This document shows positions 1 to 64,000 of a stretch of 64,000 bases of DNA, one piece after another. The DNA lies in NCBI GenBank assembly GCA_032358255.1, contig JAULBX010002778.1, positions 62,001 to 126,000 of the forward strand, given 5' to 3'. Made by a program: the position numbers and the translations under genes. The notes below the pieces were generated by a model. It ran no database searches. It was not told where the DNA came from and worked only from the letters and a program-made list of their open reading frames with translations. Within the stretch, counting starts at the first letter, position 1. Each line of letters begins with the position of its first letter. Source of the DNA: Heterotrichella gracilis (Eukaryota; Sar; Xanthophyceae; Tribonematales; Xanthonemataceae).

Positions 1-462
1 CGTGCTGAGAACAACGTCACACAAAAGCGACACGGGTTCACTGGCTGAACGTTTGTTGTATAACGGTCAGCGGTTTCTTACAAATACACTTGCGGTGCCA
101 AAGGACTCTATTGAGCGACTCCCTGGGACTGGGTGCCGTGTTAGGCAAGCTCAGATACCGTCTGCCCCTTGGGTACACCAGCAGAGGCTGGGGATCGGTG
201 AGTGGGAATCAGGCTGCCCTTTTGGGCAACAAGTCTCAGTGTCTGGGGCAATGGAGGTGGTCACCAAGCCTTAGGTTGGTTACAGTAGATGCACATCAAC
301 GTTGCAGCGCCACACAATACAACAACACACTCCAGTAGACAGAGTGTCCACGATAGTCACAACGCGCAGTGTAATAACTATTTTGGGTGTTGCTCCACAG
401 CGAGGTGCACTGGCCGCCGTGTGGGGCACGCAAGGCAGCCAGGATGAGCCAGTCAGCTCTGC
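1..462. other. 3' flank of the VHS/GAT gene; no gene seen
   Basis: No convincing exon is visible. It probably contains the 3' untranslated region of the minus-strand VHS/GAT gene. On the minus strand a TGTAA motif (positions 280-284), the usual green-algal polyadenylation signal, lies about 180 bases past the stop codon. Assignment of that motif as the functional signal is inference. Confidence 0.4.
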
Positions 463-3400
463 TCACTTGAGCATGAGCAGGTCATCGAATGCATCGCGCG
501 TGCGCCGGGGCCCCTGGCTGCCCTGGCGCCACGCCTCGCTCACGGGGGAGGTGGATAGCCTGCAGAGGGGTGGGGGGACATGCTGTAGGAAGGGAATTGC
601 GGGGGTACATTGCCGTGCATACATCCTGCTCAACACTTGCGCAACATGGCCAGTGCACACTCTGTGTTCAGGCGCAGCACGGGTGCACACATCTGCCGTT
701 TCCACCTACCGGTGCTCCGCACGAGGAGGGGCCGCTGCCACAGGGACTGCCATCGGGGCCGCGCCATACCCCGCTCCAGGCCCGCCCCCATGCGCCATGC
801 CGTTGGGTTCATAGCGCCTGTAGCCGTAGCCATTGGCCACGCCAGGGGCTGGATGCATGGCCATGTGCCCGTTCTGCACCGGTGCGACTGCCATGGGGAC
901 GCTGTTGGTCCCAGGGAAACCGGCTGACTGATGGTGCTGCGGCATGCCAGCGTACATGCCAGGGTGTGTAGGGTAGGCGTCTGGCGAGGGCGCGCTGGGC
1001 GATGCCAGGGGTGTGTTGTATGCTGTGAGTGAGGGGACGCTGGCCAGCGATGGCATTGACGAGATGCCGCTGGTTGCCGTTGAGAAGGAGGCATTGTCTG
1101 AGAAGCCGGATTTGGCGCTGGTGGGCTCTGGGGGTGGGCACAGGCACGGATGGGTCAGATGGGTGTGCGGTGTGAGGAAAGCAGTGCATTGCCAGGGGTG
1201 GCACCTTGTGCGCGTGTCCATTACTCAGGGCAACTCCAACGCCAGCCGCCGCAGGCACACAAGTCACCCTCGCTGGGCATGGGTGCAGTGGGACGTACCT
1301 GCAGAGCCTGGCGATGCAAAGGGGTTGCCGCTGGCGCTGGGCGTGGGCGTGCCCATGGGGGCAAAGGGGTCGGAGGCGCTGGCACTGGCTGGGCCCAAGG
1401 TGGCTGACGCCATCTGGAATGATAGGAGGTCGTCCATCGGGGAGGCGGGTGCAGCAGATGGGCCAACCTCAGGGTGGGAGTCAAAGGAGCTGCACGCAAA
1501 GGGGAGGGGGGTTGATGACCACTACACACGCTTGGGTGCTGTGTATGCCTGGACCTTTGATTGGGGCTGGGGTGCATGGGTTGGGATATGCCCAGGGACT
1601 TACAGTAGGTCGATCAGGGGGGCGGGCTTTCTGGCTGCAGGTTGGATCTCGTTTGCTTCCTCCCTTGCTTCCTCCTCCTCATCTTGATCATCCTCACCGT
1701 CACTGGCACCCGCCATGGCCTGCAGGGAGAAGCACCATGCATTAATTTGGGGGCTCCAGACCAGCCACTGTCCTAAGGCCCACCAGCATAGGCCTCCGAG
1801 CATAGGGCACAGATGCCGTCATCAGGCAATGGCCATCTTGCTAATCGTAATGCATGTTTTGTTTGCAAATCAATTGTGTCCCATGAACGTCCCCTGGTTC
1901 CTTTGCGGAAATCTGTACCAATACCACCCGGTTGACGATTGCCGGGGCTGTGGTGCAATGCAGTACCCATGCCGCCCCACCCCCTGCACTAGCTAGGTTC
2001 CACCCACCGCCTCCAGCGCCTGCACCATTGCCCCTAGGTTGTCAAGCGTGTCCAGTGCAACCAGCGCCCAGTCGTTGGCCACCTCGCCCTCGAATCGGGT
2101 CAGCCCCGTCACATCCGCCTCAAAGTCCCCCCTGAACCCCTTCACCTCATCCAGCAGCATTTGCGCCTGGTGAAGGTCGTCCACGCGCGGGGAGGAGCAG
2201 GCCTCAATCTTGTCAGCCATGCGCTGCATGGGAAGCATCGTAGGGGTTCAGGTCTTGCTGGCTGTGGCGCAGGTGCAGTGAGGCGTTTCTGCACCATGCC
2301 ATACTTGCCAAGGCAAGGCAGAGCATGCAGGGGATTACGCAGGGCTGGGTGAGCATGCATCACCCGTTGACAAGGGTTGGCCAATCACATTCCATCCTTA
2401 ATCACAGCCCATGCCCATGTACACCCGCCACACAGCTGCCGAGCACAGAAAGCCATGTGTCCTGGCGCCTCCGCCTCCCTCACTTCTGCCGCTCACCTTG
2501 AGCTTGAGCATGTACAGCTTGGACTTATCCATGTCCTCCTCAACGCAGGTGGCGGCGCGGTTGAAGTGCGCCACATCCCCGTCACCCCCCGCCTCGCCCT
2601 CGCCCAGGTCCTGGCGGGAGTAGGAGCGGTGGCGCCGGCTGAATGAGGACATGACGCCGCTCATGGCACCGCCGCCGCGCGACCGGTCCTCCGCATACCC
2701 CGCCGACCGGCGCGCACTGCTGATGCGGTCCTTTGAGGCCATGGTGCGCTCGTACATGTCCCCGCCATGCTGCTTCAAAAAGGCAATGGCGGCCTTGTGC
2801 GCCAGGTCAAATGCTTCCTCGTCCGCCACCTTGCGGCCGGGGATGCGCTCCGTGATGGAGTACACGTCGGCGCACAGCTCGCGCTCGATGGGCTCAACCT
2901 TGGCGGGGCAGTCAGCAAAAAGCTGCAGGGGAGGGGTGGGTGGGGTGGGCAGGAGCCAGCACATGCGTGGCGTGCAATGGCATGGCGCGTGCAATTACGA
3001 GGAACATGGCATGGCGCGGTGGCTAATGGGATGGGTGGGATGGCGGAGCAGCTCATGGTGCATGGACCTCCACTGGGTTGGAGGGATGCTGCCGCTGGCA
3101 CGCGTGTTGCGTAATAATCTGAGCCGCGGCTGGTAAACGCTGATATACTAGTTCTCATTCTTAAAGGTGCATGGGACTAAGCATGCAGATGCCATTGGGC
3201 ATTGCCATGCCCTATGGTGCGCCTGGCCTCACCTTCTCCAGCAGGATGATTCCCAGCCACACCTTGTGCGGGTTGGACTGGTCCAGGCGGTTGCGGATGA
3301 GGTCAAGGAGCACCTGCACAGGCCAGGGGGGAGGCGTCAAAGAATGCAACACCGTACGCCCTGCCATGCCGTTTGCCCACACACATGAACAAAGTCAATT

Positions 3401-3679
3401 GGCGGGAACACACTGCAGACAGCAGTGCATTTCCTGCATGGGTGGGGCTCATTCCCCCCCTGGGCCCTCCATTCCTGGCCCTGCCCGCACCAGGTCTGTG
3501 ATGTCCCCGTCTGTGTTGACTATATCAACCACCTTCTGGTTCAGCCCTGCGTCTGGCTCCTGCAGCGTCTTGGCTGTTGCCTCCTGCATGAGCGTCTGCA
3601 GGTAGGCTGCGTGCACGTTGCGCGAGTAGGGCAGTCGCCCACTCAGGCCCTTCTTCAGCAGCTTGAGGGAGGAAGTCAT
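463..3679 (-). CDS. VHS/GAT-type endosomal adaptor (TOM1-like)
   Basis: Probable ubiquitin/clathrin adaptor acting on endosomes. Eight exons join in frame: 3679-3491, 3313-3233, 2922-2497, 2223-2008, about 1719-1602, about 1495-1299, about 1120-707 and about 560-463. Exons 1-3 read as a helical VHS/ENTH-type N-terminal domain (EPDAGLNQKVVDIVNTDGD, then NRLDQSNPHKVWLGIILLEK). Exon 4 has GAT-like helices. The C-terminal half is low-complexity and rich in adaptor motifs: a clathrin-box-like PLIDLLSF created across the exon 5/6 junction, MDDLLSF, DPF, an EH-binding NPF, and a terminal DAFDDLLML. This layout matches plant TOL/TOM1-like proteins, which serve as ESCRT-0 substitutes. The N-terminal domain is divergent, so an ENTH/epsin-type protein is the alternative. 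The start at 3679 is the first ATG giving the full N-terminal domain. Confidence 0.65.
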
Positions 3680-5232
3680 AGTGGCCACAAGGGGAGGGCA
3701 GGAGCCAGTGGAAGAGGATGGTGCTGGTTGGGTGGACTGGTCTCTGCAGTGGTGCGTTGAGTAGGTTTTGAGCGCATGGCCTTCTGAAACCATGGGGGTT
3801 GTGGGCGTGTGCATGCAGGGAGAAAGTTGCAAAAGGTTGGCTGGAAACCAAACTAGACCAGTGTTTGCAGACTAGAGCACTAACCGTGGCCACGGCAGCC
3901 TATCATACCACGCACTTCGCGCCTCTAGGACCCACAGTACTGCACACAGCAGTTGAGGTGTACTGCACACCAGCAGTAGGGTTTTCGTTGGGTGCAGGGC
4001 AGGTGGAGCGAGTGAATGGCTGACCACATTGTCCACCGGCACAGCGAGCGGCCAGAGCAAGCCTTGATTAAACTGGGCTGGTGCAACCCACAGACACGAA
4101 CGGCCACAGAACAGCTCTCTCGTTGACTGCGGTTAGGTCACCGGATGTGTGTCTCGGTGACCAGGTGCAATGCCCATCAGCTGGAAACGCCCCACAAACC
4201 TCACTGGTATGGATAGTAAACAAAGTGTAGACAACTAGCATCGAAGCCCGTTTGTGCTGCACACCGTGGGCACGTACAGGCACAGCCATTGTGGGCAGCA
4301 TCCGACCGAGTGGGGGTCTGTGAATGGTACTAAAACCGCGTCCCGCAAACCAACGTAACTACGAAGGGTCACACGACGTTGATTAAACGCAGTTCTATTC
4401 CCACGCGTGCACGTCCTAAACTCGTCAACCTACTTCTCACTTTAGTGGGCGACGCAGACACCCCACCAGCAGCCCCCAGAGTTTCTGCGGCAAGTCTGCA
4501 CAAAGGTCTCGGTCTGGCAACACAGCAGTTCCAGTACCCCGCTTTATTATAATAGAGGAACAGATCACTGACAAACCAACTTGATCCGGAAAATAGCAGG
4601 CACTGCCAATGACGAAATGGAGGCGTTGCTCGGAGGTTTCTTAGTTTCTCCGGTCGTTTTTCAACTTCCGCGACCTTGTCGATTCAGGGTTTTCAAGATT
4701 ATCGGAGCAGGGTTCAAGGACAAAGTAAAATCACAATGAATATTATCAAAAAATCCACTTTTCTCTGCTCTTTCATCTGTTTTGAACTGCCATCCGTAAC
4801 ACACCAAGTTGGGGCTCTCCAATCAGTCCAGGCTCGTGGGCCTGCCGCAGAAGGCGGATTGGGTGGTTACAAAGGTTATTTCTTCTTCTTTTCCAGCAAT
4901 AGAGTAGCAGTACACAGTGAACTTTAGAAAATAAAAGAAAAGGAAATAAAAGCCAAAGGCGTGCTTAAGGTGTTGTATACAGAGAACATCAGGTCACACT
5001 TGAACCCTCCCGGCCCTGTTGCAACAACGGCCTTGACAAGGCCGCTGGGGGTGTCACTAGTGAACCCCCATGAGTGTGTGGGGGGGGTTGTCACGTGCCC
5101 ACAGGAATGCCCTCGCGAGCATGACCGCCATTGCAACGTAGGACATCCGCTCTGTGCTCGCCCCCATCTAAAACCTGCCCCACCCCACCACACCCCTGCT
5201 GCCATGCGCCTCCTGCCACGCCCCCCGTGAAG
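3680..5232. other. Intergenic between VHS/GAT and Orai-like genes
   Basis: No exon could be supported on either strand. It should hold the promoter of the VHS/GAT gene and the 3' end of the Orai-like gene. A possible extra last exon of the Orai-like gene (minus strand, reading to a stop near 5091) cannot be decided by eye. A short GGCTGT microsatellite (five units) occurs just beyond, at about 5284-5308. Confidence 0.4.
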
Positions 5233-8175
5233 CTACCACCCCTGCTCCCACGCATGTCCTCCGCACCCCCCCACCCGCTGCCCTGGCTGTGGCTGTGGCT
5301 GTGGCTGCTGCCTGTTGCCGTGTGCCAGGGGGGGGTGGTAATTGGAGAGCCGTGGCTGGGCAAGGGCTGGGTACCCAGGGAAGAAGGCGCAACACTCTGC
5401 ACACATGCGTACACGGGTGGGTAGGGCACACACCGACACCCACACGGCATTACACATCAGTTTGGGCATGCCAAAGCAGCAAACACGCATGCGTGGGTAC
5501 TCGCACTGGTCAAAGGTGCACCCAGCGGAGCCAACACGCATGCCCCCCACTAGTCCCAACATCCATGTATGCAGGGCCACCCAGCGCTGCCGCACCATGT
5601 CGCTTGCGCCGCTGCCGCTGCTGGTGGGCCGCTTGATGGACAGGTGGCGCGACCCCGCAGTGTGCACCCCTGCGTGGCGCGGCTGCAGGTGCCAGTCAAA
5701 GGGCAGGCCAGCGGGTGCAATGGGGGCCACATGCTCCTCGTCCTGGGCACAAGGGGGGAGGGGAGAGAGACGGATTCAGCTTGGCTGGGGAGGGCGTAGA
5801 TGGGCAGGGAGAGAGGTAAATGCCAGGTCAGGTGCAACAGGCAGTGGCATGCACCCTGACACAACTTGCGGTACCGCTGTTGGCAAAGTAGTTGCATATT
5901 TGCTGTACCACTACTGGCAAATAACTCAATGTACCGCTCCAGGCCTTGGTGTTGCCCCAAGTTGCCCCAAATGAGCATCCCCACCCACCTTGAAGCGCGT
6001 GCGCCCCCCCAGCAGGTGCTCCGCCCAGCTGCCCTGTGAGAACAGGAAGTACAGGAATGCCAGCAGCAGGATGGCGCTCATGGCCACGTTGGTGGAGGTG
6101 CCGCTGGGGCCGGGGAACTTGAGCCAGGCTGCAATTGCCAGGTTTGCAAAGAACAACGGCGTGCCTGCGCTGAACATGAGGAAGGCGCGGCGCCACTCGC
6201 CCTCGCACCGCGCGTTCCAGTGGTTGAGGAAGTTGCGGCGCGGGGCGGGGGGGCGCGCACCAGGGGTGTACCTGCACAGGAGGGGGGTGATGAATTATCA
6301 CCATCACTGATAATGGTTACATTTTCCGCGATGGTCAATGGCCAACTATGAGGAGCCACTGTGTGCAGAGTGGTGCATGGTCATTTCCATCAAGCTGCAT
6401 ACATGCGCGGCCCATGGCACCTTGTCCAGGACGCCACACTGCATCGTGCACCTTGCCTACTGCCTGACAGGTCAAGAGCTGCTGCCACATTGTATGATAT
6501 CCACCACACGCCACTGGCATGCGCAACCATGACACACGCCCATGGCATTCCTTCCAGTGCACCCATGCACCACTACAGGTGCCGGACAATGCCTTGCTTG
6601 CGTGTAGCCTGCTTCCCCCTTCTGTCCCTCCCCCTTATCTCCCCACCTTATCGCCCACCCCCTGCACTCGCTCATGAATGCCGCCTCCTCCTCCTCAGCA
6701 ACGTATGCCCGACCAGTCTTGAGGATGGATGCGTGGATAAGGGAGCACATGACCATGGAGTTAAGGGTCAGGCCAACCTGGAGGGTGAGGAGGGGGGTGA
6801 GGGTGGGGGATCATCACCAGCGATGGGTGGAGAAACTGTGGTACCGGCCAGGTTGCCTGTGCAGCAGTGACGGTAGCCAAGTGGCTCGCTGCGGCAGCGC
6901 GAGCAGAGCGAGGGGCAAACAGGGGGGTATGAACGTGCAGGCAGTTTGCGGCGCAAGGTGCAAGGTATCAGGGCCATATCAGGGGCAATGTTAGTGGGTT
7001 GCAAGCAGCAGGGGCATGTGTGTGCCTGGGTGTGCAATGCGGAGTGGCCGCACCACCAGCGCCGTCGTCACTCCAAACAGAATGACCAACCACTCCGGCG
7101 CCTGCGCGCTGTCAAAGCTGAACTGAAGAAAGCCGGCCACAGCAAAACCTGTGCATGGGTAAGGAAGGGTGGCAAGCGTGTCATGCGGGTGGACACTGGC
7201 AGAGAGGGCTACGACTGCTCGGCCACTGCCACCCGGCTGCCTAGGTGCTTCCTCCAGGCAGCGCACACGTGCAGTGGAATGTGCAACATCGCTGCTGCGG
7301 GGATGTCCCCCACTCCACGATGATCACATGGCCAAAACATCCCTGGCACATGTTCACATACTGCCCATTCAACCCACACCTGCACATTCAGGATGTTCGC
7401 AAGACCCTAACAAACACCCTGCACACGCGATGATCCCCTGCCATGCCCTCCCCTACCTTGCCCACCCACTACACATCCCACCCCCAACCACACCTGCGAT
7501 GAGCGCGGACAAGTTTGAGATGCCCTTGAGCTGCTCAGCGCGCTCCTCCACATCACGCCGGTTCTTCTCAACAAACCTATCCCATAGCACCCGCGCATTG
7601 TCAAGCACGCGCTGCTCAATGTCCTCACACCGCCAGGCACGCTCCTCCGACCTGGGGATGTGGTGGGAGGTGGGCGGGCAGGCGGGATAGGCCAGGGGGA
7701 ACTGCTGGCAAGATGTAGATAATCACAGGGTTGAATGGAGGAGTATGACGTGCAGCAAATGGGCTGCCTGGTATGTCATGGTACATCACATGCACCGCTG
7801 GGCACCAGGTGTGGTAGACATGGCACAGGCAGGCAGCCTTGGGTGTGACATAGTGTATGGCCCTTGACATGGCACAGCCAGGCCATGCGCCACGCCGCTG
7901 CAACTGCCTCCAACAATAGCCCTGCTTGCACCCATCCTTACTGCATCCATCAGCACGTCAAGTCGAGCAGTGCATGCGGGACGGCACCAAACTACAGGGT
8001 TTTGCTCAGGGACGCACTGGAAGTCCAGCCCCGCCTCCGCCCACCGCCGTTCCTGCCCCCTCCAGGCCAGGTCCTCGCGCCGCCATGACCGGTCCTCCTC
8101 ACGCCAGGCGCGGCTGAGGGCGGTGTCCAGCCCAGTCAGCACAGCCTGGGCAGTATCAAAAAACGCCTCCGCCAT
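5233..8175 (-). CDS. Orai-like calcium channel (CRAC family)
   Basis: Four-helix membrane protein resembling Orai, the pore subunit of store-operated Ca2+ channels. Exons: 8175-~8017 (charged N-terminus), ~7650-7497 (charged helix ending at NLSALIAG), ~7155-7050 (TM1, GFAVAGFLQFSFDS, and start of TM2), ~6785-6667 (rest of TM2 joining as TTALVVGLTLNSMVMCSLIH), ~6275-5990 (TM3 LFFANLAIAAWLKF and TM4 LLLAFLYFLFSQ), and a last exon from ~5745. Joins through TM1, TM2 and TM3 keep frame. Conserved with animal Orai: the LK before TM1, SAL, GF, the D four residues after the filter position, and the WxKF after TM3. The two acidic positions of human Orai1 (E106, E190) align with Q and N here. The C-terminus is uncertain: the last exon is open to 5233 and may be spliced earlier. 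Orai homologues are known from green algae and non-seed plants. Confidence 0.78.
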
Positions 8176-10104
8176 GGCACGTGAAACCCTAGCTTAGGGT
8201 CCTGCCACGGCCGGCAAGAGGGACCCGGTGGAGGTGGCGAAGTGGTGCGGCTGGGCTCAGGTGGGTGCAACGTGTTCAGGCTGTAGAGTTGCCAAGCCCA
8301 TTAGGCCAAGGGTGCACAGACACTACTGCGCAGCACCTAGTGTGACGTGGTAAACGCAGATAGCCCGCTCCTGCTATGAAGTCACCTGCGTTGTACGGGG
8401 TAAACTTGTTTGGTTACTTCCGAGTAGCTGGCTAAGGCAATTGGGTCCAGGTTTGCCACGGCAGACCAGTGACATGTGCCCTGGAGCATATGCATGCACA
8501 TATGCATGCATATGGTTCCGGGTCAGGTAGAACCATGCCCAGCAGAGGGTGGACCTGGATATGCGCAGGCGGCCGTTGGGTTTACTCCTATGGAGTCGGA
8601 GGTCAACGAGGGAGGTGGAGCCGCGCAGCAGCAGAGGTCGGGTGCTGAACAGCGTTTCACCTCTGCAGTCACCACCAGTCCACCTGTGTTCGCACATACG
8701 CTCACCTGCACCTCCACACCGCGGCGTCACCAGCATATCCGGTAGTCAACAGTAAACAGAAACGACTTTGATCAACAGAAAGACTCATTAAATCAAGTCG
8801 ATTTAAGATATTCATGATAAAATAAAATAAAATAAAAAAAACGAAACATTATTTAGAGAATGACCTGCACTGCATGTCTATCACTGATAGTATCAGCGTG
8901 TATCCTGGTGATACAGAGTACACTAGTGCCTTTGTCTGTTACTTGCCATGTTTGAAGCATGACTTTCGCTGCAACCAGGGTTTCACCGTTTGAATTTCTT
9001 GTCAGAAACGTCGCTGGTTTGGCCGCGTAGGCCTCCAGCTGGCAACACCACTGGGTACTTGCTAACTCGTTAACTGGGGAGCGCAGCCTTGCTGGGTGCA
9101 GACATTGCGGGTTTAGAACCCATAAACACAACTAGTGCAGCTTTGCATGAGGCCAGGCCGCAAGGTGGGTAGCTGATCCACCTGGCTGCATAACCGCAGA
9201 CTCTGAAACTTTGGCACTCTTAACTGCAGAACGCTCTTACCTCTTGCTGTCGGCCTTGCCGTATGTTTAAAACGGACTATGTCAGTCAGTGAAGTGGGTC
9301 CCTCGCTGGGCGCGCAGTGGTTATGAAACACATATATGTATGCATGCAGTGTTGCATGCGCCAGGTGGCAATGTGCAGCAAAAGCCCGCCAGGCTAGGGC
9401 AGCAACGCCAGTCTTAACCGCTGAAATTGGGGTTGCCCACTGTACGATTGTAACTCCGTGCCCCTGATTGTGCAACATCTTTAGGGTCGTTTGCAGTACA
9501 TTTGGTGAACGCCAGTTGAAAACGCATGTCCGCTGCTGCAGCATGGGTTCACGATCACCAGCACCGCATACCCTGGTGGGACAACACGCAACTGCACCGT
9601 GCACTGCCCATTAGCTCCCCAGCCTCCTGCATTCCATACAGCTGCCACAAAGCTGCCACTCTTTTGTCTACACCACACAGCACTCACCACCCTCCAAGCC
9701 ATGGCTGCACCACACTTTACCCAACCCACTTGTTACCTGCAGCTCCTCCTGTGAAATATCCTACCAGCGCCACCACCAGTGCACCCCATCAGCAGCCTTT
9801 CGCCTAGTCCATGGTGCGTGTGACCCGCCCAGCCTGATGCGTCCGCACTGACAGCCTCCACCCACCCACCCGGCAACAGCCACTCCTGCAACCCCAGCAC
9901 AGGTAGGAGGGGACCACACTGTACACCCGTACACTTTGAACCACCCAGCACACAACCAGCAACACAGCAAACTGCCAACCCCGCGCGTCATGTGTGCTGG
10001 CGTGCTCACCGCTATTCCCAATTGGGACACCCTCCCCCCCCCCACCTCGTCCCCCCCCACCTCCCCCCACCGCACCCACACCCACCACCATCCCCCTCAG
10101 GCCC
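8176..10104. other. Divergent intergenic region, Orai-like / LRR genes
   Basis: Separates two divergently transcribed genes and must contain both promoters. No exon was supported. It includes an ATGCAT-rich palindromic patch (about 8487-8516) and an A-rich tract of AAAAT units (about 8817-8841). Short TMs or signal-like ORFs here look like chance. Confidence 0.4.
8817..8841. repeat. AAAAT-type A-rich simple repeat
   Basis: Four to five units of AAAAT followed by an A run, in otherwise GC-richer intergenic DNA. A 3' relic of a retroposed sequence is possible but no element body was recognised next to it. Confidence 0.7.
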
Positions 10105-13100
10105 ATGGCGCTGCCTGTGCGCACCGCGGTGCTGCTGGCCCTGGTGTGCTGCCTGGGGCTGGTGCAGGCGGCAGCAGCGGCGCCAAGCAACAAGAAGCCG
10201 CCACCTGCGCGCAAGCGCCCGCCACCCAGAACAAGCACCAAAAGGCCCCCACCTGTCAAGGGTACCAAAAGGCCACCGCCCGTCAAGAATACCAAAAGGC
10301 CCCCGCCCGCCAAGAGTACCAAAAGGCCCCCGCCCGTCAAGAGTACCAAAAAGTCCCCGCCTCCCAAGCGCCGGCCACCACCCCCGCGGCGCAACCCGCC
10401 GCCGGCACCCCCACCACCCAACGCATACCCCACCGCACCAGGTAAGCAAAAACATTTGAGATACCATTACAACAAAAAAGGAGCAAATTTCTGGTGCCAA
10501 GTGGGCCCAGTGCCATGTTCACCCTGCACACACGTGACCATGCCATGCGCCTCAGCCTTGTGGACCCAAAATTTGCCTCCATCCAGCACACCACACCGCT
10601 GTTGCCCTTGCCCCCGCACTGCCCCACCCCCCACCCGCCTTGCCCCCACCCGCAGCCTGGAGCCTGAAGGGCGCAAGCGCGGGCGCCAGCAGCAGCGCAC
10701 CCCACAGCAGCCCCGCCAATGCCATTGATGGAAAATCCGCCACTGTGTTCACCAGCCGCCGCCAGGTGGCGCCCATGTGGTGGCTTGACCTGGGCCCCGG
10801 GGCCAACGTTGCGGTGGTCAGCGTGCTGCTCAAGCTGCCAGGTGGGTGACGGGGCTGCCTGCTGAGGGCGTGGCCATGGGCATGGCAGTGCGAGGCCATG
10901 CATGCATGCAGGGTGCGGGCATGCCAGCATGTGGCGGACGCTGGAGGCTCCTTTGAGCCGCCTGTGAGGCACAACACAGGCAGGGTTTGTGTCCTCCCCT
11001 TCTCACCCTCACCCTCCCCTGGCCCGCAGCCCCGCTGTCCAACTACGAGATCCGCATGGGCAACACCCCGCCCGGCACACAGAGCGACTCCCCCAACGAC
11101 CTGTGCGCAGCAGATGACATCGATGCGCTGCTGTCAGACACGCTGGTGGAGTGCCTGTCGCCGCCGCCCAGCGGGAGGTACCTGTCGGTGGCCACAGCGC
11201 CTGGGGATGGGCAGACGCTGGTTCAGCTGGCGCTGCAGGACGTGGCTATCTATGGGGTGAAGGGACAGGTGGCGGCGGAACGTGCGTGCGGGGGATGGGT
11301 GTGGGGAGAAGGGGGGTTGGGGGTTGAGGCAGCAAGGGGGTAGTGCTGCGCCTGCTATGTGTTGCGCGTGCCGCCGTGTGTTCGTTGTACATTGTACATT
11401 CATGTCGTATGCGCTACCCACTCCTGATTCGCACCATATGCGTGGCCCTGGACTGCATGTGAGGATTGCATGTGGGGATTGCACATGAGGCAATGCATGT
11501 GGGGATTGCATGTGGGGGTTGCATGTGGACAATGCGGAACGAGGCCATGGTCCCACACCCACCTCAGCCCCCCTCACTCACCCCCACCTCCCGCCCTGCA
11601 GGCGCTGCCCTGTCTGACATGTACGACTCACTGTCTGAGGGCTCTGACGGGCTGGTGTGGCCGGATGACACCTGGCCGTGCATCAGCAACTGGACGGGGG
11701 TGACCTGTGACACAGCCAAGCAGGCGGTGACGGCCATACGCCTGGCCAGGCGGGGCCTGGTGGCAAACATCCAGGATGTGCTGGTGTCCTTCAGCAACTT
11801 TGCCGGATTGTCAACACTGTGAGTGGCGGTGGGGTGTGGGTGGCATGGTGGGAGCATGTGGCTGCGCTTGTACCACATGCACTGTCGGGGTTACCTGCAA
11901 TGCACCTGCACATTGATGATATTCCTTCCCATGCACTGTGGTCACGCTTTCCCCCCTGGTGCAGTGACCTGAGCGGCAACAGTTTGACCGGCGAACTGCC
12001 CACAGACCTAGCGCCATTTTTCAATGGGAATTCGCCACTCACAATGTAAGGACAACACTCGCATGCTGTACGCAAGGTCTGCCTGTGCACGTCATCTGCG
12101 GTCCTGCATGCAGCAGGCGTTTGCTTGGAAGGCTGTCATGGACCCCCTGCAGGCACCTGACCTTGCCACTCACCTCGCAGGAACTTTTCTGGCAACACCC
12201 TTGACGGACCCCTGCCCGACCACCTGCCGCCGCGTGTGGCCGCATTGTGAGTAATTATCCATTTCAATGCACCCCGATGTGTTCTCACACCGCATGCGTG
12301 GCCCACTGTGCCATCTCCCTACGCCTGCACCACACTTTGCTCATGCTTGGACCCCGCACAACGCCTCCCACCTGAGGGGCACACCGCGTATTCCATTGTT
12401 TACATAAAACCAACAATTGTTTTTTGTCACATGCCTCCTGCACATGCCACAACCTTTTGCTGCCAAGTAGATGATATCTGATCTCCCCCTTTTCCTCCCC
12501 GCAGCTCTGTTCGCGGCAACCAGCTGACCGGCGCCCTGCCCACAGCCTGGTTCACGGCATCGCAGCAGTGGCTCCAGAACGCGTACGTGGCCTCAACCCA
12601 CACATGCAACCGCATGTGTTGCATGGCCACAACTTCCATCGCACACCCCGCTGCTCGCCCTGTACTCCCACACCTGTGCATACAAGCTGCCTTGTGGAGC
12701 AGCTTGCATATCATATGCGTGCAGCATATGGGCATGGTGGTGCACTCACCTGGTCGCCCCCCTCCTCCCCGTCCCTCACCCTCCCTCCCCTTCCCTTGTG
12801 CAGCGTGCTGGACCTGTCGGGCAACATGCTGACAGGCAGGATAACAACCGACTGGGGCGCACCAGTCACAAGAACGTACGTGCTGCACTCATGCCTGTGC
12901 ACATGCGACACCTGGCGCTGCACCACACGCGCTTGACATGTCACCCACTTGGCCTGCATCACTGCCGACCAACTGGTCATGGGAAAACCTTGACAATCCC
13001 TGGCCCTGGACCACACCACATTGATGCATCCTCAAATGCCTAGCTTCCACACCATGTAACACTGGTTACATACCCATGCCCACCCCCCCCCCCTCCACCC

Positions 13101-14127
13101 CTGCCGTTACCTCCACAGGGTTCAGCTGGTGGTGCGCCCAGGCAACCCAGCACTGTTTGGGCCCCTGCCTGCAACCAACAACGGCAGCGCACCCTGGTAC
13201 ATGGACGCAGCACAGGGCCAGATCTTCTCATACCTGCCCACGCTGCCCACCAACCCCACCATTGTGGCCATTGCGCCAGCGGCCGGCGGGGGGCTGAACG
13301 TAAGTGTGTCCATGGATGCGCGCGGGGGCACCAACCTCACAGCCGCCATCAACGCCACGCGCACAGGCAACACCACACTGGTCTGCACACCGGGCCTGGC
13401 CAACGCATTCTTTGGGCGCAAGCTGCTGCAGATGCAGGCGGAGCCAGGGGTCGAGGTTGGAAACCCTAGGCTAGGGCGCCGCCTGCTCCTGTCCGACCCT
13501 CCTCCCAGCGTGATCCAGGTGGTGCTGCCCCCGCTGGTGCCTGGCCAGTACCAGTTCCAGGTGATGGCGATTGGCAGCAACATCGGCAACGCCACCGAGG
13601 CGTCGCTGGTGTTCCCGGTGTTCGGCAAGCGCTGGAACGGTGCGTGGCTGCTGGACGGGCCTCAACTGCCGGGTGCATGCCGGATGATGCTGTGCGCCTG
13701 TATGTACCTTGGCGGCATCATGCTTGCAGGCCACCGTGGGCACTGTTGGTGTGTTGCCTTGCATGAGTTGGGGCACAGGGCACTGATGCGCACGTGGTTC
13801 CATGTGCAGTGTGTTAACAACAGCTGCCACGGGGAGGTCCCGCTGCGGCACGCCAGCAAGCTAGCAGCGCGCACCTCCACCAGGGCGCCTCCAGGGGCTG
13901 CCTGGAGCCGCCTGGGCATGCACTCAGCGGCAGCACCTGCCCGCCCCTTGTGCTGCAATATGCGCTGGCTGGCCTCGGGGGAAGTGGACTGGGCATCATC
14001 AGGACACACTTCTTGGATTGGCGGGAAACCAAACCATTCGCAGCACTATGCTGGCGGTGTGCCCTGGCTGTCACCCCAGGGATGCCATGCTGGCAAGCGC
14101 ACCAGGCGCATGTCATACTGTCACTGA
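10105..14127 (+). CDS. Secreted discoidin-like + LRR cell-surface protein
   Basis: Begins with a signal peptide (RTAVLLALVCCLGLVQA at residues ~6-22), followed by a basic proline-rich segment of KRPPPVK-type repeats, typical of algal wall/extracellular glycoproteins. Exons 2-3 (10656-10841, from 11030) form a discoidin/fucolectin-like domain (AIDGKSA, WWLDLG, NYEIRMG, GRYLSVA, LQDVAIYG). Exon 4 (about 11602-11819) is an LRR N-cap with NWTGVTCD. Exons 11965-12045, 12181-12246, 12505-12582 and 12804-12875 each encode one plant-type LRR (DLSGNSLTGELP and so on), all between phase-2 introns. The exon from 13119 holds a Ser/Thr/Asn-rich region with many N-glycosylation sites and RKLLQ/RRLLLS motifs. 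No kinase domain is seen. The exon 3/4 join and everything after about 13640, where a GTGCGT donor could end the exon, are uncertain; the frame stays open to a TGA at 14127. Confidence 0.8.
11452..11536. repeat. Intronic tandem repeat (TTGCATGTGGGGA-type)
   Basis: About five imperfect copies of a 15-16 base unit (gattgcatgtggg) lie in the intron between the discoidin-like exons and the LRR N-cap exon. No coding or splice role is evident. Confidence 0.75.
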
Positions 14128-15529
14128 CGGCTAAAGCATTGCTTGGGCGGCATGCAGTTAGGAATCGTATTGCTTACTGTGGGTATATTTTTTACAGGTT
14201 TTTTTTTCATTATGTAGTTGTTTTACAGTTAGTACATGATAGCTTCACATTTCTGTCACTGATTTTAATTGACACTTGTATGCATTTAGATGAATCATCA
14301 GTTTGAGGAGTTGGCAAATATATCATGCATGCTGGTCGAATGAATCATTACAATAAATTGCAAGCTGTAGTTTTTCCAAGGTCCCTGGGGGTGAAACTTG
14401 GTGAGAAAAGCCAGACAAGTTAGGTTCAAGTACTCTGTGGAACAGGATGTCCAAATACATCACGATTCAATCCGGCGGCCCCGGGTGGGTGCCTGGAGGC
14501 CCTGGCGGATGGTATTGCGTTGCTGTCATATCATGTTCTTTGAACTGTGCAACATCGTTTGCGCAATGGGGCTATAGTATGCATTGGGTTTGCGCAATAG
14601 TGGCTTTTGTATGTATTTCCAAAATATATAATACCAAGACTTTGCATATTTATTAACAATTCTATGGTAGGGTTATCAATGTATCTTTAAAACATCATAT
14701 CATCGTGAGTCAGACACAATGTGTCATGTCATGAGCCAATGAGCTACGAATATCGTGGTCCAGGACGTGGATATGTACATTCAATCTGATTTTGAACGTT
14801 TGTTGCAATCATGAATGCACCATTGATCATTGATGCGTGCATGCCTGTCTATCAGTCGTGACGATGATCACATTGCTCGAGCTGTACTGTCACAGTGATA
14901 GAAAATTGCGATCGGATCCCAGGCCTGCAATGATTCAGAATGTACAACTTGAAGCCATTATGATATGATATTAATCTGTTGCAATCGCAGCTTAAACTTA
15001 TAAGACATAGTGTGCTACTCGATGGATGATCCACAAGTCCTAAGGCTTCAAGCTCAGCTGTGGCATTCGATCGAACTGAGCTGAGCTGGCCGCCAGGCCC
15101 TGGGCAAGTCCCTGCTGGCGCCAACATACACGCCTCAATGCGCGTGGGAGGCCATGCCACCACCACCGAGGCGCGCTGCACTGCAGCCTACCAGGCCAAA
15201 TGTTAAGAAATTGCCATATTGTTAAAGACAAAAGCAGTCTACGGTACCAAACGGTAGAAAACGGGCCACAATCGGCGGGGTATCCACATGGATTGCCACC
15301 GCGATAGGGTGATCACATCCAATGAAGATCGTGTCTGGCCAAGCTCCGCCTCCCCATCAGAGTGAACCTATCACTGATGGCCATGCCAGTACCATACCAA
15401 GTCACCCGGGTGTGCAATGCGCACACTTTCAAACCCAGAACTCCAGGACAATTGGCGAGTAGGCTGCTTAAATTTTTGAATTGCTAGTCGAACCACCACA
15501 TCTTGGCAACCACCAATTGAATCTTGTGT
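14128..15529. other. AT-rich convergent intergenic region
   Basis: Lies between the 3' ends of two convergent genes. About 14160-14800 is markedly AT-rich compared with the flanks, with T and A runs. No exon, tRNA or mobile-element ORF was recognised. Confidence 0.4.
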
Positions 15530-18500
15530 CTAGTCCTCCTCCTCATCCTGTACCCTTTGCCCCGCACACGCATCCTTGCAGGCCTGCCTGTGCTGGGTCC
15601 AGTGCGCACGCTGGCACTTGCCCCCGCAGTACCAAACCTGCCCGCACTTGCACCTCTGCAGGGACACATCCCCGCCTACAGGCAGGTCCAAACAGTAGAC
15701 ACAGGTCAACAGTGCGAAGAGAACAAACAGGTCAAACAGGTCAACTGGTACACGCAAGTCAAACAGTGCAGAGGTGCAGATAGCACTCAGTACACACAGT
15801 GCAATGATGAGATCGAGAAGCAACATGACTGCACAGGCGTGCTGCTTTTTGCAGGTCTATCAAGCATGTAGAATTACCCATCCCACCCACCTGGCGCCCC
15901 CCCACAGCTGCTGCAGATCTTCCTCCCCTCCTCCCCCTCCAGCCCCCACAGCTCCCCTGGGTCCAGCTCCTCCCCGTCAGCCTCGCTGTCTTTGCTCACC
16001 TTGGGCGTGGGCATGCGCTTCTTCACTGCACCGGGCGGAACCGCAAACCAGTCTGGGGCCAGGCGCTCATCCCCGGGCAGCAGCAGCTTGAATTCCCTGG
16101 GGGCAGGGCAGGGAAAAGCCAGGCGGAGGTTTAGGGTTTCGGGTTTAGGGGCAAGCCAGGCGGCGGTGACAAGTACATATGGTGGCATCCCATAGAGCAA
16201 CAACGCACCCCTCCAACTGTGCCCGAATCCCTAGTCTGTGTATACTGCAAGAGGGCGCAACCGGGCGACAAGCGCACCACACATGACATTCCTGCACACC
16301 ACATCAACCCTACATGGGATGGTAGCACCTTAACCAACCCCCGTGTCTCCCTTCTTTACCTTCATTTGGTTTATTCCTAGCTAAATCAATTGTGATAATC
16401 ATAATAAATTGATTCTAGTTAATTTTTATTGTAGTTGATTACTAAACATTTACCCCCCCCCCCCCCCATCCCCCCACCTGAATGCCACCGCCAGGTACAC
16501 AGTGAGCAGCAGCGGCAGGTGCAGCCGCACGGGGAACAGGTCCTTCTGAGCGTACTTGGCCAAGAAGCGCTGCGCGCGGCCCACGTGCTTGTTGGCCGCC
16601 CCCACCACCTCCAGCAGGGGGGACAGCTGCGCCAGGGAGATGGGGAAGGAAGAGGCCATCCAGCAGCGGCCAGTCACCTTGCGGCCGGAGGAGGGGGGGC
16701 GGGACTGCAAGCGGGAAGGGGAGGGAGCGGGGAGATCAGACCAGGCAGGCATGGGGCATGGTCACAGACAAATGCCATGCATGCATTTCCACACCCTTAG
16801 CGGCAGCCGGATACATACCCCGCAGTCTCTCCCATACTCAGGCTATTGCTGGGAGTATATGTGGCAAGAGGCAGAGCCAAGGGTAATGCAGCATTTTCAA
16901 AGTGTAGCCAATGAGCGCATGACCCGGACATGGTTGCAGCAGGAGGCTGACACAGCCCATTCATCAGTCTTAGTTGTTGTTGGTTGTCAACGCTCACGGG
17001 GATGCAAAAACTGGCTGCGGCTGTCCACCGCAGGCTACATGCATGGTCTTGCCCGCACCTGCTTAGGCGCCGCCTGGTCCGCCTTCCCCCCAGCCGCCTG
17101 CCCTCCCCCCTTTCCACCCCCTTGCGCGTCCCCCTTTCCCCCCAGGTCAAACAACCCCAGCCCAACCTCCTCTATGCTGTCAGGCTCAGCCTCCATGGCC
17201 AGGTAGTCGTGCCAGGTGGCGTCAGGGGGGAGCACGAAGGGGGTCTGCGGAGAAGATGGGGCAGGGATCAGCATGCTGTTCAGCACAACCCACCCACAGG
17301 GGTGACGGCAGCGGCAGCGGCACTGCGGCATGCATGCAGCGACACCCCCACATGCCACAGCTGCGCCCCCTGTCATATAGGATACTATTGAAATGAGAGT
17401 ACCTCCCATCCTGCGAAGCCCCAGCCCCGTTTTCCAATATCCCGCCCCTGGTTTTACACATGCACCCCGGGCCGCTCACAGCATTGCCACGTGACATGGA
17501 CCCATCTTGGCAATTGACGGCGTAATGCACATCCCGGTGACGTAAACATGCTTGCAAGCATCAGGCATCGCAACATGTACCCACACGATGGTAAAAAAAT
17601 AGTATTAAATGATGCAGCGCTCCCCCCCTCCTCGCACCTTTAGTATGTTGACCGCCGCCAGTCGCCCCACAAAGTCGTACACCGTAGTGCTCCACCCCTC
17701 CACCGTCTCCTTGAGCACCCCCCCTAGCCACCCCTTGGCCTCCTTGAAGCGCACCCCCACAAGCTTCACCTTGCTCTTGCCGGCGCCGCCTTGCATCATG
17801 TCCTCAACCTGGTACAAGGGGCGGGGGGTAATGAGGGTCACGGGGATGAGGGACATTTATGGGAAGGTTAGCACAGTCTAGGGAGCGCGCAATCGCCGCA
17901 CACAATTCCATGGACATTGATATGCCATATGGTGCTCAGCTTGGACGCCTTTCCTGTGAATGAAGTAGTAATTGCCGACTGCCACTGCAAATTTGTAACT
18001 GTACTTACATTTGCAGGTGGGAATTGCAGCTGGCAAATTGCAACTGTATCTGTAATTGGTGATTGTAAGTGCAAGGATGTGCCTAGCCAGTGGGTTCCAG
18101 CCACCTCCTCGTCCTTGAGCCATGTGCCATCTACCCCAGTTGGTACACTACTCATCCCACACAGGATGCCACAGGCAGGCAAGGGAATGGCACCAAGCGC
18201 TGCGTCCGGCACCCACCTCCTCGTCCACGCTTGGCTTGCCTTTCTTCCTCTCCTCCGTGAGGTCAAAGTATGTCCCCTTGTCGCGGTTGACAAACCACAG
18301 GCCGGCGGGTGTGGTTGCGTTGTCAAACAGCAGGCTGAAGCTGCCGCGCTTCCAGCCGGGGATGACGGAGGTGGACTGCGGGGGGACGGGGCGGCAGGGT
18401 GGCAACAAAGCTTATCACACCCCATGTGTTCCACCAGTAGATGTGTGCACTATTTATATGATGATCACTCATGTGCTGAAGTTGGAATAGGGTTGCCAAA

Positions 18501-20602
18501 TTCATGGAATTTGTGTTGAAATATTCAGCAGCGCCAATCATACCCCCCCAGCCCCCCACAGCCGCACACTGCCGTGTACCCACCCGACCCACGCTGGGCA
18601 CAGCTGTTTGCCCATGCCAGCCACCACAGGACCACCTCTATGCCCATGCTCCTCCCCCTCTCCTCCTCTGCCATGTGCATATCATTCCCACCTACTGCAT
18701 TGCAGTTATGGCCTCTCCCCCTACCTTGTCATCCGGCCCCATGAGTGTCCCGTCCACCCTCAGCCTTGTGCCCCCCTTGTACAGCGTGTAGGTGTCGTGC
18801 GGGGCAAGGCGGCGCAGCACGGGGCCAAGCACGGGGGAGGAAAGCTCCCACTTGAGCTGAAGAAAGGGGAGGAGAGGGTGGGTCAGGAGCCACTGCCACT
18901 GGCACGTGCCAAGAAGCTTGCAAGGGGAACAACCCACCATTGCCATAGGCAGCACCAGGCCCTGCCCCATGCATAATGTGCTAGGCAGCATATGGTACCC
19001 ATGGGCCCTGGCGTGTGCATATGGTGGCGCTGTGGGGTGTGAGTCCCCCACAACTTCCTCCCTCCCTCGATTTTTACATTTATATTAGTATTCTTTCACT
19101 ATTTTTTCCTGTTTCCCCACCTTGAGCGTGAAGTCCGGCATGTTTGCCATGGTTGCCACCAGCTCCAGCTTCTTTGCACGGATGAGGGACTTGACCTCGG
19201 CGGCATGCGCGGTGTACAGGGCCTGGAGGGTGGGGGGGAGGGGTCAGTTGAAGCGCAATGGCGGCGCAGCATGGCCAGGCAGGACACAAGATGATAGTAT
19301 GTTTTAGATGGATTATCGAAGTTGTTCACCAGTGGGCCCCAACGACTGCTTGGCGTTCATCTTACATGTAATGGATGGGATACCAGGCGACCCAGTGTGG
19401 TGACCTGTGTGGAGTGCTCTGGACAACTGCTGCATGGTGCATGACAGAACTTTCATATTGCTGCCACACTGGCGTACCCATCAGATGCATCCTCTCATAG
19501 AGGTACAGGCACAGGCCAGCCAGCCCCCACCCCCGCATCCGCCCCCCTCACCTTCATAACCCCCCTGTTCCCCAGCGCCACCGCCTCATCCAGCGGTGTC
19601 CACCTGGCGGAGTTGCGCGCCTCGCAGCCCAGCCCCCCCGCAATGAGCGCCTCCACCGCACCAAGGTGCTGCCGCAGCACAGCCACGTGCAGGGCCTGTG
19701 GGGTTGGGTGGGAGGGTGGCGTCAGTGGTTGCTGGCTGCACGCACACTGGTGTGGGACCTGCCCTTGCATGCGTCATGGCGCCAGCTGTGGTGATTGTGT
19801 ATGTGCCATGCGCATGCGGGTGGGTTTGAAGAGCGTGGTGATAACATCAGTGGCGGACGGCTGCATGTGCAGAATCTCGCAACTTGCCCCACATACACGC
19901 GCCACGGCACCACTGCAGTGATTGTGCACGCGCCATGCCCAACAGCATGTGGGATGCTGTGTGGCCAGAGCAGGTGCAGCAGCACCCTACCCATGACCAC
20001 GCCATGCCCTGTGAGTTGAGCCGCTGGATGCAATTCCCCCCCCCTTTCCCCCTTCCCCTACCGTGTTCCCCTGTGGGTCCAGCGCCAGGTGCTGCTCAGG
20101 GGGCAGGGACTCAAGTGCCCGCCTCACGCCAGCCACATCACCGGCAAAGGCGGCCCTGCAAAGGGGGGGGGGTGGGGGGTGGTCAACATCAGAGAGCAGG
20201 CCTTGAACCCCATACTGGAGCAGGTGGGTGTATCTGACTACCAAGCGTGTGTTATCATGGCCGTGGTACCTGTGTAGGGGGTAGTCCGAGGCGGCCGCCT
20301 GTGCGCCTGACGCCACCCGCTCTTCGTCCACTTGGGCGCCAACATAGCCTCCCCCCCCTGCAACCACACCAGGCACACGTGAAACCCGCCCAGCGCATTG
20401 CGCCCAGTAGGTGAGGTGCACGCCAGTGCACAGATATTGCACAACGCCCAGACCCCAGTCCAGGGTTCAGCTCAAGGCCACCCAATAGGTTCCACCCCAC
20501 CCCACCCCCCTCCCCCCCAGGCCCCCACCCACCTTCCTCCTGCTCTTCCTCCCCTGCATCCTCATAGCAGTCGTAAAATTCCTCCTCCCCGTCAGAACTC
20601 AT
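15530..20602 (-). CDS. ANKRD13-like protein with C-terminal MYND finger
   Basis: Ankyrin plus GPCR_chapero_1-type protein. The start is an acidic exon (MSSDGEEEFYDCYED). Exons then join in frame as DYPLHRAAFAGDVAGVRRALE (first ankyrin repeat), ALHVAVLRQHLGAVEALI and ARWTPLDEAVALGNRGV (further repeats), PDFTLKLKWELSSPVLGPV, TYTLYKGGTRLRVDGTLMG, GSFSLLFDN, KVKLVGVRFKEAKGWLGG and TTVYDFVGRLAAVNI, the order seen in ANKRD13 proteins, which bind ubiquitinated cargo on endosomes. Exons at about 17250-17130, 16705-16480 and 16110-15890 follow. The last exon completes a MYND zinc finger: CSSC is in exon 16110-15890, and GGDVSLQRCKCGQVWYCGGKC, H and the final C are in the last exon; the donor and acceptor keep frame exactly. 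ANKRD13 proteins normally end in ubiquitin-interacting motifs; I see none. Role inferred: protein-protein adaptor in trafficking or chaperoning. Confidence 0.85.
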
Positions 20603-21553
20603 GGCACAGCACCACCCCCTGCTGACAACCACGGGTGGCGCGGTGGCGCTGGTGCTGGTGGGGTGGGGTGTGTGGGGCGGTGGGGCGGGTGGGGCGTGTT
20701 GGGACCAAGAGTGGCTGTTCAGTGACGGTTATAAGCTAGCTAGATCAAATGCAGGGATAGGTACAGGGTCATATCAAGGTTCCAGTCGTTGTAGTGTCAC
20801 AAACAGGAGGTGGGTCTTAACGGTCCCACGACGTGTGGGACACTAGGCCTGTCGATAAAGGCCACCATGTGTTTAGAAATGAGGTAAGACTGGGCGCAAT
20901 ACAATAATACAGCGAATGGGTCCTCGGCGGTTTACAACGAGTACCTTGGACGTAGATGCGTGTTCGTCAATATGCATGCATTGCAATCCCTACTTCGCCC
21001 ACACTCTAAAAAGGCCACTGTCGGACACAAAGCGCTGCACAGGAATACAACAGGCCTTTGCAAGTACTTTACAACGTGTGTGGCTTGAAGCAGTCGATGT
21101 TAAAATGCTCCCTCACAGAGGCCTCACCAATAAACGATGATATTATAATTATATATATTATTCATCGCCGACCTCCTCGTTTTCGCATTCCAGCAGTGTC
21201 CTCCCCTTCTGTCAAATGGCAGGTGACATTGGACAACAAACTTGTTATCGTTGCATCCAGTCTTCTGCCTAGACTCTCGCAGCCATTACCAAGCAAATAC
21301 TCCATCCTGGGTATGGGCTGGTAAAGATTGGCCACTGTCTTTACAAGTGCCATTGTCACAACAGCTTGCCAGAAACGTTCGCCTCCCTGCCACTCCCACC
21401 ACTGCCTGGCGGCCCAACAACCCCCTGCCGCTGCCACGCACCAAGCCCATGCGCAGCGACCCCCTCTCGTGGCACACACGCCCAGCGCACATTATGGCGT
21501 TTGCGCACCCCCTGCCCGCCACCCACCCCACACCCCATCCCCCACCCCCCGCC
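20603..21553. other. Intergenic: 5' flank of ankyrin-MYND gene, 3' flank of PMS1
   Basis: Both flanking genes are on the minus strand, so this holds the PMS1 3' untranslated region (a minus-strand TGTAA at 21341-21345 is a candidate polyadenylation signal) and the promoter of the ankyrin-MYND gene. No other gene was supported. Confidence 0.4.
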
Positions 21554-24500
21554 TCACTCCACTTCCATCGCCTCTGTGTCCTCCCCTGCCTGCGTGGCGT
21601 TGCCCCCCCTGGCCACCTCCTGCCCCCCCTGCCTCATCTTGCTGAGATCGCTGAGGTGGCGCATGGTTGGTCGGCCGTGCGGGCAGTTCCACGGTGCCTG
21701 CAGCTGCGCCATGCGCCGCACCAGCCGCTCCATTGTGCGCCGCTCCAGCGCCCGCCCCACCATGATGGAGGAGCGGCAGGCACGCATGGCAAGCATGGCG
21801 CGCACCCTGCGCAAGGGGAGAGGGGGTGGAGGCCACCTGGTGGGGTGCCACATGCTACCTGGCTGCAGCCATCAAGTGCAACGGGGTGGTGCAAAGCTGG
21901 GGCCACCCTGAGCGTCCGCCAGGGCGGTGCTGCTATGATGGAGTTGTCGGGCAGCAGTTGGGGCAGGAATGGTGGCTAGCCAGGTGGCGCGGGGGGCACC
22001 AGGGGCATGCAACATGGGGGGACGGCGCAATGGGCATGTCAGGGTACAGGTGCCCAACGTACTTCTTGGGTCGCGTGATTGCCTTGGCCTCAGGACCTCC
22101 CATCGCAATGGGTGCCGCGCCGCCGTTCTGCAGGGGGAGCAACGGGGAGTGCGTCAAGGGGACGGGACACAGGTAGTGTTGAATTTGCAACAGTGCGTGT
22201 GGTGGCCTGCGCCCCTGAACTCCGTAGGTATGCAATTTGGTGCAGGGAATCCACCACTTGAGCTGCCACTGTGAACAGCCATCACTCCACCTCCGGGCAA
22301 GTTCACAGATTGATTGCGTGGGACATGCATGACATGGGGGGACATCCATTGTTTTGTTTCTAAAATGCTAATGAATATCCCCTAATGCGTTGACACCGCC
22401 AGTGCAGAGATGGTACAAGCAGTGTTTGGACAGGGATGTTCAACATAAGGTATGTAGGACTGACTGTTAATCTGGCTTTATTGCTGGACCTCATTTTAGT
22501 AAGTAAGTAATGTGGGCGAGGAGATAGATCCAACACAATGGATGACCACGCTCCTAACCTCCCCCGCACCTCCAGCAGGTCCAGCAGCTCTCGCACATCA
22601 TCCGCCCCAAAGGTCACCCCCTGGCTCACAGGCACACCCGCAAGCACCAGGCGGCCCTCACTGTCATCACGCAGCTCAAAGCCATTGGCGCGAAATACAG
22701 CCAGGTGGTCCCTGGGAAGGGGGAGGGGGCAGGCCAGCTCAGGAGGAGGCTGGAGAAGTGATCCTTCGGGGTATTTAAAGTAAAGTGGGCATCAGGGGAC
22801 GGTCGTGATGGCCCCGTTTAGCTTTAGAGGGCAAATACAAGTGATGGTGCATGCTGCTGCCATAAGATATGCTAGCAAAGAGAACCTGGTGTAAGAGTTG
22901 TATCGACAACAACATTGCGCATCGTCACAATACCCATGCTCAGCCTCCCCTTCCCCCCAATCCCCACCACCCCACCTTGCCAGCTCCTCATCCTCTGGCT
23001 GCAGCCCCAGCCTCTGTGCAATGAGCAGCGGCTGGCGGTGCAGGGTGGTGCTGGCGGCAAGGCGCTCAAAGTTTGCCTTCTCATCAGTGGCGTGCTGGTC
23101 GATGATGAACAGGTGGGGGCCAAGCCTGGGGGGGAAGGGAGGTGGCAGTGCTTGAGGGTGGGAAGGGACATGGCATGCAGTCAACCTGATCAGGATTTTG
23201 CTTATAAAGGTGTCCTTACTAAGTAGGGCACCCACACAATCCACTGGCCTGCCCTGTTGCCGACAGCGGCGGCGCCATGCAGCCCAATACCATGCCCCTG
23301 CACCATGCTGCGGCAACGTGCAACCCATCAGGCACAGCGGCCACATTCCCCTTCAGCGTGCATGCGATTGGATGTCATACCACACATGTGCCACCCCATT
23401 CAAACCACCAGTCAACCCAAGGTTGATCCCCCCCCTATGCCCTCCAACCCCCCCAATCCCCACCTCGCCACGATGAACCCCAGGTTGAACTGGCCCACCA
23501 CCCGCATGCGCGCAAAGTCCGCCTTGTCAAACAACAGAGACAGCTCATGCTCAGCAGCACCCTCGCGCTGCTCACGGCTCAAACCACCCAGGTCAGCGGC
23601 AAGCGGCTGAAGGGAGGCGGCGGCAAAGCGGGACCGACGCGCAGCAGCCTCGCCTCCCTCCTGGTCCCCTGGTGTCATCTTATTTTGCCCCCCCTTGAGC
23701 CGCGCCCCCAGCCGCGCCTGCAGGCTGCGCCAGTCGTAGTCCACTTGTATGTCCCCGTCAGGGCAGGGAGTGAACCCGGGCAGTGCGCCTGGCTCAGGGG
23801 CATCCAGCAGCGCGGCAGTGGTGTCATCCCACATGGCGCCATCCACATCCTGTAAGGGGGGTGGGGCACCAGCCAGGTCAGCATTGTTGCAATCCAATGC
23901 AATGCGCAATCCAGGCAAAACCTTGTCATGAGTGGGGTGCGTGTAGTGCCATGCCTGCGCTCGCACTCCTAGCCACCAAGGGAAGAGCGTCATCGCCCAC
24001 TTGGCAATGCACCTCGCACATGTGTGCACAAGGCACCTAATGGATGGGCGCCCCCGTACCTCGTCGATCCTCACGCTCCCTCCCTCTGGCAGCTCACCAC
24101 CACCTGCCACCTGTAACCTTGCTTTTTCAGATTGCCCCACTTCTGCATCCAGCGCCGGAGATGTGCTCCTGCGCCGCTTCCCCGTACCACCCACTGTACC
24201 ACCCTCAGCATCCGAGCCACTGTCTGATGGCACAAGGGGGGTGGCAGGGGAAGGCTGGGGCCCCTGTGCGTGCGGCGAGGAGGAGGTGGCTTCCGAGGCA
24301 TTGGGTGCAGGTCGGTGGTGGGTGAGGACTGGGGATGGAGCTGGGTTTCCACTGGGATCCGAGAACATATCCTCATCAATGCCGGAATCCTCTTCCGCCT
24401 CCTCCTCAGCCGCATGCGCGCTGGGTCCTGGTGGTGAGGGCTGCTGTGCTGTGGCGCCCTCCCCCCCCACCTCTTCCTCCATGCCGCTCCCTTCCTCCCC

Positions 24501-27500
24501 TTGCTCCTCACTGCCTGACTCCTGGGCCACGTCGCTGTCTGACTCACACCCTGCGCACCACAAGCACACACTCGCAACCAGCCCCAGGCATTGCAGGACC
24601 ACTGACAACATCTGATTGATTGGCAACAATCCCATCCCTGGGTTCCCCCTCTGGCCCTCATTCCCAGGAGGGTCAACATGGCACCATCACGAGTGTGCAC
24701 TGCTCTTGTGGCAACATGGCAACATCACCGATTTCTAGGTTGCCAGCCATGTTGGTATGCACATGCGCACCTGTTGCTGCTGGCGCCTCTGGCTCCTTGC
24801 GGTAGATGCCAAAGCGGAACAGCCCACCTGTAGGCACCGCTGCCGCCTTCCCCTTGCCCCCTTTGGCCCCAACGCGCTTGTACTTGGGCTTGGGCCCCCC
24901 GCGCTGCGCCGGCTGTGCACCCCCTTGCGTGAATGCACCAAACACCGACCCGCCCTTCAGCCCGCCGCTGCCGGATCCCGGCGCTGGCTGCCGCCTGGTG
25001 GACTGTGGCGCAGGCTCCCATGGTGGCCCCTCATGGCGCCGCCCCATTGGCTCCTCTTGATGCTGCCCCCCTTGGTCCTCGTCGGATCCGGAGGCAGACT
25101 CGTCGCCAGCACTTTCCTGCGAGCTGGATTCCTCATCTGACTCCCCCACGGATGCAGCTGGGGCCTGCACGGCCTGCACCACCATGATGGCGCCACGTCA
25201 GCCCCACATTGCCCCCAGGCAACACCTGGATGACTGCAGCGCCAGGGGCCTCACATCAAACCCTGCATGCAACCAGTGGCAAGGCAACGATACCTCCTCA
25301 TGTGCACAGCAGCCAATCAGCACAGCAGATGGCAATGGGAATGGCACATGTACCCACCTTCCCTCCCCGCTTGCCCTTCCCCGCAACTCCCCCTGCCCCT
25401 GCCACCGCCCCCGCCCCTGCTAGGGTGTAGGTGCATCGCGAGGGCTCCCACAGGCGCTGCAGCTGCTGCTCAAAGGCCGCCAGCACCGCCTGCTCGTGCT
25501 GGATGAAAACCTGCAAGATAGCGGAATGGGGTGGGGATGACATGGCGTTTGTACCTGCCCTGCTATGCGCATGATTGCGAGCTTGTGCATCCCCGACAAC
25601 CCCTTTTTCTTATAAACCTAGGATTAATAGCAGATTACCGGGGTCCATGCCACACTAGTGTGCAGCGTATACATGGCGCACGATGGGTACATGTGCAAGC
25701 CCTGTGGTGTGTGGCCCTGGGGAGGTGGATTTGGGCGCACCTTGCGCTTGTCTGGCGTGACGTTGACGTCGTACAGGTGCGGTGGTAGTGTGATGTCAAG
25801 CACAGCCATGGGCTTGCTGCTGGCTGCAGCGGGGCTGGCCAGGCTTTTGTACTGGTCAGTCAGGACCTTGGACAGCTGGGAGAGGGGGCGGGGGGGCAGG
25901 TGGGTGGAAGGAGGGGGGGGCACAGGTGGGTGGGGGTGATGGAACATGCGCATGCGTTAACATCACATGAAATATGGCAGCAGAGTGGACAGGGAGGGAC
26001 ATGGAACACGGAACATAATGTTGACATGGCACACTTTCCTCCCCTTTCACCAACCCCCTCCCCCACCACCCACCTTGGGCAGGTCCACCGGCCGCCCGTT
26101 GATGTAGAATCGCTGCATATCGGCACCGCTGCGCCCCCCACCTGCCCCCGCCTTGCTCACCCACCCCTCCAGCACTACCTTGTCCCCCCCACCCACATCC
26201 ACCTCCCCCCGCAGCTCCACCATCGCCCCCGCCACCTTTGCCCCCAGCACCGCCACCAGGTTGTCTCGCAGGTTGCTCCCCCCCTGGCTGCGCAGCACGG
26301 TGGTGCGGGGGGCGGTGCCAACCTGAGGAGGGGTGTGGGGGCAACGTCGCCACGCATGCTATAACCACAACTTCTATTTGCTTGCACAACCATTAATCCA
26401 TGACCCAAAGAAGGCCAAGGGGCAGATTCCATGCAGGCCAAGTGGTGAACAGGTGCAGCCGTGCCCCATGTGCATGCCAGCTGACACCCACTTTTTCTAT
26501 AAATTTGAAAATAAATACCTGTAAATTCAGGTAAATACCTGGTAAATTCAGGTAAATACCTGGTAAATTAGGAAAATTAGTAATACTATAAATTTTAAAA
26601 AATGTTATCAACTTGTGTTCATATGGCACCAGATGGCACAACACATGTATTGCATGCTGCATGGGAATTGGGCATATGCATGGCTGCAGTGAGGTTGGTC
26701 AGGGTGTGTGTTCTCCTCCCCCTGCGCACCTGGTTTGTTGCTATGATCCTGACCCCCTTGGCCACCAGCGCGTATGACTGCAGCACCCACACAAGCTTGG
26801 CGTACTCACGCTTCAGGTTGCGAAGGAACTCCTGGGGAGCGGCGCCGTGTGTGAGTGGTGTGGTTTGGGTGGTGGAGCCATGCAGGTGGCGGATGCAGGT
26901 GGCGGATGCCACACAGGGATGCATGCACATGCTTAGCAGCTGCACAGGAATGCACCATGCACATGCACAAGCCATGCGGGCCTGGCAACGATCGGCGCTC
27001 CATCTGAATGCACATGGCTGGAGCAACAGCAGCAGTGGGGTTGGGGGGGTAATGCACTCCCGACCCACCTTATGCCTGACTGGCAGCGGCCTGAACAGCC
27101 CCTGCAGCGCAACAGTGGTGCCCACAGCGCGCGCCGCCGCCTCCCTCCCCACCACCTCCCCCTCCCTGCTGTAGCTCACCCGCACCCCCGCCTCCTGCGC
27201 CTGCGTGCGGCTGGTCACCACCACCTCAGCCAGGGCACACAGGGAGGACAGCGCCTCGCCGCGGAAGCCAAAGGTGGACAGGGACTGCATGGGGTGGCGG
27301 TGGTAAGGGGGGTTTGGTGCGGGGGAAGGTATGCGTCTGAAGAGGAGCGAGGGTGACATGGGTGGTGCACCGGTGGCGCATGGATAGAGCACAAGTGGTT
27401 CATGGGTGGCGCAAGGGTAAGCCATGGGCGGCGCATGGCCTGCGTGGTTGGGTGGGGCTGTATGTCTGATGTTGGTATTGGTTGTACAGGTGTGCATGGC

Positions 27501-28173
27501 GCTCCCCCCCCTTGCCTGCAGGTCAGTGAAGTCTGCTATCTTGGAGGTGTGGTACTTGGCAGCCAGGGCAGCGTACTGCTCTGGGGCCACACCGCTGCCG
27601 TTGTCAGCAACCTCCACCAGCTCAGAGCCGCACTCCTTCAGCCGCACCTGGTAGGTGGGGGGGAATGGAAAATGACATTATATTTGTGGACCCCGACATA
27701 GTCATAATGAGTTGCGCAAATAAAACCCACTTCAGATTCGAGTTGCGTTGCCGGAAGTGGTGTTGTGCAGCCCAACAGTCCCACGACCTCATGCATGCAT
27801 ATGCAATGCAATGCATGCATATGGGTTTACCGACCATCTTGGTATATGGTTTGGGCAGGTGGGTTTGATGGCCGCCAACGGCGAGTGATTAGGAGAAAAC
27901 TTTCAAATGCGTTTGTCGAGAGCCAGCAGAATTTGCAACTTGTGTTCGAGTTGTCAGTTTAAAACTGTTTAGGGTTTAGGACCGGCCACGCGCCCAGCCC
28001 ACCTCTATGTTGGTGGCGCCAGCATCCAGGGCGTTCTCCAGGAGCTCCTTCACAGCAGTCGCAAGGTCGAGGATGACCTGGCCAGAGCATATGCGGTGGA
28101 TAGAGGCCTTGTTGATGGGCTTGATCGTGCCTGGCTGGGGACCGCTGGCATCTATAGCCATAGTCCCAGCCAT
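21554..28173 (-). CDS. PMS1: MutL-alpha endonuclease subunit PMS1 (PMS2-type)
   Basis: DNA mismatch-repair nicking endonuclease, expected partner of MLH1 in the nucleus. About 14 exons. The GHKL ATPase domain spans 28173-~25740: [19 protein letters not shown] (exon 1), [10 protein letters not shown] and KYHTSKI (27648-27523), [16 protein letters not shown] (27284-27069), then the transducer domain with [10 protein letters not shown] and [10 protein letters not shown] long acidic, Ser-rich linker follows (25185-~24060). The C-terminal endonuclease domain contains [10 protein letters not shown] (exon 23852-23465), the metal-binding [12 protein letters not shown] (23128-22977), ACRSSIMVG and the zinc motif CPHGRP (21808-21554), so it looks catalytically intact. 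Intron 2 has a GC donor (CTGCAG then gcaagg). Exon joins [10 protein letters not shown] and RPKK/VRAM match the family without gaps. The plant convention names this gene PMS1; it corresponds to animal PMS2. Confidence 0.96.
26511..26571. repeat. 21-bp tandem repeat in a PMS1 intron
   Basis: Nearly three copies of an AT-rich unit (ggtaaatacctggtaaattca) in an AT-rich part of the intron between the exons ending at 26730 and starting at about 26322. The intron around it is much AT-richer than its neighbours. Confidence 0.85.
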
Positions 28174-28548
28174 AGCAGCCCGCCACCACCAGCTGCAACC
28201 TAGTAGCAGGACCCCTTCTGGGTCACTCTAACTGCCTTGTTCTTCCCGCACGTCTGCTCGCAGGTTGCCACCGACTGCCAGGCGTCAAACCCAGTGACGG
28301 GTAGGGTGGTGCAACGTTTTGAAATTAGCGTAGTGACTTGCAAGTCTGCCTGCAGGTAAGCCTGCCAGGTAAACTTCAATGTTCGAACCCGTGCTCAAAA
28401 CGCCCACCTCGTCTTGTGATATCAACACAAACCGTTCAAGGATGTAACAGAGGTACTCACTACCTACGGTATACAAACCCTGTCGGGTAGTACGTGGTTG
28501 CTGCTTGCCAGTCAGTTGGTGGGGAGCTTAACTATGTAGCTATGCGCT

Positions 28549-28658
28549 GTAGCTATGCGATAGCGTGTGGCCTGAGGTGTGGCCAGGGTATGATAGCAAC
28601 GCTGTAGCTATGCGATAGCGTGTTGCCTGAGGTGTGGCCAGGGTATGATAGCAACGGG
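28549..28658. repeat. 55-bp tandem duplication
   Basis: Two adjacent copies, starting at 28549 and 28604, of a unit beginning gtagctatgcgatagcgtg; they differ at very few positions. They lie about 380 bases upstream of the PMS1 start codon. Confidence 0.9.
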
Positions 28659-29326
28659 GGTAGCAGTGCTGCCGGCAAGGATCGACTGCCGTATACTTTA
28701 CGAAATTGCAATGTTTTTTAAATAGCGTGGAATTGACAAGATTGTTTTGCTCGCTGCCCAAGTGTGCAAATTCTTTGCACCGCCACATCTCACTTGCCCC
28801 ACCTCCCACCCACGCCACAGGTGTCACGGCCGCTCCCCGCCACCTTTACCCCAGCAAAACCCCTCCAGGGACAGGGGCAGGGACGCTTCATGGGTGGAAG
28901 CACGTTGATTCATAATAATTTGTTTTCGTCTAAGCGTTCATGCCCTTTGGTTTCGGCCCCTGCCACGGGGCCTCATCAGTAAGCTTTGCATGTGGCGTGG
29001 ACACATGCACACATGGCTGGCAGCTTAGACCAAGGGCCCCCTTTCGGGAAAGCCACAGGGCCCGTCACATGCGCCTGACTGCGTGGCTTCACCCCTCACC
29101 CAGTTTGCACTGAGCTGTAGCAGAGGCATGCTGCCCCTGCCCCACCTGGGCCCGCACGCGGGACACCAGGCGGAGGTACCCTCACCACAACAGCCAGGCG
29201 CAGGATCAGAATGGGTTGGGGGCACACGAGGAAACGTCAGTTTGTCAGGAGGGGTGATGTCAGCACAAGAAATACCTACCACTGGCCTTACCTGTCATCC
29301 TGGCACATACTTCACATGTTCTTAAG

Positions 29327-29447
29327 TTTAGGGTTTTTGAAAGACCTGCTTTAGGGTTTTACCATATTCTGGCTTTAATTCTGCTTACATGCTGCTTACA
29401 TTCCTTTGAGGTGTAGGGTTTGGAACGCTTACCCCCGCCTGACCTGC
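29327..29447. repeat. 121-bp dispersed direct repeat, copy 1
   Basis: Starts at a tttaggg motif and ends in gacctgc. It is nearly identical to 29866-29986 in the same orientation. It contains the segment with ctgctttagggttttacca and a tandem gcttacat pair. Most differences sit at the telomere-like ttagggt stretches. Confidence 0.92.
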
Positions 29448-29865
29448 CTATACCCGCACAAATCCGCAGCATGCATGCGCTGCACCAAGGCCGTTGGCAT
29501 GCTCATGCAGATAAGCACAGGGAGCCCTCTCATCGGCTGCGCTGCCACTTTGGTCTGGGTATGCAGGAGGTGATCAGGCTCCAATCAATCCCCAGCCATC
29601 GTGGTCAGCGAGGATGCAATTGAGGGACACCAGCTGTCCTGTGCTTACCGTTACATGCCAACAGGGCGCTTGGTGATGCACTGCCAAGGGGACCGAGACC
29701 TCTACGAGCTGCGGACCCACCCCCCGCAGCACCTGGCGAGACCAGGCGAGACCCCCCTTGGCACACCGCCCTGTGCACGCATGCAAAAAAACGCTGCCCT
29801 TCGTGGGCCGAACACCCGACTACCTTGGTGATCCGCATCCGCCGATTATGTTTGCTTTATTTGCA

Positions 29866-29986
29866 TTTAGGGTTTTCAAAGACCTGCTTTAGGGTTTTAC
29901 CATATTCTGGCTTTAATTCTGCTTACATGCTGCTTACATTCCTTTAGGGTTTAGGGTTTGGAACGCTTACCCCCGCTCGACCTGCT
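29866..29986. repeat. 121-bp dispersed direct repeat, copy 2
   Basis: Second copy of the repeat at 29327-29447, offset by 539 bases. Here the internal TTTAGGG motif is doubled (about 29943-29957), giving a short telomere-like run. Confidence 0.92.
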
Positions 29987-30015
29987 GAAACTGGAGCTAG
30001 CCCTCCCAGCTAGCG

Positions 30016-31636
30016 CTAGGGTCGCACCCCACCCACTGGAGGTGAAGGCCTGCGCGCGGAGTCGGCCCCCTGCCGCTGCGCCGGAAGCCCTCCCCTTCTT
30101 GCGTTGCACCCATCAAGGGTGAAACACACCGGTCTGCCCTCCTGGAACAACAAGGAAGAGTGTTCACCAATTAGTAAGTGCACAACGTTAACCAGCCAGA
30201 TATGTTCGCTGGTAGGTACTTGCCGCATAAGGTCAGGAATGGCGATACAAAGGGCCCTGTGGTACAACAGTGCAATAGGAACAACATTACAATTATTGTC
30301 AGGCGTACATGGCTGTAGTTGTAACTGCCAAAAGCGAATGCTGTTGCAACCAAGCTGTTCAAGCAATATGAACATACCGGGATGGAGGGCAGGGGCGGTG
30401 TCTGACGCCTCTTGCGAGGACCCGCAGCAGGAGTGGCACGCGTGCCTGTCTCCTGGGCAAGCACGTCCACCATCCTCCTGACCTTGTGCGGGGCCAGGGG
30501 CGTGACTCGTGTGACGAGGGAAGGTGGCTCTGCCTTGGCCACCGCCCTTGCCTCTGTACGCAGCACCAGCATCAAAGAGGCTTTTGCTGTGAAGCGAGGG
30601 GCCACGTCGTTCATGGCGATGAAGCCACTGGCCTGCCTCCTGGCTGCGGTAATGTCCACGTCCTGCACAACACAAGACAGGTGTCAAACAATAACACTTG
30701 CAAGCAACGAAACATGAAAGGGGCTGGGCAACACGTTCTACTCACACTGAGAAGCAACATGCCAGTCATGACTGCCATGCATTGAAACAGGAGCTGCACA
30801 AGCACAAGCCACATTCATGACACAAAGCACCACTTGCAAGCAACGAAACAGTGAAAGGGGCTGCTAGTCACAGTGGGCTGCAACAAGCCAGTGATTGAAA
30901 CGGGAGCTGCTGCACAGTACCCTGCACAAGGGTTAGCCAGGGTGTGTGTCCATGCCTCTGAGCTTTGGCCAGGAACTGCGAGTACTAGGTCAAACCTAAG
31001 AGTGCAAACCAATGGAATTAAAATTGTAGTAATAACCGCAACGGGCGCAGCTTTTTGCTTGTTGCCATCGTGAGGTCAAGCCCTGCAACTCCAAACGAAC
31101 GTGCACGGTCAACGGCAGCTTGCTGCACCAGCACTGAATACGAAAGGATGTTCAAAACTGTCTACACCGAAACTAGTGACGTGCAACTGAGCTAGTGGCC
31201 GCTACGCCATCAAGCAACCCGGTCCTGGCTAAACTCCCGCGAACCCGATCTGTGCATGCCACTGGAGGTTTGAACTGACACGGTGCAGACGGACTCCTAG
31301 AGGCAACAGCCATCTGAAAAACATGAAATACTACATAAACAAGTATATTAGTAACTTAGTTCCGTTTTGCTTCGATAATTGTCGCAAGGTTTTGACCAAT
31401 TGGAATGCAAGGAGTAGTGTAGCACTAGTGGCTAGCTTGGCAAGGCGTTCATCGTTCCAGCCGAACAGGGACCACCAACTCACCAGCGGATTCTTCACCC
31501 CGATGCAGGCTCTCAGGGGTTTAGTGTCGCCGCGGCGCATCATGCACAGCCCTGTCTTGGTCCTGATGATGCCTGGGGCACCACCGCCAGTGACGAAGGA
31601 GGGACGGGTGGAGAGGGAGGAGAGGGAGAAAGCCAT
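30016..31636 (-). CDS. Unknown small protein, possible plastid transit peptide
   Basis: Three exons, 31636-31484 (51 codons), 30662-30378 (95 codons) and 30141-30016 (41 codons plus stop), all joined by phase-0 introns with good GT-AG sites, give a 187-residue protein. The first ~45 residues (MAFSLSSLSTRPSFVTGG, then basic and Ser/Thr-rich without acids) look like a chloroplast transit peptide. The body is basic with a helical stretch (TPLAPHKVRRMVDVLAQETG) and a cluster GPRKRR. I do not recognise the family. If intron 1 is retained, the frame continues into a different tail with a hydrophobic helix (KLATSATLLLAFQLVKTL) and stops at 31331. An upstream in-frame extension exists but is probably intronic or untranslated. 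Confidence 0.6.
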
Positions 31637-32433
31637 GGTTGCGGAATGTGAGTAAGTGTGCACGAAAGCCAAAGCAGGTTGTAAGACTGCAGTGGTGAGA
31701 GTCAACAGCGAGACAACAAGCTGGCGAGCTGGTGCCAACGCCGGTGTTTTGTAGGCTGGTGTTTTGCTCACCATTGCATGCAAATACCAGGGGGAAAAGG
31801 GGTGCCACGGGGAGCCCTCGCACTAGCTAGGGTATGGTACCCAGGAAAACCCCGCGCAAGGGTGACTGGTTTACAAATGACATGGTGTATTCCAGCTGGC
31901 TGTCTCCAAAGAACTACAGTACGAACCGTTACATAAAAGATGAAGGACAACATCAAGAAGAAAACCGCAAAGGCATGGAGTGCAGACTCCCCCCAACTTC
32001 TGGAGTCCGCCTTTGTGCTTTCCCTTTCCTTCTTTAGTTCTTATAAATGAGTTTATAACATGTACTCAGTAATAAAACACCAGGGGCCCCTCCCGGGAGG
32101 GGACAAGGGCTGCCACAGGGAGTCCTCGCCCTTGCTAGGGTAGCCTTCGTAAGTACTAAAAACACAAAGTCTCTCCTTTCGAAAGTTACTTGGAGCTATC
32201 ATATCCAAGGCACCGTATTGAAAAGTTGTGGCCAATGCGGCACCTAACTATGACAGCAAAGCCAACAGGCACGTCACCTTAAGCTTAATGCAATGACTGT
32301 GCCAAGCAGAAAAACCATACAGGAAGTTTGTGTGATATTGACAAATATTCATTCGTTGCTCCATTGTCAACATCTTGTCAGAGCCATTTCAGTGTCTTAC
32401 TCGCCCCCAAGTGCCACCCACACATGGCGGGTA
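31637..32433. other. Intergenic, with short imperfect repeat and palindrome
   Basis: Promoter side of the unknown small gene and 3' flank of the permease gene. A ~34-base imperfect direct repeat (about 31801-31835 and 32111-32145, containing tgccacggggagccctcgc and its variant) and a perfect 16-bp palindrome (cccctcccgggagggg, 32087-32102) are present. No exon supported. Confidence 0.45.
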
Positions 32434-34111
32434 TCACGGCCGCTGCACCACCGCAGCCAGCATGCCCGGCAGCCCCCCACCTCCGCCCCCCCCCGCCACC
32501 TGCCCCGCAATCACCACCAGCGAGGCATACAGCCCCAGCCCAGACAGCGCCACCGAGGCGGGGATGAGCGCCCGGCACAGCGCCCGCTCCGCCCACCCCA
32601 GCTTGTGGCCCAGCAGCCGCAGCGTGAACATGGCGGGCAGCGTGTATGCGCACGTCAGGTAGCACACCGACACCAGCAGGCCCACCAGGGAGGAGAAGAA
32701 GGGGAGCGCGACAGCCACCGCGATGGAGTAGGACACAATGACGGTGGTGGTGGCCAGCCACGCAAGGCGACCAAACAGCGGCTGGCTGTGGCCGTGTGCA
32801 TGCGTGTCCCCGTCATCCAGTGCCCCTTGGCTGCTGGGTGCTGCTCCATCCTGTCCCAGCTGCGGCGCGGGTGGGCCCCATGTGCGCCTGGCGATCGTGA
32901 GTATGTTCATTGCCCACACGTTGAGGTTGACCAGGTACTGCGCCACCGCCTGCACCAGCAGCGCGCAGCACGCCATGCGGCTCAGCGGGCCGGGCGCCAT
33001 GCTGAAGATGACGATCTCGTCCACCTTGCTCCCCTTGGCACGGTACCCCACCGCCCCCAGCGCCAGGTAGGCGGCCGTCATGAAGCCGACCGCAGCCGCC
33101 ACGGCGGACGGGAAGCGCTTGGGCTGGCGCATGGAGCACAGCAGCTCCACGTATGCAAACTGGCCACCGTAGGCAAAGAAGATGTTGGTGACGGCCACTA
33201 GGGACTGGCGCCAGTCCGCTGTGTTGACCAGGGTGGTGTGCGGGTCGGGGTCTGGATGCTGCGTGATGTCCACCAGCACCGCGCCCAGTGCCACCATCTG
33301 GCAGGCGGTGCCCAGCAGGAAGAAGTAGGACAGGCGCCGCAGCGACTGGTACTGGCCCAGCACGAGCACGGCGGCACCCACGACCACGGCGTACTGCGAG
33401 CGGGGCAGCGCGGCGTGAGGGGCGGGGCGGCATTGGCACGGCATTGGCATGGCATTGGGGCATGGCATTGGACGTGCACGGCGCTGGATCATGTGCATGG
33501 CATGGCACCAAATGCAGCGCATGGCACCTCGCCGCATTGTAATGACAATCCATATGTGTACAACTGCTACAATGGAAGTGAAGTAATAATTGCAGAACAT
33601 GCATGCCTTCAATGGCGTTACAATTCCCGCCGCAAGCGCACCTCCAGCAGCGACCTGTCCATGCCCGCCGCCGCCGCCTGCAGGCTGCGCGTGGCCGCCA
33701 GCTGCATCACCACACAGCGCGTGGCGTCCAGCACGTAGATGATGGTGGAGATGGCGGCGCGGCCGGCGGCGCCGTACGCGCGCCCGCCCACATCCCCGCA
33801 CAGGCACACACCCGGCGTGCTCCAGCACAGGCGCGCGTACATCAGGCCTGAGTAGCAGGTCAGGAGGCACACACACACCACTGTGGCGGTGGCAGGCAGC
33901 CAGCCCATGCGCGCAAAGTCTGATGGCAGCACCCACAGGCCCCAGCCCAGCTGGAGTGTGAGGAGCGCTGACACGGTGAGGAACCAGGGGGACTTGTGGT
34001 GGTGGGAGGAAGGGGAGGGAGAGGCATCGCAGGGGGACTTGAGGGTGTGGGAGGTGGATAGGTCGGAGGTTGAGAGGAGGGGCTCAGCAAGGGAGGCAGC
34101 GATGGTGGCAT
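32434..34111 (-). CDS. Amino acid/auxin permease-family transporter (5' incomplete)
   Basis: Multi-pass transporter of the AAAP superfamily (proton-coupled amino acid permeases, vacuolar or plasma membrane). Two exons are clear: 34111-~33645, and a long one 33396-32434 ending in TGA. The cytosolic N-terminal part (DATIAASLAEPLLSTSDLS) carries an EPLL acidic dileucine-like motif. TM1 is LLTLQLGWGLWVLPSDFARMG, with the glycine-rich substrate-binding helix typical of the family; about ten more hydrophobic segments follow. NIFFAYGGQFAYVELLCSM and PKRFPSAVAAAVGFMTAAYLALG are family-like. A hydrophilic His-rich loop (residues encoded near 32780-32850) splits the later helices. At least one 5' exon, supplying one base of the first codon, lies upstream and was not identified. 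Substrate cannot be told from sequence. Confidence 0.8.
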
Positions 34112-35546
34112 CTGTGGGTGGTGGGTGGGGTTCGGTGGGTGGTAGGGTACGAGGTGGGTGTGGGGGAGCACTGGTGCTGGGTCAACAGATCTAGGAGTGC
34201 ACTGCAACACCCATGTGTGGATTTTTGAACATACATGGGATGGAAGACATGGATTTCAAGAACTTCGCGACACCCTTGGAATTGGTGCTGTATTGGTGCT
34301 GTACTGGAATGTGGCAGTGGGGGCAGTGGGGACCATGCCCTGGCCAAGGTGCACAAGACGTAGGTATGAGATAGCGTGCAACATGAACGTTAATTTTTGG
34401 AGATATGTGCCATCTTCTGCCCACCTGCTCCGCCCAGCAGCACCTCCACGTGCTGTGCTGCCATGCTGGCCGACTGCCTCGAGTCGCTACTGACACTGGC
34501 ACGCCTCACACTAGTACGGCATGTATCAGAACATCCACACCCTGATAGGTCCTTATAGACACCAGTAGCACTGGATTAACTAAGCCGAGTTGCTCATAGA
34601 CTCATAAACTGTATGTGCTCCAAGGGGGCATGGGTGCCCTCATGTGACTCAGCTGGCGGCAGGCAGTTAGTACCAACTGAACAGGGAGGGGAACGGGTTC
34701 CAAGCACAGTAGAAAGTTAACCCGTACCACTGTCTGCTTGTCTTAAGGTGGGCAATTGTATCCAAGGTAAAACAGTTTCATCTGTTTGTTCATACAGGAG
34801 AGTATTGCAAACCCGGTTTACGGGGGGGTAAAAGCTATTTTTAAATTAGTTTGAATTTGTTAAAACCCATCCACGTTGGGCATCTGCATCCTCGAACCCA
34901 GCAGCATCATGCATGTCGTACCTGCTTTGTATGTCTAGACAGTATATACAAAAAATCCTGTCTTGATTGCAAACACCCGTGGTACGATCCGTTGGGACTA
35001 GTGCCACAAATTGGCGGTGATGCATTTGACCAAGGTGCAATGATTTGTTCTTGCAGCCATGGTTTAAACACTGCCAGTGACAGCAAGACAATCTCCTCAA
35101 GAACATTGACGCAATGTTCAGTCACAGTGTCTGACGGGTAGCAACCAAATTCAAAAAGCCCTCGCTGTGTTCCACTGCTGACAACTCGTCTACGGTGCTG
35201 GCGCAGGTGTGCTTCCAGCACCTTGCGGGGGGCCATCCAACACTACTCAGTGCACAAAACACGTTGTAACAATACGGTGCACGTGGTGCCATCAATAGGT
35301 TGGCAAAACAGTTAAACAGTATGCTGTGTGGATACATTCAAAGAGCTTTCAAGCAAAAGGTACTAGACTAAACTGCAAAAACATACAAAAACCAGCGTGG
35401 GAACAGCAACCCTGTAGCAATTCCACAATTTTACCAAAACCTTTCAACAGCTGCAACACCACTGGAAGGTAGATTCAAGACTTTGATGGTGTTGTCACAT
35501 GCCGCCTTGCCATCACGATGGCACCCACTCCGTGCCACCTGGGGCC
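34112..35546. other. Intergenic upstream of permease gene
   Basis: Should contain the missing 5' exon of the permease gene (probably 34112-34500) and its promoter, then the 3' flank of the ankyrin-RING gene. A 109-codon minus ORF (35236-34907) is open, but no family resemblance or splice context supports it. Confidence 0.35.
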
Positions 35547-38138
35547 TCAGCCGTAGAAGTTCATGATGTAGTGGTCCACCTTCTGGTTGCACAGCGGGCA
35601 CCTGCCGCTGCCATGGTCCTTGATGTCGGTGGCACAGTCGCGGCAGCAGCACTTGTGGACGCTGTCGCCATGCACAAACCCGGCCTGGCGAGGGGCTGCC
35701 AGGCACACCACACACAGCGTCTCGTCGTCCTCCAGGCTGATGGCGGACAGGGGGGGCGCGTCATGGGCGATGGGGGCGGGGGAGGGGACCGAGCCGGCGA
35801 ACAGGGGCGGGTACAGCGGGGCTGCGGCCGCATGTGGGCCCGCAGGTGGGGCTGCGTCTGGCACCGCTGGAGGGTTTGGAGGGTTGCTGGCTGAGGGCAT
35901 CGGGGGTGCGGAGGCTGGCGCCTCGTCGCTGGCTGGTGGCGTGCTGGTGTCAGACTGCGGTGGCTGTGCAGCGCCTGGTGGCGCCATGGGTGGGTAGTAT
36001 GAGGTGGGCGCAGAGTCGCGCAGCGGGGAGAACGTGTGGTCATGTGCCTGGCCCGGGATTGTGGAGGGCTGTCCAGGTTGCCCTGCGGTGGGTATGGCCG
36101 GGTAGGTGGCTGCCGGCCAGGTGCTGGAGGGCAGAGGCTGGCTGTTGGTGCGGCCATGGCCGGCGGCGGAAGGTGACGGCCGCTGCAGTGCGGGGTCGCT
36201 GTTTGGCCTGGCTGCGCCGTCGGCTGCGTACTGCGGCACCCGCCCCGACGCCATGGCCGCTGCCAGCTGCGCGTCGTACTGCTCCTGGAGGCGGCGGGCA
36301 AGCAGCTCGTCGGGGGTGGGCTGGCCGGTGGGCGGGCGGGGAGGCAGCGGGACAGGGGCGGGGTGGGGGGCCTGGCCAGCGCCTGGGGCCATCCATGGCA
36401 CGGCGGGTGCTGCACCTGGTGCAAGGGCAACAATGGGCGGGATCACAGCACTGCAACTTCAGAACAGGAATAGATGCGCCAAGCATGGGGTAACAGTTAT
36501 GGTGCATGGGTGTAATGCACATATGCACTAACCCACGGATGCGCCTCCATGCATGGACATGTCATGCTCACCTGTCTGCCCAGCTGGTGGGTATCGCGGC
36601 ATGTGCTGCTGCGCCGCTGCCCCATAGTAGTATACGGCACCAGAGTTGCATGCGTCGATGAAGCGCTTGAGCTGCCCCGCCGCCAGTGCCGTGTCGTCAT
36701 CTGGTCGCAGGTGCAGGCTGTACCCCGTGGTCATGTCCCCAGTGATGGTGGCGTTGCTGGGGGCCTGGTGGCTGCGGTGGAGGGTGAGTCGGCACTGCAC
36801 GGGGCGCATGGGGTCAAGCCCCTGGGGCACACCCTGGCGCGGCACGGTGGCTGCGGCCTGCGCCCCGTCCAGCCACGCCTTCACCGACGGCGCAGGCTGG
36901 TCCTGGCCCTTGTAGCACAGCAGCACAGCGTGGGACACCTGCTGGCCGCTGCAGGTGGGGCACAGGGGCGTGAGCACAGGGGAGCATATACGCAGCTGGC
37001 GCACGTGGCAGCAGAATGCCGTGTGGAGAAGATAGGATGATGGCGTCTAAAACGCATAATGGCAGTGCGTGGTGCGGCACATGCCCTCCCTCCAACCCCC
37101 CACCCTTGCAAGCTGTACCTTGCGCCTGGGTATGGGTATCTGGGCATGGCCACCACCCAGCGCCGCTGCCACTCGTTTGCCAGGTTGAAGAACTTGGGCA
37201 CCTTGAGGCGCAGCCAGCCGCAGAAGGGCGAGTGCGACTCCAGCTTGCGCAGCAGGGCGGTGTTGCGGTAGTACACGGCAATGTCAACGGGGGTCAGGCC
37301 TGTGGGGAGGGGGGGTGGGGGAGGGAGTTGGGACAGCCGCAAGATGAGTGCACTAACTCAAGAGACTTTGCAGCTGCAGCAAATGCCGTTTCCAGGTTGT
37401 GGCACTGGGGTGTACCATTGCTGTAGCAGGCTCACCTTTGCTGTTCTCCAGGAACGGGTTGCAGCCCGAGGCCAGCAGCAGGTCTGTCACTGCCTCGTGG
37501 CGGTGGGCCACTGCCTCGTGCAGGGCGGTGCCGCCATCAGGCTTGCGGTTGATGGCGTGCACGTTGGCGCCATTTTGGAGCAGCTGCACCGACACCCAGA
37601 GTGACTTCAGTCACATCTCAAAACAGCTTCCATATGCATGCATGGTGCAGATCTGAAGTTAGGCCTACAGAGCCTGAGGAAACCCCAACTACTGTAGATC
37701 GCTGCATCTGAACAACCGAAATCAATACATACGCTGCCAAACATGCCAAGAGAGCGTCCGTCCAGGGATGCTGTGACTAACAGAGGCCAGGTGCTACGCA
37801 GGTGCTGCCCCAGCAGGGGCTGGATCACTCACCAACTTGACGCACTCCACTTGCCCCCGAGATGCTGCAGCTATCAGCGGTGTGGACCCATGGGCATCCT
37901 CGTACTCTATCGCCCGCCGCTTCTCGGCAGGGTTGCTGCCTCGCACCTGGGCAAGCATGGTCTGCACACCACAGCGCACACGGTTCAACACAACAGCCCA
38001 CGGCACGCGCTGTGACGCTTCCCACTAGATTGTGGTTTATTTGTGCAGTCTGCGGCGGATGGTCACCTTGAGTTGCTGCACGTCGCCATACTTGGCTGCC
38101 TTGTACACCTGCTCGGGGACGGAGGCAGCGTTCCCCAT
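35547..38138 (-). CDS. Ankyrin-repeat RING E3 ubiquitin ligase (XBAT34/35-like)
   Basis: E3 ubiquitin ligase of the plant XB3/XBAT family. Exons: 38138-38067, about 37962-37834, 37581-37437, 37301-37117, 36953-36575 and 36422-35547. The N-terminus MGNAAS is an N-myristoylation-type signal. Ankyrin repeats: QVYKAAKYGDVQQLKTM, GSTPLIAAASRGQVECVKLL, TALHEAVAHRHEAVTDLLLA and LTPVDIAVYYRNTALLRKLE. Next comes SPFCGWLRLKVPKFF...WVVAMP, the conserved block after the ankyrins in XBAT34/35, then LKRFIDACNSG, a long Pro/Ala/Ser-rich linker, and a C-terminal RING-HC finger (CVVCLAAP, HGDSVHKCCCRDC, CPLCNQKV). A Leu-zipper-like UBA motif was not seen. The final residues are MNFYG. Membrane attachment and ligase activity are inferred from the motifs. 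Confidence 0.88.
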
Positions 38139-38726
38139 GGTGACAGGCGCTGACCACAAACGTGTCTGGCCGGTGTCCGCGCGCTGCTGCCAAGGTCCAG
38201 GTCTATTGGTTGCCTACAACAGTGTGTGCTGTGTGCAGTGCTTCCCTCATGTTTTTCAGACCCAGCGCCCCATCCGCGACTCTTTCCTCGCTGTTCACAC
38301 ACTGAAGCCTTATATGGGTTTGCGGAGCAGGGTACGCAACGTTTGCGGCTGCGAGACGGTGCAAGCGACCAAAGCTACAGTCAAATAGTTGTTAACTGAA
38401 ACAAGGCTGCCATCCGTCAACCTTTTTGTTCTCAAGTCGTCCGGGCAGCACCACAGCACCACCTCAGAAAAGGATTATAATTTCAGCAGGGGAGGAAATA
38501 AACTTGCAAGCATGCAATTAATGCCGCTGTATTGTTACCGTAGACAGTGGCTGAACAAGGCGCTGCACAAGTTCAAAGCAGACAGTGATGGTGCAAAGAG
38601 TTAGGTTCCAATTGTAGAAGCGAAGCAGCAAATCCAGTTGACCATCGGCTCTCCCTCGCCCTACTCGACCTCCGTGGTTGACGCAGGGACAAGAACCAGC
38701 TGTTGACATCACCCATTTTCAGCACG
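38139..38726. other. Divergent promoter region, XBAT-like / HVA22 copy 1
   Basis: 588 bases between two divergent start codons. No exon or recognisable element; presumably a bidirectional or paired promoter. Confidence 0.4.
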
Positions 38727-40365
38727 ATGGGCGTTCTTGCGTGGGCAATGCCGTTACTAACGCAAGTGCATGCAACCCAGATGCTGCGACCGTCCCCGAT
38801 GCAGAACTCGAGCATGCATGCATGCTGGCCACATGTGCACATGGCAAACAAATCTCACCTCCCCCCTCGCGATTTGGAAACCTAACACCTTTGTTCAGTA
38901 GTTATCAACCAATATATCTATATTACACCTGTATGTCGGCTTGACAGGCGTCACCCTCACTGACCCACGCTGGCTACCACCTTGCTTCGCTGGCGGTGCA
39001 TGCCAACTAGGCACCCCACCCAACATAGCACAACGTGCTCTGGAGGTGGGGTGCAACCACCACCCAGTATCTCATTCAAGCTTTTACCATATCTGTAGGG
39101 TGTTTATGGGCCTGTGTCTGCCCATATGGGGCAGCTTCGTGGCCATTGAGAGCAAGGACAAAGAGGATGACACACAGGTGGGGAGCAAACGTTCACCTGG
39201 TGGACACTGTTTCATTCAGGTTAACGAGACTTATTAAGCTATAGAGGCCCGTTTTGCACTGAGGCATCTCAATACTTCCACATCCAATCTCCACTTCCCC
39301 TTTGCAGTGGCTCATGTTTTGGGTCATCTTCTCTCTGGGACTGGTCGTCAACATCCTAGCAGCTAGGGTTCTCTACTGGTGCGCAACTTTTTCTTGTTGA
39401 AACTTTTCATGCAACCTAGTGGATTATTAGCAGCAAAGCTAAACAAAGTGCTTACACAGCGTACTTGCACTCTCACGGTCGTGGTCCTGCCAGATTGCTT
39501 TCCGCCCAGCTCTGTTCAAACCTCACACGGTGCCGTCAGGCATCTCAGTTTCGCTCCTACCACCCCACGTCCACCTGCGCAGGATCCCTCTGTTTCCGGA
39601 GCTGCGCCTTGTGGTGTTGTCCTGGCTGGTGCTGCCACAGTTCAAGGTGAGGAAGGAGGCTGGGCTGGCAATGACCTCGGAAACCTGACAAGCAACAAAG
39701 AGAATCCCCCTGTGCTAGCAGAACTATTTCATGTGCGTTGCTTTGTCAGATAGCACTGGTGGTTGGATTGTGTTAATGCCTAGATAGGCACTGATATATG
39801 CTTGGCCAGGGTATGGAAGCGTATGGTCCCGGGACTCAGTCACCCTGCACGGTGTGATAAAGCTGTCGCAGCGTTGCTCCTCAACCCGGTGACCCCCGCC
39901 CCCACTCACCCTGCAGGGCGCTGCCTGGGTGTATTATGCGCTGCTGCGACCGCTGGTGTTGGCAGTGGAACACCAGGCCAGGGAGTCTGATGTAATCAAG
40001 AGTGAGTCCTTAGGATACAGCTTGCGTTGTTGCTGAATGTTATGACTCGTGGGTGCGCATGCTGCTGCATCGGCTGCATCCGGAGGGAGGCATCTGGCGG
40101 TCACTAGTGCTGCAAGGCACTGCCCAACAATTGGGCACACATGAAAGCAGCACCGTGGCATGTTGCTGACAGCGCCCTCCCTCGTTGCCCAGACCTGCAG
40201 GCTCACTGGTACTCCCACCAGACAACTTCAGATGCAGCTGCGCGCCAGGCACCTGCCACACTGGCCAGCTCCTTGGGGGCGGGGGGTCAGGGGCTGAGGC
40301 GCACACTTCAGGCGCCGGCAGGTGGGCATGGGGTAGGCAATTGGTACTGGGCAATGTGTTTGTAA
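38727..40365 (+). CDS. HVA22/REEP (TB2/DP1) family protein, copy 1
   Basis: ER membrane-shaping protein of the HVA22/Yop1/REEP family. Six exons: 38727-38761, 39099-39177, 39308-39378, 39583-39646, 39917-40001, 40193-40365. They total 507 bases, 168 residues, with every join in frame. Family marks: PIWGSFVAIESKDKEDDTQ, WLMFWVIFSLGLVVNI, YWIPLFPELRLVVLSWLVLPQF, KGAAWVYYALLRPLV. Two hydrophobic hairpins are visible. The intron 1 donor is GC (AAC then gcaagt), one base different from the GT of copy 2. Exon lengths 79, 71, 64 and 85 are identical to those of copy 2 at 42017-44025, so the pair arose by tandem duplication; only exon 1 (35 versus 38) and the last exon differ. The divergent tail (SHQTTSDAAARQAPATLASS) lacks the PVVQTP repeats of copy 2. 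Confidence 0.9.
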
Positions 40366-42016
40366 CCACAGTTAGATTAGGGGGGGCAACAGGCGGATGT
40401 ACGCCGAGAGGCCCTACTGTGGCATCTGACATGGACTGACCTGACGCAATAGGACCCTCGCAAATCGTCAAAATGTGGCAGAACTAAAAGTATTTGCCAG
40501 CACAACCGGCATCGCAAATAATCTGCATGAAAATGCGCAAAATCGCCTGCCTTTGGCATGAATCATCCCGATTGCGACGCACAGTGTGCATTCATTGCGG
40601 CACACGCTAGCGTAACAGCCGGTCGCCTGTGTAGCATTGAACACCTGACGCATGTGCGTGTGGTGCTGCAGGTGCTGACGCGGCCCTGGATGGTAGGAGG
40701 CTTGCAGTGGTGGGCGTGGGTGGGCGTGTGGCGTTGGGGGCAGAGGGGGAGGGGAACCTCCCTGAGTTGGTTCCAGACGACCCCACTGCTGTGCCGCCGT
40801 ACAAGGCAGTGTAACTGCTGCCAGGGTGAGAGTGCAAGGCAGGTGGTGTCGCGCTGGTGGGTGGAATTGGAAGTGGGGTGAGCACACACCTATACAGTAA
40901 CCCTCTATGGCATGACGGTTCCAGCAGATGCGGGGTGGAGCAGAGGCAGTGGGTACCTGGGAGTGCCATGCAAGGCCAAGGTGCTGCCTGAGCACATGTT
41001 ATGGTTGGTGAGAATGAAGTTTGATGGTGATGGTTGCACATGCAATTTTCTTGGATTTGTTTTTACGGCTTATGCACTTCTGTGAGCCAATGTGCATGGC
41101 AGTAGTGGTCGTGGCAGGGCAAGATTGCATGGGCGTGAGCATGGAGCAAGTGAACCCTGCAAGATGTGGCGGTTGCTTTAGACCAAAATTAAAATGTTGG
41201 CATTCAGCGTCCCCTTCGAGGTGGCGGGTGTATAACTTAGGTATACCTCCCAACAGGGCATGTTGCAGCACCCCGGGTGTGACAAATGTGTGGCACATGG
41301 CCTCTCCCGAATATGTGCGCAGTGGTGTGATGCCTGTTGTAGGCAAGATTATGTTCTGCCTACAGTGGGAGGCTGCTATATTCCCGCAATGGCATGCCAC
41401 TGCTGAAGCCTTCCGTGTATGCTGCTCAGAAGTATATGCATGCATATGGGCGGCGCCATACCTTTCACTGTGCACTGTGTGGATTTTGAGCTGTTCAAGT
41501 GTCAAACCTGGAGGAATACAGGTTACAGCCCATCACTAAGTAAGGCAGGCCAGTAATCCTGGCCCCACCCTCCCTCAAAACACTGCTGGAGCCCATGTAC
41601 AAGGAATAATCACCTTCAGAGTCACACGTCCACCATCCGTATGCAATTTGCGGTGCGCACTCGTATAGCAGGCTTACCGGGGCCAAACAGGAATTGAAAA
41701 TGTAGAGGTAAACCCTTGTGATACTGGCGAAACTGATCAACGACAATATTTTACTCAACCGGGGAGGGATCCACCCATGCATGCTCACGAGCCACAAGGA
41801 AGCTTGGTTTTGAGGACGACGCGCTGGCCCAACTTGCATATATATAGCGCAGTTTCTAATTTTGAAGACTAACTTCCACAAGCTGCAAACCAGCTGCTTG
41901 CGCAAAGCTACTGCCCTGTTCCCTACTGCTTCTACGTGTTCGTCGTTGTACCCAAACCATCCCCAGTGTTACTAGCCCCCGCCACCGGTCCTCGCCACCA
42001 CGCAACCCGCTTCACC
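40366..42016. other. Intergenic spacer between HVA22 paralogues
   Basis: Contains the 3' end of copy 1 (a TGTAA overlaps its stop codon at 40361-40365) and the promoter of copy 2. A 172-codon plus-strand ORF (41021-41539) has no recognisable domain and no splice context. No remnant of a third HVA22 copy was found. Confidence 0.4.
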
Positions 42017-44025
42017 ATGATGGCTCTTCTGTCTTGGGCTGTACCAATATCAACGTAAGTGGTCACACCCTATGTTTGCGACCGTTCTCGCTGCCAAATC
42101 CCGGACTTGCATCTCTGTGCGCATGTGAGCATGCCTTGGGCACTCAACTCGGTTGCCCCTGCTCAACTCAAGAACCGAAGTGAGCACGAGCAGTGGCTGT
42201 TGCACGTCCCCACTGTTTGCGCGCCCTCTGTTTGTTCTCCGAGCTGGGTGTCCTAGTCACCGACTACCGCCTGGGTCAATGTTGCATGGCCACGCCCCAT
42301 GCGCACCAGCAAGCAGCTGTGTCCATCCTTGGTAAAACCTGACGCGCACACTCTCCAAAAATGCCTTGTTAATTGTTTTTACCACCTTGCAGCGGATTTA
42401 TGGGCCTGGTGCTACCTATGTGGGGCACCTTCACTGCAATTGAGAGCAAACATAAGGAGGATGATAAGCAGGCAAGTGGGCTTGCACCCTGGGATCCCTA
42501 GGCCACGCTGACAAGGGTCGAAGTCTCTGCTCTCTTTTGAACAACTGAATACCGCTTGCATAATACCACTTGCAAATAGTTTTTTGCCTTGATGCCCATC
42601 TGGAAAGCTCCTTTCCGTTGTTGCAGTGGCTTTATGTATGCGTATAGTTTGAACGAGTACCGCTTGCACATATTCCTTGCCGTGATACCCACCTCTATAT
42701 AACTTTTTCTTGTTGCAGTGGTTGATGTATTGCTTTCACATATGCTATGCAAGGTTACCACTGCTTTTGCATATTTTTGCCAATCAACTTTCACATGCTT
42801 TTCACCATGATACCCATCTTCAAATCTCCTTTCCCTTGTTGCAGTGGCTCACATATTGGGTGATATTTTCCTGTGGCCTGTTGGTCAATATCCTTGGAGC
42901 CAGGCTACTCGCATGGTGCGCACCATGTCCTATGGTCTGATGCATAAAGTGGCAGCAAGCCCGCTGCCTGCTGCCCGCAGTTATCCAGTCGTCTGCTGAA
43001 CCATGCAGCCTTGGTTGCACTGTACACTGTGCTGCTGGCCTTAATATTTTTCCCTGCTTACTGGAGTGCTTCTGTTGCAGGATCCCGCTGCTGCCTGAGC
43101 TGCGCCTGGCGCTGCTGTGCTGGCTGGTGCTGCCAAAGTACAACGTAAGTGGAGGGTATGGGGGGCACAACATTGACCTGCGCCGTTGTTTAGTTCCACA
43201 CCCAAGAAGTTCAACCCCACTGTTTTAATCCATCGCACACTAGTGGCAGTACTGTGTTGGGTGTCTTGGCCGGGTCTCCATGGTGCTGTGCGCAAAATTT
43301 TGCAGGTGACAGTGCCCCCTGACTGTGATCGGATTCTTGTGTATTGTTCCCCTCTCCCCTCCCTCACCATGACTACCACTTTTTACAGGGTGCTGCCTGG
43401 GTGTATGAGGCGCTGCTGCGACCGGTGGTGCTGTCAGTTGAGCACCAGGCCAAGGTGTCGCCTTTTGTTCAGGGTAAGTGCAGGTGGAGGTATACTGTAG
43501 TCCTGTAGCTGACGGGTTCTACATATTTAGACATTACATAATCGCCATATCACTTCCGAAGGTGTCAAGCAATATAACATGGTATGAAAATTGTGGGGTG
43601 GGTTGCTTTCTCAGTTACATTTTGGTGTTTCCATTAAGAATTATGTTTGACACCGTATAATTAGGCGTCCATCCCATACAGCTGGGTGCGCACTATGCTG
43701 CATTGTGGCACGCTGTGCATGATGGTGTCACTCACTTGAGCAGCACCACATAGCACCACCATCTAACCTGCCCGCTTCCCCTGCACCAGACTTCCAGGCC
43801 CGCTGGCGCTCACATCGTGCTGCTCAGAAGGCAGCCATCCACCGAGCACCCGTGGTCCAGACACCTGTGGTCCAAACACCTGTGCAGGAATCTGCTGTGC
43901 TCCAGTCCCCCGCCAATTTGACCAGCCCCACACAGCGCCCAGCCGCCACCCTGTCCAGCCCCATGGAGGTGCCCAGTCAGGGGCTGGGGCTGGGCAATAC
44001 ACAGATTGGGCTGGCCCAGTACTGA
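42017..44025 (+). CDS. HVA22/REEP (TB2/DP1) family protein, copy 2
   Basis: Six exons: 42017-42054, 42393-42471, 42845-42915, 43081-43144, 43389-43473, 43790-44025. They sum to 573 bases, 190 residues plus stop, in frame throughout. Conserved segments: GFMGLVLPMWGTFTAIESKHK, WLTYWVIFSCGLLVNILGARL, IPLLPELRLALLCWLVLPKY, NGAAWVYEALLRPVVLSVEHQ. These are the HVA22/REEP hairpin domain, which bends tubular ER membrane. The C-terminal tail, after WRSHRAAQKAA, has a short repeat (APVVQTPVVQTPVQ) rich in Gln, Pro and Ser. Intron 2 begins with a GC donor (AAGCAG then gcaagt) and contains two extra copies of its own 3' end (separate entry). Which paralogue keeps the ancestral function cannot be said. 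Confidence 0.92.
42540..42844 (+). other. Triplicated splice-acceptor segments in HVA22 copy 2 intron
   Basis: Three related stretches, each with a ccttgccgtgatacccacc-like part followed by a pyrimidine tract and ttgttgcag then tgg, place acceptor-like AGs before 42627, 42719 and 42845. Only the last leads into the real exon. Translation from 42627 stops after six codons (WLYVCV). From 42719 the frame is open for exactly 42 codons and runs into the true exon in frame. Confidence 0.8.
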
Positions 44026-45322
44026 AATGGAGATATGAATAATGGCATGGGGTTGAGCACCAGAATGTTGGTTTGCACACATTGTCAAGCACTTGTGGCA
44101 ACGACGACCCCTACTTTCAGAGCTCATGAAAATGCCATGAAAATGTATATGTTGAAAGACCGGATTGATTTGTCTGAAGTTGTAGAAAGTGGGCAAGCCT
44201 ACAACGTACATTTTCCCTTTGTGACCTTGCACGTGTTTGCCTGTGATATTCTTTGCCCCGCTATGGCTCAATGCCACTAACCTGCTGTGACCCAAATAAT
44301 GATAGAATATATTTTAGGTGGATCTTTTTATTTCAGTTTTATCAGTCAAACTTTGATTTACAGTTCACAAGACTGTGGGCATGCCATGGCATGTAGCCAA
44401 CTCCTCAGCACCACCGCAATGGGTGTATGCCATTCTTTGTAAACTTACCCAACAGCACCAGACATGCCATGCCTGTTAGTTGACAAAACTCAGGCCAGGT
44501 AATCATGTCTCATCAGGTAAAATGTTATGTTGGTGGGCATGCTGTATCCACTTTGTTGAAGTACCTGCTAGATAATTACAGATACCTACAGCAGTACGCT
44601 TTTTGCCATCTTACTGGAAGTATCGTTGAGGATCTCGCGTCGTGCGACTTTACACTATATCTGAGATGCTCTCCCACCACCTGGCATCCCGGATGCGGCG
44701 CCACATGACCCAAAACCCTAAACCCTAAAACCCCCATGCCATGGTGACCAAAAGTGGAGAGCTCTAGGTGTCAAGCCACCAGACAACATATTTTTTTGCG
44801 ACTATGATGCACCTTCAACTGTTCACTTTGTAGCCTTTGAAGTTGTAGGCACATAGGAAATTGGGCACGCTGCAATTACGGTGCAACAATTGCATGCATG
44901 CATCTGACCGACTGCCCACCGTCCGGTTTATGGGCACACTGTTGCGTGTCGGTGCACAAGACGACTGTATACAAGGCTGCAACGTTTCATTCGAGGTATA
45001 CATGGTAACTGTATTGCAATAGTGTTTGCCCAACAGGCGTTCGCCTAAGGGCGACTTCCCGAACAGTGACATGCATGCATATGACACGCTTGCATATGGG
45101 CACCAAACCTTGCGCTTTGCACCCGGTTTGGGCGTTTCCTTGGAGAAACTATCCCGGCCAAGTTACTACTGCAGGTTGTACCAAAATTACATTTCCTTTT
45201 GCCAGGCCAGTGGCCTTTGCCTGCCGCCGAGGTGGCATGCACGCCCTGGTGCCTGCAGCCACGCCTGCAGCACCACCGGGCCCCACTGCTCCCCTCCGCC
45301 ACCGCCACCGGGTCTTTGCGTG
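44026..45322. other. Intergenic with telomere-like motif
   Basis: Between two plus-strand genes. No exon supported. At about 44710-44735 there is a short CCCTAAA-type run (three imperfect units). A small ORF at 44505-44708 looks like chance. Confidence 0.4.
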
Positions 45323-47721
45323 ATGTCCATACAGTCACTACCGCGGTCGGTGGGTGCACTGCGCCAGCGGCTGCAGGACGCCTGCAGGTGTGTACCTGAA
45401 TACGGTCTTCCTGGCCTGTGGTTTGCCCACCACGCACCACTGCGGCATCTGGGTCATATAGTCCCCCAGAGTCTGCGTTGGCCTGTGCCCTGGGTGTGGG
45501 CACTCTCCACCGCATGCTGCGTTTCCACCTTGCTCACTTTTTGAGGGCCTCAGCCAATACCGCCCCTTCCCAGGCACATATCCGCATATGGCCGCCAGCG
45601 CCCGCATGTGTCTGGTGTGACCCGCCTGCTGGGGCGCACGCGGCGTGAGGCTGAGGGCCTGGAGGCGCTGTGCGTGCAGCTGGGGCTGGGGGAGGGGCAG
45701 GCACTGGAGGGGCTCATGGAGGGGGGGGAGGAGGGGGGAGGGGGGCCGCGCACCGCCGAGAGGCTGCAGGGCTTGCTGAACAACCTGAAGGGCATTGAGG
45801 CTGAGCTGCTGACTGCGCAGCATGCGCCCGATGTGGTGGCGCTGGGCAAGAGGTTCTACACGGTGGTGGATGGTGAGGGGAACCCACTCGTGCCGCCGCA
45901 TGGGTCACGGCAATCTATGCAGCATGCACGGAAATTCACTTAATTCACTTAAGTGCAATGCCATGGACATATTGACCATATGGCTGCATGTGCATCAGCT
46001 GCGGACATGGAAGTCAGGTTCCTTTTCGTTTTCTTGTCCCGCTGCGTTGGCCTGACCGCACTGCTGTGGGTGGTGCAGGCCGGTCTGTGGGTGTGGAGAT
46101 TGACTGCGTGGCGCAGGGCGGCGCGTGCTGGATTGAGGCCAAGGCACACCTCAACTTTGGGGTGGCGTCCAACCAGTGGAGCGGGACCAAGAGGAGCAGC
46201 AAAGGTGTGGCGTTGGGGGGCTGGGAGGATGAGGTGGGCGCTGTGCATGCACACACATGTCACTCACAGCTACCCCTGCAGGCATGTGTATGGTTGTGAC
46301 GCCTTCCCATGTACATATATTGTGCCGGAATGTAATGATTATAATATGTCTTTTTTCCAGCAATTAGTTGCTTTTCTTATATCATTTATGTATTTGTCGA
46401 GGCCCTGAATAAGTCGCCTTGCTTGTCCAGGCTTGCGCCAGCAGGTAGTTGACCAGGTGCGTGTGGCCATGGACCCGATCAATGCTGTGCGCTGGCGGCC
46501 CCCCTGCCTGGTGCTGTACTTCCCGCTGGGCACGCTGGGACCAGATGTTGCACGTGAGCTGCAGGGGATGAACGTCACGGTCATCACAGGTGGGGATGGG
46601 GAGCCATGTGGCGATGATGGGGAGGGGAGGGGGTGTCACGCAGATGTCACCTATTCCATGGTGTGGAGAGACGATGGGAATGATGGGGCGAGGTGCAGCT
46701 TACAGCCTAATTGATTCACCCTTGCACTCCCCTGCCTGCAGGCGAGTTTGACTCCAGTGCCCTCCCTGTACCCCCGCCGCCCCCCACTGCCGCCAACCTT
46801 GACGTCACAACACTGTGTGCGCTGGTGTCAGAGGTCAGCCATGGGGGTCCGGGCAATGCTCAGGTGGAGGAATGGGCGCAGAGAGTCAGCCACTGGCAGG
46901 TGAGGGGTAGGGGTGGGTCTGCTTCCAACCGCCCGCCATGGGTTTGTATAGCCATGGCACAGTTGTCACATGTGAAACACCTGAAGCGGTTCAAATTATT
47001 TTAATCACTGGTATAAGAATTACATAAGAATCCATTTTCATTGTGAAGTTCACAATATACAAAAAGAAGTAAGGGGCCTCCCCTTCACCATGCCCTTAAC
47101 TCCCTCACCCCTTTGCAGGATTGCCTAGATGCCGAGCGCTGCTCCCCCCTGCTGGCTGAGCTGTCCCCACACCTGCGGGGGCGGTGCCTGGTGGTGGAGC
47201 GGGGGGCGCTGGATCAGTTTGAGGCGCTGGTGGGCCAGTTTGGGGGGGAGCGGGAGCGGCGGCGGTGGGGGGCGCTGCGCCAACGACTGGTGGTGCTGCC
47301 CCCACAGGTGGAGGATGCGGAGGAGGCAGTGGCGGTGGGGGTGGGGGGCCACTGGGGGGAGGAGGGTGCATCGGTGGGAAACGTAAGGGGGCTAGGTGAT
47401 GAAGATGATGGGGAGGATGCATTTGCCGCCATTCTGTGTGGCCAGCGCGCCACCCTCAGAGACACGCTGGCATGCGAACCCGCCTCACCATCAGTGTGTG
47501 CTGCCCCCATCTCGGGATCCCCTTCCCACCCGCACTGCAGCGCACGCTTGGCCCACGGCATACCTGGCCTGCCCCCCGCCACCCGTGCAATGTTTGGCCT
47601 GGGCGACGCAGTGGGTGCAGTGACACTGACAGCCAACGGGGCTGCGCTGCGCCTGTTGGGCCACCACCGGCTGCAGCTTGAATGCCATGTGCACAGGCCG
47701 GTGTGGCTCACCGGACAGTGA
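45323..47721 (+). CDS. DUF1308 / UPF0415 (C7orf25-like) protein
   Basis: Conserved eukaryotic protein of unknown function. Six exons: 45323-45387, 45574-45872, 46079-46204, 46431-46589, 46742-46899, 47119-47721; all joins keep frame. The N-terminus is helical (LRQRLQDACRHI, RLQGLLNNLKGIEAELL). The conserved core reads SVGVEIDCVAQGGACWIEAKA, then NLDVTTLCALVSEVSHGG, an acidic linker, and TRAMFGLGDAVGAVTLTANG near the C-terminus. These three blocks match the order in human C7orf25. I know of no established biochemical activity. The second exon includes a Gly/Glu run (EGGEEGGGG). The acceptor at 45573/45574 was chosen because it alone joins the phase-2 first exon in frame. Confidence 0.85.
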
Positions 47722-48447
47722 TGGGGCGTGAGGGGAAGGAATGCAGGCGGGGTGGGAGACGCGCAAGGCATGGGCGCGGGTGTGAACGTTGATTGGGCGC
47801 CAACTTTCACTGAATTCACTAATCCATCATGATGGATTTGTCAGCCGCTGTACCTTCGTTACATGCACTTCGGCAACACAGCCAGAGCAGCAGCTCATCG
47901 GACGCAATGCATGTCTGCAAGCTTCACCACTGAGCTCAGGCATTGGTGTTGCCAAGCGGCTTGGTGAACCATAGTGATGTTTTAAATCATTCAGAGATTC
48001 TCAAGAATTCATTGCGTTTTGGTGTACGATGAATTATCCGATAACAAGGCACTGACAGGGTCAACATGCTCTTCAGTGTAGAACATCGCATGCTATGCAG
48101 TGCAATGAGGAAAATCTCTTGAAATCAACCGTTATTCAACTTATAAGTGCACAGTCCTATAATTTATAGGACTGTGCACTGCCCACTAGTTGTTAAACTG
48201 ATTCAATTCACTGACAATGCCCAGGACTCCCCTATTATGGCCAACGCCCTAATAAGACGGGCAAATGCGCGCAATGGGCAGGGCGCCCTGCATGGCATGG
48301 CTGGCAGGTGGCAGGCAGCAACGGTAACCTCCTGCGCATGCATGCATGCCATCCAGCTGTGTGGCAAACTTGTGCGCATGCATCATCATGCTATCATGTA
48401 TCCAGCAAGGCTGGCCACGCCATCACATGGCTGCACCTCACAGCTGC
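47722..48447. other. Convergent intergenic region
   Basis: Between the stops of the DUF1308 gene (+) and the unknown charged-protein gene (-). It contains a 35-bp near-perfect palindrome (separate entry), and no exon. Confidence 0.4.
48146..48180. repeat. 35-bp near-perfect palindrome
   Basis: Two 17-base arms (agtgcacagtcctataa and its exact reverse complement) separated by one T. As RNA it would form a long hairpin on either strand. It lies between two convergent genes. Confidence 0.95.
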
Positions 48448-51285
48448 TCAAGCGCCATCCGCTCCTGGTGCCCCCGCCTGCACCACCATGCGCACAGTGA
48501 CCCCCAGCGCAGGCAAGCCAGGGGAGGAGGCGGCGGGGGGCAGCGGGGCTTTGCCGTGGCGCAGGCTGCGCACCGCTGCACCCGCATATGACGACAGTGC
48601 AGGTAGTGCGCTGTCTGGGAGGTAGCCCACATGCTCGCTGCCAGCCGTCAGGAACAGGACCTGGCACGGGGTGTGGGTGGTCAGGCAGGTGCCATGTGTG
48701 CTTTGCCAAGGGGGAGGTGAGTGAGCAGGGGCCATGTGCGCAGTGGTGGTGGGGAAGTGGTGAGGCGAGGCTGGTGCCACATGTGCCGGTAGATGCAGGC
48801 AAGGCAGACAGCGCCGGCGCCATAAGCGCACATGTCATGCCGTGGTATGCACATGCATGTGCGGGGGGGAAGCAAGCAAGCAGCTTGCGCCACAAGCACC
48901 ATGTCATTCTGTGGTATCTGCATGCTGCTGTGCCCACCTTCCCCTGCCTGGGCTTGTGGTGCCACGTCAGCGCCTGGCCCACACGCAGCGGGGCGCGCAT
49001 GCGGGTGGACACACCCTCCAGCTCAAACTCAGGCCTGCGGGGGGAGGGCGGTGCCATGTCAAAGGCAACGCGGGCCTGCATCCCGTCAACTCCACACACA
49101 TTAAAAAAGGACAGTGGCTGCTCATAGACATAAATCAGCGCTTTAATCCTAAGTGCAGAAAGTCTTGAGGTGGCGTAAAATACACAGTCGGGTGTCGCAA
49201 TGCACCTCTCGTCAACCCTTGTAGCTCATTCACTTGAGTCCTGCCCCACCTCCACCTCCACCTCCTCCACCCACCTGCATCCCTGCGGCTCCCTCCCCAC
49301 TTGCTGCAGCACCTCAGGCAGGTCATCGGGCGATGCCACAGTGAGAGTGGTGGTTGCGGGGCGCTGAACAAGGCGCAGGTGGCCGGGCTGGACGGGGCCA
49401 AGGGGGGCAGAGGCCTGGGGGAGAGGAGAATGAAACAGTGCAGCTTTGAGTATGTACGCCGTAATTGTGCTGTGGTGGAGTGATGCAATGCAGCATTGAA
49501 GGATGCACTTAACACCGCAGGTGCACTGAGCGCAAGGCGGTGCGGGTGGGTGGAGAGATGCAGTGGGGTGAGTGCACATGCACATGCACATGCACATGCA
49601 GGGGCTTTGCTTGCCAGGGTAGTGTGTCATGTCCACCAAGGTCAACCATATGAAATCAAGAACCAACGGCTGCCACCAAAGCCTGGATCATGCGCACTCG
49701 CCCCCGCCCCCGCCACCATCATGCCTCCCTACCTTGCCCTCCGCCTCCGCCCCGCCTGCGCTCCCCTCCTCGCCCCCCGCGCTCTTCTCCTCCTTGGCCT
49801 GCCCACGTATGCGCTGCAGCGTGAGGTCCCGCTGTGCCTGACGCCGTTTCACATCCGCCTCGCGCCGCCGCTGGGTTGCCTCAGCCTTGCGCCGCACACC
49901 CTCGGCGCTGGTGGGGGGGGGCTTGCTGCAAGGGGGGGTATGCGAGATGGGGGTCAAGTGGCAGCAATGGAAAAATTACGCTTAGGATGTGCATCATATC
50001 ACATCCATGATCCCAAAAAGCTGCAATCATGCTCAATGCCTAACTTCAGAAGCGTGATCGGTGGACAACTTCATCCGCTGCTAGCAGCATGTTCATGCGC
50101 GGTGACGAAGGTCAACTAGCAGCCACCGACGGTATGTTGCCCCGTGCAAATGCACAGCAACGTGGTACAGGGTACTGGCGCAGGGTGTTGCATCCCGTAC
50201 GCGTAGCGGGGCCGCGAGTCCAGCTCCTTGGGCAGGGGCAGCAGGCCGGGGGGCAGCTCATCGGTGCGCTTGCCTGCGCGGCGCTGGCGGGCGCTGGCAC
50301 CACCACCCCCCACATCCCCCTCTGCACCACTGCGTGAGGTTGCCAGGCTGGTCTGGAGCCACCCGTCAGACTCTGCACATGCACAGGGGGGAGACATGGT
50401 CAAGCCAGTGGCAAAGGGAGGATGCAGCGTCCCTGTGTAGTGATACCACATGCCAGGTGCGCGTGACATAAGCTGCGGTGCACCTTGCCCCTTGAGCACA
50501 TGCCTGGCTCTGGCAATGTGTGCCTGTGCCTGTGCCACCCCTCTTGCCCCACCTGTGTTGTCGCTCCCTGCGTTTGCGCCATCCAGGGTGACGGACCCCT
50601 CCCCATCGCTGCTGATGGTCACGTCGCCCCCTGATACCTCGCTGGCTGTCGCGTACTCGTCCTCCCCTGCACACCACAGCGGCTGGCGCCTCACCACAGC
50701 AGGTGGCTCGGTGAATGGTGGCAGGCACAGCAACCCTATGCTGGCGCGAAGCAGACATCGGGCACGTGACGATGGGGTGCGTAGGGTCCCCAATGGGTGC
50801 TGCAGGGTTTGGCTGCCATACCTTCAGAGTCCTCCCCCGACCCCACCACGCTGTGCCGCGAGGGTGCCCTGCCACCCCGCCGCCTGGGCGCAACCACCAC
50901 CTCCTCCTCCTCCTCCTCACCTCCCTCCTGGGATGAGGTGGATGGCGAGGGGGGGTCCGGGGGCGGGGCATCACCTGCCTGTGTGTTGCGTCGAGGTGGC
51001 GAGCGTAGCAGTGGGAACTGGTTGTCCAGCCGCGCGGCGCGCCGGGCACCTAGGTTCTGCAGGCAAGGAGGGGGGTAAGGGGGTGCTCAAGTGGTGCCTG
51101 TATGGGATAGGCGGCAGCATATACTGTCCCGAGAAAAAGGCAGTGTTGAAGTAGATACTTGTTGAACAATTGCTGTGTGTGGCTGAGTGTGGCTGCCTGA
51201 AGGGACGTACCCTGACCATTGTGCGTGTGGAGTTATCAGCCTGCAGCCCCTGGTGCAGCGCTGCGCTTATGTACACCAACTGGAC
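48448..51285 (-). CDS. Unknown charged, coiled-coil protein (5' incomplete)
   Basis: Eight exons join in frame from a 5' exon ending QADNSTRTMVR (~51285-51211) through ~51060-50822 (NLGARRAARLDNQFPLL, then a Glu run EEEEEE), ~50670-50550, ~50380-50200, ~49930-49730, ~49420-49275, ~49045-48950 and ~48690-48448. The middle holds acidic Ser-rich segments (TISSDGEGS), suggesting a nuclear protein, and a basic coiled coil RRKAEATQRRREADVKRRQAQ, which faintly resembles the PAPA-1 segment of INO80 subunit B/Ies2. The zinc HIT finger expected at the end of plant INO80B is absent; instead the tail is LFLTAGSEHVGYLPDSALPAL and a Gly/Ala-rich end. I therefore do not assign a function. At least one 5' exon upstream is missing from this model. 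Confidence 0.55.
49572..49601. repeat. CACATG microsatellite
   Basis: Four and a half perfect units of CACATG within an intron of the unknown charged-protein gene. Confidence 0.85.
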
Positions 51286-52492
51286 CTTGATACCTGAAGC
51301 ATCGTAGGAACTATCAGGTCTAGGTGCGTGGTGAAGTGATCAGCACTGGTGGAGTGATCACCACCTTGGCACATGCATGCATGCATTCCCATGCATGCAT
51401 ATGCAGCGACGAGGACGTTTGTCGACTGCAGCAGCCTACCAGGCACCTGCACTATCCTCGAACACCAGGGAATTGGTGTTATAGCATCGCACGGCCACTT
51501 TATGTTGCGTTGCAGCGTTCCTGCCTGGACTGTTCCCCAGTCCCAGTGAAACCAGACCTTGTCAGCCTTACACAGCTCTGTGGCACTTTTCTCGGAGGCT
51601 GTGTGCATGCAAGGGTCACCCAGGTGCGTGTTCAAATGTGCTGCTGCAATGGCAAGTGCACTACTGGTTTGGTGCCCTGCATCGGTTGCAAATATGCAGA
51701 TAAATATTTAGCAATTGTCACTGTGGTTATCTGGGGCTGACCCTCAGGGTGTTGGTAGCGCACTGCCACAGAGAAGAGAGAAGGCACACACGGGCAATTA
51801 GGTACGCAATGTACAACTTCTGCCAGTGACAAGCTTTCAAGTAGGTTATTCATTCGACATCACCGGTGGATACCACCTGGGGCCAAGCGCGCTGTACATT
51901 ATAATCAACTATCAAAATGCAGTAGGCCATCTCCAGCCAACAGCTGCATGGCGGAAATGCCACTGCTGAGATAACAGAGGTATATATGGCTGTGAACCTA
52001 CAAACATGTATGCTGGGGGCATGCAGCGCAATCCCAAGACCAAAGCACATAGCTAAGCTCTACAGCAGAATGCCATGAAGTTGCACGGTAGCTACATATG
52101 ACGCTTTCAGTTGCTGCACTACAACGCTGTGCGTGCTCGGCGGCCCAATACGAGGACAAGGATGCCGAAGCTGTGGAACACTGAAAATGTGATAATTCAA
52201 ATCTCACCTGCCAGTGAGATTTTGTGTTATGAAAATGTTAAAAACAACGGTGGTGACTGTTGGTGAGCGGCAGCATAGCCTGAGGCATGCTTGGCGAGCA
52301 CCACATACCAAAAAATTATAAACAAAAAGCCGTAACACAGTTGGAGGTACAGGCGTGCATTGTTTCGCACGCTGAGCCCTGACAGGCATACTAAAATTGT
52401 TGCTGCTGCACTTGCTCCCAACTCCAACCATATGTCGCACCTGGTGGACCCTAGCCATCGCTCCCCATGCGCCAGTGCTTACCCCCCAAACC
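51286..52492. other. Intergenic, 5' flank of unknown charged-protein gene
   Basis: Should contain the missing first exon(s) and promoter of the gene ending at 48448, then the 3' flank of the tail-anchored protein gene. An ATGCATGCATATGC-type patch lies at about 51372-51401. No exon could be fixed. Confidence 0.35.
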
Positions 52493-53371
52493 CTACCATA
52501 GGTTTGTGAGCAGCAGCACGCCCACCGCCGCCAGGGGGAGCAGACTCAGCGCCAGGCTGGAAGACACCCATGACCTCCCCGCCACGCTGCCATCCCCCTT
52601 GCACCAATCCTGCACCTGCTGGCACACCTGCTGCCATGCCCGCCCAACCGCCGCCATGCCCGCACAGCCTGCCCCCCCTTGGGCGCACGCCAGTGCGCAT
52701 GCCGACTGCTCCCGCCGGACCTCGTCCATGGTCTCACACCAGCCAAATATTATGTTGTCCGCGGTGCGTGCGGATTTGAGCTGCATGCGCCCCTTGAAGG
52801 GGCAGTACCCAGAGGGCCAGGACGACGCCTCCGGTAGTGGGGATTCAGGCGGGCACGACCTGGCCTTTGCCAGGGGGGAGGGTGGCGGGGAAGGTGAGTC
52901 TGTTTGGAGGCAGTCCTCGCGCACCTCCGCCAGGTTGTGCGACTCCGTTTGCCTGAGGCTCCTGGCGCTGCTGCTGGGGCTGCTGCTGGCGCTGCTGGTG
53001 CGGGGCAGCGGCGCACTCTGGGTGCGGAAGAAGGGGGTGGAGGAGTGGTCCGGGGGTTGGGCGGTGGGGGTGTCGGGCGGGGAGGTGCGCACGCTGCAGT
53101 GGGGACAGCACGTGAGAGGGCAGGTGTGGGGAACCGTGAGTAGCACCCGTTGAGGAAGGGCACCAATAAACTAGATATGTCAGTGCATCCCCACGCAAGG
53201 TGGGTATGCTTGCACTGGTGGAGACTGATGCGATATGCAGTTGAAATCCAAAGGGGAAGACTAGATGGCACCGCCTGCCCATGGCCTATGCGCACCACTG
53301 CCTCACCTGCCCGCTGACTCAGGCCGCATGCGCCGCTTGGCCGCGCTGCGAAGGCACTGCAGGGGCCCCAT
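52493..53371 (-). CDS. Small tail-anchored membrane protein, unknown function
   Basis: Two exons, 53371-53307 and 53093-52493, join in frame (MGPLQCLRSAAKRRMRPESAG then SVRTSPPDTPTAQPP) for 221 residues. The N-terminal half is Ser/Pro-rich and disordered-looking. A central acidic part follows, then a compact segment (STARTADNIIFGWCETMDEVRR-like region, with several Cys spaced as ALACAQGGAGCAG). The last 20 residues are a hydrophobic helix (LALSLLPLAAVGVLLLTNLW) ending at the stop, so the protein is probably tail-anchored in the ER or an organelle outer membrane. I do not recognise the family. The start is set by the only upstream exon whose donor (GGGCAG then gtgagg) keeps frame. Confidence 0.6.
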
Positions 53372-54941
53372 GGCGGGACAGAGCGCGTACTAGTGCACTA
53401 GTGGGTGCTGGGTCTGCCTGGGGTGCTGACTGTGACGGACAACTGACGCTGTGCTGTGGCTGGATGTGTGGCCACCTGCGCAGAGGCACCCCGCACAAGG
53501 GTGAGGGTAGTGTGGTGGTGGCAGGCTAGGACAGGTGGTGGCCTGCGCCCTGAGTTGTCAGTTGCCGGGGAACCCTGCTGTGACCCGTGCACCAGCCAGT
53601 AAAGCATGAACTTGGGATCTGTTGATCAAGGTTGCCAGTTGCGAAGTGTGCGTGCATCTGGGGACAACCAACAAGGACCAAAAGTACGGGGCCAGTTGTG
53701 CTGGGGAAGTGCACATCCAAGGGGTGCAGCACTGACGAACCGCATTGCTGTGCCACACGGGGGTAATGGTCACGTGCATGGCCCATGCCCCTGGGCGCAT
53801 GCCTGTCCCCACCTGCGTGGACTGCCTGGCGTGCGGCCAACCCGTCCAACCTACGCCCCACGCCAAGCCGCCCTCAGAAACCCATCAGGCGCGCCGCCTC
53901 GCGTGTGGGACTCGCGGTGGCCGGTTGGTGGTGCCAGGTCGGGCAGAGGTGGGACCTGCGCTATTGAAGGGTCAGTCCACACCCGTATGCAATGGGGGCG
54001 ATGGCGCCAGCGCGGCAGGCCATCAAGCGGTGCACGCAGTTGCCTGACCCGTTTGTGGGTACTGAAGCCTCTGTGCTGGAGCAGGCGTATGGCGTTGCGT
54101 AGGTCCCGTTTTACCTCAGCCGAATAGCTGGACACAAAGGGTATCAAACAAGCAAAAGGGCAAGCACGAGGACGGCGCCATATGGCCCACGACACGTTGT
54201 ATAGTTTATACAGGACACGTCCTGCAGTTGTGCACCGGCCTGACTCGGTCTACTATTACCTCACAGCTGTAGTATGCAGTGCCAGATGTTCTCCTCCGAG
54301 AGAGGCTGTGGAGGTTTGGTCGTAGCCCTGTTCCTGGCTCTGCGCCGCCTGGCAAACACACGTAGCCGTGGTGGCGATATCGGGGAGCTGTTGAGCTGTT
54401 AGGCAGCAGGATACCGCACGGCAGACAGCAGGATGGCCAGGATACGAGGTCCTCGTGCCCTGGACTGTGCATGCACTACTTCTACGCCTGTTGTAGCGTT
54501 TACAGACTGAGCAGACAAGGGCAAAGTGTGTTGTCAAAGGATCTGGTTGTCGGAAGCGGTGCTGTGTACTCGTTTATACCCTCGCTGTCAGGAGGCTGTG
54601 TCTTCTGCCCAGCTGCTGAGCCAGCTCTGGGCGAGGTGAAACAGGCAGTTGCAAACATTTGTTCTGCGCGTCCCAATTCACAATCCCAACAATATCCGGA
54701 ATCCCCACTTTGACCAGTAAAATAAACAAGTTTTTGAACAATAATTCCAATAATTAATGGAAAATCCCAGGTCAAAGTGCAAGCCAATTCCAGCTAATGC
54801 ACAAATGCATGAGGAACTGTGCATCTGGCTGCACACACCACCACCCCAACTCCACCCTCCTGGAGTAGGCACCAATGCGCACGTGGGTCGGCACTGGCGC
54901 AAGCTCCCCCCGAAGCTGCCCTCCTCCCCCTTTCCCCCCGC
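53372..54941. other. Intergenic between tail-anchored gene and Nup43 gene
   Basis: Promoter of the tail-anchored gene and 3' flank of the Nup43 gene. ORFs of up to ~170 codons occur on both strands but none has a recognisable domain or splice context. Confidence 0.35.
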
Positions 54942-57847
54942 TCATCCATCCCGCCGCACATATGCCAGCCCCTCCGCGTCATTCACCAGAACCAAGTCCC
55001 TCCCCGTGGCGCCATCCACATCCAGCGAGTTTATCCCCCCTGCACCCTCACGGTACAGCACACGCACGCCACCACTGGCAGGGGTGCGGGTGGGGGCGCT
55101 TGTGGAGGGGGCGGGGGCGCCACTCAGGTGGAAGCTCTGTGCGGCAAGGAAAGGATGAGAGAGTGGTAAGTTGGGTCATGTGCCTGTGGGGCAGCTTGGC
55201 CGTGTAGTGAGAGCGGGAGCAGAGCAGGGGAGGCAGGAGGCACGGCAAAAGTAAATGTGCACGCATGAAGCACCTTGGCAATACAACACATGTGACCAGT
55301 TGACACACATGCACCCTTTGCCGGGCTTACGCGCACATGCACAATTGAACATGTTGCAGCATGGCGAGATCCCCACCTGTTGCGTGGCGCAGGTGGTTGC
55401 CAGGGCGCCATCAGTACAGCAGAAGAGCAGGGCGGGCGTGGGGCCTGAGGGGCGCAGCGCATCACGCGGGTCAAAGTGGACCTGCGGATGGGGGCCAGAT
55501 ATCATGAGCGGCAGTTGGTGGGCTACTGGGGTGCATTGGGGCACGTGCGCTGCCCAAGAGGATGCAGCTACTACACATGCACGTGCCTGTCCTCAGCCAA
55601 AAAAACCGGCAACCTTGTTGCTGCCGTCTCAACAACATTTTGCATTCTGCCTAAACTGGGGTACAAAAACGTGGGGAGGGATGGCAAGCAACTGGTAATG
55701 CATGGCACGATGCGTCCGTGTACGTAAACACCTCTGCAAAAACGCCTCCCCACGCGTGTGCGCACCCACCTCCACAACCTCCCCTGCGTCCTCCACCCCC
55801 GTCACCCCCCCTTGCGGCGCCCCCCCCTGGCGCAGGTCCCACAGCGCCACGCTCCCCCCCGACCCCCCACTGCCCACCAGGTACGGCCGGGAGGGGTGAG
55901 CACACAGGCAGCGGATGTGGCGGGACAGGCCCTGCAGGTGTGTGCGTGTGGAGTGGGTACGGGGAGGGGGATACACCATGCACGCTTGCTTAACGAGACC
56001 AGACGCATGCCGCAGATGCACCCTCGACCCATGTGGTGCAGCCAGCACTACTCAACAGCAATGTGTACAGGCTGGGCACACGTGATTTGCCACTGAGTGC
56101 GCATGAGGATGTGCTGTCATGTGCCCCACCTGCGCCTCATCCAGCCCAGGCAGCCCTGTGTGGCCCCACTGGCGTGAGGACCTGCCCACAGGCTTGCCGC
56201 CCTGACGCTTGTCCCACCACTCAATGCCACCTGCACCACACACAAAGCATCAAACCATCAGGCATATGTTCTATAAACACCTGCCACAGCATGGTGATCA
56301 CCCTGCAATACCTGTGGCCATGCAGATGACAACCACCAGTGCAATGCCAACCCCCCCTATTTTGTGCGCCCCACATGCGAATCATTACCACCACCACGCG
56401 TTTGTTTCCCCCCTTGCCACCCCACCTTGCGTGCTGGCCGTGACAAATGTGTGTGCCGATGCCCAGCAGGCAGCGCGGAACTCCACCCCCGGGCACTCCG
56501 CCAGCACCTCCACAGCCCCCGCCCCACCAGGCGCATCCAGCGGCGCCAGCGCCAGTCTCCCACTTGCCGATGCCCCCAGCACCTGGCCACTGTCCGCCCC
56601 CACGTCCATGGCGGTGAGGCAAGAGGGGCCCAGGTGCAGCCAGGGCTGGAGGGAGGCGGAGTCGGGGGCGGCGCCAGACAGCAGCTGGATGGGTGGGGTG
56701 AGGGGTGGGGTGAGGGGTGCATGAGGAGGGCATGCCGCGTCGCGTGGTGAAAGAATTGCAATACGGCGATGCGCATGTGGGTTTGATCACTGGCGCCAGT
56801 TTCAGGCAGCAGGTGGGTTGGGTGAGGGGTGGGGTGGGGTGAGGGGTGGATTGGGAGGGCATGCAGTGTGTCGCGTGGTGCCAGAAATGCAATAGGGCGA
56901 TACGCATGCGGGATTGATCGCTGGCGCCATTATTATTCTCAAAGCAACAGATAGCAGCAGGTGGGTATGCCCAAGTGGGGGTTGAATGAGGTGGGTATTG
57001 CCCAGTATGTGCAGGCAGGGGACCAGCATGGCATGCGGCCCGCACCTGGATCTGTCCCGGGTCTGCCCCTGGCGCTGTGGGCAGCTGCAGCACCAGCCTC
57101 CTCACGCTGCCCCCAGCCCCGCCCACCACCAGCGCCACCCGCCCCTGGCCCAGCGCACACACCTGCAAGGCACAGGGGGTCAGGCACAGCCAGGCAGCAG
57201 TGCAGAACGTGCCCGTGCCACGGCCACCGCACCCATAGTGACTGCCAAAGCGACTGCCACTGCACCTGCTGGTGCACACAGCAGTGGTGGTGCTTAACTA
57301 CAACATGCACCATCCACCTCCCCCTCCCCCCCCACACACACACCTTGAGGTCTGTCACGGGCCCCTCAGTGGTGAACGATGCCAGGTTGGACACACCCGC
57401 CAGTGCCGCGCCGCCGCCTGCCACAGACTGGCGCACCGCAAGACCAGCCAGGCTCAGCTCGTAGCCCTGCAGGGGGAGACACACAGCAGGAGCGTAGGCA
57501 AAGCAGGGAAAGCAAGGATCAGGTGCAGCACGCATGCATATGAGGGTGGGTCTCAGCATGGCCATGCATCCAAGATGTGGCTTGTGCGCATCTGGGTGTG
57601 GGTGCACGTGTCTTACGTTTGCGTAGGGCACCCATGCCGTCAGCGCCGCCACCTTGTTGTGCACCAGGCACCCCTCCTCGTCCTCCTCCCCGGCAGCCCC
57701 AGGGGGAAAGGGTAGCCAGCGCACGCGGGAGGGGGACACCTCCAGGAAGCGGCGGAACAGTTGGTTGGGGGCGGGGACGGTGGGGCAAGTGGGGGCGAAG
57801 GACAGGGCAGGGGGGGCTGGCGGCCAGTCGGCGCGCGCCAGGGCCAT
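54942..57847 (-). CDS. NUP43: Nucleoporin Nup43-like WD40 protein
   Basis: WD40 beta-propeller resembling Nup43, a subunit of the Nup107-160 scaffold of the nuclear pore. Eight exons: 57847-~57617 (FLEVSPSRVRWLPFPPG, the start block of Nup43), ~57470-57345, ~57165-57047, ~56690-56430 (AMDVGADSGQVLGASASGRL), ~56230-56130 (GIEWWDKRQGG), ~55935-55770 (RHIRCLCAHPSRPYLVGSGG, VALWDLRQG), ~55480-55370 (VHFDPRD, LFCCTDGAL) and ~55140-54942 (GGINSLDVDGATGRDLVLVND, AEGLAYVRRDG, stop). The VALWDLRQG repeat, the VHFDP block and the LDV...AEGLAYV end match Nup43 in order. Conservation in the first blades is weak, as is usual for this nucleoporin. Another small WD40 protein is the alternative. Confidence 0.72.
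56679..56954. repeat. Diverged tandem duplication in Nup43 intron
   Basis: Two units, about 128 and 148 bases (starts at 56679 and 56807), share a gagggtggggtgagggg-type stretch, then gagggcatg, gtcgcgtggtg, gcaata and ggcgat, and end with atcactggcgcca/atcgctggcgcca. The first unit begins at the exon edge, so the duplicate includes a copy of the 3' splice-site neighbourhood. Confidence 0.8.
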
Positions 57848-60416
57848 GGCTCCAGATGGGGGCGTGGTGTGTGGTGTGCACAGCTGTAGGCGGGGCGCAC
57901 TCTTTGGTGCACTGCCCTCCCGTGCAGGCTGCTGCTTCTGGCCTGTGGCCCAGTCAGCAGGGTGCCGTATGAGGTCACCCCTTCCTCACAGGGGGAGAGT
58001 TAACGGTGGGCACCAGGTGTAGCGGTGGGCACCAGGCCATATGCATGCATACAGACCACCCACGGCTCAGGCGGGGCTGCCGCTGCAAAGCCTGCAGGTG
58101 GGTATCGCTCTGCCGATAGGATACGCTCTACCGATGCGAGGCAGTGGCTGCCAGGCTGGATCTGTGAAGAAGTGGATGGTGCCTTTTCTCCTGGGGGGGG
58201 TTTAAAAGCGACCGATCTGTGGCTGATTCCAGTCCGGATAGCGCCTGATCAGGGCCGCGGAACGAGGGCAGCCCAGGCACAATAGGAACAAGCTGAGCAC
58301 GAGTGCGGCTTTGGCAGTTGTACTGTCCGTGGGGAGCTCTTGTCCTCGACTCCTAAATTCATGCATGCAAGGGGTGTGCAGTGAATGCAAACAAAAATGA
58401 AATGCATGCATGCGGCTCAAGCCATTTGATAGTTACATACCCTGTGAGACCTGTAAACCAATTGCTACGTTGCATGCATGCCCCATAGAGCTGCCAAGCA
58501 CATTATCGGCCTTCGAGCGCTGCGTGACTGTTGAGCACACCAGTCGGTGAAAGGCGGGTGAGCATGTGCCCATATGCATGCAGCCCCCGTTTCCATACTG
58601 GTACCCTATCTATGCCTGTTCTTCAAAGAAGGTGCGTGGAGGACGACAGCTACACCGTGTAGAACTGGCGTGCATCCCACAGCTACACTATCCAACCCAC
58701 TGGTCGCGAGTGTTGCTTGGACGGCAGTCCATGCAACTCCTCCAACCCTGCTACTAGCGTTACACATGTGCACATAGCCCCAACTATAGTAGAGTAGGCC
58801 AGGGGGCAGGCGCAGAATATCATATTGGTGTGGATATGTGGTGCTACCATAATATGACCCACCCAGGGCCTAGGCCTACTACCTCCCCTCAGGGTCTACT
58901 ACCTCTGCTGCGCCCCCCCTGTAGGTGGTTGACTCGGCGCCACTATGGTAGGAGGCCCGGCACGGGAGAGTTTGGTGGCCACGGGGACCACCAACAGGGT
59001 GCGGTGGTAGACTCGTGCAGCAACCTTATCCAACTCACACGAGAGGTTACAAGGACTAGCTGCTGCAGTGGATCCATGTATATTTATAGCACACAGGCCA
59101 GACAGTCAAGCTTATTCTACCGGTTCCCCTCGCCAAGGTGCGGGGCTTGTCAATATTTTGTGAGCAACTTTTATATGTCGTGCAACCGTGTGTGTACTGC
59201 TCAGCTGTTACTGCCATAGCAGTCTCCCAAGGCGTAGTCGTGTGGAGTCGTGCCACACCCCATTGCAGCTCGAGCTTCACCTTCAGACGACAGCAGCACA
59301 GCGTTCCCCGGAGGTGAGTTACTCGTTTAGGAACACGGCCAACGTGGCGTGCTTGCTTGGTTGGCTGTCGAACTGCTCGCGGCGCTCGAGGCGCAGTCGA
59401 CCGCAAGCTGCGCGCTGTGGCGACCGCAACCCACCCACCCTACCCAGCCTTTGCAACTGGCATGCGCAACGCCCTCGTTCTTGCCGTATCGTTTGTATAG
59501 CACTGAACCGCGCCCTTGCACTATTCCCAGAAATGTCAGAACGTGCCACACTACGTCCTGTAGCACTGCAAGTCTCTCGTCTAGGTTCACGGTCCAGATC
59601 TGGCTTGCAGTTGCGTGTGCGACCACTACTGACACCTGCCGTGACACACAATGCCTGTTGACATTTATTTTCTTTCATTTGTCGGTGCAAGCTTTCGATA
59701 GGGTGCCTTCGATAGGGTGCGCGCGTTCGTTGCATAACCGCCCCTTGCGGGTGGTCAGGTTGGCTCTGACCCTGCTGTTGTAGTAGCAAGTACATCCTGA
59801 GGTTCTAGAGGTTCACCTTAGTCCTATCAGGCCAACACTTGCACGCGCATTGCTACGTGTCTTGTCACAGCAATGACACAGGAACCATTCGTCACAAGCG
59901 CAGACTTGTTTAGTCCGTTGGATTGTAGACGTCGCTTGCGCCTTCCTCATTCAGTCGTTGTTTATCTTGTGCCCGGTACAACGCTTGCAAGTGCCCAGTG
60001 AGAATTCCGTCGTTTTTCACTCTCGACGCTGTTAGAAGTCGAACGACCACCCTTTCCGAGTTGCACTGGTCTCCTTGCGGTCTCTTACCAACGCGTGCCT
60101 GTGCACTGCAGGGTCACTGCGACGACACCTACAGCAACTGGTAGCAGGACAGTAGAGACTTCTGCCACACAGGCGCAGCAATAAGTAAGTATTTTCAAAC
60201 CAGCAAATTCCATGGCAATGTATGTATGGCAAACGACACCTATTAAAAGCCCCCTATTCCTACACCCTGTACCAGCCCACCCCTTTAAATTGACTGTACC
60301 GTGGGTACTGCTGCAGCATGCTGCAGTTGTTTTGTCCTCAATGCACTCCTGCCAAGCACTTCTGCCAATTCCCATCTCTAATTCCTCCTGAATTTACGTG
60401 CAGGAGCCCTGTCCCC
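57848..60416. other. Divergent intergenic region, Nup43 / ABCC genes
   Basis: Promoters of two divergent genes. The ABCC side probably includes a 5' untranslated exon: a gtaagt donor at 60185 and a gtgcag acceptor ending at 60403 would remove a leader intron just before the start codon. Overlapping ORFs around 59190-59800 on both strands show no family resemblance. A small minus ORF (58420-58202) with a hydrophobic stretch is not supported by context. Confidence 0.4.
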
Positions 60417-63400
60417 ATGGGTGTCTCTCACAAGCCGCTCCCCTACAAGGACCCAGCCAAGTGGAACATCTTCAACCTCATCTCCTACTCCTGGGCCTTC
60501 ACCACCATTCGCAACAACCGCCGCGCCGCCCATGACATCGACGCGCTCCCTCTGCCCGCCGCCCTTGAGGCCGAGGTTGCCTACGAGGAGTTCAACCAGG
60601 CGTGGGAGAAGGAGCTCGAGAAGCCAGAGCCATCCCTTATGCGCTGCCTGCGCACTGTGTATGGCAGGGACATCCTGATTGCAGGCCTGTTTAAGGCGAT
60701 CTGGGCCACCCTGGTGAGTTGAAATATGCAAGTCCATATTCCTATCATCACTTGCCGTGATGCATGCCACACAGTACGGGTCGTGGTACCATGTGCAAGC
60801 AAGAAGGCTCATTGTCAACAGCAAGGTGTTAACAATTGCAATTGCACGTATGCTGATTTTGAAATTTTGATTGAATTTATGGTGCAAGCAAGGCTCATTC
60901 ATTGCTGATCAGCAAGGTTTCTGGTGTGTGGATTGTTTTTCTTTTAAAAACCCCGCCAAAAATATATGCATTTAACAGGCATATGCACACGTAGAAAAAA
61001 AATTTCAATCTGCTTTTTGCTTCACTCCAGCTCCTATTATGGCAGCGTGATTAATAAAAGCTATAATAAGCATATGTGCAGCTAGCCAACCACAAGTGGC
61101 CTGCAGCACCATGGCCATGCATTCAATTTGCTTGATATCATGTGCCTCATGTACCTTGTGCCGACTGCAGGTGATCTTCGGCGCCTACTTCTTTGTGCTG
61201 TACATCCTGGAGCATGTGGATGGAAACAACGCGGCGTGGGAGGCTGACTTCAAGGGATGGGCGCTGGTGGTGGGCTTCTTCGTTGATGCGTGGCTGCTAG
61301 GTACGCACAGCCACTCTAAAACCTGAACTTGTGCTAGGATGGCCATCTTCAGCTGCCGCCACTAGTTGCACTGTTGAATGATAGCAGCGCCCTGTGCTTA
61401 GTTCAACTAGTTGCATGCAGTTGGTGGTGCACCAGGTGACCCTGCCTGCACAGCCCCCCTTGGCAGCCAGTTGCAGCACTGACCTGCGTCCCCCTCTCCT
61501 CCCAGGTCTTGCCCTGCAGCGCGTGGGCTGGACTTGCCTCAACGTGGGCATCAAGGTGCGCTCCGCCCTGGTGGCCTCCATCTGCAAGAAGTCCTTCAAC
61601 ATGGCCAGGATCACCAAGGAGAGCCAGGCAGACGCTGTGTCCTTTGTCGCCTCCGATATTCACAAGATATTCGATGGCGTGCTGGACATCCACGACGTGT
61701 GGACCTCGCCTTTCATGGCAGCAGCCATTATGGGACTCATCGCCACACGCGTCGGCATCTGGGTACGCAACTGCCGAGCCTCAACATTGCAAAGAATTCT
61801 GCTATGACTGATTATCGTCTTTATTTCAGTGCTCTGCTATATTTGTCATTGAACTAGACAACTATCTATGTTTATTATTGTTGTATGTTTTTTTCCACAT
61901 GTACCTGTGCATGTTGCTGAGCAGCCCTGTTGCTGGCCTGTTGCTCACAGTGTGCTGTGCACAGCAAACTACATGGTCCATGCATGTACCGTTTTCAGTC
62001 TCATTCTCACCAATCTCCCTGTCCCCCCTGCAGGTGCTCCCTGGTGTCGCTGTGATCTGCATCATCCTTCCCCTGCAGTACTACTTCGGCTACCTCATCA
62101 TCACCAACAAGAAGAAGAACATCCCCAACATCACTGAGCGCAACATCATCGTCCGTGAGGTGCTGCCCGCCATGAAGCTGGTCAAGTTCTACGCATGGGA
62201 GCCATACTTTGAGAAGCTCATTGGCGAGGTAGGGATCAGGGGCGCTGCTTGCTAGAAACATTGCCCTGAAGCATCTAGCACTGCTGAGTTTGTATTCTGC
62301 AGAGTCTGTATTCAATGCCACCCATGCATGCCTGCTCCTACCCGACACCTACATCTGCGTGCATGCAATGTGCATAGATGCGTGCATGTGCCTGTGTGCC
62401 CCCAGGACCCCTCCCTGTTCCAGCCTGTGTGTACATTGTCCTTACACACTTGCTTGCCTACCTCCTGCAGGTGCGCACCCGGGAGATGAAGCACCTGATC
62501 AACAACTGCATCGTCAAGACCATCAATATCGCCATGGTGTTTGGCACCCCTCCCATGGTGGCGTCCGCTGTGTTCATCACCTACCAGTTCTTTGAGGCCA
62601 AGATCACCTCCCGCATCGCCTTCGTGCTCCTGTCGCTGTGCAACATCCTGCGCTTCCCGCTGGTGGTGCTGCCCAAGGCCATGCGCACCATGGCCGAGGC
62701 CATCAACGCCATCAAGCGCATGGACTCCTACTTCAAGGAGAGGCCAGCACAGGCGCAGAACCTGACCGGAGCACCAGGCATCCGCATCGTAAGTGCATGC
62801 GCAATGGATACATCTGTACAGCTCTGCACACTGATTGCTGTGCCCCATTCTAATGCTAACGCATTATCCCGGGATGGCCATTGTACTATGATTTATCCGA
62901 GCCGCTCATACACCCTAAACCCTAAGCCCATGCACAGCCATGCACAGTGATGGCTATTCATTGTCACCTGCACCCATCAGCTGACTTGTACCACTACTTG
63001 CTGACCCCCTCCTGCCCCCCTCCCCCCCCCCCCCACAGAGCAAGGCTGTGCTTGGCCACGAGACCAACCCCTCCTTCAAGCTCAAGGTCCCTGACTTCAG
63101 CTGCCAGCCGGGTGACCTGGTGTGCGTGGTGGGCCGCGTGGGTGCCGGCAAGTCCTCACTGGTGCAGGCAGTACTGGGAGACATGCAGCTGGTGAGTGCA
63201 CGCGCACATGCCTTGACTCAACCAACCTGTCTGGCACATGTACCTTGTCCCTGCTTTTGCATCCACAGGTCAGGATCATTAATTACTGATCTTGGCGTGT
63301 GATCAATAATGATCTTGATTATTATAGATAATTATGAATTCACCCAGTGGCCCGGCAGTAAGGCATTGCCTGTTTGACACAGCCTTAGCATCCAACAGCT

Positions 63401-64000
63401 CCCTCACACCGCATTACTGCATGCATGTTCCCACCCCACACCCCCACCACCTGCAGGAGTCTGGCGAGCTGCACTCTGGTGGTCGCATTGCCTATGTGCC
63501 CCAGAACCCCTGGACCCAGAACCTGACCATCAAGCAGAACATTTTGTTTGGCGCCGAGTACAATGAGGAGAAGTACCGCAAGGTCATCCACGACTGCGCC
63601 CTGGAGCTGGATCTGCAAATCTTGCCCAAGGGGGATGGCACCATGGCCGGCCTGCGCGGCATCAACCTGTCAGGGGGCCAGCGCCAGCGCGTCAACCTTG
63701 CGCGTGCCGCCTACGCCGAGTCCGACGTGGTGCTGCTGGACAACGCCCTGTCTGCTGTTGACCACCACACCGCGCACCACATCTTTGACCACTGCGTGAA
63801 GGGGGCGCTCAGCGACAAGGCCACCCTGCTCATTACCCACCAAGTGGAGGTGCGCCCTGCCTGGCAATGCACTCGAATCACTGTGCCCCGCTGCTAGCTA
63901 TACACATGCCCTGCTCTGCATGCTCCTTGCTGCATTCACATGGGATGTTGCTGTTGCCTGCACCCCATGTGCACACTCATGAGTGCCCTCCTTGTGCCAG
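60417..64000 (+). CDS. ABC transporter, subfamily C (MRP type), 5' part
   Basis: Multidrug-resistance-protein-type ABC exporter, probably vacuolar or plasma-membrane, exporting glutathione or other organic-anion conjugates. Exons: 60417-~60713, 61171-~61300, 61506-61762, 62034-62228, 62471-62788, 63039-63191, 63457-63849; the next would begin at or after 64000, where the window ends on a cag acceptor. The N-terminus (PYKDPAKWNIFNLISYSWAF) directly precedes TMD1, so there is no TMD0: the short ABCC form. TMD1 covers exons 1-5, with the conserved MKLVKFYAWEPYFEKLI. NBD1 has Walker A (GRVGAGKSS), Q-loop (VPQNPWTQN), signature (LSGGQRQRV), Walker B (VVLLDNALSAVD) and H-loop (LLITHQ). The residue after the Walker B Asp is Asn, not the Glu of active sites nor the Asp usual in ABCC NBD1. 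TMD2 and NBD2 lie outside the window. Confidence 0.96.

Follow-up and report, generated by a model that had tools for sequence, protein, structure and literature searches.

The window, the 64,000-nucleotide stretch of DNA analysed here, contains on its minus strand a gene whose predicted product is a real Orai-family membrane protein, the only one found in its own genome and probably a functional one, with Gln at the selectivity-filter position occupied by Glu106 in human Orai1, Ala at the hydrophobic gate (Val102) and Thr at the TM2 position of His134. By analogy with human Orai1 mutants, the strongest reading, to which we give a probability of about 0.45, is that of an Orai that works independently of STIM, with a re-tuned gate and with a filter that lacks carboxylates and is probably less selective for Ca2+. 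Orai channels are regarded as unable to do without Glu106 as their filter; a wild protein that pairs Gln106 with two changes that open the human channel constitutes a natural experiment on the co-evolution of gate and filter, and gives biophysics an Orai that is possibly STIM-free. The protein is also relevant to the role of Orai in algae and early plants, in which Orai is reported to occur without STIM (PMC11085791).

Gene structure and family membership

The gene comprises six exons and runs from an ATG at 8175 to about 5233 (Table 1). The span of 5990-7160 proposed in the sequence-only reading does cover TM1 to TM4, but the gene is larger. All five introns are of the GT-AG type, with overall GC contents of 0.56-0.63, and exons 1-5 have GC contents of 0.63, 0.49 and 0.81 at the first, second and third codon positions; the coding frame is intact over the six exons and its GC3 is coding-like. 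The exon 1/2 splice is supported by the N-terminal heptad register described below, which is uninterrupted over the junction, and the exon 2/3 boundary by the Gly98 codon, which is assembled across it and opens the TM1 segment GFAVAGFLQFSFDS. An alternative donor for exon 3, one codon earlier, would cost TM2 one Val and leave TM1 and the TM3 segment LFFANLAIAAWLKF of exon 5 unaffected. Both segments stand on the minus strand just as the sequence-only reading gave them.

Table 1. Exons of the Orai-family gene and codons of aligned pore residues, in positions of the window
Feature	Position	Strand	Basis
Exon 1: start Met and first part of the N-terminal heptad-Trp helix	8018..8175	-	gene model, translation, heptad pattern
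Exon 2: remaining N-terminal helix and cytosolic start of TM1; ends one base into the Gly98 codon	7494..7651	-	gene model, phmmer and MAFFT alignments
Exon 3: TM1 pore segment FAVAGFLQFSFDS, then the first part of TM2	7054..7148	-	gene model, alignments
Exon 4: remainder of TM2 and TM2-TM3 loop	6659..6777	-	gene model, weak PF07856 match
Exon 5: TM3 and TM4	5989..6271	-	gene model, PF07856 match
Exon 6: C-terminal tail, with an uncertain 3' end and possibly an extra intron	5233..5742	-	open frame and acceptor site
Ala110 codon = human Val102, hydrophobic gate	7135..7137	-	counted coordinates, column test
Gln114 codon CAG = human Glu106 (Drosophila E178), selectivity filter	7123..7125	-	phmmer, MAFFT, column tests
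Asp118 codon = human Asp110, kept	7111..7113	-	counted coordinates, phmmer, MAFFT
Thr141 codon = human His134, TM2	6766..6768	-	counted coordinates, MAFFT, column tests
Asn220 codon AAC = human Glu190 (Drosophila E262), TM3	6142..6144	-	phmmer, MAFFT, column tests

Against the Orai profile PF07856 (Pfam cut-off 25 bits) the protein scores 129.8 bits (E 1.1e-37; profile positions 2-168 of 173) in a query with an additional Arg where exons 1 and 2 meet, and a 218-residue core without this Arg scores 133.0 bits (E 1.2e-38), a match far beyond chance that on sequence grounds makes the gene product an Orai-family protein. The exon 6 tail lies outside the profile match. When phmmer was run against the sequences of solved structures, six of the seven listed were Orai chains (whole-sequence E 0.0017 to 0.018), which we take to be Drosophila Orai entries, and one was unrelated. 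Hydropathy in 19-residue windows exceeds a threshold of 1.0 at residues 93-122, 119-164, 205-230 and 231-264, which gives four predicted TM segments in the Orai order, preceded by a putative cytosolic helix; weaker hydrophobic windows at residues 326-344 and 357-392 fall in the uncertain exon 6 tail. The Gly98-Phe99 hinge of TM1, a family feature, is kept in both the phmmer and the MAFFT alignments.

N-terminal residues 22-63 follow a heptad register with Trp at 24, 31, 38, 45 and 59 and Phe at 52, and this repeat of five Trp and one Phe spans 8112-7621 on the minus strand, across an intron. The pattern was picked after being seen and then scored by 200,000 shuffles of residues 1-96, in which the frequency was 1.5e-5 for a run of six aromatics in one heptad register and 0.001 for at least five Trp in the best one. 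Leading towards TM1, the predicted helix could, as a guess, carry the gating input in a STIM-less cell.

Genome context

The genome (68.5 Mb in 903 contigs) was searched exon by exon, and only the best candidates were scored. No second Orai locus was detected in it with PF07856 at E 0.001 and 10 or with the window protein at E 10, and the N-terminus, used as a query at E 1, returned only pieces of the 8175-5233 locus. The profile scored 43.7 bits at 6318-6013, overlapping exon 5, and matched exon 2 (23.1 bits, E 0.00225) and exon 4 (11.6 bits) weakly; exon 3, which carries TM1, was missed by the profile alone and recovered by the window-protein query. A Drosophila Orai query of the same genome had no match, not even this locus, and was not counted, being powerless. 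Within this exon-by-exon search the earlier suggestion that the protein might be a regulatory subunit of another Orai is weakened, and a hetero-oligomer with a glutamate-bearing Orai of the same genome appears unlikely because one Orai locus was found. Collections of viral contigs and genome contigs yielded no Orai relatives; the one locus returned, from the viral contigs, was rejected as a chance match of only 11 residues of the charged N-terminal helix. In the literature searched, no report of a natural algal Orai without Glu106 was recognised.

The STIM SOAR profile PF16533 and the IP3 receptor profiles PF08709 and PF08454 had no match in the genome, and were silent in the controls as well. 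Profiles that did match there include the light-harvesting profile PF00504 (43 exon-level matches), Na_Ca_ex (10) and RbcS (one). The best solved-structure match of the Rubisco small subunit is 1gk8, the Chlamydomonas enzyme, and the light-harvesting genes together with this subunit indicate that the genome is that of a photosynthetic organism, in all likelihood a chlorophyte (green) alga. A Pfam scan of 10 frames in the window gave a match for 4: a transmembrane amino acid transporter domain (PF01490, E 2.4e-28) in an open frame at 32437-34083 and a RING finger piece at 35550-36458, both on the minus strand, and a DUF1308 piece at 47047-47718 and an ABC transporter ATPase piece (PF00005, E 9e-10) at 63328-63894, both on the plus strand.

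Pore residues and the family profile

Residue equivalences were taken from phmmer against Drosophila Orai and from MAFFT, and the two agree. The TM1 alignment is ungapped between Gly98 and Asp110 and both of these ends are conserved, so that a shift bringing an acidic residue to the filter would break both anchors. The replacements of Glu106 by Gln and of Glu190 by Asn, which had been read by eye, are confirmed by both aligners, and MAFFT likewise upholds the conserved Gly98, Phe99 and Asp110 and the changes of Arg91 to Asn and Val102 to Ala. The placement of TM3 rests on phmmer, MAFFT and a shared W-x-K-F end; only one of the three printed phmmer alignments includes the segment, its posterior values there being moderate, and E values for the best domains printed are 0.42-0.51 by themselves. 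Further changes, absent from the sequence-only reading, are the replacement of His134 by Thr in TM2, that of Arg83 by Ala and the loss of the acid at Drosophila D184 (a hand-counted number). Leu140 was rejected as the equivalent of His134 in favour of Thr141 on the basis of MAFFT and variant scores, Leu140 to His losing 2.8 bits.

The basic pore residues of Drosophila Orai (R155, K159 and K163) correspond to Ala, Lys and Asn, so one of the three is kept; the Arg155 position was obtained by extending the alignment from Lys159 with no gap. According to PMC7723414 these residues are Lys or Arg in every Orai channel, although the Pfam column at Drosophila 163 accepts Asn (see below). Two features of CRAC channels, the glutamate ring at human E106 and the set of three basic pore residues, are thus lacking, and since a defining CRAC feature fails, the protein, while belonging to the Orai family by its sequence, is not classed as a CRAC channel.

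How unusual each change is for the family was gauged from the change in PF07856 bit score caused by single-residue variants, on the Drosophila backbone (whose Orai piece scores 180.1 bits) and on the window protein. At the filter, Drosophila E178 variants change the score by -1.8 (D), -2.4 (Q), -2.7 (N), -3.9 (S), -4.3 (A) and -5.9 (L) bits, and variants of Gln106 in the window protein by +2.1 (E), -0.1 (D), -0.5 (N), -0.8 (K), -1.1 (H), -1.4 (S), -1.4 (R), -1.6 (T), -1.7 (A), -2.0 (G) and -2.8 (V). At Glu190 the values are -0.3 (Q), -0.4 (N), -0.7 (D), -0.8 (K), -1.4 (H), -1.5 (S), -1.6 (T), -1.6 (A), -2.0 (G), -2.4 (V) and -2.9 (L) for Drosophila E262, and +0.3 (E), +0.2 (Q), -0.8 (D) and -0.9 (A) for Asn190 of the window protein. 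Elsewhere in the window protein, Ala102 gains 3.5 bits as Val and 2.3 as Ile, and Thr134 gains 2.9 as His and changes by -0.1 as Asn and -0.2 as Ala; Thr therefore beats Ala or Asn by at most 0.2 bits and is not singled out as a favoured alternative in this column. The remaining variants of the window protein gave 0.0 (N91R), -0.5 (N91K), -1.2 (N91S), +1.3 (A83R), -3.5 (K87A), -0.5 (D110A), -2.7 (G98A) and -6.5 (F99A), and those of Drosophila Orai -3.6 (G170A), -6.2 (F171A), -3.4 (V174A), -3.9 (H206L), -3.4 (H206A), -3.9 (K159A), +0.5 (K163N), -1.1 (K163S), -1.3 (D182A), -1.9 (D184A) and -7.3 (W268A).

These scores were calibrated, by eye and with no formal fit, against nine Glu-containing synthetic columns at seven effective sequence numbers. 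The filter column resembles one of about 90-95% Glu with a little Asp and Gln at an effective number near 2. The percentages are rough, because the W268A loss is smaller than that of a pure-Trp column at the lowest setting (-7.8 at 1), which means that the Trp is not invariant or that the effective number is below 2. The Glu190 column resembles a polar mixture in which Glu is not dominant. By this measure Gln106, Ala102 and Thr134 are departures from PF07856 columns that prefer the animal residue, while Asn is unremarkable in the family at Glu190 and typical of it at Arg91. The sequence-only reading had proposed two coordinated Glu-to-amide changes in an otherwise intact pore, and neither half of that description is supported: the Glu190 column tolerates both amides, and the changes at Val102 and His134 are departures of 3.5 and 2.9 bits. 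The combination of Gln106, Ala102 and Thr134 is a more telling set than the amide pair.

The same columns bear on the proposal that this is an ordinary algal Orai, with a Gln filter typical of its clade and Ca2+ still passed by way of Asp110 and a wider, hydrated pore. At the filter, Asp and Gln have higher scores than a pure-Glu column would give them at each of the seven settings, and the PF07856 seed may therefore contain Gln; Gln is also the second best of the 12 residues tested at the filter, 0.1 bit above Asp, and the loop residue Asp110 is kept and Asn91 is typical. Inference from profile scores is, however, indirect and coarse, Ala102 and Thr134 would be further departures to account for, and the filter glutamate is reported to be retained even in the divergent diatom Orai (PMC11085791), all of which leaves this proposal rather unlikely.

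Proposed mechanism and comparison with known systems

By homology, the protein would most likely form an Orai-like hexamer with the TM1 helices lining the pore. The alignment shows the Gly98-Phe99 hinge retained, with Gln in place of the Glu106 ring, Ala in place of the ring of the Val102 gate and Thr in place of the His134 latch. In human Orai1, V102A/C and H134A/C/S/T are reported to be constitutively active (PMC12893689), and V102A/C to be the least selective constitutive mutant without STIM1 (PMC6647248). Because the human V102A or H134T channel opens without STIM, the barrier to opening is likely to be low here as well, and another element may take the place of STIM in gating, perhaps the long N-terminal helix with its Trp heptads. 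With the carboxylate ring absent, the high-affinity Ca2+ block should be lost, and the channel would then be a weakly selective cation pathway and not a CRAC-type Ca2+ channel. Other reported mutants touch the remaining changes: E190Q/A widen the pore (PMC6647248), and hydrophilic residues at position 91 preserve function (PMC12893689). Neutralization of the basic residues blocks activation of Orai1 and V102A restores activity (PMC12893689), with which the combination of a weak basic region and Ala102 in the window protein would agree. A fuller version, in which the Gln filter together with Ala102 and Thr134 yields an Orai with neither Ca2+ selectivity nor STIM control, broadly permeable to cations and gated from within by a six-helix bundle of the N-terminal Trp-heptad helices, is doubtful.

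Both the Thr134 score, at most 0.2 bits above those of Ala and Asn, and the filter itself count against the preferred reading. E106A/C/Q are reported to abolish the Ca2+ conductance of human Orai1, and in concatenated hexamers it is stopped by a single E106Q subunit (PMC12893689), so that the simplest transfer of the animal data would predict a dead pore. This loss of function favours the view that the protein is a non-conducting member of the family with a structural or regulatory role, comparable to animal Jiraiya/TMEM221, whose domains are described as lacking the Ca2+-binding residues and are suggested to be regulatory (PMC7016017). No other Orai that it might regulate was found in the exon-by-exon search of the genome, however, and the Gly98-Phe99 hinge and Lys87 are kept, as expected of a constrained pore; such a role is unlikely. 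An error in the assembly, with a true filter codon of GAG (Glu), would be one base from the CAG observed, and no second copy was found for comparison. It would leave Ala102, Thr134 and Asn220 unexplained in a frame that is otherwise intact, the Thr codon (ACC) being two bases from any His codon and the Asn codon (AAC) two bases from any Glu codon, and is very unlikely. Least probable is a decaying gene heading for loss, as with Orai in angiosperms, where it has been lost, since the changes at several pore columns and the poorly defined 3' end are set against an intact frame, five GT-AG introns, high GC3 and a strong profile score.

Compared with animal Orai/CRAC channels (human Orai1 and Drosophila Orai, PDB 4hkr, 6aki and 7kr5), the window protein matches the same profile, has its hydrophobic segments in the same order and has in common with them the SALxxGFA start of TM1, Gly98-Phe99, Lys87, Asp110 and the W-x-K-F end of TM3. 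It differs in having Gln for Glu106, Ala for Val102, Thr for His134, Asn for Glu190, Ala for Arg83 and Asn for Arg91, and in the loss of the D184 acid. Jiraiya/TMEM221 is likewise described as derived from Orai, but is reported from animals only, where its members are duplicates of Orai (PMC7016017), whereas no Orai besides the altered protein was found here.

Among the algae, green algae with Orai are said to be without STIM (PMC11085791). The Orai of Chlamydomonas reinhardtii (Cre01.g025000) is likewise single, in a species that appears to be STIM-less; it is said to keep many important sequence features and may have the filter Glu, and C. reinhardtii differs in possessing an IP3 receptor (PMC8318260), for which the two profiles run here with no control had no match. 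The divergent diatom Orai is also an algal Orai in the absence of STIM, but differs from the window protein in keeping its glutamate at the position of Drosophila E178 (PMC11085791).
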